Source: Phyllobacterium sp. 21LDTY02-6
GTDB lineage: Bacteria; Pseudomonadota; Alphaproteobacteria; Rhizobiales; Rhizobiaceae
NCBI RefSeq assembly: GCF_023554255.2
Contig: NZ_JAMJWD020000001.1
Coordinates: 1,084,755 to 1,148,754, forward strand
Length of the DNA stretch: 64,000 nucleotides
Reading direction: 5' to 3'
Shown: positions 1 to 64,000 of the stretch, one piece after another
Numbering within the stretch: the first letter of the stretch is position 1
Layout: each line of letters opens with the position of its first letter
The notes under the pieces: model-generated
What the model saw: only the letters and a program-made list of their open reading frames with translations
What the model was told of the DNA's origin: nothing
Database searches by the model: none
Program-made: the position numbers and the translations under genes

Positions 1-1
1 C

Positions 2-856
2 CCCTATGGCCGGGAACTGGCAATACTGGCGGTGCTGGTTGCGGCGCTGCTTGGCCTGGTGCTGGCGACAGGACCCTTCCTCGGGAAGACCGCAGCCTGG
101 ATCCGCTATTATGGTCCGTGGTTTGCCGTTGCTGCGGTGGGGCTTGGCATCTGGGAGGTGCTGACGGCCAAGCTCGCCCTGCTTCCGGTGCCGTTCTTCG
201 CGTCGCCGCAGGGTATTCTGGAAGTCTATATCGACGATTGGGCGCGCCTCGGCGAGAGCGTCCTTCATTCGGTCCTGCTGCTCGCCAAGGGCTATTTCTT
301 CGGCGCCGTCATCGGCTTTACCACCGGCGTCACGATAGGCTGGTCGCGGGCGGCCGGCTACTGGGTCCATCCCATATTGCGGTTGATCGGACCGCTTCCC
401 GCAACGGCATGGCTCCCGCTTTCCTTCTTCATCTTCCCCTCGAGCGGCTCGGCGAGCGTCTTTCTCATTGCACTGGCGACGGCCTTTCCGGTGACGATCC
501 TCACCTGGTCCGGCATCGCCAGCGTCAACCGCGATTACTACGACATCGCCCGCACGCTCGGCGCCAGCCGCTGGTTCCTCATCTTCAAGGTCGCCATTCC
601 CGCCGCCTTGCCGCATGTCTTCGTCGGCCTGTTCATGGGCCTCGGCACATCCTTTGCGGTCCTCGTCGTCGCCGAGATGCTGGGCGTCAAGGCAGGGCTC
701 GGCTGGTATCTGCAATGGGCGCAGGGCTGGGCCGCCTACGCCAACATGTATGCCGCGCTGATCGTCATGGCCCTGATGTGCTCGAGCCTCATCACCATTC
801 TTTTCCGTATCCGCGACCGGGTACTTTCATGGCAGAAGGGACTTGTCCGATGGTAG
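2..856 (+). CDS. ABC importer permease, NitT/TauT family (5' end outside window)
   Basis: Inner-membrane permease of an ABC importer of the SsuC/TauC/ThiX type. The reading frame is open to the left edge, so the N-terminus lies outside the window. The visible part has about six hydrophobic segments and the cytoplasmic coupling loop ARTLGASRWFLIFKVAIP, which in this family contacts the ATPase. The ATPase gene follows and overlaps the stop codon by 7 nt, so the two are translationally coupled. The substrate cannot be read from the sequence; family members move sulfonates, nitrate, riboflavin or pyrimidine precursors. The binding protein is presumably to the left. Confidence 0.85.
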   Translation, partial: PYGRELAILAVLVAALLGLVLATGPFLGKTAAWIRYYGPWFAVAAVGLGIWEVLTAKLALLPVPFFASPQGILEVYIDDWARLGESVLHSVLLLAKGYFFGAVIGFTTGVTIGWSRAAGYWVHPILRLIGPLPATAWLPLSFFIFPSSGSASVFLIALATAFPVTILTWSGIASVNRDYYDIARTLGASRWFLIFKVAIPAALPHVFVGLFMGLGTSFAVLVVAEMLGVKAGLGWYLQWAQGWAAYANMYAALIVMALMCSSLITILFRIRDRVLSWQKGLVRW

Positions 857-1650
857 CGCTTGCGCAGTCCGATTTTCGCGAACCCGCGCACCGCACCGGT
901 GTGCAGGTGGATATCAACGCCGTCTCGCACCAGTTCGAGCTCGAGGGAGAGCCGCTGCCCGTCCTCGATCGGGTCAGCTTTGCCGTCGAGCCCGGACAGT
1001 TCGTGGCACTGCTCGGCCCCTCCGGCTGCGGCAAGTCGACTCTACTGCGGCTGCTGGCGGGACTCGATCACCCCACCGCCGGCTCCCTGCGGGTGAATGG
1101 TGAGACCATCGCCGACCCCGATCCCTCGCGCATACTGGTGTTCCAGGACCCGACGCTCTTCCCCTGGCGGACCGTCCGCGACAATGTCGCGCTCGGCCTC
1201 GAAGCGCAGGGCATCATCAGGACCAGTGGCGATCGTGTCGATGCCGCACTCCGGCTTGTCGGCCTTGCCGGGTTCGAGAAGGCCTATCCGCACCAGCTTT
1301 CGGGCGGAATGGCGCAGCGCGTGGCGCTCGCACGGGCATTGGTCAACGATCCGCGCCTGCTCCTCCTCGACGAGCCGCTGGGCAAGCTTGACTCCCTGAC
1401 ACGGCTGACGATGCAGGCCGAACTGGTGGCGCTGTGGCAGAAGGCTGCGATGACGGCCGTTCTCGTCACGCATGATGTCGAGGAGGCGCTGTTCCTGACG
1501 CAGCGCGTTCTCGTCTTCGGGCCGCGTCCGGCAAGGATTGTCGCCGATATCCCGGTCGACCTGCCGTATCCGCGGCACCGGGGCGATCCACGCCTTGGCG
1601 AGCTGCGCCGTGAGGCGCTTCAGCACCTTGGCCTTGCGGCAAGCTGGTAG
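850..1650 (+). CDS. ABC importer ATP-binding protein, NitT/TauT family
   Basis: Cytoplasmic ATPase energising the adjacent permease, about 266 aa. Walker A is GPSGCGKST (near residue 57), the Q-loop lies in FQDPTLFPWRT, the signature is LSGGMAQR and Walker B is LLLLDEPLGKLD, followed by the switch His in VTHDVEEAL. The start ATG at 850 overlaps the permease stop; the frame is open much further upstream, but those codons are antisense-like shadow of the permease. The order, spacing and SsuB/TauB-like motifs support one importer operon of unknown substrate. Confidence 0.9.
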   Translation: MVALAQSDFREPAHRTGVQVDINAVSHQFELEGEPLPVLDRVSFAVEPGQFVALLGPSGCGKSTLLRLLAGLDHPTAGSLRVNGETIADPDPSRILVFQDPTLFPWRTVRDNVALGLEAQGIIRTSGDRVDAALRLVGLAGFEKAYPHQLSGGMAQRVALARALVNDPRLLLLDEPLGKLDSLTRLTMQAELVALWQKAAMTAVLVTHDVEEALFLTQRVLVFGPRPARIVADIPVDLPYPRHRGDPRLGELRREALQHLGLAASW

Positions 1651-1654
1651 AACG

Positions 1655-2206
1655 ATGGCAGCGGCGCCGGCCACGGGCTCCCGAGTGCCGATCATCATCG
1701 GCGGCGCGATCGGCCTCCTGATCGGCTACGGGCTGGATACGAGAGCGGGCCTGGCCGGTCTGAAGGATCGTTCGATCGCCATACCATTGGTATCGAGCGA
1801 CCTCGCGGCTACCTGCGTGGCGGCGGCAAAAGACGGCGACCCGCGCGCCGCGGCGCGGCTGTTTCGACTGATCGCGGAAGGCGGCGACCCCGGTCTCCTG
1901 CCGCCGCCTCGGCTGCGGGCGACGATCCTCGTCGATCCGCCGCATGTCGGCGACGTCTCGGTGACCATAATCGACGTCGAGCGAGACGGAATTCCCGCCG
2001 TCGATACGACGGAGATCGTCTTCGAGCTCGCCAAGCCTTCGTTCGGTCTCGGACCCTTTAGGCACAGGGTCAGCCGCCAGGGTGACGGGACGTTCGAAGT
2101 CCCGCCGCTGAAGATCGGCATGAATGGGTATTGGGTGGCGAAACTCGTCGTCACCGACAGTTTCGGCGCGAATATCGAGGCGACGACCGCGCTTGAGATA
2201 GGCTGA
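1655..2206 (+). CDS. Membrane-anchored YtkA/FixH-like domain protein
   Basis: About 183 aa, beginning 4 nt after the ATPase stop, so almost certainly in the same operon. Residues 10-25 form one hydrophobic segment (VPIIIGGAIGLLIGYG), likely a signal anchor. The C-terminal 90 residues look like an immunoglobulin-type YtkA/FixH domain: an initial strand with VTIIDVERDG, then the family-like ending MNGYWVAKLVVTD. YtkA-like domains occur in periplasmic copper and redox proteins, but the metal-ligand Met/His clusters of those proteins are not evident here. Its role beside an ABC importer is unknown. Confidence 0.65.
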   Translation: MAAAPATGSRVPIIIGGAIGLLIGYGLDTRAGLAGLKDRSIAIPLVSSDLAATCVAAAKDGDPRAAARLFRLIAEGGDPGLLPPPRLRATILVDPPHVGDVSVTIIDVERDGIPAVDTTEIVFELAKPSFGLGPFRHRVSRQGDGTFEVPPLKIGMNGYWVAKLVVTDSFGANIEATTALEIG

Positions 2207-2234
2207 GCATCGCCGCCCGGCATGAATGCCGCGT

Positions 2235-2792
2235 CTATCTGTGGATAGGGTCCTTCCACAGGACGCCTTCCGGCTTTTCAACCGGCTCGATATCGAGATT
2301 GACCACGACCGGGTCCTGGCCGGAGCGAACGAGCACGCATTCCAGCGTTTCGTCTTCGCTTGCATTGATCTCCTGATGCGGCACATAGGGCGGAACGTAG
2401 ATGAAATCGCCCGGGCCGGCTTCGGCCGTGAATTCGAGGTTGTTGCCCCAGCGCATGCGCGCCTTGCCCTTTACGACGTAGATGATGCTTTCGAGATCGC
2501 CATGGTGATGGGCGCCGGTCTTGGCATTGGCATGGATCGTCACCGTGCCGGCCCAGATCTTCTCCGCGCCGGCCCGCGCATTGTTAATGGCTGTCGCGCG
2601 GTTCATGCCGGGCGTCTGGGCCGTATTGGGGTCGAGCTGGTTGCCGGGAATGACCTTCACACCATTGTTGCGCCAGTCGATCTCCTGATGGTCGTGATCG
2701 TGTGCGTGGTCATGATGATGGTGCTGGTGATCGTGATCTTTCGACAATGCTATATCCTCGATGATGCCGATGCGGGCAGGGTGCTTCGTCAC
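2235..2792 (-). CDS. Cupin-domain protein with His-rich N-terminus
   Basis: 185 aa from a GTG start. Residues 19-36 are almost entirely His and Asp (DHDHQHHHHDHAHDHDHQ), followed by a single conserved cupin_2 barrel: motif 1 is TGAHHHGDLESIIYVVKG (metal-binding His pair and Glu) and motif 2 is PGDFIYVPPYVPHQ. Cupins of this kind hold a divalent metal and act as isomerases, dioxygenases or small-molecule sensors. The His/Asp-rich leader may chelate metal or may be low-complexity sequence; the true start could lie further in. Converges on the YtkA-like gene with a 28-nt gap. Specific substrate unknown. Confidence 0.75.
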   Translation of the reverse strand: MTKHPARIGIIEDIALSKDHDHQHHHHDHAHDHDHQEIDWRNNGVKVIPGNQLDPNTAQTPGMNRATAINNARAGAEKIWAGTVTIHANAKTGAHHHGDLESIIYVVKGKARMRWGNNLEFTAEAGPGDFIYVPPYVPHQEINASEDETLECVLVRSGQDPVVVNLDIEPVEKPEGVLWKDPIHR

Positions 2793-2996
2793 GCGGTCCG
2801 CACCAGCTCGTCGAAGCCGGTATCAGCCAGGTGAACGCGCCTGTCCGATCCAATATGATGATCGCAGGCCGTTCGCTCGAACTTCCTGCCGCTTTGACGT
2901 TCTGTCAGCGCTCAAATTACGTTTTTTGCAGCAGCGGCCACAGGCAGAATGTTGTCTATGCCCGGAGTTGATGGAACATATCTCCCACCGATCCCA

Positions 2997-3033
2997 TGCC
3001 CGGCAGCAAAAGCATTCCAGAATGTGCCGGGCA
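2997..3033 (-). terminator. Inverted repeat downstream of glsB-like gene
   Basis: A perfect 9-bp inverted repeat (TGCCCGGCA / TGCCGGGCA) encloses a second small stem (CATTC/GAATG on one strand). It lies just past the stop of the minus-strand GlsB gene. No T-tract follows, so it is a weak terminator or mRNA-stabilising hairpin. Confidence 0.4.
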
Positions 3034-3052
3034 GGGTGGCGGGCGCCAAATT

Positions 3053-3310
3053 CTACGCCGAGCGTCTACCCGAGACTGCGTGATAGAGCCAGAGGACCAC
3101 GATCGAGCCGATTATCGCGACTATCAAACTATAGATATTCAGGCCGGTAACTCCGGCTGCACCAAAGAAGCTGAAAATAACGCCACCAACAACAGCACCG
3201 ACGATTCCAAGAATGATGTCCAGAATAAGCCCCTGGCCACTGCGATTGATAATTTTGCTTCCAATAAAACCTGCAACCAGTCCCAAGATTATCCAACTAA
3301 GAATAGACAT
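3053..3310 (-). CDS. GlsB/YeaQ/YmgE family stress-response membrane protein
   Basis: 85-aa inner-membrane protein with three predicted membrane segments and the glycine-rich pattern of the transglycosylase-associated (GlsB/YeaQ/YmgE) family, for example GLVAGFIGSKI and DIILGIVGAVVGGVIF. Family members are induced by stress; no enzymatic activity is established. A good ribosome-binding site (GAGGTGACC) precedes the ATG. The gene is divergent from yidB, with a 111-nt shared upstream region in which I see no GGAAC-type stress promoter. Confidence 0.85.
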   Translation of the reverse strand: MSILSWIILGLVAGFIGSKIINRSGQGLILDIILGIVGAVVGGVIFSFFGAAGVTGLNIYSLIVAIIGSIVVLWLYHAVSGRRSA

Positions 3311-3421
3311 CGGTCACCTCTGAGTTTGCGGTACAATGCAGACATATTTTCCCATAGACTGGACAAATGCAAGTTATGGTTGCTTAGTTTGACATGTGTT
3401 TCACCAAAAGGAGCGACGTTT

Positions 3422-3928
3422 ATGGGAATTTTCGACAATGCAGTACCTGAGGGTAACATCACAAAGCCCTTGCTGATCGCGTTGGGGGCACTGATCGTCG
3501 GGAAAATGGTCAGCGGCGGCGGCAGCGAGCCGCAATCGGCGGAACCAGCGGCAAACGCACCGGAACCAACAGCAAGCGCGCCAGAGCCGACGGCAAGCGC
3601 GCCAGAGGCTCCAACGCAATCAACCGGCGATGGTGGCCTGTTAGGCGGGCTGGGCGGCTTGATCGAAAGCCTCACCAAGAACGGTCATGGCGAGACGGTG
3701 GATTCCTGGGTGAAGCCAGGTGAAAACAAACCCATCGCCCCCGGTGACCTTGGCTCCGCACTTGGCAAGACAGCGGTCAGCGAAATCTCCAAGCGCACCG
3801 GTATCAGCGAGGAAGAACTGCTTGCCCAGCTTTCGAAGGTGTTGCCCGGTATCGTCGACAAGCTTACGGCCGACGGCAAAGTTCCGACGACGAATGAGGT
3901 CGCTTCGCTGCTCGGGACCAAGGTTTAA
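3422..3928 (+). CDS. YidB family protein (DUF937)
   Basis: 168 aa, start ATG at 3422 preceded by AAGGAGCG. The N-terminus has one hydrophobic stretch (LLIALGALIVGKM), then an Ala/Pro/Glu-rich linker made of about three copies of APEPTAS, then a glycine-rich patch GGLLGGLGGL and a C-terminal YidB domain (SWVKPGENKPIAP, DLGSALG, ISEEELLAQLSKVLPGIVD, LTADGKVP). Function of YidB is unknown. A strong Rho-independent terminator follows at 3989-4016. Confidence 0.85.
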   Translation: MGIFDNAVPEGNITKPLLIALGALIVGKMVSGGGSEPQSAEPAANAPEPTASAPEPTASAPEAPTQSTGDGGLLGGLGGLIESLTKNGHGETVDSWVKPGENKPIAPGDLGSALGKTAVSEISKRTGISEEELLAQLSKVLPGIVDKLTADGKVPTTNEVASLLGTKV

Positions 3929-3988
3929 CTTTTCGGACCAGTCCGGGCGAGGACGCAGGAAACCTGCTCGCCCTTCACTACGATCAGG

Positions 3989-4016
3989 CCACCTTGCTTC
4001 GGCAGGGTGGTTTTTT
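3989..4016 (+). terminator. Rho-independent terminator of yidB-like gene
   Basis: CCACC-T-TGC stem, TTCG loop, GCA-G-GGTGG stem, then TTTTTT. It lies 60 nt after the YidB stop and separates it from the oppositely oriented tRNA-Ser. Confidence 0.85.
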
Positions 4017-4059
4017 CGTTCATGCAGCGCAGCGAAAATACAATAAAAACAAATAGATA

Positions 4060-4149
4060 TGGCGGAGGGGGTGGGATTCGAACCCACGGTAGGCTCTCAC
4101 CTACGCCGGTTTTCAAGACCGGTGCCTTAAACCGCTCGGCCACCCCTCC
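4060..4149 (-). tRNA. tRNA-Ser (anticodon UGA)
   Basis: 90-nt class II tRNA with encoded CCA. The acceptor stem GGAGGGG pairs with CCCCTCC, the D-arm reads GGCCGAGCGGTTTAAGGC, the anticodon loop is CTTGAAA (UGA), there is a long variable arm (GGTGAGAGCCTACC region) and the T-arm is GGGTTCGAATCCC. The long variable arm and UGA anticodon identify it as serine, decoding UCA-type codons. Confidence 0.97.
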
Positions 4150-4224
4150 AACCCATGAAAACCTGTCGGCCGGCTTGGCGATCGACATGGCGGCGCGCGG
4201 TTGCCGCCAGCGGGTTTCGCGGCC

Positions 4225-4252
4225 TTTATAGTCGTTCGGATTGCAGCGTCAA
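4225..4252 (-). promoter_or_regulatory. Probable sigma-70 promoter of tRNA-Ser
   Basis: On the minus strand TTGACG (-35) is followed after 16 nt by TATAAA (-10), about 75 nt upstream of the tRNA 5' end. Position and near-consensus boxes fit a tRNA promoter. Confidence 0.55.
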
Positions 4253-4350
4253 CCTGTTCCGCGAATATGGGTGGGGGCGATGGGGCTGACCTGTTCCGCA
4301 TGCTGAGCCAAGCTCCATCATGGTGTGGCACCCTCCATCATGCCAAGCCC

Positions 4351-4462
4351 CTCATGGTGAGCTAGTCGAACCACGAAGCACGCACTGTTTTGATGCGGTG
4401 CTCTGAAAAGCGATTGCACAAACGTTGCTGCGCCCTTCGTGGTTCGACTAGCTCACCATGAG
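4351..4462. repeat. Perfect 28-bp inverted repeat (hairpin element)
   Basis: Left arm 4351-4378 (CTCATGGTGAGCTAGTCGAA...) is exactly reverse-complementary to right arm 4435-4462, with a 56-nt loop. The arms end in the same CTCATG..GAAGCACGC signature as the MITE-like repeats nearby, but the middle differs (GGTTCGACTAG instead of CGACAAG). Confidence 0.85.
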
Positions 4463-4596
4463 GGCTCAGGATGAGGGGATGGGGTGGATGGCAGGGGATA
4501 GTTCTGCCCGGCCTTCAGTTCTGGCTCCCTACTTTTCTGCAAATCCCCGACCTCCCTCATGCAGAGCTTGTCGAAGCACGCGGGACATCATTGCCA
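4412..4596. repeat. MITE-like repeat, copy 1
   Basis: Begins GATTGCACAAACGTTGCTGC and ends CGGGACATCATTGCCA. It shares its start, its end, an internal TGGCTCCCT and its total layout with copy 2 at 5081-5247. Its left end overlaps the right arm of the 28-bp hairpin; its right end is CCCTCATGCAGAGCTTGTCG followed by AAGCACGCG. No open frame with transposase motifs is inside, so it would be non-autonomous. Confidence 0.7.
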
Positions 4597-4718
4597 TCTC
4601 TCGTTTCCGGGCCGTGAACAGGGGCACAACGGGCCCACGCGGTGGGATAGATTTCCGGCCTCAAAAAATATTTAGCCCTGCAAGTCACTGATTTCGCTCA
4701 TTCTTCCTTCCGGCACGC

Positions 4719-5010
4719 AAAAAAACTTATCCCCCCTGTTTGAAGCCGGGGTATTCTGCACAAATCCTTTCCAGTGGGGGAGCAGCTTCCGGAGCTGTTT
4801 CGACAAGCTGGGAAAGGGTGGCGTTGCCGGACGATCGGAAGTGACAACCCCGACTGGCCAGCAAACTGCAGAAGGAAACGGAGGTGGCGCTTCGTTTCCG
4901 GGTTGTTGCGTCTGACAAACGCAGGAACAGCAGGCAAAGACGTCGCGGGCGGTCTTCGGACCTCGACCCTGATACCACTACTGACGCGCTGAAGACCGCC
5001 CGTCTCCCCC
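4719..5010 (-). ncRNA. Possible structured RNA (low confidence)
   Basis: Read on the minus strand the region has several nested inverted repeats: GGGCGGTCTTC/GAAGACCGCCC (4947-4957 with 4991-5001, 11 bp), GGAAACG/CGTTTCC, ACAACCC/GGGTTGT, CCTTTCCCAG/CTGGAAAGG with one bulge, and CAGCT-CCGGA-AGCTG. It ends near CCCC..GGGG and seven T (4719-4725). I could not match it to 6S, tmRNA, RNase P or SRP RNA. It might also be decayed repeat sequence. Confidence 0.25.
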
Positions 5011-5080
5011 CATTTCAATGACCAGACGCGATTTTCGCGGGCGTGGTGAGGGTTTTCCGTATCCAGCCTCTCCAACAAGA

Positions 5081-5247
5081 GACTGCACAAACGTTGCTGC
5101 GCCCTTCGACAAGCTCAGGATGAGGGAGAGTAGAGTTTTGCAGGGTGGTGGTTCTGTGAGGTTTCAAATCATGGCTCCCTCCGCTTCCGCCATCAATAAT
5201 TTTCCCTCATGCTGAGCCTGTCGAAGCACGCGGTACATCACTGCAAT
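5081..5247. repeat. MITE-like repeat, copy 2
   Basis: Begins GACTGCACAAACGTTGCTGC and ends CGGTACATCACTGCAATC. Imperfect terminal inverted repeats are 5100-5126 (CGCCCTTCGACAAGCTCAGG, then ATGAGGG) and 5204-5232 (CCCTCATGCTGAGCCTGTCG, then AAGCACGCG). The interior (TGGCTCCCT at 5174-5182) matches copy 1 in spacing. Confidence 0.75.
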
Positions 5248-5380
5248 CAACCGGGACAGGCTCGGCATGAAGAAGGTTGGGATTTGCATGAAGGAGGTTG
5301 GGCATGAGAAACAGGAACATTGGCAATTGTCATTTTAGAAGCGTCGGTTGCTTGCGCAATCTTCGATGGAGGGGATCGCC

Positions 5381-6184
5381 ATGAATGATATACATCTCGT
5401 CGCATCGTCGAGCGCCGCCGGAAGCCTTCGTGTTGCGACACTCGAACTTGGCCTGCCGGGCGAGCCGTTCTGTATAAGGGATGACCTCTCGCTCGGTCCC
5501 CTGACCGACGGACACGAACGCGCTGCGTTCTGGCACGCACTCGCGGCCGGGGCGAGGGAGCCTGAACTGCACGGGGTCTTCGGCGATTCCGATGAGCATG
5601 GCTTCGATCCCGGCGATGCCTTTGCGCCGTGGCGGCATCTGGTGCGGCGGCTTGGTCACGGCGCGCTCAGCCGCATTTTGATCTGGACGAGCGGAAGCGG
5701 GGCGGATCATGTGCTGCTGCGCATGGCATGTCACTGGCTGGGCGACGCTGGCGTGCAACTGGCGCAGGTTCATGTGCCAGCCCGCGAGGACCATCATTCC
5801 GTGTCGGTGCATCCACCGGAGGCGCTCGTCGGCTTTGTTTCAAGCACGACACCGATCGAGGCGGCACAGGTGCGCGTGCTGGCCAATCAATATGAGGCCA
5901 TCGCACGAAGACCGGAAATGCGCCGGGAGGTCGACGCGCAAGGACGACTGGAGTTCAAGGACATTTCTGCGCATGACGAATTCATTGTTGAATGTTCTCC
6001 GCCCGAATGGACACGCGCCGCGCGCGTCGTCGGAGACGTCATGTCGCGATGCGATCCGCGCAATGGCCTCGGCGATCTCCTGGTCATATCGCGGCTGCGC
6101 CATCTGATCGCTGCCGGACGGATCGAGGCGGACCAGGTCGACCGCTCCATTCGAAGCTTCAATATACGCAAGGCTGAGGATTAG
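5381..6184 (+). CDS. DUF1835/DUF3658 domain protein
   Basis: 267 aa, start ATG at 5381 preceded by GGAGGGG at an 8-nt spacing. The N-terminus (NDIHLVASSSAAGSLR, then DDLSLGPL) is the DUF1835 pattern, and the C-terminus (EWTRAARVVGDVM, GDLLVISRLRHLIAAGRIEA) is the DUF3658 pattern. Proteins with this architecture are widespread but uncharacterised. It stands alone between the repeat-rich region and a solitary pilin gene, so the context gives no hint about function. No signal peptide or membrane segment is visible; likely cytoplasmic. Confidence 0.8.
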   Translation: MNDIHLVASSSAAGSLRVATLELGLPGEPFCIRDDLSLGPLTDGHERAAFWHALAAGAREPELHGVFGDSDEHGFDPGDAFAPWRHLVRRLGHGALSRILIWTSGSGADHVLLRMACHWLGDAGVQLAQVHVPAREDHHSVSVHPPEALVGFVSSTTPIEAAQVRVLANQYEAIARRPEMRREVDAQGRLEFKDISAHDEFIVECSPPEWTRAARVVGDVMSRCDPRNGLGDLLVISRLRHLIAAGRIEADQVDRSIRSFNIRKAED

Positions 6185-6363
6185 AGTGCAGCCGGCGATC
6201 GTTCCAGTTTGATCCGCATTTTAAGCAAGTTCACAAGCGAAAATTATCCAGTTATTTCAGAGAGCTTTTGCTAACCATTACAATTAAGAAGCCCGCAATT
6301 CGCGTCGCCTTATGTTCGGGGCAATTCAACAAGACCCAAAACAACTGACAGGCAGGCAATCAG

Positions 6364-6588
6364 ATGAAAAATCTCTTCGGGCGTTTTCTGAAGGACGAAT
6401 CGGGCGCAACGGCTATCGAATATGGCCTGATCGCAGCCCTCATTTCCGTCGGCATCATCACCGCCATCTCGTCGCTCGGCGACAATATATCGAGCACGTT
6501 CGGAACATCCGGAACGACCGGTGCTGAAACCGGGCCCGCAACCGGCCCTGAAACCGGCCCCGCAACCGGTAATGGCGTGAACAAGTAA
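6364..6588 (+). CDS. Flp/Fap-type IVb pilin
   Basis: 74 aa. KNLFGRFLKDESG is the short basic leader; processing by a TadV/CpaA-like peptidase is expected between G14 and A15, just before the class-defining ATAIEYGLIAALISVG. The mature pilin has the usual hydrophobic helix to residue 45 and then an unusual low-complexity tail with TGPATGPETGPATG repeats. No tad/cpa assembly genes are in the window, so it must use a system encoded elsewhere or be an orphan. The upstream 180 nt hold no gene. Confidence 0.9.
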   Translation: MKNLFGRFLKDESGATAIEYGLIAALISVGIITAISSLGDNISSTFGTSGTTGAETGPATGPETGPATGNGVNK

Positions 6589-6780
6589 ATATCGGCTCCA
6601 GGGCCGATTGGCATGGTCGCGGCACGCCGGCTCCAGCGCGCGGCGGCCGTTGCCGCGGTTAACGCGGCATCAACCAATCGATGCCATCTATAGGCCTGAT
6701 AACCCGCGGTCACGGGTTTGCGCAGATGTTTCCATCTGTTATCGTATCCGAGTCTGACTTGTGTGGGGACGGCATCCGCC

Positions 6781-8100
6781 GTGTTGAGTTTGCTGAAAGC
6801 CAAAGCTTTTCGAATAGCAGGGGTGGTGGCAATGGGCGCCCTTATGGCTGCCTGCGCTTCGCCGAAGCCGAAATCCGCCAGGAAATCCCACGGCAAGGAA
6901 TATTTCGCCGAATCGAAATATGGCGTGAAGGCCAGTCCCAGAATCGTGGGCGAGGGGCGGAAAATCCCGCGTGGCGGCGGCCGCTATCAGGTCGGCAAGC
7001 CCTATCAGGTGGCGGGCAGGTGGTATTATCCCAAGGAAGAGCCGGGCTATGTGCGCAAGGGCAAGGCGTCCTGGTATGGCGCGGCCTTCCACGGCCGGCT
7101 GACGGCCAATGGCGAGGTCTACGATACCAATCATCTGACGGCGGCGCATCCGACCATGCCGCTGCCGAGCTATGCGCGCGTCACCAACATGGCGAATGGC
7201 AGTTCGGTCGTCGTGCGGGTCAATGATCGCGGGCCCTATCATGGCAATCGGGTGATCGACCTCTCGCAGCGGGCGGCGTCGATGCTGGACTACCAGCATA
7301 CGGGCACCGCCGATGTGAAAGTCGAATATGTGGGGCGTGCGCCGCTGGACGGCGCGGATGAAAGCTTCCTCATGGCTTCCTATCGCGGCCCCGGCGCCGG
7401 CGATCCCTATGGCCAGCCGGCATCGGGAGTCATGATCGCCATGAACGGCGCTACGCCGACGAGCAAGGCGGCGGTTGCCATTCCCGGAATGGCGCCGCAG
7501 CCCGCAGCGGGCGTGCAGGTCGCCAGCCTCGACGCGGCGGCGCCTTCGCTGGATTACCAGGCAAGCAGTCTTGCAGGCACGGCGCAGTCGCAGCCGGCGG
7601 TCGACAGCAGCGGTCTCAATTTCACCGACGCCGATCCGGTCCTGCCGCTGATCGGCCCCTTTGTTGCCGACAAGCCGGCGATCATGATCGGTACATACAA
7701 GGAGCAGCGCCGCGCTTCGGCTCTGGTCAGTTCCTATGCGGACGAGCGGATTGCCGCCGCCAATTCGGCCAGCGCCGCGCTCGAAGCTGCCATAGACCCC
7801 GCCATCGACCCCGCTGTCGAATCCGCTACCTGGAAGCGCCTTGCGCGCCTGTCGAACCTGCCGGCGCCGGAAGGCGAATATGTGGATCTCGGCCTGTTCG
7901 AGGATCGGGCCGAGGCGCTTCGATTGTCGAAACTGTTGCAGGGTCTTGGCAATGTCAGCCTGTCGGAGGTGGCAAGCCCGCAAGGCATGCGGACCGCGCT
8001 CGTGGCCAGGGCCAGGGATGCGGCCGGCAATGATGCCTTGCTCCGTGCTGCCTGGAACGCCGGTGCGGAAGATGCCTTTGTCGTGCGCGATGACAGGTGA
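6781..8100 (+). CDS. rlpA: RlpA-like lytic transglycosylase, lipoprotein with SPOR-like tail
   Basis: About 439 aa. A hydrophobic signal (FRIAGVVAMGALMAAC) ends in a lipobox-like MAAC, suggesting an outer-membrane lipoprotein. A double-psi beta-barrel (RlpA) domain spans roughly residues 95-185: KASWYGAAFHGRLTANGEVY, then YARVTNMANGSSVVVRVNDR and GPY. After a long Ala/Pro-rich linker with IDPAIDPAV repeats, the last 80 residues (EGEYVDLGLFEDRAEALR onward) resemble a divergent SPOR peptidoglycan-binding domain. RlpA cleaves naked glycan strands at septa. Start is uncertain: GTG 6781 is chosen because it begins the signal peptide; GTG 6763 is possible. It overlaps the next gene by 11 nt. Confidence 0.85.
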   Translation: MLSLLKAKAFRIAGVVAMGALMAACASPKPKSARKSHGKEYFAESKYGVKASPRIVGEGRKIPRGGGRYQVGKPYQVAGRWYYPKEEPGYVRKGKASWYGAAFHGRLTANGEVYDTNHLTAAHPTMPLPSYARVTNMANGSSVVVRVNDRGPYHGNRVIDLSQRAASMLDYQHTGTADVKVEYVGRAPLDGADESFLMASYRGPGAGDPYGQPASGVMIAMNGATPTSKAAVAIPGMAPQPAAGVQVASLDAAAPSLDYQASSLAGTAQSQPAVDSSGLNFTDADPVLPLIGPFVADKPAIMIGTYKEQRRASALVSSYADERIAAANSASAALEAAIDPAIDPAVESATWKRLARLSNLPAPEGEYVDLGLFEDRAEALRLSKLLQGLGNVSLSEVASPQGMRTALVARARDAAGNDALLRAAWNAGAEDAFVVRDDR

Positions 8101-9292
8101 AGAGGGCAGGACCCGTCCGTTCGCGCATCGCCTGCTGCCGCTGCTGTTCGTCGGGCTCTCTCTGGTTTCACAAGCCTATGCGCAAACGCAGGATACTCTG
8201 TTCGAGAGCAAGGCCAAGCACGCCTTGATGATCGAGGACCGGACGGGGACGGTTCTCTACTCCAAGACACCCGATGCGCTCATCGAGCCGGCCGCGCTCG
8301 CCAAGCTCATGACCATGGAAGTCGTGTTCCATGAATTGAAGCAGGGCCGGATCCAGCCATCGACGCAATATCCGGTTTCCGAGAATGCCTGGCGGACCGG
8401 CGGCGCCCCGTCGGGCGGCTCCACCATGTTCGCCAAGCTGAAATCCTCGGTCGCCGTCGGCGACCTCATTCAGGGCGTCATCGTGCAATCGGCCAATGAT
8501 GGCTGCATCGTCCTTGCCGAGGGAATCGCCGGCTCGGAGGCCAAGTTCGCCGAATTGATGAATGCAAGAGCGAAGGAGATCGGCCTCCAGCACTCGAATT
8601 TCGTCAATTCCACCGGCCTGCCCGATCCTGCGCAGCGGGTTTCGCTCACCGATCTCGTGACGCTGGCGCGGCATATAAGGCGGGAATATCCCGATCAATA
8701 CCGCCTTTATGCGCAGGAAAGCTTCACCTGGAACAATATTTTCCAGCGCAACCGCAATCCGCTTCTCAGGCTGAGCATCGGCGCGGACGGTATGGGCACC
8801 GGCTATACGGAACAGTCCGGCTACGGGATCGTCGGCATGACCGAACATGAAGGTCGGCGCTATGTGGCGGCCCTCAGCGGGCTGGCGAGCGACAAAGAGC
8901 GGGCGGACGAGGCGCGGCGCATCTTCGAGTGGGCCTATGGCGCCTTCGACGAACTCGATATTTTCGCCAAGGACGAAACCGTCGGCGAAGCCAGCGTCTA
9001 TGGCGGCGTGGTCTCGAGCGTGCCGCTGAAGGCGCATGACAAGGTGAGCCTGCTCGTGCCGGTGGCCAGGCGCGACCGCCTCAAGGCCCATATCGTCTAT
9101 AACGGGCCCTTGATCGCGCCGCTCGCCGCAGACCAGCCGGTCGGTACGCTGAAAATCTGGATGGGCGAGGCCCTTGTGCAGGAAACGCCGGTCTATACCG
9201 CGCAGCCGGTGGAATCGGCGGGGCTGAAAAAGAAGGCGCTCGATGCTGTCGTCGAGCTGACGACCGGCTGGATGCGCCGGCTGCGATTCTGA
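8090..9292 (+). CDS. D-alanyl-D-alanine carboxypeptidase homologue (DacF family) lacking catalytic Ser and KTG Lys
   Basis: 400 aa with a signal peptide (LLPLLFVGLSLVSQAYAQ). Fold and order match peptidase S11 penicillin-binding proteins, and the conserved WRTGGAPSGGSTMF segment and C-terminal PBP5 domain are present. The motif that should be SxxK reads A69-L-A-K72 (codon GCG at 8294-8296), SxN is intact as S134-A-N136, and the KTG motif reads G236-T-G238. Without the serine nucleophile it cannot acylate a substrate, so it is predicted to be a pseudo-enzyme or peptidoglycan-binding protein. Several relatives in this order, as I recall, also vary at KTG but keep the serine. It overlaps rlpA by 11 nt and is followed by tmk. 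Confidence 0.85.
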   Translation: MTGEEGRTRPFAHRLLPLLFVGLSLVSQAYAQTQDTLFESKAKHALMIEDRTGTVLYSKTPDALIEPAALAKLMTMEVVFHELKQGRIQPSTQYPVSENAWRTGGAPSGGSTMFAKLKSSVAVGDLIQGVIVQSANDGCIVLAEGIAGSEAKFAELMNARAKEIGLQHSNFVNSTGLPDPAQRVSLTDLVTLARHIRREYPDQYRLYAQESFTWNNIFQRNRNPLLRLSIGADGMGTGYTEQSGYGIVGMTEHEGRRYVAALSGLASDKERADEARRIFEWAYGAFDELDIFAKDETVGEASVYGGVVSSVPLKAHDKVSLLVPVARRDRLKAHIVYNGPLIAPLAADQPVGTLKIWMGEALVQETPVYTAQPVESAGLKKKALDAVVELTTGWMRRLRF

Positions 9293-9352
9293 TCCGTGCC
9301 GATGTGCATTTGCCTCGACCTTTGCCCTCGCTGAGGCTAAACATGCCACTCA

Positions 9353-10054
9353 ATGACGATAGACGATTACCGGAAGAAGGCAGGCGTGCGCGGTTTGTTC
9401 ATAACCTTCGAGGGCGGCGAGGGCGCGGGTAAATCCACCCAGATCGGCCTGCTTGCCACGCATCTGCGCGAGCGGGGGCGGACAGTCGTGGTCACCCGCG
9501 AACCCGGCGGCACGCCCGGGGCGGAGGCGGCGCGCCATGTCATTCTGAGCGGCGCGGTCGAATCGTTCGGTCCGGCGATGGAGGCGTTGCTGTTCGCCGC
9601 CGCCCGCAACGATCACGTCGAACAGGTCATTCGTCCCGCGCTGGCAGCCGGCAAGGTCGTCCTCTGCGATCGCTACATAGATTCCAGCCGGGTCTACCAG
9701 GGCGTTACCGGCAACCTCGATCCGAGGCTGATGCGCGCAGTGGAAAACGCCGCGATCAACGGGCTTATGCCGGACCTCACGGTCATACTGGACCTTCCCG
9801 CCGAAGCCGGATTGCAACGCGCCAACAAAAGACGCGGGGAGGGCGCCGCCGATCGATTCGAGAAGGAAACGCTGGACCTGCATGTCAGGCGCAGGGAGGC
9901 CTATCTCGATATCGCCAGGATGGAGCCCGGGCGCTGCAAGGTGGTGCCGGCCGACCGTCCCGTGGATGAGATCGCGAGCGAGATCGCCGCGCTGGTGGAC
10001 GGGCTCGAGCAGGCGGCCGGCGGCCCGGCGGTCAACAAGGAGGTGGCGCTATGA
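9353..10054 (+). CDS. tmk: Thymidylate kinase
   Basis: 233 aa; phosphorylates dTMP to dTDP in the cytoplasm. The P-loop is GGEGAGKST (near residue 21), the DR(Y) motif is [14 protein letters not shown], and the LID segment is [14 protein letters not shown]. The N-terminus carries about 10 extra residues before the usual [13 protein letters not shown] at the valine before RGLF is an alternative start. The holB start overlaps its stop by 4 nt, the standard tmk-holB coupling. Confidence 0.95.
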
Positions 10055-11100
10055 GCGAAGTCGAGCTCGAGGTTCCGCTGAACCATGATTCCATTGATGG
10101 CATCGTTGCGCCCTCCGCCAATCCGGCGCTTGTCGGCCATGCGGGCGCGGCATCCTTCCTGGCAAGATCGTACCAGAGCGGCCAGCTGCATCACGCGCTG
10201 CTGCTCGAAGGGCCCCAGGGCATCGGCAAGGCGACGCTCGCCTTCCACCTTGCCGGCCATATGTTGAAACACGCGCGCGCCGGCGAGGCGCCGCTGGTGC
10301 TGGCGCAGCCGGATTTCAGCGTTGCGCCCTATCGGCAGATCGCCACCGGCACGCATCCCTCGGTGCTGCACATCACGCGGCCGGTCGACGCGAAGACCGG
10401 CAAGTTCAAGACCGCCATCACCATAGACGAAGTTCGCCGCGTCACGCATTTCCTCAACCGCACGGCGCATGACGGCGCGTGGCGGATCGTCATCGTCGAT
10501 CCGGCTGACGACATGAATCGCAATGCTGCCAATGCCTTGTTGAAGACGCTTGAGGAACCACCTAAGAAAACCCTGTTCATTCTGGTGTCGCATTCCTCCG
10601 GCCGGCTATTGCCGACGATCCGCTCGCGCTGCCAGTCGGTGCGCCTCGATCCATTGTCGCAGCAGGAGCTTCCGGCAGCGCTTGCGGCCATCAGCCTCGA
10701 CGTCGACGCCGCGCAGATGGATGGGCTTGTGGCGCAGGCCAATGGCAGCGTCAGGAAAGCCGCCTTGCTGCTGGCATTCGGCGGGCTGGAAATCGCGCGG
10801 GCAACCGAGGAGATCATCGGTTCGGGCCGGTTCGACGTGCCGAAGGCGCAGGCGCTGGCCGGTGTCCTGTCCGGGCGCGATTCGGAGATCCAGTACGAAC
10901 TCTTCCTCGAAGACATTTTCGCCCGCCTGAGCAACAGGGCGCGCCTTGCGGCGGAGCAGGGCGACCTTGCGCAGGCCAATCGCTGGTCGCAGCTGTGGCA
11001 GGAAATGCAGGCAGAGGCCGACGAGGCCGCGGCCTTCAACCTTGACCGCAAGCAGACAGTGCTCATATTTCTGGAGCGAATGCACGGCGCGCAGTCATAG
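10051..11100 (+). CDS. holB: DNA polymerase III subunit delta'
   Basis: 349 aa clamp-loader subunit. AAA+ features are the P-loop-like GPQGIGKAT (residues 54-62), the Walker B region [13 protein letters not shown], the pattern [11 protein letters not shown] and the sensor [11 protein letters not shown]. The zinc-binding cysteine cluster of enterobacterial delta' is not visible. The ATGA overlap with tmk supports coupled translation. About 100 nt separate it from metG. Confidence 0.93.
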
Positions 11101-11199
11101 CCCTTCCATGGACCGCGCCGCTATGGCATTCCCACCCAAGTTGGGTTATGTCAGCCTGACCATTTCCCCGATTGTCCAACAAAGACGAAATCACACACG

Positions 11200-12747
11200 A
11201 TGAGCCGCGAAACATTCTACACCTCGACTGCGATCGCCTATCCCAATGGCAGCCCCCATATCGGCCATGCCTATGAGGTCATAGCGACGGACGCCATTGC
11301 CCGCTTCAACCGGCACGATGGCAAGGATGTGATGTTTCTGAGCGGCACCGACGAACACGGCATCAAGATGCTGCAGACGGCGCGCAAGGAGGGTATTCCG
11401 GTTCGCGAGCTTGCAGATCGAAACGCCAAGCTTTTCCGTGAGATGGGCACGCTTCTGAATGCGTCCTTCGACGATTACATCCGCACCACCGAAGAGCGTC
11501 ACTACAAGGCGTGCCAGGCGATCTGGAAGCGGATGGAAGCCGCCGGCGACATCTACAAGGATTCCTATGCCGGATGGTACTCCGTCCGCGACGAAGCCTA
11601 TTTCCAGGAGGATGAGACGGAGCTGCGCGACGGCGTTCGCTATGCCCCGACCGGTGCTCCGGTGGAATGGCTCGAGGAAGAAAGCTATTTCTTCCGGCTG
11701 TCGGCCTATCAGGACCGCCTGCTTGCGCTCTATGAAGGCAATCCGGAGTTCATCGGCCCTGACGAGCGGCGCAATGAAATCGTTTCCTTCGTCAAATCCG
11801 GCCTGAAGGACCTTTCGATATCGCGCACGACCTTCGACTGGGGCGTGCCGGTGCCGGGCGACGAAAAGCACGTCATGTATGTGTGGGTCGATGCGCTGAC
11901 CAATTATCTGACTGGCATCGGCTATCCGGACGAAAGCGCGGAACGCTGGCGCTTCTGGCCGTGCGACGTTCACGTCATTGGCAAGGACATCATCCGTTTC
12001 CATGCGGTGTACTGGCCGGCTTTCCTGCTTTCGGCCAGGATCGAGCTGCCGAAGCGCATTTTCGGCCATGGCTTCGTGTTCAACCGCGGCGAGAAAATGT
12101 CGAAATCGGTCGGCAATGTCATCGATCCGGCGGCCCTGGTGGAACATTACGGCCTCGACCAGCTGCGCTATTTCCTGCTGCGCGAAATTCCGTTCGGCCA
12201 GGACGGCAATTACAGCCATGAGGCTATCGTCAATCGCACCAATGCCGATCTGGCCAATGATCTCGGCAATCTGGCGCAGCGCTCGCTGTCGATGATCGCC
12301 AAGAACTGCGAGGCGAAGGTGCCGCAGCGCGGCGAGCTGACAGCGGCCGACCAGGCTATCCTCGGACAGGCCGTGGCGGCGCTCGATACGGCGCGCAAGG
12401 CGGTGGCGACACAGGCATTGCACCAGGCGCTGGCGGCGATCTTCGCGGTCGTGGCGGAAGCCAATCGCTATTTCGCCGCGCAGGAACCCTGGGCGCTCAA
12501 GAAGACCGATCCGGCGCGCATGGAGACCGTGCTTTATGTGACGGCCGAGGTCATCCGCCGCGTCGCGATCATGAGCCAGCCCTTCATCCCGGGTTCCGCG
12601 GCCAAGCTGCTGGACATCCTCGCCGTTGCGCCGGACAAGCGCAATTTCTCGGATATTGGAGACGCGGGTGCGCTCGTCGTGGGGACGGACCTGCCGCCAC
12701 CCCAGCCGGTTTTCCCGCGCTACGTAGAGGCCGATAAGTCGAATTGA
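11200..12747 (+). CDS. metG: Methionyl-tRNA synthetase
   Basis: 515 aa class I synthetase. The HIGH motif is [12 protein letters not shown] (residues 15-26) and the KMSKS motif is at residues 299-303. The length shows that the C-terminal dimerisation/tRNA-binding domain of the long form is absent, as is usual in this order. TatD follows 2 nt after the stop, and the run tmk-holB-metG-tatD-MBL is a conserved housekeeping order. Confidence 0.97.
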
Positions 12748-12749
12748 CC

Positions 12750-13538
12750 ATGCTAGTCGACAGTCACTGCCATCTGGATTTCGCCGACTTCGCCGAGGAA
12801 CGCGATGCGATCGTGCAGCGCGCCCTGGACCAGGGCATCAAGCGCCTCGTCACGATTTCGACGCGGGTCCGGCGGTTTGCATCGATCCTCGAGATCGCCG
12901 AAGCCTATGACAGCGTCTACGCATCGGTCGGAACGCATCCGAACAATGCGCATGAAGAGCTGGATGTCACGGCGGACGAACTCGTCCGGCTGGCTGAACA
13001 TCCGAAAGTCGTAGCCATAGGCGAGGCTGGTCTCGACTATCATTACGACTATGCGCCGCCCGCGGCGCAGGCCGAGGGGCTGCGAAACCATGTCGCCGCC
13101 GCGCGGCTGACGCAGCTTCCGCTCGTCATCCACGCCCGCAGCGCCGATGAGGACATGATTTCCATCCTGCGCGAAGAGATGGGGAAGGGGGCCTTCCCTT
13201 TCATCCTCCATTGCTTCTCGTCCGGTCCCGAACTGGCGCGTGTCGGCGTGGAGCTGGGCGGATATATCTCCTTCTCGGGAATATTGACGTTCAAGAACTC
13301 GGCCGAGATCCGCGACATCGCCCGCACGGTGCCGCGCGAGCGGCTGCTGGTAGAGACGGACGCGCCTTATCTGGCGCCCGCGCCGCATCGGGGCAAACGC
13401 AACGAGCCGAGTTTCGTCCGCCATACGGCAGCTGTCCTGGCCGAGACGATCGGCGTCAGCGACGAAGAGATCGCGCGGATAACCACCGACAATTTCTTCC
13501 GCCTGTTCACCAAGATGCCAAGGCCTGCCGATGCCTGA
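12750..13538 (+). CDS. TatD family metal-dependent hydrolase (deoxyribonuclease)
   Basis: 262 aa amidohydrolase-fold enzyme. Metal ligands are visible in DSHCHLDF at the N-terminus, in GEAGLDYHYD (Glu/His), in LVIHARSADED, FILHCFSSG and VETDAPYLAP. Family members are 3'-5' exonucleases acting on damaged or single-stranded DNA. The ATG at 12750 is preferred over the TTG at 12744 because it starts directly at LVDSHCH. It overlaps the next gene by 8 nt. Confidence 0.93.
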   Translation: MLVDSHCHLDFADFAEERDAIVQRALDQGIKRLVTISTRVRRFASILEIAEAYDSVYASVGTHPNNAHEELDVTADELVRLAEHPKVVAIGEAGLDYHYDYAPPAAQAEGLRNHVAAARLTQLPLVIHARSADEDMISILREEMGKGAFPFILHCFSSGPELARVGVELGGYISFSGILTFKNSAEIRDIARTVPRERLLVETDAPYLAPAPHRGKRNEPSFVRHTAAVLAETIGVSDEEIARITTDNFFRLFTKMPRPADA

Positions 13539-14340
13539 TCGCATGCGCTTCACCATTCTCGGCTGTGGATCGTCGCCCGGCGTTCCACGCCTGAATGGCG
13601 ATTGGGGCAATTGCGATCCGGCGGAGCCGAAGAACCGGCGCATGCGGGCTTCCATGCTTGTCGAAAGGATCGCAGCCGGCGGCGCGACCACCACCGTCAT
13701 CATCGATACCGGCCCGGATTTTCGCACGCAGATGATCAATTTCGGCCATGGACGGCTGGATGCGGTGGTCTATACGCACGCCCATGCCGACCATATACAC
13801 GGGCTTGACGACCTGCGCACCTTCGTCATCGATCGCCGCGACCTGATGGACATCTATGCGGACGCAACGACCCAGCGGCGGCTGGTCGAGGGCTTTGCCT
13901 ATTGTTTCAGGACGCCGGCCGGTTCCAGCTATCCGCCGATCCTTCGCCCGCACGAGATCGTCCACCACGAGGCCTTCGAAATTACCGGCCCCGGCGGGCC
14001 GATCCGCTTCCTGCCTTTGCCGCAGGTGCATGGCGATATCCTGTCGCTGGGGTTCAGGATCGGCGATGTGGCTTATTGTTCCGACGTCAGCGAGTTTCCC
14101 GACACGACGGTCAACCAGCTTGGCGATCTCGATGTCCTGATCATCGACGCGCTTCAATACCGTACGCATCCAAGCCATTTTTCCATCGATGAAACAATGA
14201 CATGGATCGAGAAGCTCAAGCCGCGTCGAGCCATCCTGACCCATATGCACATTCCCCTGGATTATGGAACTGTCATGCGCGACACGCCGGAGCATGTGGA
14301 GCCGGCCTTTGACGGGCTGGCATTCGAGGTCGAACTGTGA
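13531..14340 (+). CDS. MBL-fold metallo-hydrolase, PhnP-like
   Basis: 269 aa. The zinc-binding motif THAHADHIHG is intact, with further ligands in LPQVHGDI, YCSDVSEF and ILTHMHIPLD. The start FTILGCGSSPGVPRLNGDWG is typical of the PhnP/cyclic phosphodiesterase-like branch, which hydrolyses cyclic phosphodiesters. No phn genes are nearby; in this order it regularly follows tatD, suggesting a nucleotide-repair or housekeeping role. Overlaps tatD (8 nt) and ybaK (4 nt). Confidence 0.85.
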   Translation: MPDRMRFTILGCGSSPGVPRLNGDWGNCDPAEPKNRRMRASMLVERIAAGGATTTVIIDTGPDFRTQMINFGHGRLDAVVYTHAHADHIHGLDDLRTFVIDRRDLMDIYADATTQRRLVEGFAYCFRTPAGSSYPPILRPHEIVHHEAFEITGPGGPIRFLPLPQVHGDILSLGFRIGDVAYCSDVSEFPDTTVNQLGDLDVLIIDALQYRTHPSHFSIDETMTWIEKLKPRRAILTHMHIPLDYGTVMRDTPEHVEPAFDGLAFEVEL

Positions 14341-14807
14341 GCAAGAGCGTCGAGCGCGTACGGCAGGCTGCCCGGTCGGCAGGCCTCGACATAGAGATCC
14401 GCCAGATGCCGGACTCGACCCATACGGCCGAGGACGCCGCCATACAGTGCGGCGTGACGGTCGGCCAGATCGTCAAGTCGCTTGTGTTCCAGGGCAGCAC
14501 GAGCGGCAAACTCTACCTGTTCCTGATATCCGGTCCACGCAGGCTCGATCCGGCCAAAGCTGCGGCGCTGATCGGCGAGGAATTGCACAGGGCCGATCCG
14601 AAGTTCGTGCGCAAGCAGACGGGCTTCGCCATTGGCGGCGTTTCACCGCTGGGCCATCAGATCGAGATCGACGCTTATGCGGATGAGACATTGATGCAGT
14701 ATGACGTCGTCTGGGCGGCGGCAGGTGGCGTGAACTTCGTTTTTCCGTGCGAGCCTCGGGCTTTGGCGAAGGCGGCAAAGGCGCGTATCGCCGATATAAC
14801 CGGCTGA
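14337..14807 (+). CDS. YbaK/EbsC-family aminoacyl-tRNA deacylase
   Basis: 156 aa from a GTG start that overlaps the previous stop by 4 nt (GTGA). Family features are the segment GVTVGQIVKSLVFQG, the stretch RKQTGFAIGGVSPLGH and the closing VWAAAGGVNFVFPCEP. YbaK/ProX proteins hydrolyse mischarged tRNAs, typically Cys-tRNAPro or Ala-tRNAPro, in trans. Being last in the metG operon fits a translation-quality role. Confidence 0.88.
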   Translation: MSKSVERVRQAARSAGLDIEIRQMPDSTHTAEDAAIQCGVTVGQIVKSLVFQGSTSGKLYLFLISGPRRLDPAKAAALIGEELHRADPKFVRKQTGFAIGGVSPLGHQIEIDAYADETLMQYDVVWAAAGGVNFVFPCEPRALAKAAKARIADITG

Positions 14808-14977
14808 GTACGGCATTCGCGCCATGCCCGTTGGTTCCATAATCTGTCTTATGCGACTTTGATGCCCGACGGGGCACATTCTATTTTCAAGTGCGACTTG
14901 CATCTCCTCCGTGGAGCCCGAATCTCGATCTGCAACTGATACGGTGCACTCGCCTTTTGCCTGGTCAGACTGGCGTA

Positions 14978-15481
14978 TCAAGCCGACACGTCGAACGCAG
15001 GATGAAATGCAACGATGCCGCTGGGTATCTTGTCTTTGAACGCAAGCGTCAGAAAATATTCGGGCGGAACGTCCGGAAGTCGAAGCTCCGGCACTGCCTC
15101 AAAGCCGAAACGGCCGTAATATGCCGGATTGCCCAGCAGCACGATGCCCCCGGCGCCGCGCCCGCGCATATGATCCAGGCCGTCCCGGATCAATTCGGCC
15201 CCGACGGCACGTCCCTGGCAATCCGGCCGGACGGCGACGGGACCGAGCCCGTACCAGCCAAGGTCGGCACCATTGATCGTGACCGGCGAAAATGCGATCT
15301 GGCCGATGACCTGGTCGTCTTCGACGGCGACGCGCGACAGGCTCAATGCTCCGGCAGCGCGCAGAGCCCGGACGATTGCCGCCTCGGTGCCGCTGGCATA
15401 GGCGACTTCCCGAAAGGCATCGTCGATGAGCTGGCCGATCGCTCCGGCATCCGTGGCGGTCTCGCTGCGAATGATCATCAT
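14978..15481 (-). CDS. GNAT family N-acetyltransferase (YhbS-like)
   Basis: 167 aa from ATG at 15481 (a second ATG follows immediately). Acetyl-CoA-binding motif A is GLGPVAVRPDCQGRAVGAEL, preceded by VIGQIAFSPV and followed by VLLGNPAYYGRFGFE, the signature of the YhbS-like branch. The acceptor substrate is unknown. The open frame runs about 1 kb further upstream, but that part is antisense shadow of the lipid kinase gene. Confidence 0.85.
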   Translation of the reverse strand: MMIIRSETATDAGAIGQLIDDAFREVAYASGTEAAIVRALRAAGALSLSRVAVEDDQVIGQIAFSPVTINGADLGWYGLGPVAVRPDCQGRAVGAELIRDGLDHMRGRGAGGIVLLGNPAYYGRFGFEAVPELRLPDVPPEYFLTLAFKDKIPSGIVAFHPAFDVSA

Positions 15482-15583
15482 AACGTCCCAATGCTTCAAT
15501 ATATGGTGCTTGAATATATCGCACCAGCGGCACATATGCGGCTGACATTTCTTCATAGATCGTTGCCTTGTACGGAGTAAAGC

Positions 15584-16456
15584 GTGCCGAGAAAAACTGC
15601 CCTGGTTCTCATCAATCCCTATGCCAGACGGGGCAAGAACGGGCTGCAACAGGCCCGTACCCTGCTGGAGCAGATCGACATCGACGTATTGGAGGATTTT
15701 CCCGAGCGCGGCAAGACGCTGTCGGACACGATCCGGGCCAATGGCGGGAAGATCGATCTCGTGATCGTCGGCGGCGGCGACGGCAGCCTCAACGATGCCG
15801 CGCAGGGCCTGCTGGAGACGGGACTTCCGCTCGGCGTGCTGCCGCTCGGCACGGCAAATGATTTCGCCCGCACGATCGGCATACCGCTCGACCTGCCCTC
15901 CGCCGTCAAGACCATCGCCGCCGGCAAGACCACGCCCGTCGATCTCGGCATGGCCAATGACTTCCCGTTCTTCAACGTCGCCAGCATTGGCTTCAGCGCC
16001 GATCTCGCCATGGCGCTGACCGAGAAAGCCAAGAAATACTGGGGCAAGCTCGGCTACGCCATTGTTGCCGCCCGGCTTCTGGCAGCCTCGCGGCTGTTCA
16101 CGGCCACGCTGGAACATGACGGCACCAGCGAGGAATTGAGGACATTGCAGGTTTCCGTCGGCAATGGCCGCCATTATGGCGGCGGCATGACCGTGCATGA
16201 GGATGCGACCGCCACGGACGGGCTGCTCGACTTCTACAGTCTCGAAGTCGATCACTGGTGGCGCCTGCTGGGCCTGCTGCCGAGCCTGCGCAAGGGCACG
16301 CATGGGCAATGGGACGATGTGCGCGCCTTTTCGACCAAGGAACTCGTCATCCGGACCCGGCGCCCGCGGGCGGTCAATCTTGACGGCGAACTGAAGACGC
16401 ACACGCCCGTTCACTTCACCATCCGCGAAAAGGCGATCGACGTATTCGTGCCGTGA
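15584..16456 (+). CDS. Diacylglycerol/lipid kinase family protein (YegS-like)
   Basis: 290 aa from a GTG start. The DAGK catalytic motif is VIVGGGDGSLNDAAQGL and the nucleotide-binding loop is LPLGTANDFARTIGIP. The C-terminal half (LQVSVGNGRHYGGGM, AVNLDGE) matches YegS/BmrU-type lipid kinases that phosphorylate diacylglycerol, sphingosine or phosphatidylglycerol-type lipids at the inner membrane. Divergent from the acetyltransferase gene. Confidence 0.9.
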   Translation: MPRKTALVLINPYARRGKNGLQQARTLLEQIDIDVLEDFPERGKTLSDTIRANGGKIDLVIVGGGDGSLNDAAQGLLETGLPLGVLPLGTANDFARTIGIPLDLPSAVKTIAAGKTTPVDLGMANDFPFFNVASIGFSADLAMALTEKAKKYWGKLGYAIVAARLLAASRLFTATLEHDGTSEELRTLQVSVGNGRHYGGGMTVHEDATATDGLLDFYSLEVDHWWRLLGLLPSLRKGTHGQWDDVRAFSTKELVIRTRRPRAVNLDGELKTHTPVHFTIREKAIDVFVP

Positions 16457-16561
16457 ACCCGGAGCTCCCGGGAACACGATTTCTCCCTTCATGCCGCTTC
16501 CGGTCGCGGCTCGTCCCGGCTAAAACCGTATGAGCCTCCCCGAATCCATCTGGAGAATTCG

Positions 16562-17269
16562 ATGACCGATCTTTCGTCCTTTCCCATTGCAGAGCGCTGG
16601 CCGGCACAGCATCCCGACCGCCTGCAGCTCTATTCCTTTCCGACGCCGAACGGCGTGAAGGTGTCGATCGCGCTCGAGGAAATCGGGCTGCCCTATGAGG
16701 CGCATGCGATCAATATCGGCAAGGACGAGACCTGGACGCCGCCATTCCTGTCGCTCAATCCGAACGGCAAGATCCCGGCTATCATCGATCCGGACGGGCC
16801 GGATGGAAAGCCCCTCGCCCTGTTCGAATCCGGCGCGATCCTGCTGTATCTCGCCGAGAAGACGGGCAAGCTGCTGCCCGCCAGCGCATCGCGGCGCTAC
16901 GAGACCATCCAATGGGTGTTCTTCCAGATGGCCGGCATAGGTCCGATCTTCGGCCAGGTCGGCTTCTTCCATAAATTCGCCGGCCGGGAGATCGAGGACA
17001 AGCGGCCGCTGGAACGCTACAGCAAGGAATCGAAGCGCCTGCTCGGCGTGCTGGAAAGCCGCCTCGCCGGCAGGCAGTGGATCATGGATGACGAGTATAC
17101 CATCGCCGATATCTCGATGCTCGGCTGGGTGCGCAATCTTGTCGGTTTCTATGGCGCGGGCGAACTTGTCGACTATGCCGGCCTGACGCATGTTCCGGCG
17201 TGGCTGGAGCGTGGGCTGGCCCGCCCCGCCGTGCAACGCGGGCTCGAAATTCCGGCCCGCCCGGCCTAG
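16562..17269 (+). CDS. Glutathione S-transferase family protein, Nu-class/YfcG-like
   Basis: 235 aa. The thioredoxin-like N-domain begins LQLYSFPTPNGVKVSIALEE and contains the cis-Pro segment NPNGKIPAII and ESGAILLYLAEKTG. The C-domain is all-helical with WVFFQMAGIGPIFGQ. The TPNG motif and the Asn/Thr active-site pattern point to the Nu-class (YfcG/YghU) that acts as glutathione-dependent disulfide reductase rather than as a classical transferase. Cytoplasmic. Confidence 0.88.
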   Translation: MTDLSSFPIAERWPAQHPDRLQLYSFPTPNGVKVSIALEEIGLPYEAHAINIGKDETWTPPFLSLNPNGKIPAIIDPDGPDGKPLALFESGAILLYLAEKTGKLLPASASRRYETIQWVFFQMAGIGPIFGQVGFFHKFAGREIEDKRPLERYSKESKRLLGVLESRLAGRQWIMDDEYTIADISMLGWVRNLVGFYGAGELVDYAGLTHVPAWLERGLARPAVQRGLEIPARPA

Positions 17270-17279
17270 AAGGCCGAGT

Positions 17280-17609
17280 TCATTCCTCGCCGCCGCGCCC
17301 TGCCTCGGCACGCGCCCTTTCCAGGGCGCGCATGGCGGCGAAGAGGATTTCGCGATCGTTCTGGTGCTTTTCGAACAGCGTCACAAATAGCGGGTTGCCG
17401 ATTTCATGCGGCGGCGGCGCGGACTTGGCTTTCAACAGGCTGGAATCCGCGGCGGCACGCGCCTTGGCAACACGTTGCTTGGCCGCTTCGAGCACGGCGA
17501 GCGCCGATTGCGCCTGATCCTCACCGTAGATCGCCGGCACGGGCAACGGCGAACGAGCGGCCTGGGCGCGGCCGCTTCCGTTGCTGGCGATGGTGGTTCT
17601 GGCATTCAT
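17280..17609 (-). CDS. Hypothetical protein, 109 aa
   Basis: Not recognised. It begins with a low-complexity stretch rich in Ala, Arg, Ser and Pro, followed by a helical, possibly coiled segment (ALAVLEAAKQRVAKARAAAD) and a C-terminal helix (FEKHQNDREILFAAMRALER) ending in Gly/Glu. No signal peptide or membrane segment. It converges on the GST gene with a 10-nt gap. Codon pattern looks genuine but support is modest. Confidence 0.5.
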   Translation of the reverse strand: MNARTTIASNGSGRAQAARSPLPVPAIYGEDQAQSALAVLEAAKQRVAKARAAADSSLLKAKSAPPPHEIGNPLFVTLFEKHQNDREILFAAMRALERARAEAGRGGEE

Positions 17610-17836
17610 TGGCGGTCATCTGTCCTGAAATTGCTTCGTTTGCGGCGATTTTAGCGGACAGGCCCTCGCTCCATAACGCAAATCCGATCAAAAACCCGGT
17701 GCTTGTGAGCAGGCTTTGCCCGTTTGGAACCATATTATGGAATTGATTTGCCATGCAGCCGCGGCGCAATGCGATTTGACTGTGGGCGATTAATCCGTTT
17801 TATTTGCCGCGCCGTACCGAGTTGCAGGAGCATTGA

Positions 17837-18082
17837 ATGGACCGCTTTGAAACGTTTGCCACCTGGATATTCATTGTCTTCGGTGCATTGATCATCGCCG
17901 GTTTGATGGCGTTCGGCATCGCCGCCGACGACAAACCCGTGTTCCTCTTTGCCTTCGCCGCCGCCTGCAGCGCATTCTTTCTCGGCTTCGCCGTCATATT
18001 CGACCAGCCGCGGCTCTACGGCCTTATCCTGTTCGTCTCGTTCGTCCTCATCGCCGGATCGGTGACGGCCATCGTCACCTAG
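17837..18082 (+). CDS. 81-aa membrane protein, paralogue of 20862-21107
   Basis: Three hydrophobic segments separated by charged turns, starting MDRFETFATWIFIVFGALII and containing FDQPRLYGL before the last segment. A GCAGGAG ribosome-binding site lies 6-10 nt before the ATG. It has the same length as, and clear similarity over its entire length to, the protein at 20862-21107 (shared FGAL.I.GLMA, FLFA, GFAV.FD.PRLYGL.L). Function unknown. No GGAAC-type promoter with a CGTT partner is seen upstream. Confidence 0.7.
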   Translation: MDRFETFATWIFIVFGALIIAGLMAFGIAADDKPVFLFAFAAACSAFFLGFAVIFDQPRLYGLILFVSFVLIAGSVTAIVT

Positions 18083-18204
18083 TCAGAAAATCCAACAATC
18101 GGCGCTGACGCGCAAAATCATTCCCCGATTGCGCCACAAGGCGTAAACACGACCGTTCCAATCGGGTAAGCAAGCCCCTATTCTTCGCCGGCAACGGGAA
18201 GAAC

Positions 18205-18351
18205 ATGATGCTGAATGAAGAAATCCGTCTTTCGAGAGCCATTCCGCGCCGGGCAAATCCGCTGCGCGCCGACAGGATCGGCGGCTTCGCCCTCTTCCTC
18301 AGCGCGGTGATATTCCACCTCGCCATTCTTTTTGACCTTCTGCCGAAATAA
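18205..18351 (+). CDS. Possible 48-aa single-pass membrane microprotein
   Basis: Small open frame MMLNEEIRLSRAIPRR... with a GGGAAG ribosome-binding site 4 nt before the ATG. The first half is basic; the second half is one hydrophobic helix (FALFLSAVIFHLAILF) ending in DLLPK. It lies between the 81-aa membrane protein and the stress-promoter region. The opposite-strand frame of 83 codons is not convincing. Could be real or chance. Confidence 0.4.
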   Translation: MMLNEEIRLSRAIPRRANPLRADRIGGFALFLSAVIFHLAILFDLLPK

Positions 18352-18384
18352 CTTCCAAAAAAGCAAAAAAATCTGCAACTCGCC

Positions 18385-18409
18385 GGAACCTATTTTCAGG
18401 CGCGTCGTT
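18385..18409 (+). promoter_or_regulatory. EcfG-type general stress promoter (GGAAC-N16-CGTT)
   Basis: GGAAC at 18385-18389 and CGTT at 18406-18409, separated by 16 nt, match the -35/-10 pair recognised by the alphaproteobacterial general stress sigma factor EcfG/RpoE2. Transcription would start around 18415, just before the candidate sRNA. Confidence 0.75.
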
Positions 18410-18414
18410 ATAGA

Positions 18415-18502
18415 GGCACTGGTTCCCCCAGACCAGTATGGCTAAAACCCACAAGCCAAACAGCCCAATCCTCTTGCCCCTGAGGATTGGGCTTTATTCT
18501 TT
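18415..18502 (+). ncRNA. Candidate general-stress sRNA with C-rich loop
   Basis: From the predicted start after the EcfG promoter to the terminator T-tract is about 88 nt. A 5' hairpin has a perfect 6-bp stem (ACTGGT 18418-18423 with ACCAGT 18432-18437) and the loop TCCCCCAG. A single-stranded A/C-rich middle (CTAAAACCCACAAGCCAAAC) follows, then a strong terminator. The layout (stress sigma promoter, 5' C-rich loop, terminator) resembles GsrN of Caulobacter, an EcfG-type sRNA that pairs through a C-rich loop; homology was not tested. No open reading frame fits in it. Confidence 0.6.
18462..18502 (+). terminator. Rho-independent terminator of candidate sRNA
   Basis: Perfect 12-bp stem AGCCCAATCCTC / GAGGATTGGGCT with 8-nt loop TTGCCCCT, followed by TTATTCTTT. 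It ends 6 nt before the ribosome-binding site of the next small gene, so that gene would need readthrough or its own promoter. Confidence 0.9.
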
Positions 18503-18517
18503 GCGATGGAGGGATCG

Positions 18518-18697
18518 ATGTCGCTCGAAAATGCCAGACAGGCAATAGAAGCTGCAATTCATTCCGGCGATTTCAAGAGCATGGGTATCGCCGTGTTCAA
18601 GGCGATCAATGCCCTCGAGGAAAGGATCAAGGAACTCGAGCGGGAAACGGCGCAGCTGAAAGCAAAGTTGAACGGCTCGGGCCCAGCTGATTCTTGA
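18518..18697 (+). CDS. Small coiled-coil protein, 59 aa
   Basis: Start ATG at 18518 chosen because GGAGGGA lies just before it; an upstream in-frame ATG at 18506 would overlap that site. The second half (INALEERIKELERETAQLKAKL) is a strongly predicted coiled coil with leucine heptads. No known domain recognised. It directly follows the terminator of the stress sRNA candidate, so it may be expressed only by partial readthrough. Confidence 0.6.
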   Translation: MSLENARQAIEAAIHSGDFKSMGIAVFKAINALEERIKELERETAQLKAKLNGSGPADS

Positions 18698-18830
18698 ATA
18701 TCCCGCCGATCATGGTACTATGTCCATAGTTGAGTGTCGCGGTATCTTGAGCCTGTGCCACACTGAAACGATGCGTGATAGATTTATCCAGAGTCCAGTC
18801 TGTTAGAGCCAAATCAAGCCTCAACGCGCA

Positions 18831-18859
18831 AAGCCCCTACCCGTCCGGCAGGGGTTTTG
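18831..18859 (+). terminator. Rho-independent terminator after small coiled-coil gene
   Basis: AAGCCCCT stem, loop ACCCGTCCGGC, AGGGGTTTT stem including G-T pairs, then GCTT. It lies about 130 nt after the preceding stop codon; the intervening 130 nt hold no recognisable gene and could be the body of another small RNA. Confidence 0.75.
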
Positions 18860-18919
18860 CTTGTGATGCTTCCGCCTGATATTTCCGCCTGACATTGCCA
18901 TCTGTCATTACCCGGGGCG

Positions 18920-19369
18920 TCAGCTCGCCTCGACAATAGCCTTTATATCGTCCGTGGAATGGTTGGTGAGCGTCTTCGGGATCTCGCTTACGATCCTGTC
19001 CGTCACTTCCTTATGGAATTCCTGCCGCATCTCGCCGAGAACCAGAGGCGGCGCGACGATGATCAGCCGCTCGAATTCTCCCTTGTGGGCGTAAGCGTAG
19101 AGCGCCTCGGCAATATCCCTGGCAAAGCGGCGCTTGGAGATCTCGTGCCAGTCGGTTTCTTCCGTTGCGCTGCGGTGGGCGCTCGGGCCATCGGCAAAGC
19201 GCCCGGGCTTGTCGGTGCCCTGCTCGCGCGTTGCCGGGTTGGACTGGGTCATCTGATGGATCGTTTCGAGATGGACGTTCTTGACGTCCTTGCCGTTGCG
19301 AAGAAACAGCGCCTTCTCGCCATCCGCAACGATGATCCACGTCTTGCGATTGAGTGGCAGGTCGACCAT
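18920..19369 (-). CDS. Host-attachment family protein (eRF1-like fold)
   Basis: 149 aa with the pattern of the Host_attach family: WIIVADGEKALFLRNGKD at the N-terminus, a Gly/Ser/Pro-rich middle with DKPGRFADG, then RRFARDIAEALYAYAHKGEF, LIIVAPPLVLGEMR and a C-terminal helix pair. The name comes from an Agrobacterium attachment locus; biochemical function is unknown, although the fold is related to release factor domain 2. An EcfG-type promoter lies upstream (19476-19500), so it should belong to the general stress regulon. A 14-codon leader ORF ends 1 nt before its ATG. Confidence 0.88.
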   Translation of the reverse strand: MVDLPLNRKTWIIVADGEKALFLRNGKDVKNVHLETIHQMTQSNPATREQGTDKPGRFADGPSAHRSATEETDWHEISKRRFARDIAEALYAYAHKGEFERLIIVAPPLVLGEMRQEFHKEVTDRIVSEIPKTLTNHSTDDIKAIVEAS

Positions 19370-19370
19370 A

Positions 19371-19415
19371 TCATTCCGCTCCCGTGCCGAGGGTATCGAG
19401 ATGATTGCATGTCAT
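19371..19415 (-). CDS. Possible 14-aa leader peptide upstream of host-attachment gene
   Basis: ATG at 19415 with GGAG 6 nt upstream encodes MTCNHLDTLGTGAE and stops (TGA) 1 nt before the start codon of the host-attachment gene. The arrangement TGA-T-ATG would couple translation. It lies in the leader made from the EcfG-type promoter. Chance cannot be excluded for so short a frame. Confidence 0.35.
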   Translation of the reverse strand: MTCNHLDTLGTGAE

Positions 19416-19475
19416 GGGGGTCTCCTTCCGAATGGCGGTCATCGAGCCGGGCGTGCGTTTCCCGCTCATGAATTT

Positions 19476-19500
19476 AACGCCTGCCCAATCGAGATGTTCC
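19476..19500 (-). promoter_or_regulatory. EcfG-type general stress promoter (GGAAC-N16-CGTT)
   Basis: On the minus strand GGAAC (19500-19496) is followed after 16 nt by CGTT (19479-19476). Predicted start near 19468, about 100 nt upstream of the host-attachment gene. Confidence 0.75.
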
Positions 19501-19602
19501 CGCCCTCCGGCCGCTGTTCGGCACTCAGCCCCGCCGCGCTGGATTTGTCGGCCACGCGCTGTTAGAGCTAGGTTCGTGCAGCGTGCAGACCGGGAGACAT
19601 GA

Positions 19603-19965
19603 ATGACTGCTTTGACCATTATCGTCGAGTTCGAGACCAATGAGGGCCGCGAGGAAGAATTCATCGCCAGCATCAGGGAACATGCCCGCAAGACGCTGGA
19701 AGAGGAGCCGGGCTGCCTGCGTTTCGAGGTGATCAAGCCGATCAATCGCGACGGCACTCCCATTCCCAACAAGGTGATGGTCAATGAACTCTACGCCAAC
19801 GAGGCGGCAGTCACCGCGCATGAGAACAACCCGCGAATGCCGAAGCTGCGCGCCACGAACGCCCCGCTGCTGAAATCCAGCCGTCTCATTCTCGCGCAAT
19901 CGCTCAGCCCGCGCGCGGCCGAAGGCATGCCGCCGCAGGAACTCAATGCCAGCAATGATGATTGA
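19603..19965 (+). CDS. Antibiotic biosynthesis monooxygenase (ABM) domain protein
   Basis: 120 aa with a dimeric ferredoxin-like ABM fold: LTIIVEFETNEGREEEFIA, then REHARKTLEEEPGCLRFEVI and the closing strand VMVNELYANEAAVTAHENN. YgiN-like members act on quinols or small aromatic compounds without cofactors; the substrate here is unknown. The 3' end carries a tandem duplication of GCCAGCAATGATGATTGA (19948-19965 and 19967-19984), the first copy providing the stop codon. Confidence 0.82.
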   Translation: MTALTIIVEFETNEGREEEFIASIREHARKTLEEEPGCLRFEVIKPINRDGTPIPNKVMVNELYANEAAVTAHENNPRMPKLRATNAPLLKSSRLILAQSLSPRAAEGMPPQELNASNDD

Positions 19966-20059
19966 CGCCAGCAATGATGATTGACCCAAAGACATATGTT
20001 TGCGACGGGAATTGTGGCATCATGCAGCGGAACCCCTGGCGGGGTTGGTGAGGTCGGAA

Positions 20060-20302
20060 GTGAACTGCATTTTCAAGAGAGTGGTGACATTCATGCTCGT
20101 TCCGGGCGCGGTCGGAATGTCCGGCTGCGGCAGTACCCGCTGGGCGACCGAGCGGCCCCAGGTCGCATCGGCCTGCGCCGGCTGGAACAAGATCAGGATC
20201 AAGCCCGAAACGGCGCTTTATCTTGCCAGGAACGACTTTGCCGCCGGCATCGACATCGACGCGCATAATCTGAACGGGCAGAACAATGGCTGCTGGAAAT
20301 AA
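20060..20302 (+). CDS. Small lipoprotein
   Basis: 80 aa from GTG at 20060. A short basic start (FKR) is followed by a hydrophobic stretch ending in MSGC, a plausible lipobox, then a compact mature domain (ACAGWNKIRIKPETALYLAR, ending HNLNGQNNGCWK). Proteins with this CAGW..I and HN..G..CW pattern are common small lipoproteins in this order and in their phages; function unknown. The start is uncertain; ATG at 20093 would leave almost no signal sequence. Confidence 0.65.
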   Translation: MNCIFKRVVTFMLVPGAVGMSGCGSTRWATERPQVASACAGWNKIRIKPETALYLARNDFAAGIDIDAHNLNGQNNGCWK

Positions 20303-20330
20303 CGCCGTTCCGCGCTGAACCCCGCAGGCC

Positions 20331-20356
20331 GGAACAAAGATGGCGATTGCCACGTT
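20331..20356 (+). promoter_or_regulatory. EcfG-type general stress promoter (GGAAC-N17-CGTT)
   Basis: GGAAC at 20331-20335 and CGTT at 20353-20356 with 17 nt between them, 33 nt upstream of the DUF883 gene. Confidence 0.75.
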
Positions 20357-20388
20357 TCCTTTGTGTTGCAACATAGAGGATAAGTGGA

Positions 20389-20697
20389 ATGGCTACCAAT
20401 ATGGAGAAGGTTCGAGCGGCTACCGAGGAAGATCTGGAGAGCCAGATCGCGTCGCTGCGCAAAGAGCTTTCATCAATAACGCAATCCTTGTCCGAACAGG
20501 GCTATGAGATCGGCGACCAGGCGGCCACCGCCTATGACGCCGTCAAGCGAAGCGGCCGAAAAGCCGTGAAATATGTTGGCGAAGAGGCACATTTCGTTGC
20601 CGACAAGGCTCGGGAGAATCCGTTGACTGCCGTTGCCATCGTATCTGCGGTCGCCGCTATCGGGCTATTGGCTGGTTTGAGTGCTTATCGCCGATGA
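20389..20697 (+). CDS. DUF883 (ElaB/YqjD-type) membrane-anchored protein
   Basis: 102 aa. A helical N-terminal two-thirds rich in Glu, Lys and Ala (TEEDLESQIASLRKELSSI, KYVGEEAHFVADKARENP) is followed by one C-terminal membrane segment (AVAIVSAVAAIGLLAGL) and YRR. The E. coli relatives YqjD/ElaB tether ribosomes at the inner membrane in stationary phase. The EcfG-type promoter just upstream fits a stress-induced role. A terminator follows at 20721. Confidence 0.88.
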   Translation: MATNMEKVRAATEEDLESQIASLRKELSSITQSLSEQGYEIGDQAATAYDAVKRSGRKAVKYVGEEAHFVADKARENPLTAVAIVSAVAAIGLLAGLSAYRR

Positions 20698-20720
20698 TGC
20701 AGCGTTGTCCTGCAGAAAGA

Positions 20721-20746
20721 GGCCGGGATTCTCCTCCCGGCCTTTT
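20721..20746 (+). terminator. Rho-independent terminator of DUF883 gene
   Basis: GGCCGGGA stem, loop TTCTCC, TCCCGGCC stem, then TTTTT. Confidence 0.92.
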
Positions 20747-20861
20747 TCATGTGACGGGCCCGCCGGACGCCCTCCCCCTTGTTGCGTTGTAGCGGCCGAA
20801 CGGGGTATGAACATCCTGGCGGCGCGCGGTTGCATGCCGTGGAGTCTCAATGGAGTCACCG

Positions 20862-21107
20862 GTGGACAAATTCGAAAACTACGCCCTGGCCTTGATGGTC
20901 GTGTTCGGTGCCCTCGTCATCGGCGGTCTCATGGCCATTCATATCGCCTGGATGCACAAGGCCGGCTTCCTCTTCGCCCTCGGATCGGCAGTCGTCGTCT
21001 GGGGCGCGGGATTTGCCGTCCTCTTCGACAAGCCGCGCCTGTACGGGCTGCTGCTCCTGTGCGCGATCCTTCTCATCGCAGCTTCGATCACGGTGCTCGT
21101 CCGCTGA
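20862..21107 (+). CDS. 81-aa membrane protein, paralogue of 17837-18082
   Basis: Start GTG at 20862 is preferred: TGGAG lies 6 nt upstream, and the product VDKFENYALALMVVFGALVI then aligns end to end with the 81-aa paralogue MDRFETFATWIFIVFGALII. An in-frame ATG at 20850 adds four residues (MESP). Three hydrophobic segments; FDKPRLYGL precedes the third. Function unknown. It lies between the DUF883 gene and rirA. Confidence 0.7.
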   Translation: MDKFENYALALMVVFGALVIGGLMAIHIAWMHKAGFLFALGSAVVVWGAGFAVLFDKPRLYGLLLLCAILLIAASITVLVR

Positions 21108-21152
21108 TGTAAATATGATAATGTCGTTCATATTTTTCCCATTTACTTTGTC

Positions 21153-21168
21153 GAGAATAATTCTAAAC
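21153..21168. promoter_or_regulatory. Irr-type inverted repeat upstream of rirA
   Basis: AGAAT-A-ATTCT (21154-21164) extended on the right by AAAC, so the complementary strand reads GTTTAGAATTATTCTCG. One half-site is the full TTTAGAA of the iron control element bound by Irr; the other is degenerate. It lies 50 nt before the rirA start and probably overlaps its promoter. Confidence 0.5.
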
Positions 21169-21218
21169 TAGGCGCGAGTTAATGGCCTCGCCATTTAAGG
21201 TTGAGAAAGACATTTGAC

Positions 21219-21680
21219 ATGCGACTGACACGCCAGACCAATTACGCCATCCGTATCCTGATGTACTGCGCCGCCAATGAAGGCAGGCTCAGCCGCATCG
21301 GTGAAATCGCGCAGGCCTACACCGTTTCCGAACTGTTTCTGTTCAAGATTCTCCAGCCATTGGTTGAGAATGGTTTTATCGAAACCGTTCGCGGCCGTAA
21401 TGGCGGTGTCCGCCTCGGCAAGCCGGCCAATGCCATCACCCTGTTCGACGTCGTCCGCGTCACCGAAGAGAATTTCGCCATGGCGGAATGCTTCGAGGCG
21501 GATGGCGCGGATTGTCCCCTCATCGACAGTTGTGGCCTGAACGCCGCATTGCGCAAGGCGCTCAATGCCTTCTTCGAAGTGCTGGCGCAGTACTCGATCG
21601 ACGATATTGTCGACAAGAGGGACGTTCGTGCGCTTCTCGGCATCGATTCCCTCGGACCCCAGCTCGCGACCGCGAGCTGA
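21219..21680 (+). CDS. rirA: Rrf2 family iron-responsive regulator RirA
   Basis: 153 aa. The winged-helix part begins MRLTRQTNYAIRILMYCA and contains VSELFLFKILQPLVENGF and TVRGRNGGVRLGKP. The three cluster-binding cysteines are C91, C99 and C105 (AECFEADGADCPLIDSCGLN), the arrangement known for rhizobial RirA, a [4Fe-4S] sensor that represses iron uptake when iron is sufficient. ATG 21219 matches the family start; the longer frame from 21201 is not needed. It sits next to bfd-bfr, forming an iron module. Confidence 0.95.
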   Translation: MRLTRQTNYAIRILMYCAANEGRLSRIGEIAQAYTVSELFLFKILQPLVENGFIETVRGRNGGVRLGKPANAITLFDVVRVTEENFAMAECFEADGADCPLIDSCGLNAALRKALNAFFEVLAQYSIDDIVDKRDVRALLGIDSLGPQLATAS

Positions 21681-21883
21681 GTTTCACGCCTTTCCCCGAA
21701 TCGGCCCGCGATTGACGCTGCCCCGCGATTGATGCTGCAAGGAAGCGGCTCGGCGTCTTCTCGCGCCGCAATGGCGTGGCCCATGCGCCGGATTGACCTC
21801 GGATTCCGCCCTGACCGTGCTGGATGAGACGTTTTGACACAGTGCGATCCGCGGCCGAAATCAGGCGCCGCGCGGGTGCTTCC

Positions 21884-21912
21884 TTGGTCAAACATGATTG
21901 ATTTGGTTATAT
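21884..21912 (+). promoter_or_regulatory. Probable promoter of bfd-bfr
   Basis: TTGGTC (21884-21889), 17-nt spacer, TTATAT (21907-21912). The predicted start falls near 21919, directly beside the Irr box at 21923-21939, so a bound Irr would block transcription. Confidence 0.5.
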
Positions 21913-21922
21913 TATTTCCTAG

Positions 21923-21939
21923 TTTAGAACTGTTCTAAC
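21923..21939. promoter_or_regulatory. Irr-binding iron control element upstream of bfd-bfr
   Basis: TTTAGAACTGTTCTAAC contains the palindrome TTAGAAC-T-GTTCTAA, matching the TTTAGAA..TTCTAA core of the iron control element. Irr is known to repress bacterioferritin genes in iron-poor rhizobia and Brucella. Confidence 0.75.
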
Positions 21940-22071
21940 TTATTGAATTCACAACGTTATTATTGTCGGCGATTTGACATAATCCTCTGAAAGTCTTTTG
22001 ATGGAAGCCGCGCTGTACAAGCGCTTGACCTTTAATGTTAGGGCCTTGAACCCTTGCGATTGGAGGAACCT

Positions 22072-22221
22072 TTGACTGGTTCAACAGTATTCCACTCCGG
22101 TGGACGTGTATTTTCGGCCTGCAGTTCGGCCAGGATGACGACCAACATAGTACCGCGTTCGCATTTCAGCAGTTATCGCGCCATCAATTCCGGGCGTGAC
22201 TGCGGAACAACTGTTTCATAA
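22072..22221 (+). CDS. Possible 49-aa leader ORF upstream of bfd
   Basis: TTG start at 22072 preceded by a strong GGAGG (22062-22066) at 5-nt spacing; the frame LTGSTVFHSGGRVFSACSSA... runs 49 codons and stops at 22221, 4 nt before the bfd ATG. The bfd ATG itself has no visible ribosome-binding site, so coupling through this frame is possible. The peptide resembles no known family; it is rich in Ser, Thr and Arg. Confidence 0.4.
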   Translation: MTGSTVFHSGGRVFSACSSARMTTNIVPRSHFSSYRAINSGRDCGTTVS

Positions 22222-22225
22222 CGCG

Positions 22226-22537
22226 ATGCTGGTCTGTCACTGCAATATCATCACCCAGAAAGAGATCGAGGATACTATCGTTGAACTCCTCGATGCTGAC
22301 CCGTGGCAACTCGTAGTCCCGGCGAAGGTCTATCATGCCCTGAAGAAGCGCGGCAGGTGCTGTGGCTGCTTCCCAAACGTCGTTGAAACCATCATAAAGG
22401 TGACCGAGGATTATCATCTTCGCCACGGTTCCAACGATTCTGATTCGGTTTCGTTTATTGACCGTGTGCGGTCATTGCGTCACGAATACAGGAGTTTAAG
22501 GCATGAAAGGCGACACACGGGTCATCGAGCGGCTTAA
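22226..22537 (+). CDS. bfd: Bacterioferritin-associated ferredoxin
   Basis: 103 aa from ATG 22226. The [2Fe-2S] ligands are C4 and C6 (LVCHCN) and C45/C48 (GRCCGCFPN), matching the CxC...CxxC pattern of Bfd, which reduces ferric iron in bacterioferritin for release. The conserved core ends near [14 protein letters not shown]; the remaining 25 residues are Arg/His/Ser-rich and the last 35 nt overlap the bfr start in another frame. A GTG at 22196 is an alternative start. Co-transcribed with bfr under the Irr box. Confidence 0.88.
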
Positions 22538-22988
22538 CGAGGCATTGTTTCTCGAGCTTGGAGCCGTCAACCAGTATTGGCTCCATTATCGTCTTCTCGA
22601 TGATTGGGGTTACAAGCTCCTGGCCAAGAAAGAGCGCGCCGAGTCGATCGAGGAGATGCATCATGCCGATCGCATCATCGAGCGCATCATTTTCCTTGAA
22701 GGCCACCCCAACCTCCAGTCCATTGGCGCGCTGCGCATCGGGCAGGACATCAAGGAAGTGCTCGAGGCCGATCTGGCCGGCGAGTATGACGCCATCGCTT
22801 CCTACAAGAAGTCGCGCGAGATTTGCGCCGAGGTTGGCGACTATGTCTCCAAGGAGCTCTTCGACGAGCTGCTGAAGGACGAGGAAGGCCATGTCGATTT
22901 CCTCGAGACACAGCTTGACCTGTTGAACCGCATTGGCGTCGAGCGCTACGGACAGTTGAACGCCGCACCGGCCAACGACGCGGAATGA
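22503..22988 (+). CDS. bfr: Bacterioferritin
   Basis: 161 aa, normal family length. Ferroxidase residues E18, E51 and H54 and the heme-ligating M52 are visible in [12 protein letters not shown] and [14 protein letters not shown]; further ligands lie in [10 protein letters not shown] and [11 protein letters not shown]. It stores iron in a 24-mer with inter-subunit haem. AGGAG(TTTAAGGC) precedes the ATG inside the bfd coding end. A bidirectional terminator follows. Confidence 0.96.
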
Positions 22989-23046
22989 TCTGATTTCGGA
23001 ACGGGCGGCCCTTTATCGCCGGCCGCTTCGCCAAATCAGCCGATAA

Positions 23047-23080
23047 AAAGAAAGGGCACCCGAAGGCGCCCTTTTTGTTT
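23047..23080. terminator. Bidirectional terminator between bfr and BMP gene
   Basis: Stem AAAGGGC-A-CC, loop CGAA, GG-C-GCCCTTT with T-tracts on both strands (TTTTTGTTT on plus, TTTCTTTTTATC on minus). It serves the convergent bfr and BMP-transporter operons. Confidence 0.9.
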
Positions 23081-23096
23081 GCTCGCGATGCGCTTC

Positions 23097-24170
23097 TTAT
23101 TGCGGCAGCTTGTCGTCCACGCCGGCGACATAGAAGTTCATGCTGAGGATCGTCTTGTCGTCGGCGGTCTCGCCGGCCTTCAGCCAATCGGAACCGTCCT
23201 GCTTCTTGACCGGGCCGGTAAAGGGCTTGAGCTCGCCGGATGCGATCTTCGCCTGGGTCTCCTCGGCCAGCTTCTTCACGTCGTCAGGCATGTTGGTGTA
23301 GGGAGCCATGACGACCAGCCCTTCCTTCATGCCTTCGAAGACGTTGTGCGACTTCCAGCTCCCATCGATGACGGCCTTGGCGCGCTCGATATAATACGGG
23401 CCCCAATTGTCGACGATCGAGGTGAGCTGCGTTTCCGGTCCGAACTTGATCATGTCGGAGGCCTGCCCGAAGGCCTTGATCTTGCGCTCGGCGGCGACCT
23501 GCATCGGAGCCGTCGAATCGGTGTGCTGCGTTATGATATCGACGCCCTGATCCACCAGCGCCTTCGCGGCATCGGCTTCCTTGCCCGGGTCGAACCAGGA
23601 ATTGGCCCAGATCACCTTGACCTTGAAATCCGGATTGACCGACTGCGCGCCCAGCATGAAGGCGTTGATCCCCTGCACCACTTCGGGAATCGGGAAAGAG
23701 CCGATGTAACCGGCGACGCCGACCTTCGACATTTTCGCGGCGATCACGCCCTGGACATAGCGCCCTTCATAGAAGCGCGAATTGTAGACGGAGACATTCT
23801 CGGCGGTCTTGTAGCCCGTGGCGTGTTCGAACTTCACGTCGGGGAATTTCTGGGCGACCTTGACCGTCGGGTCCATATAGCCGAACGAGGTTGTGAAGAT
23901 CAGCTTGTGGCCGGCGCGCGCCAGCCGCTCGATCGAACGTTCGGCGTCGGCTCCTTCCGGAACGCTCTCGAGAAACGTCGTCTCGACCTGATCGCCGAGC
24001 GCCTTCTCCATCTCTTTGCGGCCCTGATCGTGCTGGTAGGTCCAGCCAAAATCACCGGGTGGTCCGATATAGATGAAACCGACCTTCAGCTTGTCGGCGG
24101 CAAAGGCGCCGGTGACGGCAAGGCTGGCGAGGCCAAGACCTGCCGCAAGTCCCAGAATGTATTTTTTCAT
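23097..24170 (-). CDS. BMP-family ABC transporter substrate-binding protein
   Basis: About 357 aa from ATG 24170 (an in-frame GTG at 24182 adds four residues, but AGAGG lies better for the ATG). Signal peptide KKYILGLAAGLGLASLAVTGAFAA, then the Bmp/Med fold: KVGFIYIGPPGDFGWTYQHD, TTSFGYMDPTVKVAQKFP, GYIGSFPIPEVVQGINAFM. BMP-type proteins bind purine nucleosides or related compounds in the periplasm. Last gene of the four-gene importer operon; ligand is inferred only from the family. Confidence 0.9.
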   Translation of the reverse strand: MKKYILGLAAGLGLASLAVTGAFAADKLKVGFIYIGPPGDFGWTYQHDQGRKEMEKALGDQVETTFLESVPEGADAERSIERLARAGHKLIFTTSFGYMDPTVKVAQKFPDVKFEHATGYKTAENVSVYNSRFYEGRYVQGVIAAKMSKVGVAGYIGSFPIPEVVQGINAFMLGAQSVNPDFKVKVIWANSWFDPGKEADAAKALVDQGVDIITQHTDSTAPMQVAAERKIKAFGQASDMIKFGPETQLTSIVDNWGPYYIERAKAVIDGSWKSHNVFEGMKEGLVVMAPYTNMPDDVKKLAEETQAKIASGELKPFTGPVKKQDGSDWLKAGETADDKTILSMNFYVAGVDDKLPQ

Positions 24171-24208
24171 TTGCGTGTTCACCTCTCTGTTAATTCAGTT
24201 TGTAAGCG

Positions 24209-25126
24209 CTACCGGTCCGGCACGAAGGCCTTGCCGAGCGATGCTGGTGTATTCATGAGCGTCAGCCGCTTGTTCCGCGATATCAGGACGAGGACGATGA
24301 TCGTCGCCAGATAGGGCAAGGACGACATGAACTGCGATGGAATGCCGATCCCGAGCGCCTGCGCATGCAGCTGGCCGATGGTGACGGCGCCGAAGAGATA
24401 GGCTCCCGCAAGCACCCGCCACGGGCGCCATGACGCGAAGACCACCAGCGCCAGCGCGATCCAGCCGCGGCCGGAGGTCATGTTCTCGACCCATTGCGGC
24501 ACATAAACCAGCGAAAGCTGCGCGCCGGCAAGACCTGCACAGGCACCGCCGAAGAGGACGGCGAGATAGCGGTACCGCAGCACCGGCACGCCGAGCGCAT
24601 GCGCCGATGTGTGATTGTCGCCGATGGCGCGCAATGTCAGCCCGGCCTTGGTTCGAAACAGAAACCAGGCGACGGCTGCCGTCAGGGCGATGGAAATATA
24701 GAAGATGGGGTCCTGCCCGAAGAGGAACTTGCCGATAAAGGGAATTTCCGTCAGGCCGGGAATGCTGATCGACTGCATGCGCACGCCCGGCATGCCGACA
24801 AAGCTTTCGCCGATCATCGCCGAAGCTCCGAGCCCGAGCAAGGTCAGCGCCAGGCCCGTGGCGTATTGATTGGTCGCCAGCGTCAGGCTGAGGAAACCGA
24901 AGAGCAGCGAGAACGCCGCGCCGGCGCAGATGGCAGCGATGAGGCCGATCCAGGCCGATCCCGTCATCTGGGCGGCGGCAAAACCGCAGACGGCGCCCAT
25001 GATCATCATGCCCTCGACGCCGAGATTGAGGACGCCCGACCGTTCGACCACGAGCTCGCCGAGGGCCGCTATCAGAAGCGGCGTCGCCGCCGTGGCAACT
25101 GTCAGCAGGATTGCTTCAAACATCAT
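24209..25126 (-). CDS. BMP-type ABC importer permease (YufQ/NupQ-like)
   Basis: About 305 aa with 8 or more hydrophobic segments and the branched-chain-type permease signature SGVLNLGVEGMMIMGAVCGF near residue 35. ATG 25126 is chosen; the preceding codons overlap the stop of the other permease gene. It pairs with the next permease to form the channel of a nucleoside-type importer. Confidence 0.88.
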   Translation of the reverse strand: MMFEAILLTVATAATPLLIAALGELVVERSGVLNLGVEGMMIMGAVCGFAAAQMTGSAWIGLIAAICAGAAFSLLFGFLSLTLATNQYATGLALTLLGLGASAMIGESFVGMPGVRMQSISIPGLTEIPFIGKFLFGQDPIFYISIALTAAVAWFLFRTKAGLTLRAIGDNHTSAHALGVPVLRYRYLAVLFGGACAGLAGAQLSLVYVPQWVENMTSGRGWIALALVVFASWRPWRVLAGAYLFGAVTIGQLHAQALGIGIPSQFMSSLPYLATIIVLVLISRNKRLTLMNTPASLGKAFVPDR

Positions 25127-25128
25127 GA

Positions 25129-26223
25129 TCAAGCGCCCTTTGCCGCGGTCTCGACGGAGCGCGACACGATCCGGATGCGGTAATAGATCAATGTATCGCT
25201 GGCGAGGATGAAGAACAGCACCATTCCCTGGAAAATACGCGCCGATTTCTCGGATATTCCGAGCGATATCTGCGCCGCCTCGCCGCCGAGATAAGTCAGG
25301 GCGAGAACCAGTCCGGCGGCTATGATGCCGAGCGGATTGAGCCGGCCGAGAAATGCGACGATGATGGCCGTGAACCCGTATCCCGGCGAAATGCTGGGAC
25401 GCAGCTGCCCGACAGCGCCGGAAACCTCGCTGATGCCGGCCAGTCCCGCCAGGGCGCCGGAGATGAGGAAGGCGAAGAATGTCAGTCGTCCGGCGCTGAA
25501 CCCGGCAAAGCGCCCTGCCCGCGCGCTGCGTCCGAGCACCTTGATCTCATAGCCGCTCAACATGCGCGACAGCATGAACCAGACGAGGAGCGCGGCGAGC
25601 AGCGCCAGCACGAAACCCCAATGGGCGCGGCCGGATGCCGTCCAGATCTCGGGAAGTATGGCGCTGGAGTTGAACTGGATCGTCTCGGGGAAATTATAGC
25701 CCTGCGGATTGCGCCATGGGCCGCGCACCAGCCAGTCGAGAAACAATTGCGCCACATAGACCAGCATGAGGCTGGTGAGAATTTCATTGGTGTTGAACCG
25801 GGTCTTCAACAGAGCGGGGATCGCGGCATAGGCCATGCCGCCAGCCATGCCAAGGACGAGCATGACCGGCAGGACGTACCAGCCCTGGAAATCCGGAAAC
25901 ACGACCGGGAGAATGGAACCCGCTACGCCGCCGGCAATGAACTGCCCCTCGGCGCCGATATTCCAGTTATTCGACAGGAAGCAGACGGAAAGCCCGACGG
26001 CAATGAGGATCAGCGGCGCCGCCTTGATCAGCAATTCGTGGATCGACCAGATTTCGGTCAGGGGCTCGACGAAATAGGAATAGAGCGCGGCGACCGGGTT
26101 CTTGCCCAGTATCGCAAACAGCACCGCGCCAGCCAGAAGCGTCAGCAGCAGCGCGATGAAAGGCGAAAGCGCACTGAAAAGCGCCGAATGCTGGGGCCGC
26201 CTGATGATTTCTATGCGCATCAT
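25129..26223 (-). CDS. BMP-type ABC importer permease (YufP/NupP-like)
   Basis: 364 aa, many membrane segments, with the family stretch NNWNIGAEGQFIAGGVAGSI and FNTNEILTSLMLVYVA. Its ATG overlaps the ATPase stop by 4 nt and its own stop abuts the second permease gene, so the operon is tightly coupled. Confidence 0.9.
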   Translation of the reverse strand: MMRIEIIRRPQHSALFSALSPFIALLLTLLAGAVLFAILGKNPVAALYSYFVEPLTEIWSIHELLIKAAPLILIAVGLSVCFLSNNWNIGAEGQFIAGGVAGSILPVVFPDFQGWYVLPVMLVLGMAGGMAYAAIPALLKTRFNTNEILTSLMLVYVAQLFLDWLVRGPWRNPQGYNFPETIQFNSSAILPEIWTASGRAHWGFVLALLAALLVWFMLSRMLSGYEIKVLGRSARAGRFAGFSAGRLTFFAFLISGALAGLAGISEVSGAVGQLRPSISPGYGFTAIIVAFLGRLNPLGIIAAGLVLALTYLGGEAAQISLGISEKSARIFQGMVLFFILASDTLIYYRIRIVSRSVETAAKGA

Positions 26224-27797
26224 GCCGCCTCCGGCGCGCTATGGTCGGCGCCGCCCATCATCATGCCCACTCGCTCCATGTTCATCTCTTCGATCGGCAC
26301 CGAATCCGACAGCCGGCCATGCACCATGGCGGCGATCCGGTCGGAGATCTCGAAGAGTTCGTCGAGGTCCTGGCTGATGACGATGACGGCGGAGCCGCCG
26401 CGTGCGAGATCGACCAGCGCCTGGCGGATATGGGCAGCGGCGCCGGCATCGACGCCCCATGTCGGCTGATTGACGACGAGGACGGAAGGGTTCCGATCGA
26501 GTTCGCGGCCGATCAGGAATTTCTGCAGATTGCCGCCCGAAAGCGCCGAAGCATCCGGATTTTCCGCGCTCTTGCGCACATCCATGCGGCTGATGATGCG
26601 CCTGGCGGCGGAAGTCAGGCTCGAAGCCGAAATCAGCTTGAGCACGCCGCCCGAAGTGAAGACCTTGCGGTCGGTGGCGTGGCGCGAGAGGAGAAGATTG
26701 TCGCTGAGCGACATGTCCGGCACGGCGCCATGGCCGAGCCGTTCCTCCGGCACGAAGGCCGCGCCAAGCTTGCGGCGCGCCGATATGCCTTGCCTGCCCG
26801 CATCGTTATCCCTGATACGGATGATATCCGGGCGCTCCTGCAATCGCTCGCCCGAAACGGCCTCGAACAGCTCGCTTTGGCCATTGCCGGCCACACCGGC
26901 TATGCCGAGGATCTCGCCGGCATGAACCGTGAAGCCGATATCGTGCAAGGCGACCGAGAACGGCCCGGTGGGACGCTGCGACAGTCCCTTGACCTCGATC
27001 AGCGCCGCCTTGGCCGCAGCCGCATCGGCAGCGAGCGGTTCGCGCTCCACCCGGTGGATGTCGCCGCCGACCATCATGCGCGCCAGTGAATTCGCCGTCT
27101 GCTCGCGGGGATTGCACTCGCCGACCACTTTCCCGTGACGAAGCACGGTCGCCCTGTCGCAAAGCTGGCGCACCTCTTCGAGGCGGTGGCTGATATAGAG
27201 GATCGACTTGCCCTCGGACCGTAGCCGCTCCAGGGTGACGAAAAGCAGCTCCGCTTCCTGCGGGGTAAGGACGGAAGTCGGCTCATCGAGGATGATCAGA
27301 TCGGGGTTCTGCAGCAGGCAGCGGATGATCTCGATGCGCTGGCGCTCGCCCACCGAAAGGTCGCCGACGAGCGCATCCGGATCGACCGGCAGGCCATAGG
27401 CCTTGCCGATTTGCCGCGCCTTTTCAGCGATCATGCCGATGGGCGTCGCCTCATCGATCGACAGGGCGATATTCTCGGCGGCGGTTAGCGCGTCGAACAG
27501 TGAAAAATGCTGGAAAACCATGCCGATACCGAGGGTTCTTCCCACGGAAGGACTGGGTATCGTCACCGCCTCGCCCTTCCAGGCAATGCTGCCCGACGTG
27601 GGCTGCAACGCGCCGAAAAGCATTTTTACCAGCGTCGACTTGCCTGCGCCGTTCTCGCCCAGCAGCGCGTGGATTTCCCCACGCGCGATGACGAGATCAA
27701 CGTCGTCGCACGCCTTCAGTGTGCCGAAAATCTTCGTTAGCCCATTTGCTCGCAGCAGCACGGTGTCGGAGCTGTTTATTATTGTGTCGCCTGTCAT
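26220..27797 (-). CDS. BMP-type ABC importer ATPase with two nucleotide-binding domains
   Basis: 525 aa with tandem ABC domains, as in RbsA/NupO. Domain 1: Walker A GENGAGKST, signature LSVGERQRIEI, Walker B LIILDEPTSVLTPQE. Domain 2: degenerate Walker A GVAGNGQSE, signature LSGGNLQK, and LVVNQPTWGVDAGAAAHIR in place of the usual DEPT motif. The asymmetry is normal for sugar/nucleoside importers. First gene of the operon; GGGGAACT ribosome-binding site. The promoter should lie in the 114-nt gap to the quinone oxidoreductase gene. Confidence 0.92.
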   Translation of the reverse strand: MTGDTIINSSDTVLLRANGLTKIFGTLKACDDVDLVIARGEIHALLGENGAGKSTLVKMLFGALQPTSGSIAWKGEAVTIPSPSVGRTLGIGMVFQHFSLFDALTAAENIALSIDEATPIGMIAEKARQIGKAYGLPVDPDALVGDLSVGERQRIEIIRCLLQNPDLIILDEPTSVLTPQEAELLFVTLERLRSEGKSILYISHRLEEVRQLCDRATVLRHGKVVGECNPREQTANSLARMMVGGDIHRVEREPLAADAAAAKAALIEVKGLSQRPTGPFSVALHDIGFTVHAGEILGIAGVAGNGQSELFEAVSGERLQERPDIIRIRDNDAGRQGISARRKLGAAFVPEERLGHGAVPDMSLSDNLLLSRHATDRKVFTSGGVLKLISASSLTSAARRIISRMDVRKSAENPDASALSGGNLQKFLIGRELDRNPSVLVVNQPTWGVDAGAAAHIRQALVDLARGGSAVIVISQDLDELFEISDRIAAMVHGRLSDSVPIEEMNMERVGMMMGGADHSAPEAA

Positions 27798-27911
27798 AGT
27801 TCCCCGCGGCCAAGACCGTAATCAATCCTATGTCAGGCCCACCGAACTTGGGAAGGACAAATCTATGGTTGCGATCATTTCGCACACAAATAGTGCAAGC
27901 CTGCAATAGGC

Positions 27912-28889
27912 TCAAGGAATGAGCACAGTTGTCCCCGTCGTTTTCCGCGCTTCGAGATCCCGATGGGCCTGCTCAGCGTCTTTCAGCGCATAGGTCTGGT
28001 TGATCTCGATGCGGATGACACCTTTGAGCACCAGATCGAACAGTTCCGAAGCGGCCTGCACCAGCGCTTCGCGCGACGACACATAGGCGAAGAGCGACGG
28101 GCGCGTGAGGAAAAGCGAGCCCTTCCTGGCCAGTATGCCGAGATCGAACGGCGGTACGGGCCCCGAGGACTGGCCAAAGCCGACCATCATGCCGCGCGGC
28201 CGCAGGCAATCGAGCGAGCCATCGAACGTATCCTTGCCGACGGAGTCGTAGACGACGTCCACGCCCTTGCCGTTGGTCAGGCTCTTGACCCGCTCGACGA
28301 AGTCTTCGGTGCGGTAATTGATGACATGATCATAGCCATGTTTGAGGGCGAGTTCGATCTTCTCGGGCGAGCCGGCAGTGCCGAGCACCGTTGCGCCAAG
28401 ATGCTTGGCCCATTGACCGGCGATCAGGCCGACGCCGCCGGCGGATGCGTGGAAGAGGATCGTATCGCCCGCCTTCACCGGAAAGGTCTGCCGCAGCAGA
28501 TATTGCGCGGTCATGCCTTTCAGCATCATCGAGGCCGCCTGTTGCGCCGAAATGCCGTCCGGAATCCTGACGAGACGATCGGCGGGGATAAGGCGCTCCT
28601 GCGCATAGGCGCCGATCGGATCGGTATAGGCAACGCGATCGCCGGCCTTGAGGTCGGCGACCCCGCTTCCAACGGCAAGCACGACGCCGGCGCCTTCGTG
28701 GCCCGGTATGAGCGGCAGGCCCTTGGGCGCGGGATAGAGACCGGTCCGGTAATAGGCGTCGATGAAATTCAGGCCGATCGCCTCGTTGCGAATATGGACC
28801 TGCCCCTCGCCCGGCGCTGCAAGCTCCACGTCCTCATAGGACAGAACTTCCGGACCGCCTGTCTGGTGAACCCTTATCGCCTTGACCAT
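27912..28889 (-). CDS. NADPH:quinone oxidoreductase (MDR family)
   Basis: 325 aa, standard length. The MDR start KAIRVHQTGGPEVLSYED, the GHEGAGVVLAVG segment and the NADPH-binding motif FHASAGGVGLIAGQWAKHLG are present; zinc ligands are absent, as in zeta-crystallin-type reductases. Start ATG at 28889 shares its A with the pcs stop codon (TAATG), so translation is coupled to pcs. The open frame extends 350 codons further upstream, but only as shadow of pcs. Confidence 0.92.
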   Translation of the reverse strand: MVKAIRVHQTGGPEVLSYEDVELAAPGEGQVHIRNEAIGLNFIDAYYRTGLYPAPKGLPLIPGHEGAGVVLAVGSGVADLKAGDRVAYTDPIGAYAQERLIPADRLVRIPDGISAQQAASMMLKGMTAQYLLRQTFPVKAGDTILFHASAGGVGLIAGQWAKHLGATVLGTAGSPEKIELALKHGYDHVINYRTEDFVERVKSLTNGKGVDVVYDSVGKDTFDGSLDCLRPRGMMVGFGQSSGPVPPFDLGILARKGSLFLTRPSLFAYVSSREALVQAASELFDLVLKGVIRIEINQTYALKDAEQAHRDLEARKTTGTTVLIP

Positions 28890-29641
28890 TACGCTTTCTC
28901 CACACGTCCAAGATTGGGGAATGCCTGCATCACCGCGCCGATGCAGAAGAGATAGATGCCTGTCGCCGAGATGCCGATGCGCACCCAGAGCGGCGAATCC
29001 AGATGCTGGTACAGCGAGATGGCGCCAAACAGGCACCAGATGATGAAGATCGCCAGGTTGAGCGGCCTCAGCCTCTGCACGCGCACCGGATGCAGGAAAT
29101 AGATGGGCAGGAAGGATACGATGGCGGCGACGAGCACGATGGCGAAGGCCACCCATTCCCCCGGCCGCACGACGAAGAGCGTGAAGACGATCATGTTCCA
29201 TACCACCGGGAAGCCCTTGAAGAAGTTCTCCTTGGTCTTCATGCCCGTATCGGCATAGTAGATTGCGCTGGATACGACGATTATCGCCGCCGCGAGGAAC
29301 GAAAGCCCCTCGCCCATGAAGCCGCGCTGGTAAAGCGCGAAAGCCGGTATCAGCACATAGGTCATGTAGTCGATGATATTGTCGAGCAGTTCTCCCGACC
29401 AATTGGGCAGGACATATTTCACGTCCAGCTTGCGCGCGATGGGCCCGTCGATGCCATCGACGAACAGCGCCAGTCCCAGCCACCAGAACATTGCGGTCCA
29501 GCTCTCCTCGCTGGCGGCGACGACCGACAGAAAGGCCAGGAACGAGCCCGATGCGGTCAGAAGATGCACGGAGAAGGCCTTGGCCTGCGGCGCCGTCACC
29601 TTCTTTGCCTTGATGCCCTTGGGTAAAGCTGGTTTTTTCAC
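28889..29641 (-). CDS. pcs: Phosphatidylcholine synthase
   Basis: 250-aa inner-membrane CDP-alcohol phosphatidyltransferase that joins CDP-diacylglycerol and choline. The catalytic CDP-OH-P motif is DGIDGPIARKLD, completed by GELLDNIIDYMTY. The basic N-terminus and about eight membrane helices match rhizobial and Brucella Pcs. GTG start. It forms a two-gene unit with the quinone oxidoreductase. Phosphatidylcholine production suggests a host- or eukaryote-associated relative. Confidence 0.93.
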   Translation of the reverse strand: MKKPALPKGIKAKKVTAPQAKAFSVHLLTASGSFLAFLSVVAASEESWTAMFWWLGLALFVDGIDGPIARKLDVKYVLPNWSGELLDNIIDYMTYVLIPAFALYQRGFMGEGLSFLAAAIIVVSSAIYYADTGMKTKENFFKGFPVVWNMIVFTLFVVRPGEWVAFAIVLVAAIVSFLPIYFLHPVRVQRLRPLNLAIFIIWCLFGAISLYQHLDSPLWVRIGISATGIYLFCIGAVMQAFPNLGRVEKA

Positions 29642-29796
29642 GGGACCGCGCCAATCTGCTGCATGATAATTGTCTCGCCGCCACTATATCCTTGTATGAC
29701 ATGCGCTTTGCGACCAGCTTTTCTTGAAATTGGCGGAAAGTGCAAGCAATGAGATTGATATAGCTGTTGAAAGCGGTAGCGAGGAGTGCGGTTGTC

Positions 29797-30987
29797 ATGG
29801 GCAGAATCATCGTAGCAGGCGCAGGCCATGTCGGATTGCTCGCTGCATTCGCGTTGAAGCGGTCCGGCCATGATGTGCTTGCCATCGGCGCCCTGCCCGG
29901 CGCAGCGGACAAGCGGACCACGGCCCTGATGATGCCGGCCATCCGGTTTCTTCAATCCATGGGGCTTTGGGAGACGATCGAGCCGCACGCCGCGCCGATG
30001 ACTTCCATGCGGATCATCGACGGAACCAGCCGGCTCATCCGGAGCTCTACCGTTACTTTCGATGCAGCGGAGATCGGCGAGCCGGCTTTTGGCTATAATA
30101 TTCCGAACCAGGCGCTGAGCGAATGCCTGGGCACTGCCCTCGCCGCCTCGGGCGTCGATATCGTCGCCTCGCAGGCAAGCCGCTACGCATTGACCGCGGA
30201 CGGGGTGGAGATCGAAACCGCCGACGGAAGCGTCCATGCCGGCGAGGTCGTCATTGCAGCGGACGGCCGTTCGTCGCTGGCGAGAGAAGCCGCCGGTATC
30301 GCGGTGCGGCAGTGGAGCTATCGCCAGACGGCGGTGGTGTTGAGCTTCCGCCACACCCGCGACCATCACGACATCTCGACCGAATTCCATACGGAACATG
30401 GGCCGTTCACGCAGGTGCCGCTGAGCGGGCGGCGGTCCAGCCTCGTCTGGGTGACAACGCCGGAGAACGCCGAGAGGCTGATGACGCTGGAGCCCAAGGA
30501 CCTGGCGACGAGCGTCGAGGAGCGGATGCAATCGATGCTCGGCGCCGTCACTATCGAAACCGGACCGCAGAGCTGGCCGCTTTCGGGCCTCGTCCCGTCC
30601 GCCTTTGCCCGCAACCGCGTCTATCTCGCCGGAGAGGCCGCCCATGTGTTCCCGCCCATCGGTGCGCAGGGGCTCAATCTGGGCATAAGGGATGTCGAAG
30701 CGCTGCTGGAAACCTTGCCGCTGGACGGTTCAGACCTTGGCGCGGATGGCCTGATTGCCGCCTATAATCGCGCCCGGCGCCCCGATATTCTGGCGCGCAC
30801 AGGCGCGGTCGACGCATTGAACCGTTCGCTGCTGTCGGATTTTCTGCCGATGCAGATCGTGCGCAGCGGCGGGCTGGAACTGTTGCGGGCGTTCTCGCCG
30901 CTGCGCAGTTTCATCATGCGCGAGGGTCTGCGCCCCGGCAGCGGCTGGCGCGCGGCGGCGAGCCGGCGCACCAAGCCGATCAGCTGA
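29797..30987 (+). CDS. UbiH/UbiF-family FAD-dependent hydroxylase
   Basis: 396 aa aromatic-ring hydroxylase fold. The FAD Rossmann motif is [17 protein letters not shown], the DG motif is [16 protein letters not shown], and the GD-like motif is [20 protein letters not shown]. In this family the enzyme hydroxylates the ubiquinone precursor ring. ATG 29797 has GAGGAG 10 nt upstream. The canonical GxGxxG is changed at one position (GAGHVG is intact). Its stop overlaps the convergent mntH end by 8 nt. Confidence 0.88.
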
Positions 30988-32326
30988 GCACGTAGTCCAG
31001 CAGCAGTTTCACGTTCAGCGCCGCGATGATGATGGCGATGACGACGGCGATGGCGGTCAGCCAGCGCGGCGCCACCAGCGCGCCCATCTTGCTGCGGCTT
31101 GCCGTGAACATCACCAATGGGAAGACCGCGAAGGAAAGCTGCAGGCTCAGCACCACCTGGGTCAGGATGAGCAGGCGGGCCGTGCCGTCATCGCCATACC
31201 AGATCGTCACGGCGGCCGCCGGAACGATCGCTATGGCGCGGGTGATGAGCCTGCGCATCCAGGGCGCAAGTTTCAGATGCAGGAACCCCTCCATGACGAT
31301 CTGGCCGGCGAGCGTCGCGGTCACGGTGGAATTGATGCCGCAGCAGAGGAGCGCAATGCCGAACAGCGTCGGCGCTATCGACCAGCCGAGTAGCGGGGCC
31401 AGCAGCGAATGGGCATCGCCGAGCTCGGCGATCTCGGTCTGGCCTGTCTTGTGGAAGGTTGCCGCCGCAAGGATCAGGATCGAGGCATTGATCAACAGGG
31501 CGAACATCAGCGCAACGGTCGAGTCGATCGTCGCAAACTTCAAGGCGTGGCGCTTTTCCTCTGTCGTATGGCCATAGGCGCGGGTCTGGACTATGCCCGA
31601 ATGCAGATAGAGATTGTGCGGCATGACGGTGGCGCCAAGAATGCCAAGCGCCAGATAGAGCATTTCCGGATTGCGCACGATCTCGGTCGTCGGGGCGAAG
31701 CCGAGCACGACGGCGCCCCATTCGGGGTCCGCCAGCATGATCTGGATGCCGAAGCAGATCGCGATGACGCCCAGCAGCGTGATGACCAGCGCTTCCACCC
31801 AGCGGAAGCCGAGTTTTTGCAGGTAGAGAATGAGGAAAACGTCGAGCGCGGTAATCAGCACGCCGATTTCCAGCGGTATGCCGAAAATGAGATTGAGGCC
31901 GATGGCCGTTCCGATAACCTCGGCGATATCGGTGGCGATGATGGCGATCTCCGCGAGGAGCCACAGGACATAGGCCACCGGACGGGGGAAGGCATCGCGG
32001 CAAGCCTGGGCAAGATCCCGCCCCGAACCGATGGCGAGGCGTGCGCAAAGCGCCTGCAGCACGATCGCCATGATGTTCGATACAAGCGCGACGACGAGCA
32101 GCGAATAGCCGAATTTCGATCCGCCGGCGAGCGATGTCGCCCAATTGCCGGGGTCCATATAGCCAACGGCCACGAGATAGCCCGGGCCGACAAATGCAGC
32201 GGCGCGGCGCCAGCCCGGGCCTGTCTTCCGTACCGCTATGGAGCGGTGGACGTCCGACAGCGACGCCTCACCCCTACCGCGGAGCCAGCCTTCCGGCTGC
32301 TCCCCTGTCCGACCCAATTGATCCAT
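30980..32326 (-). CDS. mntH: Nramp-family Mn(II) transporter
   Basis: About 448 aa with 11 membrane helices. The metal-binding motifs are [11 protein letters not shown] in helix 1 and [11 protein letters not shown] in helix 6. Start ATG 32326 (DQLGRTGEQ) is chosen over the ATG at 32368, because the Mur-type operator lies between them and would otherwise be coding. Imports manganese across the inner membrane with protons; expected to be repressed by Mur/Fur with Mn(II). Confidence 0.93.
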
Positions 32327-32342
32327 GCTGATTATCCGCAAC

Positions 32343-32357
32343 TGCAAATCATTTGCA
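32343..32357. promoter_or_regulatory. Mur/Fur-type operator of mntH
   Basis: TGCAAAT-C-ATTTGCA is a perfect 7+7 palindrome 17 nt upstream of the mntH start codon. On the minus strand a TATATA-like -10 lies just before it. It matches the Mn-responsive sequence bound by rhizobial Mur upstream of mntH and sitABCD. Confidence 0.75.
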
Positions 32358-32401
32358 AATATATACATTCGCGGACGGCCGCCGCAAGTGGGCGCTGATC
32401 A

Positions 32402-33346
32402 TCAGCCTATCCAGCCATGCGTCATGGCATAGAGCCAAAGGGTCAATGTCGCGATGGAGATCAGCGTCGTGGCGAGAATGCTGCTCGAAGCCCGCTCGAC
32501 CCAGACGCCATATTGCTGGGCAATGACGAAGACATTGGTTGCCGTCGGCAGGGCCGCCGTCAGCATGGCGGTGAATATCCACACCTTGGGGAATGTGCCG
32601 ATCCATGTCAGGACCAGATAGATGAGCAAGGGCTGCAGCAACAGTTTCAGCGGAACGATGACGTAGAGTTCGCGCGGAACGCGCTTCAAGGGACGCAATG
32701 CCAGGGTCGCGCCCATTGCGAACAATGCGCAAGGCGCGGCTGCGCGCGCCAGAAGATCGATCAGGCGCTCGAGCGCCAGCGGCGGTTCCGCACCCAGAAT
32801 GGCGGCGCCGATACCGAAAATCGTCGCAATGATGAAAGGATGGAGGAATATCCGCTTGAGGACGTTGAGTGCGACGAGACCTGCCGGGCGCTGCTCCCTC
32901 CCCGACAGGGCCATCAAGGTCGGCGCCATGACGAAATGCAGGATGTTGTCGAAGCAGAAGATCAGCGCGACAGGTACCGCCGCCGGTGCGCCGAATGCGA
33001 GAACCGCCAATGCCGGACCCATATAGCCGATATTGCCATAGGCGGCTGCCAGTCCCTGGATCGTGCTTTCGTCAACCCGGCGCGTGCGGGCGAAGCCGAT
33101 GGCGAACATTGCCGCGAACACCAGAAACGTCGTGCCGGTCGTGCCGACGATGAACGACCATTGGGTAAGTTCCGCTACGGGAGTTTTCGAAAGTATCTGG
33201 AAAAACATGGCGGGCAACGCCACATATATGATGAAGGTGTTCATCCAGCCCAGCGCTTCCAGGGGCTGCCGGTTCACTCGCGCCACGAAAAAGCCGAGAA
33301 AGATAAGTCCAAAGAACGGTAGTACGAGATTGAAGACGTCAAGCAT
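32402..33346 (-). CDS. AEC-family (auxin efflux carrier-like) transporter
   Basis: 314 aa with about ten membrane helices in two five-helix repeats; family features are LPFFGLIFLGFFVARV at the start, LAAAYGNIGYMGPALAVLAF and the second half TAALPTATNVFVIAQQYG. AEC proteins export or import organic acids such as malate; substrate unknown. It lies upstream of mntH on the same strand, but 75 nt and the mntH operator separate them. Confidence 0.88.
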   Translation of the reverse strand: MLDVFNLVLPFFGLIFLGFFVARVNRQPLEALGWMNTFIIYVALPAMFFQILSKTPVAELTQWSFIVGTTGTTFLVFAAMFAIGFARTRRVDESTIQGLAAAYGNIGYMGPALAVLAFGAPAAVPVALIFCFDNILHFVMAPTLMALSGREQRPAGLVALNVLKRIFLHPFIIATIFGIGAAILGAEPPLALERLIDLLARAAAPCALFAMGATLALRPLKRVPRELYVIVPLKLLLQPLLIYLVLTWIGTFPKVWIFTAMLTAALPTATNVFVIAQQYGVWVERASSSILATTLISIATLTLWLYAMTHGWIG

Positions 33347-33426
33347 GATGAACTTTTAGATTTTAGCGCGCGAGAATCGAGAATTCCCGGGTATTACGGA
33401 AACACCATCCAAAGCAAACGATATCG

Positions 33427-33759
33427 ATGACACAGATAACACATGCCAAGTTCCAGATCGGCCAGGTCGTAAGCCATCGCATTTTCGACTTTCGGGGCGT
33501 GATCTTCGATGTCGACCCGGAATTCAGCAATACCGAGGAATGGTACCAGTCGATACCCGAGAACATCCGGCCGCGGCGGGACCAGCCGTTTTACCATCTC
33601 TTCGCCGAAAACGCCGACAGCGAGTATGTCGCCTATGTTTCGGAACAGAACCTCGTGCCCGATACGACCGGGGTGCCGCTGCGGCACCCGCAGGTAGGCG
33701 CCTTGTTCGAAAAGGTGAATGATGGCTTCTACCGGGTGAAAACGCCCCATGTGAACTGA
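33427..33759 (+). CDS. hspQ: Heat shock protein HspQ
   Basis: 110 aa with the HspQ/YccV pattern: AKFQIGQVVSHRIFDFRGVI, then FYHLFAENADSEYVAYVSEQ and LVPDTTG. HspQ binds hemimethylated DNA in E. coli and is a Lon substrate and activator. Cytoplasmic. Divergent from the AEC transporter. Confidence 0.92.
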   Translation: MTQITHAKFQIGQVVSHRIFDFRGVIFDVDPEFSNTEEWYQSIPENIRPRRDQPFYHLFAENADSEYVAYVSEQNLVPDTTGVPLRHPQVGALFEKVNDGFYRVKTPHVN

Positions 33760-33801
33760 GGCCGCCAAGGAAAAGGCGCCCAAGAAAAAGGGCCGAAGAA
33801 A

Positions 33802-33822
33802 AAGGGCGCCCGAGGCGCCCTT
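33802..33822 (-). terminator. Rho-independent terminator of ialB-family gene
   Basis: Perfect 9-bp stem AAGGGCGCC / GGCGCCCTT with 3-nt loop; on the minus strand it is followed by TTTCTT. The plus strand (hspQ) side has weaker T content. Confidence 0.85.
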
Positions 33823-33830
33823 AAATCAGG

Positions 33831-34463
33831 TCAATTTGCGGTCTTGGCCTTTTCCTGTTCGGCCTTCATCTTGTCCTGGAATTCCTTCTGGCGCTTCTGG
33901 ACTTCTTCCTGAAGCGTCTTCTGGCGCTGTTCAAGCTCGTTCTGCTGCATGCCGGGGCCGTCATAGGCCTGCGTGAACCCGGTCAGCGCGACATTGATCG
34001 GATTGGGCTTGTTCTGGAAATTGACGGATGTCAGCGTCAGCTGGTTGCCCTTCTTGAACGAATTCACGAGATCGTCCGAAAGCGCCACTTCGGCGATGCA
34101 GCGGTCCGGGAAGCAGATTGCGTATTCGACCTTGACGGTCTTGCCGCCATTGATCTGCAGTCCGACGCCCGGGGTAATGAGACGGCCGGTCGGGACGGAA
34201 ACCTGGAAGATCTTCCGGTTTACCTTGCCCTTGATCTCAAGCAGGCTCAACGCGGTCAGCAGCTGGCCGCTGTCGGCGGTAACGATGTTCTGCGTGTTGC
34301 AGATGTCGTTCTCATCCTGCTTCGTGCAAACCTTGTACCAACCCTGTGGCGCTCTCTGCTGTTGCTGCTGCTGCTGGGCTGATGCTGGTAGCGCTGCGCC
34401 GACGAGCAGGGCGATGGCACCCGCCAAAGACGTGGTGGCAGCGATTATCTTTGGGTTGGACAT
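33831..34463 (-). CDS. Invasion-associated locus B (IalB) family protein
   Basis: About 210 aa. ATG 34463 follows AAGGAACC at 8-nt spacing. Signal peptide (KIIAATTSLAGAIALLVGAA ending ASA), a run of seven Gln, then the IalB domain: WYKVCTKQDENDICNTQNIV, VPTGRLITPGVGLQINGGK, YAICFPDRCIAEVAL with paired cysteines. The C-terminus is a long charged coiled coil (QRQKTLQEEVQKRQKEFQDK). IalB proteins are periplasmic or outer-membrane proteins of alphaproteobacteria, linked to host-cell invasion in Bartonella; here the role is not established. Confidence 0.88.
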   Translation of the reverse strand: MSNPKIIAATTSLAGAIALLVGAALPASAQQQQQQQRAPQGWYKVCTKQDENDICNTQNIVTADSGQLLTALSLLEIKGKVNRKIFQVSVPTGRLITPGVGLQINGGKTVKVEYAICFPDRCIAEVALSDDLVNSFKKGNQLTLTSVNFQNKPNPINVALTGFTQAYDGPGMQQNELEQRQKTLQEEVQKRQKEFQDKMKAEQEKAKTAN

Positions 34464-34737
34464 GGTCAACTGGTTCCTTTCAGCGCACTTATCCCAAGTG
34501 TGTCACTCTCGATCACTTAATTTGCTCGTCTGGCTTTGATTGCCAAATGCGGCAACAGAGTGACCCTGATTACCGAACGCCGTGTTACACTGCATGTGCC
34601 AGCAAATCCAGACCAGTTTTTGAGAGTTTTTCGCGTTTGACGCCGAGTTTCAACATGATCCGCCGCATAATTGTCGCCAAATGATATTCTGTGGTTCGAA
34701 TCAGGATATGTGCCTGGTCGAGTTCAAGGTTTGATTG

Positions 34738-36558
34738 ATGTTGAAAAATTGCTTGCAGATTGTGACGCTGGTACTGGCGACCTCGCTGGTGCCGTGGAGT
34801 CAGGCATCCGCCGAGCCCGCTCATGGCCTTGCCATGCGGGGGGAGCCTGCCCTGCCCGCGAATTTCGAGCATTTCCCCTATGCCAATCCCGATGCCCCGA
34901 AGAGCGGCCAGATCACCTATGGCGTCGTCGGCACGTTCGACAGCCTCAATCCCTTTCTGGTGAAGAGCCTTCGCACGACGGCGCGCGGCATCTTCAACGA
35001 TCTCCAGTTCGGCAATCTCGTCTATGAAACGCTGATGCAGCGCAGCGCGGACGAGCCGTTCACGGTTTACAGCCTCCTCGCGGAAAAGGTCGAGACGAAT
35101 GACGAGCGAACCTGGGTGGAGTTCACGCTCGATCCGCGCGCCAGGTTTTCCGACGGGATGCCGGTTACGCCGGACGACGTCATTTTCAGCGTGCATCTCC
35201 TCGCCGAAAAGGGCCTTCCGCAATATAAGCAGCGCCTCGACCGCATCGAGAAGATCGACAAGGTCGGGGAACGGGGCATCCGCTTTACCTTCAACGAGCA
35301 GGCAGACCGCGAACTGCCCCTGATCCTCGCGCTGACGCCCGTCCTGCCCAGGCATGCCGTCGATGCGGAAAACTTCGATGCCTCGCCGCTGAAAGTCCCG
35401 GTCGGAACCGGCCCTTATCTCGTATCGCAGGTCCGTCCCGGACAGCGCATCATATACAAGCGCAACCCCGATTACTGGGCCAAGGACATTCCGAGCCGGC
35501 GCGGATTCAACAATTTCGACCAGATCACCGTCGAATATTTCCGCAACGAGCAATCGCAGTTCGAAGCCTTCAAGAAGGGCGTGTTCGACATCTTCATGGA
35601 AGGCGATCCGAACAAATGGGCGGCCTCCTATAATTTCCCCGCCTTCAAGGAGGGGCGTGTCGTCCAGGAGACGTTCAAGACCAAGGCGCCGTCGAACATG
35701 TTCGGGTTCGTATTCAATACGCGCCGCGAAAAATTCGCCGATCGCGATGTCAGGCGGGCGCTTTCCGCCATGTTCGATTTCGAATGGACCAACCGCAATC
35801 TTTATGCGGGACGTTATGAACGCCTCGCAAGTTATTGGCAGGGCTCAGAACTTTCTTCTCTTGGGAAACCAGCGGACAGTACCGAACGTGCGCTGCTTGC
35901 CGCCTTTCCCGCCGCGGTTGCGCCCGACGTCATGGACGGCACTTACGCGCCGCCGAAAACCGATGGCTCCGGCCGCGACCGAACGGCGATGAAACAGGCC
36001 TATGACATCCTGATGGGCAAAGGCTTTGCGATCAGGGACGAGACCATGCTCGATCCGGCGGGCAATCCGCTGACCTTCGAGATACTGACCCGCTCGGTGG
36101 CGGAGGAGCGTCTCGGCCTCGCCTACAGGCGCACCCTGTCTCGCCTCGGGATCAACGTTTCCATTCGCACCGTGGATGACGCCCAGTACCAGAAGCGGCT
36201 CGAGACTTTCGATTACGACATGATCCTCGGCGCCTATACGGGTTCGCTCTCGCCGGGCTTCGAACAGTTCCGGCGGTGGAGCAGCGAGGCGCGCGATACG
36301 GACGGCAGCTTCAACTATGCCGGGGTAGCCGATCCGGCGGTCGATACGCTGATCGGCAAGATGCTCGCCGCGCGCCGGCAGGACGAATTCGTCAGCGCGG
36401 TTCGCGCCCTCGATCGGGTGTTGATATCGGGCAATTATTTCATACCTATCTACTATCAGCCTGCGCAATGGGTTGCCCGCTGGACCCATATCAAGCACCC
36501 GGACGCAACCGCACTCATAGGCTACCAGTTACCCACCTGGTGGTCGGAAAGGCGCTAG
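34738..36558 (+). CDS. Extracellular solute-binding protein family 5 (YejA-like)
   Basis: 606 aa, start ATG 34738 after AAGG. Signal peptide KNCLQIVTLVLATSLVPWSQASA. Family-5 features: YGVVGTFDSLNPFLVKSL, ARFSDGMPVTPDDVIFSVH, GTGPYLVSQVRPGQRIIYKR, NRNLYAGRYERL. Length and the opening AMRGEPALPANFEHFPYANP match YejA-type proteins that bind oligopeptides or microcin C. No permease or ATPase gene is adjacent, so the rest of the importer is elsewhere. Confidence 0.9.
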   Translation: MLKNCLQIVTLVLATSLVPWSQASAEPAHGLAMRGEPALPANFEHFPYANPDAPKSGQITYGVVGTFDSLNPFLVKSLRTTARGIFNDLQFGNLVYETLMQRSADEPFTVYSLLAEKVETNDERTWVEFTLDPRARFSDGMPVTPDDVIFSVHLLAEKGLPQYKQRLDRIEKIDKVGERGIRFTFNEQADRELPLILALTPVLPRHAVDAENFDASPLKVPVGTGPYLVSQVRPGQRIIYKRNPDYWAKDIPSRRGFNNFDQITVEYFRNEQSQFEAFKKGVFDIFMEGDPNKWAASYNFPAFKEGRVVQETFKTKAPSNMFGFVFNTRREKFADRDVRRALSAMFDFEWTNRNLYAGRYERLASYWQGSELSSLGKPADSTERALLAAFPAAVAPDVMDGTYAPPKTDGSGRDRTAMKQAYDILMGKGFAIRDETMLDPAGNPLTFEILTRSVAEERLGLAYRRTLSRLGINVSIRTVDDAQYQKRLETFDYDMILGAYTGSLSPGFEQFRRWSSEARDTDGSFNYAGVADPAVDTLIGKMLAARRQDEFVSAVRALDRVLISGNYFIPIYYQPAQWVARWTHIKHPDATALIGYQLPTWWSERR

Positions 36559-37230
36559 ATGGACATGATTGCCAAGAAAATTACGATCGACGTCGTCTCC
36601 GACGTGGTGTGCCCGTGGTGTTTCGTCGGCCGCAAGCGCCTCGAACAGGCATTGGCGCTCAATCCCGACCTCGATGCCACCGTGAACTGGCGGCCGTTCC
36701 AGCTCGATCCGACCATCCCGGCCAAGGGCAAGGACCGGCAGCGCTACATGCAGGAGAAATTCGGCAGTTCCGACCGGATTTTCGAGATACACCAGCAACT
36801 GACCGAACTCGGCGGCGAAGTCGGGATCGAGTTCGACTTCGAGGCCATCCAGGTCAGTCCCAATACGCTTGACGCGCACAGACTCATCCGCTGGGCCGCC
36901 CAGGCAACGCCGAACGTTCAGGACGAGCTCGTCGGCATCCTGTTTTCGTACTATTTCGAGCAGGGCAAGGATATTGGCGACCGGCAGATATTGCTCGAAG
37001 CCGCCGCCGAAGCGGGGCTGGATGCTGCGATCGTCGAAAGCCTGCTGCCGACCGATGCGGATGTTGTCGGCGTCCGGCAGGAAATCGATATGGCCAGCCA
37101 GGTCGGTGTTCGCGGCGTTCCCTGCTTCATCCTCGACCAGAAATACGCGATCATGGGCGCGCAATCGGCGGACGTGCTCGCCGATGCGATCCGCCAGACC
37201 GCCGATGGCTATGAACCGCGCCCTGCCTGA
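36559..37230 (+). CDS. DsbA-family (FrnE-like) oxidoreductase
   Basis: 223 aa thioredoxin-fold protein beginning directly after the preceding stop (TAGATGG). The active-site CPWC lies in VVSDVVCPWCFVGRKRLEQA and the cis-Pro loop in GVRGVPCFILDQKYAIMGAQ. FrnE-like proteins are cytoplasmic dithiol-disulfide isomerases; no signal peptide is present. Abutting the YejA-like gene, probably co-transcribed. Confidence 0.9.
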   Translation: MDMIAKKITIDVVSDVVCPWCFVGRKRLEQALALNPDLDATVNWRPFQLDPTIPAKGKDRQRYMQEKFGSSDRIFEIHQQLTELGGEVGIEFDFEAIQVSPNTLDAHRLIRWAAQATPNVQDELVGILFSYYFEQGKDIGDRQILLEAAAEAGLDAAIVESLLPTDADVVGVRQEIDMASQVGVRGVPCFILDQKYAIMGAQSADVLADAIRQTADGYEPRPA

Positions 37231-37250
37231 GCGCGGCGCGGCGGCATGGC

Positions 37251-40200
37251 TCAGTCCGTTACGAGCTTGGCAAGCTGGGTCATGATGACCGCGGCGCCGT
37301 TCAGGCGTTTTTCGGGCGTCGGCCAGTCGCGCACGAATACGATGCTCTGATCGGGCCGGATCTTCGCCATGGCGCCCTGCTCTCCGATCAGCTTCACCAG
37401 CGCGGCGGGATTGTCGAAGGTCTTGTTGCGGAACTGGATCACCGCGCCCTTCGGGCCTGCATCGACCTTCTCGACATTGGCGCGGCGGCACAATGCCTTG
37501 ATATAGACGATCTTCAACAGGTGCTGCACTTCTTCCGGCAGCGGGCCGAAACGGTCGATCAGTTCCGCGCCGAAGCCATCGATATCCTGAAGATCGTCGA
37601 GATCGGCAAGGCGCCGATAGAGGCCGAGGCGCAGCTGCAGATCCGGCACGTAGCTTTCCGGGATCATGACGGCGGTGCCGACGGATATCTGCGGCGACCA
37701 TTGGTCGGACCCGGTGTCGCCCGTTCCCTTGAGTTCCGCCACCGCTTCTTCCAGCATCTGCTGGTAAAGCTCGAACCCGACTTCCTTGATATGGCCGGAT
37801 TGCTCCTCGCCGAGCAGATTGCCAGCGCCACGGATATCCATGTCATGGCTCGCCAGCTGGAACCCCGCGCCGAGCGTATCGAGCGATTGCAGCACCTTGA
37901 GCCTGCGATCGGCCATCTGGGTCAGGACCTTGTTCGCCGGAAGCGTGAACAGGGCATAGGCGCGCTGTTTCGACCGCCCTACCCGGCCGCGCAGCTGGTA
38001 GAGCTGCGACAGGCCGAACATGTCGGCGCGATGGATGATCAGCGTATTGGCGGTCGGGATATCGAGGCCGGATTCGACGATCGTGGTCGAGAGCAGCACA
38101 TCATATTGGCCGTCATAAAAGGCGTTCATGATGTCGTCGAGCTCACCCGGCGCCATCTGGCCGTGCGCGACCGCCACTTTCAGCTCCGGCACATTCGCAT
38201 CGAGGAAATCCTTGATCTCGCCAAGATCCGATATGCGCGGGCAGACATAGAAGCTCTGCCCGCCGCGATAGCGTTCGCGCAGCAGCGTCTCACGGATCAC
38301 GAGCGCATCGAACGGGGAAACGAATGTACGCACGGCCATGCGGTCGACCGGCGGCGTGGTGATCAACGACAGCTCCCGAACGCCGGTCAGCGCAAGCTGC
38401 AGCGTGCGTGGTATGGGCGTGGCCGACAGGGTCAGGACATGCACGTCCGACTTCAGCTCCTTGAGCCGTTCCTTGTGCTTGACGCCGAAATGCTGCTCCT
38501 CGTCGATGATCAGCAGCCCGAGGTTCTTGAACTTGATGCCCTGCCCCAGCAAGGCATGGGTGCCGACGACGATATCGGCATGGCCTTCCGCCAGCGCCTT
38601 CTTGTTTTCGGCAAGCTCCTTGGCCCCCACCAGGCGCGATGCCTGTACGACATTGACCGGCAGCCCCTGGAAACGCGAGGCGAAGGTCTTGAAGTGCTGC
38701 CGCGACAGCAATGTCGTCGGCACGACCACCGCGACCTGCACGCCGTTCAGCGCGGCAATGAAAGCCGCCCGCAGCGCCACTTCGGTCTTGCCGAAGCCGA
38801 CATCGCCGCAAATGAGGCGGTCCATGGGCTTGCCCTGCGAGAGATCGTCGATCACCGCGTCGATTGCCCGATCCTGGTCCTCGGTTTCATCATAGGGGAA
38901 ACGGGCGGCGAATTCGCCATAAAGCCCCTCTGGCGGCGCCAGCACGGGCGCGCCGCGCATCTGGCGTTCGGCCGCGATGCGGATGAGATGGCCGGCAATG
39001 TCGAGCAGCCGCTTCTTCAGCTTGGCCTTGCGCGCCTGCCAGGCGCCGCCACCGAGCTTGTCGAGGACCGCCGTGGAACTCTCCGAGCCGAACCTCGACA
39101 ATAGTTCGATGTTCTCGACCGGGAGAAACAGCCTGTCGTCGCCGGCATAATGCAATTCCAGGCAGTCATGCGGCGCGCCGGCGGCCGTTATGGTGCGCAG
39201 GCCGACGAACCGGCCAATGCCGTGATCGATATGCACGACGATGTCGCCCGCGTTCAGCGCCGCGATCTCGCTGATAAAGTCCTTGTCGCGCTTGCGGCGG
39301 CGCGAATGGCGGATAAGCCGGTCGCCAAGTATATCCTGCTCCGCGACCACGACGAGGTCGCCCGCATCGAAACCGGTCTCGAGCGAAAGGATGCTCGCCG
39401 TGATCTTGTCGCGCCCGAGTGCCTTGACGGTGCGCAGATTCTCGACGAACTCGATTTTTTCGAGCCCGTGTTCGGCAAGAACCTGAACGAGCCGGTCGCG
39501 GCTGCCCTCGCTCCAGGCGGCCAGAAGGACCTTCTTGCCGCCAGCGCGCTCATCGCCGATATATTTGACCACGCTGTCGAAGACGTTGACATCCTTCGCC
39601 GATCGCTCCTCGACGAAGCTTCGGCCCTTGCGGACACCGGCGTGAATGGTGGCCCGGCCGGAGACGAATGGCGCATCGAACGGCGTGAAGTCGATGCGCA
39701 TGCCGGAATCGAGCGCAGCCTTCTCCACCTGCTCTGAAGACAGGTACAGCGCATCGGGTTCGACCGGCTTGTATGGTATCGCATCACCCGGTTCCTTGCC
39801 GTCCGACTGGCGGCTGCGGGCTTCGTAATGGTCCAGCACCAGCTTGTGCCGCTCGGCCATCGATTCATGGGCGAGATGATCGAAGATGACCGGCATCCTG
39901 CCCGCATAATGGAACACGGTTTCAAGATGGTCGTAGAAGAGCGGCAGCCAATGTTCCATGCCGGCAAAGCGACGGCCTTCCGATATGGAATGATAAAGCG
40001 CATCGTCACGCGAGGCAGCGCCGAATTTCTGCACATATTGCGAGCGGAAACGGCTGACCGTCTCGGGCGAAAGCGTGATTTCGCTCATGGGCTGCATGGC
40101 GAATTCGGATTTCTGACTTAAAGTCCGCTGCGTTGCCGGATCGAACGCCCGTATGGTTTCGAGCGTATCTCCGAAGAAATCGAGACGCAGCGGTTCTTCC

Positions 40201-40748
40201 TCCCCCGGTGCGAACAGGTCCAGTATACCGCCCCGCACGGCGTATTCGCCGACCTCGCGTACAGTCGAAACGCGTTCGAATCCATTGTTTTCAAGGCGTT
40301 GAACAAGTTCGTTCATGTCAATTCTGTTGCCGGGCTTCGCGCGGAACAATTGTTTCTCAAGCGCATCGCGCGGCGGCAGCTTCTGCAGGACGGCGTTGGC
40401 CGTCACCAGGATGACCGCCGGGTGCGTCTGTTCCCGCAGCGCCAGCAGCCCGGTCAGCGCCGCCAGCCGGCGCGCCGATGTGGTCGCACCCGGCGAAACG
40501 CGGTCATAGGGCAGGCAATCCCATGCGGGCAATTGCAACACCGGCAGGTCCGGCTGGACAAAGCTCAACACCTGCTCGATGTCGGCGACGCGCTGGCCAT
40601 CGCGGGCGATGAAGAGCACCGGACCGCCGGCGCCCGCCTCGGCGACGATCTTCGCCAGAGCAAAGGCTTCATAGCCGTCCACGACGCCATCGATGACGAC
40701 ATGGGAGCCGATACCGGAATTCAGTCCGAGCTTGTTGAATGCGTTCAT
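37251..40748 (-). CDS. mfd: Transcription-repair coupling factor
   Basis: 1165 aa, normal length. Order: UvrB-like N-terminal domains, the RNA polymerase-interacting CarD-like domain (GDIVVHIDHGIGRFVG, LEIHYAGDD-type LELHYAGDDRLFLPVENIEL), RecG-like translocase with Walker A GDVGFGKTE and box IDEEQHFGVKHKERLK, and the C-terminal TRCF domain. Mfd removes stalled RNA polymerase at lesions and recruits UvrA. Six nt downstream of sdhE on the same strand. Confidence 0.97.
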   Translation of the reverse strand: MNAFNKLGLNSGIGSHVVIDGVVDGYEAFALAKIVAEAGAGGPVLFIARDGQRVADIEQVLSFVQPDLPVLQLPAWDCLPYDRVSPGATTSARRLAALTGLLALREQTHPAVILVTANAVLQKLPPRDALEKQLFRAKPGNRIDMNELVQRLENNGFERVSTVREVGEYAVRGGILDLFAPGEEEPLRLDFFGDTLETIRAFDPATQRTLSQKSEFAMQPMSEITLSPETVSRFRSQYVQKFGAASRDDALYHSISEGRRFAGMEHWLPLFYDHLETVFHYAGRMPVIFDHLAHESMAERHKLVLDHYEARSRQSDGKEPGDAIPYKPVEPDALYLSSEQVEKAALDSGMRIDFTPFDAPFVSGRATIHAGVRKGRSFVEERSAKDVNVFDSVVKYIGDERAGGKKVLLAAWSEGSRDRLVQVLAEHGLEKIEFVENLRTVKALGRDKITASILSLETGFDAGDLVVVAEQDILGDRLIRHSRRRKRDKDFISEIAALNAGDIVVHIDHGIGRFVGLRTITAAGAPHDCLELHYAGDDRLFLPVENIELLSRFGSESSTAVLDKLGGGAWQARKAKLKKRLLDIAGHLIRIAAERQMRGAPVLAPPEGLYGEFAARFPYDETEDQDRAIDAVIDDLSQGKPMDRLICGDVGFGKTEVALRAAFIAALNGVQVAVVVPTTLLSRQHFKTFASRFQGLPVNVVQASRLVGAKELAENKKALAEGHADIVVGTHALLGQGIKFKNLGLLIIDEEQHFGVKHKERLKELKSDVHVLTLSATPIPRTLQLALTGVRELSLITTPPVDRMAVRTFVSPFDALVIRETLLRERYRGGQSFYVCPRISDLGEIKDFLDANVPELKVAVAHGQMAPGELDDIMNAFYDGQYDVLLSTTIVESGLDIPTANTLIIHRADMFGLSQLYQLRGRVGRSKQRAYALFTLPANKVLTQMADRRLKVLQSLDTLGAGFQLASHDMDIRGAGNLLGEEQSGHIKEVGFELYQQMLEEAVAELKGTGDTGSDQWSPQISVGTAVMIPESYVPDLQLRLGLYRRLADLDDLQDIDGFGAELIDRFGPLPEEVQHLLKIVYIKALCRRANVEKVDAGPKGAVIQFRNKTFDNPAALVKLIGEQGAMAKIRPDQSIVFVRDWPTPEKRLNGAAVIMTQLAKLVTD

Positions 40749-40754
40749 TGTCTT

Positions 40755-41042
40755 CTAGAACTTCATCTGGCTTCGCGAGGTCACGATCCTGCGGAAGATT
40801 GGAGTGTCGAGCCTGGTGGGCACCTCGGCCTCGCCCGTGAACCATTTCAACAGATCGCGGTCGAGTTCATCCATGAGTGTTTCGAGTTGGTCGAGTTCCT
40901 CATCGGTCAGGCGATCGATATGCTCATCCGCGAACTGGCCGAGAAGCAAATCCACCTCGCGCATGCCGCGATGCCAGCAGCGAAACAGGATTTTTCGCTG
41001 CCTTGGCGACAGATCCGCAGTGGTGCGACTGCTTCCGGACAT
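40755..41042 (-). CDS. sdhE: FAD assembly factor SdhE (CptB)
   Basis: 95 aa with the family motif HRGMREVDLLLGQFAD (RGxxE), which contacts the flavoprotein, and the helical ending LDQLETLMDELDRDLLKWFT. SdhE promotes covalent FAD attachment to succinate dehydrogenase subunit A. Located between mfd and the divergent recG, the common order in Hyphomicrobiales. Confidence 0.93.
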   Translation of the reverse strand: MSGSSRTTADLSPRQRKILFRCWHRGMREVDLLLGQFADEHIDRLTDEELDQLETLMDELDRDLLKWFTGEAEVPTRLDTPIFRRIVTSRSQMKF

Positions 41043-41149
41043 TTGGGAACTCCATGGGTAGGCTACAAGAGGCGGGTGGCGGTGGGTATAACCTGCCTTG
41101 CCGCGTCTGTCAGCCTTGCAACGTATATTGAACGCGCTAAACCTTATTT

Positions 41150-43258
41150 ATGCGTCCATCCCAACTCGACCCACTTTTCGCATCCGTCCGCTCGCTGCCA
41201 GGCATCGGCCCCAAGGTCTCCGGTCTGCTTGGCACCTTATTGGGCGCGCAGCCGCCCGGCAGCGATCCGCGCGTGGTGAACCTGCTCTTCCTGCCGCCGC
41301 ACAGCATCATCGACAGGCGCAACAGGCCTGGTATCGCCTTTGCTCCCGAAGGTGCGATCGTGACGCTCGAAGTGCGTATCGACCGGCACCAGCCGCCGCC
41401 GGCGGGGAGAAACAACGTGCCGCACCGCGTCTACGCCCATGACGATACGGGTGAAGTCGGACTGACCTTCTTTCATGCGAAACAGGCATGGCTCGAGAAG
41501 ATGATGCCTGTCGGCGAGACGGTGATCGTTTCTGGGAAGATGGAGTGGTTCAACGGCCGCCCGACAATGGTTCATCCCGATCACATAACGCCGATCGAGA
41601 ATGCCGCGTCGTTGCCGCTGATCGAGCCGGTATATCCGCTGACGGCCGGGCTTTCGCCGAAGGTGCTGGTACGCGGCGTGCAGGAGGCGCTGGCAAAGTC
41701 GCCCGATCTCGCCGAATGGATAGAACGCCCGCTTCTCGATAAATATGCGCTTCCATCGCACCGGGAAGCCCTGGATATCCTGCACAATCCTCGCGAACCG
41801 CAGGATATCGCGCTCGACCGGCCGGCCCGCCAGCGCCTTGCCTATGACGAGTTCCTCGCGGGGCAGCTCGCTCTTGCGCTGGTGCGGATGAAGACACGCA
41901 AGCTTTCTGGCAGGCGCCTCGAAGGCAATGGCGACATCAGCTCCAGGATCGTCGCCGCCCTGCCCTATACGCTGACGAACAGCCAGCGGCAGGCGCTTCA
42001 GGAGATCATCGCCGATCTGCGCCAGCCCGAACGCATGCTGCGGCTGCTGCAGGGCGATGTCGGCTCGGGAAAGACCGTCGTCGCGCTGCTGGCGATGGCG
42101 CATGTGGCGGAAGCCGGCGGACAATCCGCGCTCATGGTTCCAACGGAGGTGCTGGCGCGCCAGCACCACGCCACCATCGCACCGCTGGCAGCAAGGGCCG
42201 GATTGAACGTCGCGCTGCTGACGGGACGTGAAAAAGGCAGGGAGCGCGACCAGATCCTTGAGGGGCTGGCCAATGGTTCGATCCATATCATCGTCGGCAC
42301 CCATGCGTTGTTCCAGGAGAAGGTGAACTACCGCGATCTGGCCTTCGTCATCATCGACGAGCAGCATCGGTTCGGCGTGCACCAGCGCCTTTTGCTCACG
42401 TCGAAAGGCGGGGCGCCGGACATGCTGGTCATGACGGCGACGCCCATTCCGCGCACCCTCGTCCTGACGGCATTTGGCGACATGGACGTTTCGAAGCTGA
42501 CGGAGAAGCCGGCGGGCCGGCGGCCGATCACCACGGCCATCCTGCCCATGGAACGTCTCGGCGAACTGGTGGACCGGATCCGCAAGGCCATCGCCGAGGG
42601 GCAGAAGGTCTACTGGATATGCCCGCTGGTCGAGGAATCCGAAGCCGTCGAACTCGTCTCCGCCGAAGAGCGGTTCGAAAGTCTGCGGCCGATATTCGGC
42701 GAGCGTGTCGGTCTCGTGCACGGGCGCATGAGCGGACCCGAGAAGGACGCGGCCATGGGCGCGTTCAAGCGAAGCGATACGCGGCTGCTGATCGCAACCA
42801 CCGTCATCGAGGTGGGCGTCGACGTGCCGGATGCCACGATCATCGTCATCGAACATGCGGAACGTTTCGGCCTTGCACAGTTGCATCAGTTGCGCGGGCG
42901 CGTCGGGCGCGGCGACAAGCCATCGACCTGCCTCCTGCTCTACAAGGCGCCGCTCGGCGAGGTCGCCCAGGCGCGGCTCAAGATCATGCGCGAGACGGAA
43001 GACGGCTTCCGGATCGCAGAAGAGGACCTGAAACTGCGCGGCGAAGGCGAGTTGCTGGGGACGAGGCAATCGGGAACGCCCGGTTTCCGGCTTGCCAATC
43101 TCGAAGCCCACCAGGACTTGCTGGAGATCGCCCGCAAGGACGCGCGCTATATATTGACGCGCGATCCGGAATTGCAGACGACGCGCGGCGAGGCGCTGCG
43201 CGTCCTGCTTTATCTCTTCGAGCGCGACGAGGCCATCCGCCTGCTCCGCGCCGGCTAG
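41150..43258 (+). CDS. recG: ATP-dependent DNA helicase RecG
   Basis: 702 aa. The N-terminal wedge/OB domain is followed by a superfamily 2 helicase: Walker A GDVGSGKTVVAL, box VIIDEQHRFGVHQR, TATPIPRTL, and the C-terminal motifs ATTVIEVGVDVPDATIIVIE and QLHQLRGRVGRGD with the TRG-like ending. RecG remodels stalled replication forks and Holliday junctions. Convergent with glmS at 6 nt. Confidence 0.97.
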   Translation: MRPSQLDPLFASVRSLPGIGPKVSGLLGTLLGAQPPGSDPRVVNLLFLPPHSIIDRRNRPGIAFAPEGAIVTLEVRIDRHQPPPAGRNNVPHRVYAHDDTGEVGLTFFHAKQAWLEKMMPVGETVIVSGKMEWFNGRPTMVHPDHITPIENAASLPLIEPVYPLTAGLSPKVLVRGVQEALAKSPDLAEWIERPLLDKYALPSHREALDILHNPREPQDIALDRPARQRLAYDEFLAGQLALALVRMKTRKLSGRRLEGNGDISSRIVAALPYTLTNSQRQALQEIIADLRQPERMLRLLQGDVGSGKTVVALLAMAHVAEAGGQSALMVPTEVLARQHHATIAPLAARAGLNVALLTGREKGRERDQILEGLANGSIHIIVGTHALFQEKVNYRDLAFVIIDEQHRFGVHQRLLLTSKGGAPDMLVMTATPIPRTLVLTAFGDMDVSKLTEKPAGRRPITTAILPMERLGELVDRIRKAIAEGQKVYWICPLVEESEAVELVSAEERFESLRPIFGERVGLVHGRMSGPEKDAAMGAFKRSDTRLLIATTVIEVGVDVPDATIIVIEHAERFGLAQLHQLRGRVGRGDKPSTCLLLYKAPLGEVAQARLKIMRETEDGFRIAEEDLKLRGEGELLGTRQSGTPGFRLANLEAHQDLLEIARKDARYILTRDPELQTTRGEALRVLLYLFERDEAIRLLRAG

Positions 43259-43264
43259 CGCGAC

Positions 43265-45088
43265 CTACTCGACCGTGACGGACTTGGCGAGATTGCGCGG
43301 CTGATCCACATCCGTCCCCATGAAGACGGCGGTGTAATAGGCCAGCATCTGGATCGGCAAGGTGTAGATGATCGGCGCGATGAGCTCCGGCATGTCCGGC
43401 AGCACGATGGTGTGCAGCGTCTTCAACGTGCTTGCCGCAGCGCCTTTCTCGTCGGTGATGAGAATTATCTTGCCGCCGCGGGCAGCCGATTCCTGCATGT
43501 TGGATATGGTCTTTTCGAACCAGGAATCGTGCGGTGCGATGACGATGACCGGCATGGCTTCGTCGATCAGGGCAATCGGCCCGTGCTTCAACTCGCCGGC
43601 GGCATAGCCCTCCGCATGGATATAGGAAATCTCCTTCAGCTTCAGCGCGCCTTCGAGGGCAAGCGGATAGCTGGTGCCGCGGCCGAGATAGAGGACGTGC
43701 TTGACCTGGCTGAGTTCGCGGCTGATCGCCTCGATCTGCTCCTCAAGCTTCAGAACCTGCGTGGCGAAACGCGGTATCTCGGACAGTTCGCGCACAAGCC
43801 GCTTCTCGTCTTCCGCATCGATCGTGCCGCGCGCCTTTCCGGCAGCAACGGCCAACGAGGCGAGGACCGCCAGCTGGCAGGTAAAGGCCTTGGTCGAGGC
43901 AACACCCACTTCCGGGCCGGCAAGGGTCGGGAAAATCACGTCGGACTCCCGCGCCATCGTCGATTCCCTGACGTTGACGATGGTGCCGATCTTCAGGCCC
44001 TGCTGCTTGCAGTAGCGCAACGATGCCAGCGTATCCGCCGTCTCGCCCGACTGGGTGACGAACAGCGCCAGACTATCCTTGGACAATGGCATTTCACGAT
44101 AGCGGAACTCCGAAGCCACATCGATGTCGACTGGCAGGCGGGCGATACGCTCGAACCAGTATTTGCCGACGAGTCCGGCGTAATAGGCGGTGCCGCAGGC
44201 CGAGGCGGCGATACGGTCGATCTTGCTGAAATCGATGGCGCTCGCCTCGCTTCGGATCGTTCCCTTGGCGAAATCGAGATAATTGGCGAGTGTGTGCGAA
44301 ATCACCTCCGGCTGCTCATGAATCTCCTTTTCCATGAAGTGCCGGTGATTGCCCTTGCTGACGAGGAAGGCGCTGCCGGCGGACTTCTGCACCGGGCGCT
44401 TCACTTCGGCTCCGCTCTCGTCATAGATGACGACGCCTCGGCGTGTCAGTACGGCCCAGTCGCCATCATCGAGATAGGACAATCGGTCGGTGAAAGGTGC
44501 CAGCGCTATGGCGTCGGAGCCGAGATACATCTCGCCATCGCCATAGCCGACGGCCAGCGGCGGGCCGTTTCTGGCGGCGATCAGCAAATCCTCTTCGCCG
44601 TTGAACATGATCGCTATGGCGAAGGCGCCGCGCAGCAGCGGCAGGGATTCGCGCACTGCCTCGACCGGGGAACGCCCGCGATCCATGGCGCGGGTGACGA
44701 GATGGGCAACGGTTTCGGTGTCCGTCTCGGTTTCGAACACATAGCCATCGGCTTCGAGCGTCGCGCGAAGCTCGGCGAAGTTTTCGATGATGCCATTATG
44801 GATGACGGCCAGGCGCGGCGTCATGTGAGGGTGGGCATTGCGGATGACCGGCGCTCCGTGCGTCGCCCACCGTGTATGGCCGAGGCCGATCGTGCCGCTG
44901 AGCGGCTCGGCCTTCAGGGCGTTTTCCAGATTGCCGAGTTTTCCCTCGGCGCGGCGGCGATCGAGCGTACCATTATTGAGCGTTGCAACACCGGCGGAAT
45001 CATATCCCCTGTATTCGAGCCGCTTCAAGGCATCGACCAGAAGCGGCGCGACCTGTTCCTGTCCGATAATTCCAACAATTCCGCACAT
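43265..45088 (-). CDS. glmS: Glucosamine-6-phosphate synthase
   Basis: 607 aa. The N-terminal glutaminase starts MCGIVGIIG with Cys2 nucleophile; GHTRWATHGAP is conserved. Two SIS domains follow (VTQSGETADTLASLRYCK, GRGTSYPLALEGALKLKEIS) and the C-terminus ends PRNLAKSVTVE. Makes glucosamine-6-phosphate from fructose-6-phosphate and glutamine for peptidoglycan and LPS. Lies downstream of glmU with a 131-nt gap. No glmS ribozyme-like sequence was recognised there. Confidence 0.98.
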   Translation of the reverse strand: MCGIVGIIGQEQVAPLLVDALKRLEYRGYDSAGVATLNNGTLDRRRAEGKLGNLENALKAEPLSGTIGLGHTRWATHGAPVIRNAHPHMTPRLAVIHNGIIENFAELRATLEADGYVFETETDTETVAHLVTRAMDRGRSPVEAVRESLPLLRGAFAIAIMFNGEEDLLIAARNGPPLAVGYGDGEMYLGSDAIALAPFTDRLSYLDDGDWAVLTRRGVVIYDESGAEVKRPVQKSAGSAFLVSKGNHRHFMEKEIHEQPEVISHTLANYLDFAKGTIRSEASAIDFSKIDRIAASACGTAYYAGLVGKYWFERIARLPVDIDVASEFRYREMPLSKDSLALFVTQSGETADTLASLRYCKQQGLKIGTIVNVRESTMARESDVIFPTLAGPEVGVASTKAFTCQLAVLASLAVAAGKARGTIDAEDEKRLVRELSEIPRFATQVLKLEEQIEAISRELSQVKHVLYLGRGTSYPLALEGALKLKEISYIHAEGYAAGELKHGPIALIDEAMPVIVIAPHDSWFEKTISNMQESAARGGKIILITDEKGAAASTLKTLHTIVLPDMPELIAPIIYTLPIQMLAYYTAVFMGTDVDQPRNLAKSVTVE

Positions 45089-45219
45089 TTATCACCTCAA
45101 CGCTTCGCCAATACCGTTCTGCCGTCTAGTTGCCGGACTGCGGCATGCAAAGTCAATTTTCCTTACCTAATTAAATGGAGATAGACAGGACTAGTCCGGT
45201 GGAACTGAAATACGCCTGA

Positions 45220-46584
45220 CTATGCTTTCGGCTTGCCGGCGCGCTTGCGGGCTTCGTATTTCGCCCGGAGCTCGATGGCCCTGCCTTGCTTGATCTCCTG
45301 CCTCGCCCGCCCGAAAGCCAGCGAGTCCGCCGGAACGTCGCTGGTTATGACGCTGCCGGAGGCCACATAGGCATTGTCTCCGATCGAAACAGGCGCCACC
45401 AGCGATGAATTGGAGCCGACGAAGGCACCCGCGCCGATTTCCGTATGGGACTTGTTATAGCCATCATAGTTGCAGGTTATCGTGCCGGCGCCGATATTGG
45501 CCGCTGCGCCGACCGCGGCATCGCCGATATAGGACAGATGATTGACCTTGGCCCCGGCGGCGATCCGGGCATTCTTGACTTCGACGAAGTTTCCGACCTT
45601 TGCCTTTTCGGCAAGGTCCGCACCGGGGCGCAGTCGGCCGTAGGGCCCGACCGTGGCGTCGCGCCCGACCCTTGCACCTTCAAGATGCGAGAATGAATGG
45701 ATGATCGCGCCACTCTCGATGAATACGCCGGGACCGAACACGATATTGGGCTCCAGTGTCACATCCGCCTCGATCAGGGTGTCATGGGCGAAAAACACGG
45801 TTTCGGGCGCCTGGATGGAGACGCCGGCCAGCATCATCGCGCGCCTTTTGCGTTCCTGCCAGATGGCTTCGGCCGCCGCGAGCTCGACACGCGTATTGAT
45901 GCCGATGACATTATCGACCGCCACTTCGATCGCAACCGCGTTGCGGCCCGTTGCATTGGCGATCTCGACGACGTCGGTGAGATAATATTCGCCCTTGGCG
46001 TTCTCGTTGGAGATACGTTCCAGGAGATCGAGCGCAGTCTCGCCGCTGAGGGCCATCAGGCCGCCGTTGCAGAAGCCGATGCGCCGTTCCGCATCGCTCG
46101 CATCCTTCTCCTCGCGAATGGCGAGAAGGCGGCCCTCTTCCTCGATCAGCCGTCCATAGCCGTGCGGATCGCCGGGACGGAACCCCATGACGACGACATG
46201 GGCACCATCGGCCAGTTTCTGCCGCGCACGTTCCAGCGCTTCAGTCTCGATCAGCGGCGTGTCGGCGAAAACCACGAGAATATCGTCATAGCCCTTGGCG
46301 ATGGCGTCGCGCGCGGCAAGGACCGCATGGCCTGTCCCAAGCCGTTCGGTCTGCTCGTGGACGCTCAGCGCCGGCACGAGCTTGCGAACCGCCTGCTCGA
46401 CGGCCTCCGCGCCCCGGCCGACGACCAGCGCCATATCCATGCCGCCTGCCGCCTGAACCGCCTTGGCGACATGGCCGACAATGGGCAGGCCGGCAATCGG
46501 ATGCAGCACCTTCGGCAGTGCCGATTTCATGCGGGTACCCTCGCCCGCGGCAAGTATGATTGTGAGACAGGAACGTTGGGCCAT
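45220..46584 (-). CDS. glmU: Bifunctional GlmU (uridyltransferase / glucosamine-1-phosphate acetyltransferase)
   Basis: 454 aa. N-terminal pyrophosphorylase signature [20 protein letters not shown]; the C-terminal left-handed beta-helix of hexapeptide repeats begins near [18 protein letters not shown] and ends with [20 protein letters not shown]. Completes UDP-GlcNAc synthesis from glucosamine-1-phosphate. Upstream of glmS on the same strand, so the two enzymes of the pathway may share a transcript. Confidence 0.97.
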
Positions 46585-46665
46585 CTTGAACCTTCAGATC
46601 GACGGGAAAACCATGTGCCGGCAGGCGTAGCACGGCGCAGGTTTCCAATAGGTAATTTCGTCCCT

Positions 46666-47412
46666 TTAGCCGAGTTGGCCGAGAATGGGAAATGTTTCGA
46701 GCAACCAGAAGGAAAAGGATTGCAATCCGCCGGTGAGGAACAGAATTCCGGTAATGACGAGAAGCCCGCCCATGATCTTTTCGACCTTGCCGAGATGCAT
46801 TCTGAAACGGCCGAGAAAGCGCATGAACATGCCGGAAAACATGGCGGCAATGATGAAAGGCACGCCGAGGCCGAGCGAATAGACGGCAAGGAGCGTCGCG
46901 CCATCGGCGACCGTATCGCGCGCACCCGCCAAAGCCAGGATGGGCCCGAGTACCGGCCCGATGCAGGGTGTCCAGCCAAAGGCGAAGGCAAGGCCCATTA
47001 TATAGGCGGCGATCGGGCTGGCCGGAGCCCCCTTGCTCTGGAAGCGGGCCTCGCGGGAGAGAAATGCAAGGCGGAAGACGCCGAGGAAGTTCAGTCCCAT
47101 GAGGATGATGACGATGCCCGCGGCAATGGCGATTTCCTGCTGCCACATGCGCAGGAAGCCGCCAATCGTCGAGGCACCGGCGCCCAGCAGGACGAAGACC
47201 GTGGAAAAGCCGAGCACGAAACTGAATGACGAGATGAGCAGGGCCTTGCGGACCGGCGACATGGCGGCTGCTGCGCGGTCGGCCCTGAAATCCTCGACCG
47301 TGACGCCGGCCATGTAGCAGAGATAGGGGGGAACCAGGGGAAGCACGCAAGGGGAGAGAAAGGACAATGCGCCCGCCCCCGCGGCCGTGAGATAGGAAAC
47401 ATCCAGCGCCAT
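46666..47412 (-). CDS. ccdA: Cytochrome c biogenesis protein CcdA
   Basis: 248-aa membrane protein with six helices. The redox-active cysteines lie in FLSPCVLPLVPPYLCYMAG and FGWTPCIGPVLGPILA. CcdA/DsbD-gamma transfers electrons from cytoplasmic thioredoxin to the periplasm for cytochrome c maturation. Located 81 nt upstream of glmU on the same strand. Confidence 0.94.
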   Translation of the reverse strand: MALDVSYLTAAGAGALSFLSPCVLPLVPPYLCYMAGVTVEDFRADRAAAAMSPVRKALLISSFSFVLGFSTVFVLLGAGASTIGGFLRMWQQEIAIAAGIVIILMGLNFLGVFRLAFLSREARFQSKGAPASPIAAYIMGLAFAFGWTPCIGPVLGPILALAGARDTVADGATLLAVYSLGLGVPFIIAAMFSGMFMRFLGRFRMHLGKVEKIMGGLLVITGILFLTGGLQSFSFWLLETFPILGQLG

Positions 47413-47652
47413 GTGCGCTCCTTCAAGCTAGATTGGCCGTGGATTAGGCCGAATCCGGGTGAAACTCCAATCACCTTTTCGCCATTCTGCCTTGCGGCAA
47501 ACCGATATGAGAGCAAAATCCGCTTGAGGGCGGGATAAACGAGGCTCGAAAAGTCCTTTTGTCGCAAAATCGTATAATAATAGCTGTTGACCGATCGGCA
47601 TCCCGCACATATGTTCCGCCGCACTTCCCGAGGGCTTGAAACGCCTCGCTGG

Positions 47653-47728
47653 GAGCGCGTAGCTCAGCCGGTAGAGCAACTGACTTTTAATCAGTAGGTC
47701 CAGGGTTCGAATCCCTGCGCGCTCACCA
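47653..47728 (+). tRNA. tRNA-Lys (anticodon UUU)
   Basis: 76 nt with encoded CCA. Acceptor stem GAGCGCG / CGCGCTC, D-arm GTAGCTCAGCCGGTAGAGC, anticodon loop CTTTTAA (UUU), T-arm CAGGGTTCGAATCCCTG. Confidence 0.98.
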
Positions 47729-47754
47729 CATCAAAATCATGAATTTACATAGAA

Positions 47755-47919
47755 TTACAATTTGGTCCGCATGTCTTCTATCGAGGTGCTGCTCGACACT
47801 GCATGTGCCACCTCTAACTCGCTGAGCTTCTCGCGCTCGGTGATTGAGTTGCCGGTACCGTAGCCGCCATTTCTACTCCAATCGAGAGCGGACTTGCCGA
47901 CACGTGCGCGGCAAGCTAA
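47755..47919 (-). pseudogene. Possible gene remnant beside tRNA-Lys
   Basis: Frame of about 54 codons without a start: ...VGKSALDWSRNGGYGTGNSI, then TEREKLSELEVAHAVSSSTS and IEDMRTKL, ending TAA at 47755-47757. The sequence reads like the end of a real protein with varied composition, but there is no upstream coding part before an in-frame stop. It starts 27 nt from the tRNA 3' end, a common integration position. Not recognised as an integrase. Confidence 0.3.
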
Positions 47920-47952
47920 CTATTTGAGATCAGGTGATTGGGGGAAGATCGA

Positions 47953-48207
47953 ATGTCTGATGCAGAACCAAGCAAAGGTCCGGCGACTTGGCGTATCATC
48001 ACGGCCGCAGTGCTGGATTTCTTCACCGCCTTCTTTGTGCTCGGATTTCTAGTTGCAACAATCGTTGGCGGGCGCACATCGAATGGCTTTGAGCTTACTG
48101 GCTGGCGAGCGCTGTTGCTATTTGCTTTGATCGTTGTCTACTTCGTCATCTTTAATCGATATTTGGGCGGGACGATCTGGAAGCGTATTCTACGCGCACA
48201 GCGCTGA
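47953..48207 (+). CDS. RDD-like small membrane protein
   Basis: 84 aa from ATG 47953 with GGGGGAAG upstream. Two hydrophobic segments (ITAAVLDFFTAFFVLGFLVA, ALLLFALIVVYFVIF) and an ending RYLGGTIWKRILRAQR that matches the closing motif (GGTxGKR) of the RDD family, in shortened form. Function unknown. Its DNA is richer in A+T than its neighbours. Its stop codon is inside a hairpin. Confidence 0.65.
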   Translation: MSDAEPSKGPATWRIITAAVLDFFTAFFVLGFLVATIVGGRTSNGFELTGWRALLLFALIVVYFVIFNRYLGGTIWKRILRAQR

Positions 48208-48235
48208 GCTCGGCGGTTTCCCGCCGGGCTCAGCG
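48202..48235 (+). terminator. Hairpin overlapping the stop codon of the RDD-like gene
   Basis: CGCTGAGC-T-CGGCGG, loop TTTC, CCGCCG-G-GCTCAGCG. No T-tract follows. It may stabilise or terminate the RDD-like transcript; the remaining 166 nt to imuA hold no gene. Confidence 0.5.
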
Positions 48236-48370
48236 ATCAAGGCTGAGTTGCAGGCGCTTCCAATGAAGCAGTTCTGGAGCCGGAGCAAAGGTGCTCGTCG
48301 CATCGAGGGCCCTGATGATGGTTCACACACAAAGCGAAACTTGACTGGCCTGTCGATTGGTCACATAATA

Positions 48371-48385
48371 GAACATATCATGAAC
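48371..48385. promoter_or_regulatory. LexA (SOS) box of imuA-imuB-dnaE2
   Basis: GAAC-ATATCAT-GAAC, the exact GAAC-N7-GAAC (GTTC-N7-GTTC on the other strand) direct repeat bound by alphaproteobacterial LexA, 16 nt before the imuA start. Confidence 0.88.
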
Positions 48386-48401
48386 ATTCTTGAGAAGAAC
48401 C

Positions 48402-49184
48402 GTGACAGCCGCCAACCTCGAAGCGCTAAGGCGCGATATAATTTTTCTTGGAAAGACTTTTCAAAGCAATAGTTTGCGGTCGTTTTTTCATTTTGGGGAA
48501 AAGGCCGTCGACAGCGTTTTTCGCGAAGGTCTGCAGCGGGGAGCAATCCATGAAGTCTTTGCATCGCAGGCGGGCGATGCAGGCGCCGCAACGGGCTTCA
48601 TCATTGCCCTGGCCTTGCGCGCTGCGGCATCGCACAGCCCCATCATCTGGGTCGAAGAGGATTTTGCCGAACGGGAGAACGGGGTTCCCTATGCTGCGGG
48701 TCTTCATGATTTCGGCCTCGCCCCCGAGCGTTTGATCATTGTTCGTTGTTCGACATCGCAGGATGTCCTGAAGGCAGCCTGCGACAGTCTCGGCACGGCG
48801 GGAATGGGTGCGGTCATCATCGCCCCCTGGAGCAATCCGAAATGCCTGGACCTGACCGCCTCGCGCAAGCTGCTCCTGACTGCGCAGCAAGCCGATACAC
48901 CGGCATTTCTGCTGCGTCTCGGAGCGGCGCCGGCCGACAATGCTGCCGTTACGCGCTGGATGATCCGTGCCGCGCCGTCCCGCTCGAGCGGAGCCAATGC
49001 GCCGGGGCATCCGGTTTTCGATGCAAGCTTGATCCGCAACAGAATGGGAATGACGGGGCGCTGGCTATTGGAATGGGAAAGTGACGATCATGTTTTCAAA
49101 CTCGGAAAGCCGGTTTCTGGCCCTTTGGTTTCCATACCTTCCTACCGATCGCCTCAAGAGAGAAGATCGGCAACGGGGAACTAA
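48402..49184 (+). CDS. imuA: ImuA, SOS mutagenesis accessory protein
   Basis: About 260 aa from GTG 48402 (TTG 48390 is an alternative). RecA-like fold without a Walker A motif; segments FREGLQRGAIHEVFA, GFIIALALRAAASHSPIIWV and LDLTASRKLLLTAQQADTPA are typical of ImuA/SulA-like proteins. ImuA is required with ImuB and DnaE2 for damage-induced mutagenesis. It overlaps imuB by about 95 nt, which is long for this cassette. Confidence 0.88.
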   Translation: MTAANLEALRRDIIFLGKTFQSNSLRSFFHFGEKAVDSVFREGLQRGAIHEVFASQAGDAGAATGFIIALALRAAASHSPIIWVEEDFAERENGVPYAAGLHDFGLAPERLIIVRCSTSQDVLKAACDSLGTAGMGAVIIAPWSNPKCLDLTASRKLLLTAQQADTPAFLLRLGAAPADNAAVTRWMIRAAPSRSSGANAPGHPVFDASLIRNRMGMTGRWLLEWESDDHVFKLGKPVSGPLVSIPSYRSPQERRSATGN

Positions 49185-50655
49185 TGGGCATCTGGTCATC
49201 GTCGAAAAGGCGGCGAATGTGCTGCGCTTGATGGCGGTGGACGAAAAGGCTGCCGCGGCGGGACTGTACAGGGGCATGGCCTTGACCGATGCCCGTGCGC
49301 AATTCGAAAAGCTCGATACGGCCTTTGCGGCCCCGCGCCAGGACAATGCCCTCCTGGAGAAGCTGGCGGATTGGTGTGATCGCTATACGCCTTTGGTGGC
49401 GGTGGACGAGCCGCATGGGCTGATACTCGATGTGACAGGCTGCCTGCATCTGCATGGCGGCGAGGAGAAGCTGCTGCGCGATATTCATGCCAGCCTGAAG
49501 CGCCATGGCATTTGCGTCCGTTCGGCAATCGCCGTCAATCCTGCAGCCGCCCGCGCCCTCGCCCGCTACGGCAATGGCGGGATTGCGGGAGGCGGGATTG
49601 CGGGAGCGGATCTGAAACAGCTTCTCTATAGATTGCCTCTCACCAGTCTCGAAGTCGAGCATGCGCATCTTTCGGGGCTGAAGCGGGCAGGATTGTTGAC
49701 GGTCGGCGATGTGGATGTCCTGCCGCGTGCAGCCTTGACCGCAAGGTTCGGCGCCCGGACGGTCAATCGCCTGGATGCGCTCTTCAGCCGGCACAGCGAG
49801 CCGATTTCCCCGCGCCGCATCGTGCCCATCTGCATGGCAGAGAGACGCATGGCGGAACCGCTGACCTTCATGGAGGCAATAGAAGGGGTTCTTCGCGAGC
49901 TTGCCGGGGAACTTGCACAGGAACTGAAGGCACGCGTGGAGGGCGCGCGCGAGGTGGAGGCTGTCTTTTTCCGGGCCGATGGAAATATCCGCCGCCTGCG
50001 CATCGAGACCGGGCGCCCCGTCACCGACGCGGAAATCCTGATGCGGCTGCTGAAGGAACGTCTCGCCTCGCTCTCGGACCCGCTCGATGCGGGATATGGC
50101 TTCGATATTATCCGCCTCGCCGCGCTTCGTGTCGAGAAGACCATGGCCAGGCAAACCAGCCTGGACAATCATGCCGAGGAAACCGACAAGATCGGAACCC
50201 TTGTCGACCGCTTATCCATCCGGCTCGGCAGCAAGCGCGTATTGCGGCCGGTATTCGTCGATACGCATATTCCGGAACGCGCTGCCATCCTGGAGCCTGC
50301 CACTCTCACCAAGGTAGCGGCCGCTGCCAGATGGAATGCAGGCGATGTTGCAGGCGACCCGCCGCAACGTCCGATCCGCATGTTCCACCCGCCGGAACCG
50401 ATAGAGGCGACTTTCGAGATTCCCGATGCCGCGCCGGCGCAATTCGTCTGGCGCAAGGCGCGTCACATCATCGTGCTGGCAGAAGGGCCGGAGCGGATCG
50501 CCCCGGAATGGTGGCGGGAGAATTCGCGCGCTTTGACACGGGATTATTATCGGCTGGAGGACGATGCGGGGCGGCGTTTCTGGGTGTTTCGCGAAGGGCT
50601 TTATGAGCGCAATGACCCTGACCCCAAATGGTTCGTGCATGGAATCTTTGCCTGA
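49090..50655 (+). CDS. imuB: ImuB, Y-family polymerase homologue
   Basis: About 521 aa from ATG 49090 (GTG 49081 also in frame). It begins SRFLALWFPYLPTDRL, with LVAVDEPHGLILDVTGCLHL and the polymerase little-finger region. ImuB lacks catalytic activity and acts as an adaptor that links the sliding clamp to DnaE2 and ImuA. A small in-frame duplication encodes GGIAGGGIAG. Its stop overlaps dnaE2 by 1 nt (TGATG). Confidence 0.92.
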   Translation: MFSNSESRFLALWFPYLPTDRLKREDRQRGTNGHLVIVEKAANVLRLMAVDEKAAAAGLYRGMALTDARAQFEKLDTAFAAPRQDNALLEKLADWCDRYTPLVAVDEPHGLILDVTGCLHLHGGEEKLLRDIHASLKRHGICVRSAIAVNPAAARALARYGNGGIAGGGIAGADLKQLLYRLPLTSLEVEHAHLSGLKRAGLLTVGDVDVLPRAALTARFGARTVNRLDALFSRHSEPISPRRIVPICMAERRMAEPLTFMEAIEGVLRELAGELAQELKARVEGAREVEAVFFRADGNIRRLRIETGRPVTDAEILMRLLKERLASLSDPLDAGYGFDIIRLAALRVEKTMARQTSLDNHAEETDKIGTLVDRLSIRLGSKRVLRPVFVDTHIPERAAILEPATLTKVAAAARWNAGDVAGDPPQRPIRMFHPPEPIEATFEIPDAAPAQFVWRKARHIIVLAEGPERIAPEWWRENSRALTRDYYRLEDDAGRRFWVFREGLYERNDPDPKWFVHGIFA

Positions 50656-53600
50656 TGGCCTATCACGAGCTTTCCACCACCACGAATTTTTCCTTTCTTG
50701 AGGGCGCATCCCACCCGCAGGAATTGATCCAACAGGCGCATCATCTCGGCCTCGGCGGTATCGGGATTGCAGACCGCAACAGCCTGGCGGGCGTGGTGCG
50801 GGCCTATTCCGCGCATAGTGAACTGGTCGAAAGAACCGGCTCGCCCTTGAAGCTGTTCATAGGCTGCAGGCTCGTCTTTACGGATGAAACGCCGGACCTG
50901 ATCGTCTATCCCCGCCACCGTTCCGCCTATGGCCAGCTTTGCCGCCTGCTCAGCGAAGGCCGGGAGCGGGCCAAAATCAAGGGCGAATGTCATCTTCTTT
51001 TCGAGGATTTCAAATTCCGGGCGCGCAATTTCCAGATCATCGTGCTTCCTTCCGCCCATACGGAAGGAAGACTGCTGCATTTTCTGAGGCAATTGCGCAG
51101 GATCGCCCCTTCCTGCATCTGGCTTGGCCTTGCCATGCCGCATCACGGCGCGGATAAACGCCGGGCGGAAGCGCTGGCCCGGATTGCAGCGGCGAGCAAC
51201 GTCCCTCTCCTCGCGCATAATGACGTGCTCTACCATTCCCCTGCTCGCCGCCCTTTGCAGGACGTTCTCACCTGTATCCGCGAACAAGTCACGATTGAAA
51301 CTATCGGGCGCAGACTGGAGAAGAATGCCGAAAGACATCTGAGGGCGCCGGACGAAATGCAGCGTCTGTTCAGGCATTTTCCTGCGGCGCTGGACGAGAC
51401 CCAGCGCTTTATCGAGCCGATCAGCTTTTCGATGGCGGAGCTCAAATATAATTATCCGGACGAGCCGGTGCCGAAGGGCAAGACAGCGCAGCAGCACCTG
51501 CGCGACGAGACGTGGAGGGGCGCGGCCCGGCGCTATCCGCAAGGCATCCCGGACAAGGTCCGGAAGCTTCTGGAAAAGGAGCTGCGATTGATCGAGCAAC
51601 TCAAATACGAGCCCTACTTCCTCACGGTCTACGACATTGTCCAATATGCCCGTTCGCAAGGCATATTGTGCCAGGGGCGCGGTTCTTCGGCCAATTCGGC
51701 CGTCTGCTATTGCCTTGGCATCACCGCTGTCGATCCCTCGAAGTCAGAGGTGCTGTTCGAGCGCTTTCTTTCGATCGAGCGCAAGGAACCGCCGGATATC
51801 GACGTCGATTTCGAGCATGAGCGGCGCGAAGAGGTCATGCAATGGATCTTTGGGCGGTATACGAGAAAGCGGGCCGCGATCATTGCAACGGTGATCTGCT
51901 ATCGCCCGCGCAGCGCCATTCGCGATGTCGGCAAGGCGCTTGGACTGACCGAGGATGTCACCGGCGCCCTCGCCAACATGGTTTGGGGCAGCTGGGGCAA
52001 GACCATCGAGCACGAAGAGATCCGGCAGGCGGGCCTTGATCCCGACAATGGCATGATCCGCCGCGCGATCAAACTGACCAGGGCGCTGATCGGCTTTCCG
52101 CGTCATCTTTCCCAGCATGTGGGCGGTTATGTCCTGACCCGGGACAGGCTTGATGAAATGGTGCCGATAGGTCCCGCCGCCATGAAGGACCGCACCTTTA
52201 TCGAATGGGACAAGGACGATATCGACGAACTCAACATAATGAAGGTCGATGTCCTGGCGCTCGGCATGTTGACCTGTATCCGAAAGGCGTTCGAATTCAT
52301 TCGCCAGACCAAAGGCGAACATTGGGAATTGGCCACGATCCCTCCGGATGATCAAAAAGTTTACGCCATGCTTTGCAGGGCCGATTCCATCGGCGTCTTC
52401 CAAGTGGAAAGCCGGGCGCAGATGAACATGCTGCCGAGGCTTCGGCCGCAAGAATTTTACGATCTGGTCATCGAGGTGGCGATCGTCAGGCCGGGTCCTA
52501 TCCAGGGCGACATGGTGCACCCCTATTTACGGCGCAGGAAAGGCATTGAAAAAGTCCATTATCCATCGCCCTCGCCGAGATATGGCCCTGCTGACGAACT
52601 GGAAAATGTTCTTGGCAGGACATTGGGCGTTCCGCTCTTCCAGGAACAGGCCATGCGGATTGCCATTGTCGCAGCCGGCTTTTCAGCCGATGATGCCAAT
52701 AAACTGCGCCGTTCGATGGCGACTTTCCGCCATATGGGCACGATCCATGAAATGGAAGAGCGCATGGTGGAGGGCATGGTCGGCCGTGGCTATGACCGAA
52801 CCTTCGCGCAGAATTGCTTCAACCAGATCAAGGGCTTTGGCGAGTATGGCTTTCCTGAAAGCCATGCGGCAAGTTTTGCAATTCTGGTCTATGTTTCCGC
52901 CTGGATCAAATGCCATCATCCGGAGATCTTCGCGGCGGCGCTGCTCAATTCACAGCCGATGGGCTTCTATGCTCCCGCTCAGATTATCCGTGATGCACGC
53001 GAGCACGGTGTCGAGGTAAGGCCTGTCGATATCAATTTCAGCGAATGGGACAATACGATCGAGCGGATCGACGCGGATAAGCTCGCTCTGCGCCTCGGTT
53101 TCCGCCAGGTGGAAGGCTTTTCCAAGAATTGGGCGAAGACGATCAGCGAGATCAGGCAGAAGCCGTTTTCCGATATGGAGCAGGTGCGGCGTCTGACCCG
53201 GCTGGAGCGAAGGGCGTTTGTGCTGCTGGCGGATGCGGACGCGTTTCGCTCCATAGCCATGGACAGGCGCGCGGCTCTTTGGGCGGTTCGGCGGTTTCCC
53301 GACAATGAGACGCTCCCGCTCTTTCTCGCGGCGGACACGAATGAATTGGCGGCCGAGGCCGAGACCAGACTGCCCGACATGCGGTTTTCGGAGCATGTCG
53401 TTGCCGATTATGAATCGACCCGGTTTTCACTGAAGGGTCACCCCATGCAGTTCCTGCGTGAAATATTCGCGAAAGCAGGCGTTTTGAGCTGCAGGGATGC
53501 GACGGCTCTGCCGAACAACAGGCGTGTGAAGCTGGCGGGCATCATCACCGTGCGGCAAAGGCCGGGCAGCGCCAAGGGGGTGGTTTTCATGACCATCGAG

Positions 53601-53900
53601 GATGAAACCGGCATCGCCAATATCGTGATATGGGAAAAACTTCTCCAAAGGCAGCGCAGGGAAGTCATGGGCTCGCGGCTGATCATGATCGAAGGCGTGG
53701 TGCAGAGCGCCGATAATGTCGTGCACATCGTCGCCAACAGGCTGCATGACAAGACGGCGGAACTGCACAGATTGTCGGAGCAGCGTGCCCATCTGCCGGT
53801 TTCGCGCAGCGATGAACCGACACATTCATCGCAGATGGAATCGCGGGGGCGTCACCCCCGCAATGAAAGGATGCTGCCGAAATCCCGCGATTTTCACTGA
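50655..53900 (+). CDS. dnaE2: Error-prone DNA polymerase III alpha subunit DnaE2 (ImuC)
   Basis: 1081 aa from ATG 50655. PHP domain begins AYHELSTTTNFSFLEGASHP; catalytic aspartates lie in EPPDIDVDFEHERREEVMQW and IMKVDVLALGMLT; the C-terminal OB-fold begins KLAGIITVRQRPGSAKG. DnaE2 performs error-prone synthesis past lesions within the imuA-imuB-dnaE2 cassette. The stop lies at 53900, directly against the end of the convergent alcohol dehydrogenase gene, with no room for a terminator. Confidence 0.96.
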   Translation: MAYHELSTTTNFSFLEGASHPQELIQQAHHLGLGGIGIADRNSLAGVVRAYSAHSELVERTGSPLKLFIGCRLVFTDETPDLIVYPRHRSAYGQLCRLLSEGRERAKIKGECHLLFEDFKFRARNFQIIVLPSAHTEGRLLHFLRQLRRIAPSCIWLGLAMPHHGADKRRAEALARIAAASNVPLLAHNDVLYHSPARRPLQDVLTCIREQVTIETIGRRLEKNAERHLRAPDEMQRLFRHFPAALDETQRFIEPISFSMAELKYNYPDEPVPKGKTAQQHLRDETWRGAARRYPQGIPDKVRKLLEKELRLIEQLKYEPYFLTVYDIVQYARSQGILCQGRGSSANSAVCYCLGITAVDPSKSEVLFERFLSIERKEPPDIDVDFEHERREEVMQWIFGRYTRKRAAIIATVICYRPRSAIRDVGKALGLTEDVTGALANMVWGSWGKTIEHEEIRQAGLDPDNGMIRRAIKLTRALIGFPRHLSQHVGGYVLTRDRLDEMVPIGPAAMKDRTFIEWDKDDIDELNIMKVDVLALGMLTCIRKAFEFIRQTKGEHWELATIPPDDQKVYAMLCRADSIGVFQVESRAQMNMLPRLRPQEFYDLVIEVAIVRPGPIQGDMVHPYLRRRKGIEKVHYPSPSPRYGPADELENVLGRTLGVPLFQEQAMRIAIVAAGFSADDANKLRRSMATFRHMGTIHEMEERMVEGMVGRGYDRTFAQNCFNQIKGFGEYGFPESHAASFAILVYVSAWIKCHHPEIFAAALLNSQPMGFYAPAQIIRDAREHGVEVRPVDINFSEWDNTIERIDADKLALRLGFRQVEGFSKNWAKTISEIRQKPFSDMEQVRRLTRLERRAFVLLADADAFRSIAMDRRAALWAVRRFPDNETLPLFLAADTNELAAEAETRLPDMRFSEHVVADYESTRFSLKGHPMQFLREIFAKAGVLSCRDATALPNNRRVKLAGIITVRQRPGSAKGVVFMTIEDETGIANIVIWEKLLQRQRREVMGSRLIMIEGVVQSADNVVHIVANRLHDKTAELHRLSEQRAHLPVSRSDEPTHSSQMESRGRHPRNERMLPKSRDFH

Positions 53901-54995
53901 TCAGCGATCGGCGCGCAATTTGGCGTCTGGAACGACCACAAGCTTGCCGACAAAGCTCTTGGCCATGAAATCGCTTTGAGCCCGGTGGAATTCCGACAAG
54001 GGGTAGACGCCGCCGACCAGCGGCTTGATCCGGCCTTCCTCGATGTAGCGCACGATCCGGCGGAAATCGCCGCGTGTCCCTTGCGACGAGCCGTGCAAGG
54101 CGAGCTGTTTCAGATACATGGTGCGCAGGTCGAGTTGAACGACAGGACCAGCTATGGCGCCGGCGGTCGTATAACGACCCTCAGCTCTCAGGATGCGAAG
54201 GAGATCATTGAAGATCGCGCCGCCGACAAGATCCGCAACGACATCGATCGGCTTGCCGCCAGCTGCCTTGGCGACCGCATCGACGAGATTGCCTTCGCCG
54301 CGGGTGATCACGGCCTCGGCGCCGATGTCGAGCAGCGCCTTCTCCTTGCCCGGTCCGACCAGAGCGTAGGGAATGGCACCTCGAGCCCTCGCCAGTTGGA
54401 CGATGCCCGAACCGACGCCTCCGGAAGCCCCGGTGACGAGGACCCGCTCCCCGGCCTTCAGCGCAGCACGTTCCAGCATCTGTTCGCCGGTGAGGTAGGC
54501 GCAGCAGAACGTCGCAAGCTCGATATCGGTGAGGTCCGTATTGACGAAATGGGCGTTTTCGGCCGGAACCGCCACATATTCCGCATAGCCGCCGTCGCGG
54601 CCATGTCCGATATAGTCGATGTCCGCAAGGCTGTCGTCGTCGCGATTATAGATGGAAAAGTCGACCATGACCCGCTCGCCGAGACGTTCGCGCGATACGC
54701 CTTGGCCGACCTCGACGATATTGCCGACGATATCCGTTCCCTGGATACGCGGAAATGTCAGCGTCGGCTCCTGCCGGCGCCAGGTGGATACGGCGCCCGC
54801 GTCCTCCTCCGTGCCATAGGCGCCCTCGCGAACCCAGACATCGGTGTTGTTCATGCCGCAAGCGGTGATCTCGATCAGGACTTCACCCGGCGCCACGGCT
54901 GGCAACGGGGTATTGGTGTTGTAGACCAGCTTGTCCAATCCGCCATGGCCGACCAGTTGGACGGCGGCCATGGTCTGCGTGCTTCTATCCTGCAT
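53901..54995 (-). CDS. Alcohol dehydrogenase-like MDR family protein
   Basis: 364 aa. GroES-like domain (GEVLIEITACGMNNTDVWVR, FPRIQGTDIVGNIVEVG) and Rossmann domain (VLVTGASGGVGSGIVQLARA) are visible; the usual zinc-ligand Cys/His set is incomplete (Cys at ITACGMNN but GTD in place of GHE). It is the last gene of the minus-strand doeX-doeC-doeD operon, 9 nt after doeD, so it probably serves ectoine or related catabolism, but the standard pathway has no step for it. Confidence 0.85.
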   Translation of the reverse strand: MQDRSTQTMAAVQLVGHGGLDKLVYNTNTPLPAVAPGEVLIEITACGMNNTDVWVREGAYGTEEDAGAVSTWRRQEPTLTFPRIQGTDIVGNIVEVGQGVSRERLGERVMVDFSIYNRDDDSLADIDYIGHGRDGGYAEYVAVPAENAHFVNTDLTDIELATFCCAYLTGEQMLERAALKAGERVLVTGASGGVGSGIVQLARARGAIPYALVGPGKEKALLDIGAEAVITRGEGNLVDAVAKAAGGKPIDVVADLVGGAIFNDLLRILRAEGRYTTAGAIAGPVVQLDLRTMYLKQLALHGSSQGTRGDFRRIVRYIEEGRIKPLVGGVYPLSEFHRAQSDFMAKSFVGKLVVVPDAKLRADR

Positions 54996-55004
54996 GGGTC
55001 CCTC

Positions 55005-56390
55005 TCAAAGTGCCCGGGCGACCGATTCCACCGCGTCCGCGGTGGCCTTGACGACGATGTCGACCTCCTCGCGCGTCAGGCACAGCGGCGGCGCAAAGCC
55101 GAGAATGTCGCCCTGCGGCATCGCGCGGCCGATGACGCCGCGTTCGGCCAGAGCCGTGGCGATCCGCGGCCCGACCTTGTCGGCAGCGTCGAAGAAGACC
55201 CGGTCGTCCTTGTCCGCCACGAATTCCACGGCGGCCATGAGCCCATCGCCGCGCACTTCGCCGACGATCGGATGATCGGCCAGCGCCTGCGCCAGCTGCT
55301 CGCGGAAATAGCGACCGGTCTCGCCGGCATTGCGCACGAGGTCCAGCTTGTCGATGAGTTCGAGATTGGCGACGCCGGCAGCGGTGCAGATCGGGTGCGC
55401 GGAATAGGTCCAGCCATGGCCGATCGCGCCGAGCGCATCGGAACCGCTGACCAGAACGTCCCAGACCTTGTCGGCAACGATGACGCCGGACAATGGCGCA
55501 TAGGCCGAGGTCAGTCCCTTGGCGATCGTGATGAGGTCGGGCTTGATGCCGTAATGATCCGATCCGAACATGGTGCCGAGGCGGCCAAAGCCGGTGACGA
55601 CCTCGTCCGCCACGAGCAGGACGTCATATTTCTTCAGCACTTCCTGGATCTTCTGCCAGTATTGTGCCGGCGGCGGTACGATGCCGCCAGTGCCGAGAAT
55701 GGGCTCGCCGATAAAGGCCGCCACGGTTTCCGGTCCCTCGGCCAGGATCATTTCTTCCAGCTTGTCGGCGCAATGTTGCGAGAATTGCTCCTCGCTCATC
55801 GAGCGGTCGGCGCGGCGGAAATAATATGGCGCTTCCGTATGGAGTATCGGCGCGCGCGGCAGGTCGAAGGCATTGTGGAAGAGTTCGAGCCCGGTAAGGC
55901 TGCCGGTCATGACGCCGGAACCATGATATCCACGCCAGCGCGAAATGATCTTCTTCTTTTCCGGCCGGCCGAGGACATTGTTGTAGTACCAGATCAGCTT
56001 GATGTTGGTTTCATTGGCATCGGAGCCGGAGAGGCCGAAATAGACGCGGCTCATGCCTTCCGGCGCGCGGTCGATGATCATCTTCGACAGCGTGATCGAT
56101 GCCTCGGTGCCATGGCCGACATAGGCGTGATAATAGGCCAGTTGCTTCGCCTGCTCGGCGATCGCTTCGGCGATTTCCTGCCTGCCATAGCCGACATTGA
56201 CGCAGTAAAGCCCGGCGAAGGCATCGATGCTGGTCTTGCCCGTGCTGTCGGTGATACGCACGCCCTCGCCGCCGCTGATGACGCGCGTCGGCGTTTCGCC
56301 GCGCGCATGGGCGCCCATATGTGTCGACGGGTGGAAGAAATGATCGCGGTCCCACGCATTGAGTTCGTTCGATCTGTTGAGCATGTCCAT
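55005..56390 (-). CDS. doeD: Diaminobutyrate-type class III aminotransferase (DoeD)
   Basis: 461 aa PLP enzyme. Typical segments are VADEVVTGFGRLGTMFG and the PLP-lysine in LITIAKGLTSAYAPLSGVIV. In ectoine degradation DoeD transaminates L-2,4-diaminobutyrate to aspartate semialdehyde. The call as DoeD rests on gene context (next to DoeC, DoeX and EnuR); by sequence alone it is an omega-amino acid:pyruvate-type aminotransferase. Confidence 0.85.
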   Translation of the reverse strand: MDMLNRSNELNAWDRDHFFHPSTHMGAHARGETPTRVISGGEGVRITDSTGKTSIDAFAGLYCVNVGYGRQEIAEAIAEQAKQLAYYHAYVGHGTEASITLSKMIIDRAPEGMSRVYFGLSGSDANETNIKLIWYYNNVLGRPEKKKIISRWRGYHGSGVMTGSLTGLELFHNAFDLPRAPILHTEAPYYFRRADRSMSEEQFSQHCADKLEEMILAEGPETVAAFIGEPILGTGGIVPPPAQYWQKIQEVLKKYDVLLVADEVVTGFGRLGTMFGSDHYGIKPDLITIAKGLTSAYAPLSGVIVADKVWDVLVSGSDALGAIGHGWTYSAHPICTAAGVANLELIDKLDLVRNAGETGRYFREQLAQALADHPIVGEVRGDGLMAAVEFVADKDDRVFFDAADKVGPRIATALAERGVIGRAMPQGDILGFAPPLCLTREEVDIVVKATADAVESVARAL

Positions 56391-56405
56391 GTCCTTTCGT
56401 GATTC

Positions 56406-57899
56406 TCAGTGCGTATCGATGCAGAGATATTTGAGTTCGGTGAAAGCCTCGATGCCATGGCGGGAACCCTCCCGGCCAAGGCCCGACTGCTTGACGCCGC
56501 CGAACGGGATCGGCGCGCCGGTGATCTTGACCCGGTTGACGGCGACCATGCCGTAGTCGAGGCTTCGCCCGAGGCGCAGCATGCGCGCGCCGTCCTTGGT
56601 AACGACATAGGCAACGAGCCCGTATTCCGTCGCATTCGCCCGCGCCACCACCTCGTCTTCACTGTCGAACGCCGTGATGGCAGCGACCGGGCCGAATGTT
56701 TCTTCGTGCATGATCAACGCATCGTCCGGCACGTCGGCGAGCACGGTCGGCTTGTAGAAGAGTTCTCCGGCCTGATGGCGTTTGCCGCCGACAAGGCATT
56801 TCGCGCCCTTTGCAAGCGCATCCTCGACGTGCTCCTCCACCTTCGTCACCGCGCGCTCATGCATCAGCGGGCCGATCTCGGCGCCTTCCGTCAGGCCGGC
56901 AGCGACCTTGAGCGCAGCCGTCTTCCTGGCGAAGGCCTGGCCGAACGCCTGGACTATCGGCCGCTGCACATAGATCCGGTTGGCGGCGAGGCAATCCTGG
57001 CCGGAGGTGGCGAATTTCGCGTTGACCGCTATTTCCGCGGCACGTTCGATATCGGCGTCCTCGAATATGATCAGGGGCGCGTGGCCGCCGAGCTCCATGA
57101 CGAGGTTCTTCATCGTGGCAGCGCATTGGCGCGCGATGAGGCGGCCAACCTCCGTCGAACCGGTAAAGCTCAAGGCCCTGACCCGCGCATCGTCGCAGAA
57201 CTTGCCGACGACCTTCGATGCTTCGCCAGTAACGATGTTGAACACGCCGGCCGGAATGCCTGCCCGGTCGGCGAGTTCGGCGAGCGCGAGCGCCGAGAAC
57301 GGCGTTTCCGATGATGGATGCGCAACGATCGTGCAGCCCGCTGCCAGCGCTGCGGCCGCCTTGCGGGTAAGCATGGCCGAGGGGAAATTCCACGGCGTGA
57401 CGACGCCGACGACGCCCAGTGCCTCGCGGCGCACCATCATTTCGGCGCCGGCGAGATGGCTGGTGACACTCTCGGCGTTCAGGCGCTTGGCTTCCTCGGC
57501 ATACCATTCCACGAAGGATGCGGCATATTCGATCTCGCCAAGTGATTCCGCCAGCGGCTTTCCCTGTTCGAGGGTCATGATCAGCGCCAGATCGTCCTTG
57601 GCTTCGAGCATCAACTCGTACCAGCGGCGCAGCTTTGCCGAGCGCTGTTGCGGAAGCAGGTCGCGCCAGAGCGGAAACGCGCGGGCAGCGGCATCGATGG
57701 CCAGCGACGCCTGTTCGGCATTCAGCTTCGACACCCAGCCGATCGCCGTGCCCGAGGCCGGATCGTTGACTTCGAATGTCTGACCCGCATCGCCGGCGGT
57801 CCAATGGCCGTCGATATAGGCAAGCTCGCGCAGCATGCGACGGTCCTTGAGACCGTCGAGCGCGGCGTGCCGGTCTGGTCGTGCAAAATGGGCTGACAT
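56406..57899 (-). CDS. doeC: Aldehyde dehydrogenase, aspartate-semialdehyde type (DoeC)
   Basis: 497 aa, succinate-semialdehyde dehydrogenase-like. NAD-binding GSTEVGRLIARQ, catalytic Glu in LVMELGGHAPLIIFEDAD and catalytic Cys in SGQDCLAANRIYVQ are intact. In the ectoine pathway DoeC oxidises aspartate semialdehyde to aspartate. Located 15 nt upstream of doeD; the two are co-transcribed. Confidence 0.87.
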   Translation of the reverse strand: MSAHFARPDRHAALDGLKDRRMLRELAYIDGHWTAGDAGQTFEVNDPASGTAIGWVSKLNAEQASLAIDAAARAFPLWRDLLPQQRSAKLRRWYELMLEAKDDLALIMTLEQGKPLAESLGEIEYAASFVEWYAEEAKRLNAESVTSHLAGAEMMVRREALGVVGVVTPWNFPSAMLTRKAAAALAAGCTIVAHPSSETPFSALALAELADRAGIPAGVFNIVTGEASKVVGKFCDDARVRALSFTGSTEVGRLIARQCAATMKNLVMELGGHAPLIIFEDADIERAAEIAVNAKFATSGQDCLAANRIYVQRPIVQAFGQAFARKTAALKVAAGLTEGAEIGPLMHERAVTKVEEHVEDALAKGAKCLVGGKRHQAGELFYKPTVLADVPDDALIMHEETFGPVAAITAFDSEDEVVARANATEYGLVAYVVTKDGARMLRLGRSLDYGMVAVNRVKITGAPIPFGGVKQSGLGREGSRHGIEAFTELKYLCIDTH

Positions 57900-58017
57900 A
57901 AGGCTCTCCCGAATATGTTCGGGCCCAGTTTGGCGCTTTCATGCGGAGAAAGAGGCTGTTTATGGCCGGGAGAACGGAGAGATTGTCTGTATTGCCGCGG
58001 ATAGGAGGATATTCTGG

Positions 58018-58506
58018 CTACGCATCGGGAATGAGATCGGCAACCGGCAGGACCGCATCGTCCTTGACGATCTTCGTCACGATATAGGTGAAGTAACGGT
58101 CGATGCCGATCTCCTGCTGCAGCAGATCGTCAACCAGCCGTTGATAGGAATCGATATCTCGCGCCATGACCTTCACGACGTAGTCGACGCCGCCGCCCAC
58201 GGACCAGCATGCGACGATCTCCGGTATCGTCTTGACCGTCCGTTCGAAACGGTCGAAATCGGCCTGCCGGTGCGCACCGAGCGTGACCTCCATCAGGACG
58301 GTCGTTACGGGCGTGACCAGACGCAGCGCAAGCCGCGCGTGATAGCCGGTGATGATGCCGGCCTTCTCCAACCGCCGCAGCCGGGTCCAGCACGGCGTCG
58401 GCGAGATGCCGACACGCTCGGCGAGCGCCAGCTTGGTGATGCGCCCTTCCCGCTGTATCGCGTCGAGAATCCGGATATCGATCGTATCGAGCTTGATTGA
58501 GGTCAT
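58018..58506 (-). CDS. doeX: Lrp/AsnC-family regulator (DoeX)
   Basis: 162 aa. An N-terminal helix-turn-helix (DAIQREGRITKLALAERVGI, TPCWTRLRRLEKAGIITGYH) is followed by a RAM ligand domain ending DLLQQEIGIDRYFTYIVTKI. In ectoine utilisation clusters the Lrp-type DoeX binds the upstream region of doe/eut genes with catabolic intermediates. It lies 118 nt before doeC and is divergent from enuR. Confidence 0.88.
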   Translation of the reverse strand: MTSIKLDTIDIRILDAIQREGRITKLALAERVGISPTPCWTRLRRLEKAGIITGYHARLALRLVTPVTTVLMEVTLGAHRQADFDRFERTVKTIPEIVACWSVGGGVDYVVKVMARDIDSYQRLVDDLLQQEIGIDRYFTYIVTKIVKDDAVLPVADLIPDA

Positions 58507-58589
58507 GTTTCGCCTGTTTCGCTATCGCCTAATCATGACGTTGTCATTTTTTGATTGTCAATTGCACTGACTTCGATCACTTATAAATC
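58507..58589. promoter_or_regulatory. Divergent promoter region doeX / enuR
   Basis: 83 nt rich in A+T. It holds AATCATGAC-GTT-GTCATTTTTTGATT and, further on, GATTGTCAATTG. The reverse complement of the first contains GTCATGATT, the core also found twice before ehuA; the second contains CAATTGAC. Plausible EnuR and/or DoeX binding region. Confidence 0.45.
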
Positions 58590-59975
58590 ATGACATTCTG
58601 GCAACCAGATCCTGCGGCACTGCGCCGCCCGGCCTATCTCTCGCTCGCCGAACAGATTGCGCGCGCGATTGCCGATGGCAAGCTGGAGCAAGGCGCGCGC
58701 CTGCCGACCCATCGAAAGATGGCGGACGATCTGCAGCTTTCGGTGCAGACCGTGAGCCGGGCCTATGAGGAATTGATCCGCCGCAACCTGATTACCGGCG
58801 AAACGGGGCGTGGCACATTCGTTTCATCCACCCGCAGCGAGCCCGATCCGCCCTACCTGCCGGAACGCCTCGGCGAAGTCATCGACCTTTCGATCCTGAA
58901 GCCGATTTGCGAGACGTCGCATCTCGACCGCATGAAAAAAGCGCTGGCCTGGCTTTCGGAGAGCCTGCCGCCAAGCTCGGCCCTGTCGTTCCGGCCCAAC
59001 GTCGTATTCCCCCGCCACCGCGCCACGGCGGTGGAATGGCTGCGCCTGTGCGGGCTCGACGTGCATCCGACGAATGTAAGCGTCACCAATGGCGCCACCG
59101 CGGCCATGACTGTCGCCCTGATGAGCGTCGCGCCGCCCGGTTCGCGCATCGCGACCGAGGGCATAGGCCATCACACGCTGACGCCCCTTGCCTCCTATCT
59201 CGGCCTGACGCTGGACGGGCTGGCCATCGACGACCAGGGCATCGTTCCGGAGGCTCTGGACGAGTGTTGCCGCGAAACCGGAATTCAGGCCGTGTTCGTG
59301 CAGCCTTCGGTGATCAATCCCACTGCCGCCCTCATGGGTCTTGAGCGGCGTTTGGCGCTTGTCGAAGTGGCCCGCAAGCACGACATAGCGATTATCGAGA
59401 GCGATGTCCTCGGCCCGCTGGTCGAGGATCGCCCTCCTCCGATCGCCGCGCTCGCGCCAGAGCGGACGCTCTATTTCACCAGTTTCACCAAGATCGTGAT
59501 TCCGGGACTGCGCATCGGCTATCTTGTGGCGCCGGATCGCTATGTCGCCGCGGTGGCAAACCGGCATCTCGTATCCAACTGGATGGCGACGCCGATCATG
59601 GCCGAGATCGCCAGCCGCTGGGTCGTCGACGGCACCGCCAGGGAACTCGTGGATTGGCAGCGGGAGGCATTGAGGGCGCGTCACGAGACCGCCGCCGAAA
59701 TGCTTTCGGACATTCCATTTCTATCGCATCCGCAAAGCCTGCATATCTGGCTGCCATTGACCGGCGAGCGCACCGAGGACGCCTTTGTTGCCCATGCGCG
59801 CCTGCAAGGCGTCGCGATAGCGCCCGGCGCATCCTTTCGCATATCGAACTATCCCTGGCATTCGGCGGTGCGCATTTCGCTCGGGTCCACCACCGAAAAC
59901 GAATTGCGCTCCGGCCTTGCCGTGGTGGCAAATCTCATGCGCGGCGATCTCGAGCATCTGCTGCTCGCCATATGA
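58590..59975 (+). CDS. enuR: MocR/GntR-family regulator with aminotransferase domain (EnuR)
   Basis: 461 aa. The N-terminal winged helix (SLAEQIARAIADGKLEQGAR, TVSRAYEELIRRNLITGETG) is joined to a fold-type I aminotransferase-like domain. The PLP-binding lysine is K301 in FTSFTKIVIPGLRIGYLVAP, which corresponds to Lys302 of EnuR from Ruegeria pomeroyi. EnuR represses ectoine uptake and catabolism genes until diaminobutyrate-type inducers react with its PLP. Its position between the doe and ehu/eut operons supports the assignment. Confidence 0.9.
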   Translation: MTFWQPDPAALRRPAYLSLAEQIARAIADGKLEQGARLPTHRKMADDLQLSVQTVSRAYEELIRRNLITGETGRGTFVSSTRSEPDPPYLPERLGEVIDLSILKPICETSHLDRMKKALAWLSESLPPSSALSFRPNVVFPRHRATAVEWLRLCGLDVHPTNVSVTNGATAAMTVALMSVAPPGSRIATEGIGHHTLTPLASYLGLTLDGLAIDDQGIVPEALDECCRETGIQAVFVQPSVINPTAALMGLERRLALVEVARKHDIAIIESDVLGPLVEDRPPPIAALAPERTLYFTSFTKIVIPGLRIGYLVAPDRYVAAVANRHLVSNWMATPIMAEIASRWVVDGTARELVDWQREALRARHETAAEMLSDIPFLSHPQSLHIWLPLTGERTEDAFVAHARLQGVAIAPGASFRISNYPWHSAVRISLGSTTENELRSGLAVVANLMRGDLEHLLLAI

Positions 59976-60009
59976 TCGAACTGCCCGATTCTTCAGCACG
60001 CTCGCCTAA

Positions 60010-60045
60010 ATTGTCATGATTTAATTTTTACAATTGACATGATTT
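60010..60045 (+). promoter_or_regulatory. Paired direct repeats upstream of ehuA (candidate EnuR operator)
   Basis: ATTGTCATGATTT (60010-60022) and ATTGACATGATTT (60033-60045): 12 of 13 bases identical, start-to-start distance 23 nt, about two helical turns. The second copy contains a -35-like TTGACA. Direct repeats at such spacing are typical for MocR-type dimers. Confidence 0.6.
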
Positions 60046-60099
60046 GATAACTCTCCCATCGTTGGCCATGAGGTTGTCTCAACCAGAAGGGAGACACGC

Positions 60100-60897
60100 A
60101 TGCCCCCATCCAACGCCGCCCCGATCATAGAGATTGACGGCATCAGCAAGAGCTTTGGCGCCTTCAAGGTGCTGAACGACCTGTCGTTCAGCGTCAAGCC
60201 GCGCGAAAAGCTGGCGCTGATCGGCCCATCGGGCTCAGGCAAGACTACGATCCTGCGCATATTGATGACGCTGGAAGGCATCGATTCCGGCACGATCCGG
60301 GTCGATGGCGATAATCTCTACCAGATGGAGCGCAATGGAAAACTGCAACCCGCCGACGAGTCTCATCTGCACAGGATGCGCGAGAAGATCGGCATGGTGT
60401 TCCAGCTCTTCAACCTGTTCCCGCATAAATGCGTTCTCGACAATGTCACCCTCGCGCCGATGCTGACAAAAGGCGTTTCCCGCCGGGATGCGGAGAAGCA
60501 CGCGATGGAACTGCTGGACATGGTCGGACTGGCGGACAAGGCAAAATCCATGCCCTCGCAGCTCTCGGGCGGACAGAAGCAGCGCGTCGCGATCGCCCGC
60601 GCTCTCGCCTTGAAGCCGAAGATCATGCTGTTCGACGAGGTGACCTCGGCACTCGATCCCGAGCTTGTCGAGGAAGTGCTCAACGTCCTGTGGCGCCTTT
60701 GCCGCGAGACCGACATGACGATGCTGCTCGTCACGCACGAGATGGGCTTTGCCCATGATTTTGCCGACCGCGTCCTTTTCTTCGACCGCGGGCGCATCGT
60801 CGAAGACGGCAAGCCGGATGAAATTTTCAGGCACCCGAAACAGGAGCGCACCCAGGCCTTCCTGAAGAAGATCATCGCAGCAGGGCATCGCGTCTGA
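60100..60897 (+). CDS. ehuA: Ectoine/hydroxyectoine ABC importer ATPase (EhuA)
   Basis: 265 aa, polar amino acid-type ABC ATPase. Walker A GPSGSGKTT, Q-loop VFQLFNLFPH, signature LSGGQKQRVAIARAL, Walker B IMLFDEVTSALDPE and the H-loop in LVTHEMGFAHDF. GGGAGAC ribosome-binding site precedes the ATG. Substrate assignment rests on neighbours enuR and eutA. Confidence 0.92.
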   Translation: MPPSNAAPIIEIDGISKSFGAFKVLNDLSFSVKPREKLALIGPSGSGKTTILRILMTLEGIDSGTIRVDGDNLYQMERNGKLQPADESHLHRMREKIGMVFQLFNLFPHKCVLDNVTLAPMLTKGVSRRDAEKHAMELLDMVGLADKAKSMPSQLSGGQKQRVAIARALALKPKIMLFDEVTSALDPELVEEVLNVLWRLCRETDMTMLLVTHEMGFAHDFADRVLFFDRGRIVEDGKPDEIFRHPKQERTQAFLKKIIAAGHRV

Positions 60898-60944
60898 GGC
60901 GCTGAACAAGAAATACCAAAAAAACAACCAGAGGAGTTGGGAAC

Positions 60945-61793
60945 ATGAAATTGAAGAGTTTGAGTGCATTTCTTGCAGCTGCCACCTGCGCCAGCATTGC
61001 CATGTCCGCGCCGGCGGCCCGTGCAGACGAGGCATTGGACAAGCTGAAGGAACAGGGTTTTGCCCGCATCGCCATCGCCAACGAACCGCCCTTTACCGCC
61101 GTGAAGGCGGACGGCACCGTTTCCGGCGCCGGTCCGGATGTCGCCCGCGAAGTGTTCAAGAAGCTCGGAGTCGGCGACGTGGTTGCGTCGATCTCGGAAT
61201 ATGGCGCCATGATCCCCGGCCTGCAGGCTGGTCGTCATGATGTCGTGACCGCAGGCCTGTTCATGAAGCCGGAGCGCTGCAACGCGGTCGCCTATTCGGA
61301 GCCGATCCTGTGCGACGCCGAAGCTTTCCTCGTCAAGAAGGGCAATCCGAAGGGCTTCAAGAGCTATGCGGATATCGCCAAGGACGAAAAGGCGACGATC
61401 GGTGCGCCGGGCGGTGGCACGGAAGAACGCCTTGCGCTCGAAGCCGGTGTTCCGCGTGAGCGCGTCATCGTCGTCCCGGATGGGCAGAGCGGTCTGAAAA
61501 TGCTGCAGGACGGGCGCATCGACACCTATTCGCTGCCGGTACTTTCGATCAACGATCTCGTCAAGAAGGCCAATGACCCCAATCTCGAGGTGATCGCGCC
61601 GGTACAGGGTGCCCCGGTCTATTGCGATGGCGCCGCCTTCCGCAAAGGCGATACGGCACTGCGCGACGAGTTCGACAAGGTGCTCGCCGAGATGAAGAAG
61701 TCCGGCGAATTCGCCAAGATCGTCGAGCCTTATGGGTTCTCCGCACAGGCGGCGATGTCGACCACCCGCGACAAGCTCTGCGCCGCAAAGTAA
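60945..61793 (+). CDS. ehuB: Ectoine/hydroxyectoine-binding protein (EhuB)
   Basis: 282 aa. Signal peptide KLKSLSAFLAAATCASIAMS ending in AARA; periplasmic binding domain of the GlnH type (IAIANEPPFTAVKADGTVSG, RHDVVTAGLFMKPERC, IGAPGGGTEERLALEAG). EhuB binds ectoine and hydroxyectoine through aromatic residues. GAGGAG precedes the ATG. Strong hairpin follows before ehuC. Confidence 0.92.
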   Translation: MKLKSLSAFLAAATCASIAMSAPAARADEALDKLKEQGFARIAIANEPPFTAVKADGTVSGAGPDVAREVFKKLGVGDVVASISEYGAMIPGLQAGRHDVVTAGLFMKPERCNAVAYSEPILCDAEAFLVKKGNPKGFKSYADIAKDEKATIGAPGGGTEERLALEAGVPRERVIVVPDGQSGLKMLQDGRIDTYSLPVLSINDLVKKANDPNLEVIAPVQGAPVYCDGAAFRKGDTALRDEFDKVLAEMKKSGEFAKIVEPYGFSAQAAMSTTRDKLCAAK

Positions 61794-61809
61794 CTCCTCC
61801 GTGAAAGTA

Positions 61810-61838
61810 GAGCCGCCTGCCCGCGGGCGTGGCGGCTC
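61810..61838 (+). promoter_or_regulatory. Intercistronic hairpin ehuB-ehuC
   Basis: Perfect 8-bp stem GAGCCGCC / GGCGGCTC around a loop TGCCCGCGGGCGT that can itself fold. No T-tract, so it is more likely an mRNA-stabilising or processing hairpin that raises ehuB output relative to the permease genes. Confidence 0.6.
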
Positions 61839-61868
61839 CTCCCACAGCAACGACGAAGGGTGGCTGCA

Positions 61869-62528
61869 ATGGGCCAGTGGGCCGGCTATCTACAACTTAT
61901 CCTCGATGGCGCCGTCGTCACGATCAAGCTGACGTTGATGGGTTCCGCCTTGGCGCTTGTGATGGCGTTTCTTGCCGGCCTCGGCCGCTTGTCCAGGTTT
62001 GCGGTGTTTCGCTGGCTTGCGACGGCCTATATCGAGTTTTTCCGCGGCACGTCGATATTCGTACAGCTGTTCTGGGCCTATTTCGTCCTGCCATTGTTCG
62101 GATTTTCGCTGACGCCATTGCAGGCCGGCGTGCTGGCGCTGGGGCTGAATGTCGGCGCCTATGCGGCCGAGGTCGTGCGCGGCGCCATCAAATCCATCGG
62201 CAAGGAACAATATGAGGCCTGCATCGCGCTCAACTTCAATCGCTGGCAAGGTCTCCGGCATGTCATCCTGCCGCAGGCATTCGTGCTGATGCTGCCGACC
62301 TTCGGCAACAACGCGATCGAGTTGTTGAAAGCTTCGGCCGTCGTGTCCCTTATATCACTGACCGATATGACCTTTCAGGCCCAGGTGGTCCGGGCGCAGA
62401 CCGGAAACACGCTGTTTCCGTTCCTGACGATCCTCATTCTCTATTTCATCATGGCAAGCGTCATATCCCTCGCAATCCGTGGTCTTGAGCGTTATCTGAC
62501 GCGCGGCCTCGACGGCATTCGGTCATAG
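61869..62528 (+). CDS. ehuC: Ectoine/hydroxyectoine importer permease (EhuC)
   Basis: 219 aa, His/Glu/Gln/Arg-type permease with four to five membrane helices and the coupling loop NVGAYAAEVVRGAIKSIGKE. ATG 61869 follows AAGGG at 8 nt; GTG 61860 is an alternative. Forms a heterodimer with EhuD. Confidence 0.9.
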   Translation: MGQWAGYLQLILDGAVVTIKLTLMGSALALVMAFLAGLGRLSRFAVFRWLATAYIEFFRGTSIFVQLFWAYFVLPLFGFSLTPLQAGVLALGLNVGAYAAEVVRGAIKSIGKEQYEACIALNFNRWQGLRHVILPQAFVLMLPTFGNNAIELLKASAVVSLISLTDMTFQAQVVRAQTGNTLFPFLTILILYFIMASVISLAIRGLERYLTRGLDGIRS

Positions 62529-62537
62529 GAGGCAGCG

Positions 62538-63194
62538 ATGGAATGGGATTGGAGTTTCGTCGTACAGATACTTCCCACCCTCATCGAGGGCGTGAAGATC
62601 ACCATCATCGCCACGCTTCTCGGATCGGTGTTCGCAGCGATCATCGGGCTCGCCATTGCGATCGTCCGTCGTTCGAAGAACCGGCTCATCTCGATGCCGG
62701 TCGGCTTCCTGGCCGAATTCATCCGCGGCACACCGCTTCTCGTGCAGCTCTATTTCATATTCTACGTCCTGCCGGATCTCGGCATCACGCTTTCGCCGCT
62801 CGTCGCCGGCGTCATCGGGCTTGGCCTCCATTATGGCACCTATGCCGCCGAGGTCTACCGGGCGGGCATCGACAATGTGGCGCGCGGCCAATGGGAGGCG
62901 GCCCGGGCATGCAACCTGACGACGCGCCAGACATGGACGCAGGTCATCCTGCCCCAGGCCCTGCCGCCTATGATCCCTGCCCTCGCCAATTATTTCATTG
63001 CGATGTTCAAGGAGACACCGCTGCTGTCGGCGATCACCGTTCTGGAACTGATGAACCAGGCCCGCAGCATCGCCAACTACAATTATCGCTATATTGAGCC
63101 GATCACCCTGGTCGGTGCGTTCTTTCTGGTCATTTCGCTGGTTTCGGTCGTCGGATTGCGCTGGCTCGAACGCCGCTACGGCAAGATCGACTAG
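62538..63194 (+). CDS. ehuD: Ectoine/hydroxyectoine importer permease (EhuD)
   Basis: 218 aa; membrane segments PTLIEGVKITIIATLLGSVF onward, EAA-like loop YGTYAAEVYRAGIDNVARGQ and ARACNLTTRQTWTQVILPQA. 9 nt after ehuC with GGAGG upstream. Confidence 0.92.
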   Translation: MEWDWSFVVQILPTLIEGVKITIIATLLGSVFAAIIGLAIAIVRRSKNRLISMPVGFLAEFIRGTPLLVQLYFIFYVLPDLGITLSPLVAGVIGLGLHYGTYAAEVYRAGIDNVARGQWEAARACNLTTRQTWTQVILPQALPPMIPALANYFIAMFKETPLLSAITVLELMNQARSIANYNYRYIEPITLVGAFFLVISLVSVVGLRWLERRYGKID

Positions 63195-63203
63195 GTGAAC
63201 CCG

Positions 63204-63983
63204 ATGGACAGCACCACGAATATTCAGCAGAGCAGATATGAACCGGCCTATGACGACAGGCCCGTAGCAAAGCGCGTCGGCCTGGTGATCCTTGCCACCG
63301 ACCATACGACCGAACCGGATTTCCAGCGGATGGTGGCAAGCCCGGCCATCGGTCTCTACACCGCCCGCGTCCCCTACGCCAATCCGACTACTCCCGAGAA
63401 CCTGCGCCGGATGCAGCCGACATTGACGGAGGGTGCACGCCTTATCCTGCCCGACGAACCGCTGGATGCCATCTGCTATTCGTGCACGTCGGCTTCGGTC
63501 GTCATCGGCGATGACGAGATCGCGGCGGCCATCAATCTTGCCAAGCCGGATGTACCGGTCGTCACGCCGCCGCTTGCCGCCGTGAAGGGATTGCAAGCCC
63601 TTGGCGCGCGTCGCATCAGCGTGCTTACGCCCTATACGATCGAGACGAGTACGCCCATGGCGGCTTATTTCGAGGAAAAGGGCTTCGATATTGCGCGCTT
63701 TACCTGCCTGGGGCTCGATGATGATCGAAAAATGGCGCGGATTTCACCGAATTCGCTCGTCGAATTGGCCAGGCAGGCGCTCGCGGCGGATAGCGATGCG
63801 CTCTTCATCTCCTGCACCGCGTTGCGGTCGGCCGGGGTAGCGGCAAGGATCGAGCAAATGACCGGCAAGACTGTCGTCACCAGCAATCAGGCGACGGCCT
63901 GGGCGACGCTGAGGATCTGCGGCGATGCGGCGGCCAAGCCCGAATATGGGCAGCTCCTGACCAAATCCCTGGCGCGTTGGTGA
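63204..63983 (+). CDS. eutA: Ectoine utilisation protein EutA (Asp/Glu racemase fold)
   Basis: 259 aa from ATG 63204 (AGGTG 6 nt upstream; GTG 63195 also in frame). Two catalytic-type cysteines: ICYSCTSASVVIGDDEI and FISCTALRSAG, the pair seen in maleate isomerase/arylmalonate decarboxylase/racemase enzymes. EutA acts with EutB and EutC to convert 5-hydroxyectoine to ectoine by racemisation of the hydroxyl-bearing carbon; the exact reaction is inferred in the literature. Confidence 0.9.
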   Translation: MDSTTNIQQSRYEPAYDDRPVAKRVGLVILATDHTTEPDFQRMVASPAIGLYTARVPYANPTTPENLRRMQPTLTEGARLILPDEPLDAICYSCTSASVVIGDDEIAAAINLAKPDVPVVTPPLAAVKGLQALGARRISVLTPYTIETSTPMAAYFEEKGFDIARFTCLGLDDDRKMARISPNSLVELARQALAADSDALFISCTALRSAGVAARIEQMTGKTVVTSNQATAWATLRICGDAAAKPEYGQLLTKSLARW

Positions 63984-63985
63984 TC

Positions 63986-64000
63986 ATGGTCACGGAACCT
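63986..64000 (+). CDS. Start of next gene, probably eutB (truncated by window edge)
   Basis: ATG GTC ACG GAA CCT, 2 nt after the eutA stop. In conserved eut operons the gene after eutA is eutB, a PLP-dependent threonine dehydratase-like protein; only five codons are visible, so the identity is inferred from gene order. Confidence 0.4.

Follow-up and report, generated by a model that had tools for sequence, protein, structure and literature searches.

A predicted C-loop small RNA of Phyllobacterium behind an EcfG-type promoter, with a sister copy in most genomes of the genus

Judged from its sequence, the interval 18416–18502 of the 64-kb stretch of Phyllobacterium DNA analysed here (the window) is probably a small non-coding RNA gene, conserved across the genus and usually accompanied by a sister copy; we refer to the two RNAs as A and B. 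The locus is marked by its conservation, promoter geometry, structure, paralogy and EcfG-type neighbourhood (Table 1). A first-pass annotation had combined a GGAAC-N16-CGTT promoter, a perfect 6-bp hairpin with the loop TCCCCCAG and a 12-bp terminator into an RNA of 88 nt. All three elements are present, the 12-bp terminator stem with its 8-nt loop lying at 18462–18493 and being followed by TTTATTCTTT, and a short terminator-bounded RNA is again predicted, with a length closer to 85–87 nt.

Table 1. Features of the sRNA A locus and its surroundings; positions are those of the window.
Feature	Position	Strand	Remarks
Predicted sRNA A, about 85–87 nt	18416/18418–18502	+	predicted 5′ end at 18416–18418
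A/T tract, proximal UP-element-like, 11–20 nt 5′ of −35	18365–18374	+	
−35 element GGAAC, EcfG-type promoter	18385–18389	+	GGAACC in 20/20 A orthologues, GGAAC in 18/18 B
−10 element CGTT	18406–18409	+	16 nt from GGAAC in this genome
Hairpin 1, ACTGGT-TCCCCCAG-ACCAGT, perfect 6-bp stem	18418–18437	+	
Hairpin 2, TGGCT-AAAACCCACA-AGCCA, 5-bp stem	18439–18458	+	MFE fold
Hairpin 3, intrinsic terminator, loop TTGCCCCT, T-rich tail	18462–18502	+	terminator scan
59-aa ORF 3′ of terminator	18518–18697	+	50–52 aa in 19 relatives
EcfG-type promoter GGAAC-N16-CGTT of baeRF12/Host_attach gene	19476–19500	−	gene 18920–19369 (−), Pfam
EcfG-type promoter GGAAC-N17-CGTT of small protein gene	20331–20356	+	gene 20389–20697 (+)

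The predicted RNA has a folding energy of −36.6 kcal/mol; 200 shuffles averaged −18.0 (sd 2.7), and none of them folded as well (z −6.8). One additional pair closes inside the 6-bp stem of hairpin 1 in this fold. We aligned 38 A and B sequences, 37 of them distinct, by fitting them to the structural model, a procedure that favours the structure. In this alignment 98.9% of cells over the whole structure pair, with a covariation score of 0.082 that 0/500 shuffles reached, and sliding the pairing partners by 1–3 columns leaves at most 54.6% paired and a covariation of 0.017. Two of the five structure measures do not exceed the shuffles: double-sided pair changes (2; 120/500 as high) and further pair types (2; 500/500).

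The stem letters of hairpin 1 are near-invariant over the 37 distinct sequences, and its loop drifts in length and retains 3–6 C; as the stem shows no variation, one unpaired cell apart, it is backed by conservation and not by covariation. In hairpin 2, 98.3% of cells are paired and two pairs show compensatory changes: a UA pair is replaced by CG in three homologues and a GC pair by UA in ten. The A/C-rich middle of the RNA, earlier described as unstructured, is in fact this conserved 5-bp hairpin, so that copy A consists of three hairpins with a C-run in each loop. Runs of at least three C are retained in loops 1 and 2 of all 38 copies; the third run lies in the terminator loop (CCCC) in 20/20 A copies; in 17/18 B copies it is in the linker that follows hairpin 2, the CCCC of the terminator loop not being constant in B. 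A short peptide encoded inside A, from an ATG at 18438 with a frame of 36 aa, was considered and rejected: the TATGGC at its start was not seen in the 19 relatives.

A DNA search matched sRNA A in 20/20 Phyllobacterium genomes, and its full layout is kept in all of them and repeated in paralogue B. Thirteen named records (12 Phyllobacterium and one Rhizobiales bacterium) were collected as matches of the terminator sequence. Of 297 family genomes searched with the covariance model R1 under strict filters, only the five from Phyllobacterium gave matches, two of them twice; across 109 genera of the family nothing outside Phyllobacterium was matched. A second model, R2, comprising the promoter and 5′ module of B, was run over 385 class genomes, again with strict filters, and matched none except our own; these stricter filters, applied in searches of more than 40 genomes, mean that distant relatives may be missed. 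In Rfam there was no match at gathering score for A; at E values up to 10 there were five matches, all scoring far short of their thresholds and apparently unrelated, and no alpha-r family is among them (4227 models, which do not necessarily include alpha-r14). A check of alphaproteobacterial Rfam models over 140 kb of our own genome returned one match, an rpsB RNA, which says little. On sequence grounds, A and B are apparently a new, genus-restricted family of EcfG-type C-loop sRNAs.

In 41 genomes of the family, R2 scored one additional, weak match (E 0.027), at positions 1501–1600 of locus L084 from another genus: a GGAAC-N16-CGTT promoter with the hairpin GCGTGTG-TCCCC-CACACGC behind it and, next, a ribosome-binding site and ATG. 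As a relative it was rejected as chance, since a ribosome-binding site and ATG follow and about one such score is expected in 41 genomes; it is an mRNA leader with a C-loop, perhaps by coincidence.

The paralogue B has its promoter and two 5′ hairpins in common with A and differs in terminator and locus. A pattern for the module matched at 39 places in 19 genomes, its reversed control at three; six of the 39 were dropped as chance, five on sequence context and one (G003:C33) on pattern alone. R2 found A in 19/19 and B in 17/19 genomes, and one more copy from the R1 search brings B to 18/20. B was not found in genome G006 and is absent from our own, in which the locus is closed up to fewer than 100 bases between the stop of the small gene and the convergent gene. 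Where present, B is flanked by a pair of small-protein genes and by this convergent gene, which we take to encode a MerR-type regulator next to ihfA. Upstream of the gene pair, GGAAC-N16-CGTT is present in all four B loci that were checked, as it is in our own genome. Among 29 loci from other genera, one of them short, regular expressions found no C-loop hairpin of a B-like RNA 3′ of the MerR-type gene and two stray GGAAC matches (L132 and L141); four further genera with the gene yielded no locus.

Directly behind the terminator of A stands a small ORF of 50–59 aa, in 20/20 genomes and 13/13 named records; it occurs in 5/297 family genomes, all five Phyllobacterium. The C-terminal end of its product is charged and, by eye, coiled-coil-like. 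Such constancy raises the question of whether the hairpins and terminator form a 5′ leader or attenuator of this ORF, made by read-through. The spacing speaks for a leader: the gap from the terminator stem, 24 nt here and 36–98 nt in the other 19 genomes, is at most 47 nt in 15 of those 19, which would be too short for a promoter and ribosome-binding site of the ORF's own. We nevertheless regard a cis leader as unlikely, given the strong 12-bp terminator and locus B: in the four B loci read for genes no small ORF stands behind the RNA, just the 3′ end of the convergent gene. Since B has the same promoter and 5′ module, another terminator and, in those four loci, no such ORF, selection seems to act on a free RNA. 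If transcription did run on into the small ORF, as is possible, A would have a cis role as well.

The geometry of the promoter hardly varies. GGAAC is found in all 38 A and B copies, and in the 20 A copies the alignment shows GGAACC to be invariant amid an otherwise drifting upstream region. The spacer between −35 and −10 is 16 nt in 36/38 promoters, and the distance from −10 to ACTGG is 8 nt in 37/38, a constancy that makes a start at or just before ACTGG likely for both RNAs. No sigma70-like site was found on the plus strand between 17600 and 19600. The bare motif is not enriched genome-wide (84 matches vs 106 for the reversed control), so that single matches mean little and the case for A rests on conservation.

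Three GGAAC-N16/17-CGTT sites occur in the window, all within 2 kb and each before a likely transcription unit; shuffles gave a mean of 0.71, and three of 100 shuffles gave three or more. Besides A, the sites precede the baeRF12/Host_attach gene, whose promoter reads CGTT in 9/9 named records where the gene was found, and the small protein gene at 20389–20697, with CGTT in 8/8; in both cases this is out of 13 records, the stored stretches of which end at different places. The product of the latter gene, which matched no Pfam or NCBIfam family, is presumably a membrane-anchored protein of DUF883/ElaB type. A neighbouring ABM-domain gene has no GGAAC-N-CGTT site in 12/12 records. Elsewhere in our genome phyR, nepR and an ECF sigma gene adjoin one another; we call the sigma gene EcfG because of its position beside the other two, and nepR is present in 19/19 Phyllobacterium genomes. 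The earlier proposal of a short RNA gene with its own terminator under an EcfG-type promoter thus agrees with a genus-wide conservation, a surrounding cluster of EcfG-type promoters and a genome equipped with phyR, nepR and an ECF sigma factor. Control by EcfG is well supported, if not proved, because the two neighbouring genes carry GGAAC-N-CGTT in all nine and all eight of their records.

The −10 element is less uniform. Promoters of A read CATT in 17/20 genomes and CGTT in three, this genome among them; those of B (n = 18) read CGTT 13 times, CATT three times, and AGTT and AATT once each; and in three sets of Phyllobacterium protein-gene promoters the −10 is CGTT in 35/35 (19, 8 and 8), a count that omits one of nine host-attachment promoters, which has fewer than 60 upstream bases in its record and likewise reads CGTT. 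The A/T fraction of the 10-nt bin lying 11–20 nt upstream of −35 is 0.90 in the 20 A and 0.89 in the 18 B promoters; in the three protein-gene sets, which lack such a tract, it is 0.40–0.47. The prevalence of CATT in A and the A/T tract could mean that another ECF sigma factor, one preferring CATT, serves the promoter mainly or besides EcfG, with the A/T tract adding strength or some constitutive activity. This we consider quite improbable: the same site alternates between CATT and CGTT among orthologues, B reads mostly CGTT, and the tract and an ATT-type −10 are also combined at the presumptive promoters of nepR, which we would expect to be under EcfG control. Of these, 13/19 genomes have a matching site, all 13 of ATT type (TATT 8, CATT 2, GATT 2, AATT 1), and the presumptive phyR promoters read TGTT in 19/19; A/T in the same bin is 0.89 at the 13 nepR and 0.69 at the 19 phyR promoters, the boxes of which overlap. 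Since the nepR and phyR promoters do not read CGTT either, sites of this type are probably recognised by EcfG. An A/T tract exclusive to the sRNA promoters, which we had considered, is rejected on the same figures.

The phyR–nepR intergenic region itself (L037, 1320–1350, and relatives) contains overlapping divergent GGAACTTTT boxes, the phyR side in 19/19 genomes and the nepR side with an ATT-type −10 in 13/19.

We think it fairly probable that A is a trans-acting sRNA of about 85–87 nt, made from an EcfG-type promoter and pairing through its C-loops with G-rich mRNAs, and that locus B supplies a sister RNA. Stress frees EcfG from NepR via PhyR, upon which A would accumulate: the promoter (A/T tract, GGAACC, 16-nt spacer, C[A/G]TT) would drive an RNA ending at its own terminator, and the C-runs of the loops would pair with G-rich stretches in a restricted group of mRNAs, in the simplest case in or close to the ribosome-binding site. 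In most Phyllobacterium species, locus B would give rise to a sister RNA sharing both 5′ hairpins. Transcription of A, its dependence on EcfG and its action in trans we infer from the features described above; as to the direction of regulation and the targets, we can offer a guess.

Targets were sought in a 400-kb comparison of four genomes with 284 ortholog groups that have a usable common start. GGGG lies within −30 to 0 of the start in all four genomes in 4/284 groups, and CCCC in 5/284; in three other windows of the scan, conserved GGGG was found in one, one and two groups. The groups with conserved start-region G-runs in this sample are, as we name them from their protein starts, rpsC, rplB, adk and lpxD. 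In a duplex scan of the same 284 groups, 4/15 shuffled loops beat the real loop 1; loops 2 and 3 beat 15/15 shuffles, but shuffling disrupts the C-run and the result for these two loops is therefore not clean evidence. The lack of a signal for loop 1 would suit a protein-binding decoy, in which the C-rich loops titrate an RNA-binding protein instead of pairing with mRNA, as would C-runs that are kept while loop length and flanks drift, on stems whose letters barely vary; with nothing positive in its favour, we hold a decoy to be very unlikely.

A wider but doubtful reading, which we would not expect to hold, is that A and B form a two-locus Phyllobacterium stress RNA family whose C-loops are interchangeable pairing sites. 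Their promoters, with an A/T tract and, in A, mostly CATT, are closer to those of nepR-ecfG than to those of the stress proteins, so that the RNAs might be induced together with the sigma factor, at a threshold different from that of the protein arm, and might act on growth genes with rare conserved G-runs in their start regions.

Alphaproteobacteria already offer examples of small RNAs in the general stress response: GsrN, Bsr6 and the RpoE2-assigned sRNAs (PMC5869019, PMC12772402, PMC7143759, PMC3616915). For EcfG of Phyllobacterium no report was found in the openly licensed literature. Bsr6 of Brucella, likewise an alphaproteobacterial sRNA, depends on RpoE1, an EcfG-type factor, and carries the box of that factor (PMC12772402); its likeness to A is one of description. 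The RpoE2-assigned sRNAs of Sinorhizobium meliloti (PMC7143759, PMC3616915), for example SmelC601, have a predicted general-stress promoter (PMC7143759); they are likened to A by description, the promoter class being alike, and no relation emerged in our family-wide model searches. In architecture, A and B resemble NfeR1 of the rhizobial alpha-r14 family: three hairpins present one pairing motif from loop to loop, and a genome holds more than one copy. NfeR1 differs, however, in its sigma70 promoter, in the anti-Shine-Dalgarno motif that all its loops carry and in its hypervariable stems (PMC7143759), whereas A and B have an EcfG-type promoter, a plain C-run motif and near-invariant stems.

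The earlier reading had likened A to GsrN of Caulobacter crescentus, a general stress sRNA that pairs through a C-rich 5′ loop with G-rich mRNA sites and activates katG mRNA, its proven target (PMC5869019). The C-rich 5′ loop bears this comparison out; a closeness beyond it finds no support in Rfam, in the locus or in katG. That A should be an orthologue of GsrN has next to no chance and was rejected: the two share a general stress promoter signature of EcfG type, an exposed C-rich 5′ loop, a terminator and a similar length, but the search of 385 class genomes (families included not given by name) matched none but our own, GsrN BLASTn matches are confined to Caulobacteraceae in the same paper, and A lies away from the phyR-ecfG locus (C1:1103139, with nepR on a separate contig at C5:729871), whereas GsrN outside Caulobacteraceae is recognised there by its position next to sigT-phyR, an adjacency that A does not have. 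Unlike GsrN, the Phyllobacterium RNAs have C-runs in three loops and two paralogous loci, and no homology was detected with the tools used, the GsrN sequence itself being outside the comparison. The katG gene (TIGR00198) is present in 1/19 Phyllobacterium genomes (L162, G012), missing in the other 18 and not found in our own, so that GsrN's target cannot apply in most Phyllobacterium species. At most, A works like GsrN.

In the papers cited, a function is known for few alphaproteobacterial general stress sRNAs, and the target gene of the best studied of them is mostly absent in Phyllobacterium. With two copies and clear boundaries, an RNA family like this one in plant-associated bacteria would make it possible to ask cleanly whether C-loop sRNAs have arisen repeatedly and independently as a post-transcriptional arm of EcfG.

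Finally, the cluster of stress promoters in the window is flanked by two related small protein genes, at 17837–18082 (+) and 20850–21107 (+). Their products, for neither of which an NCBIfam family was found, are membrane proteins by eye and show 39–56% identity in cross-matches.
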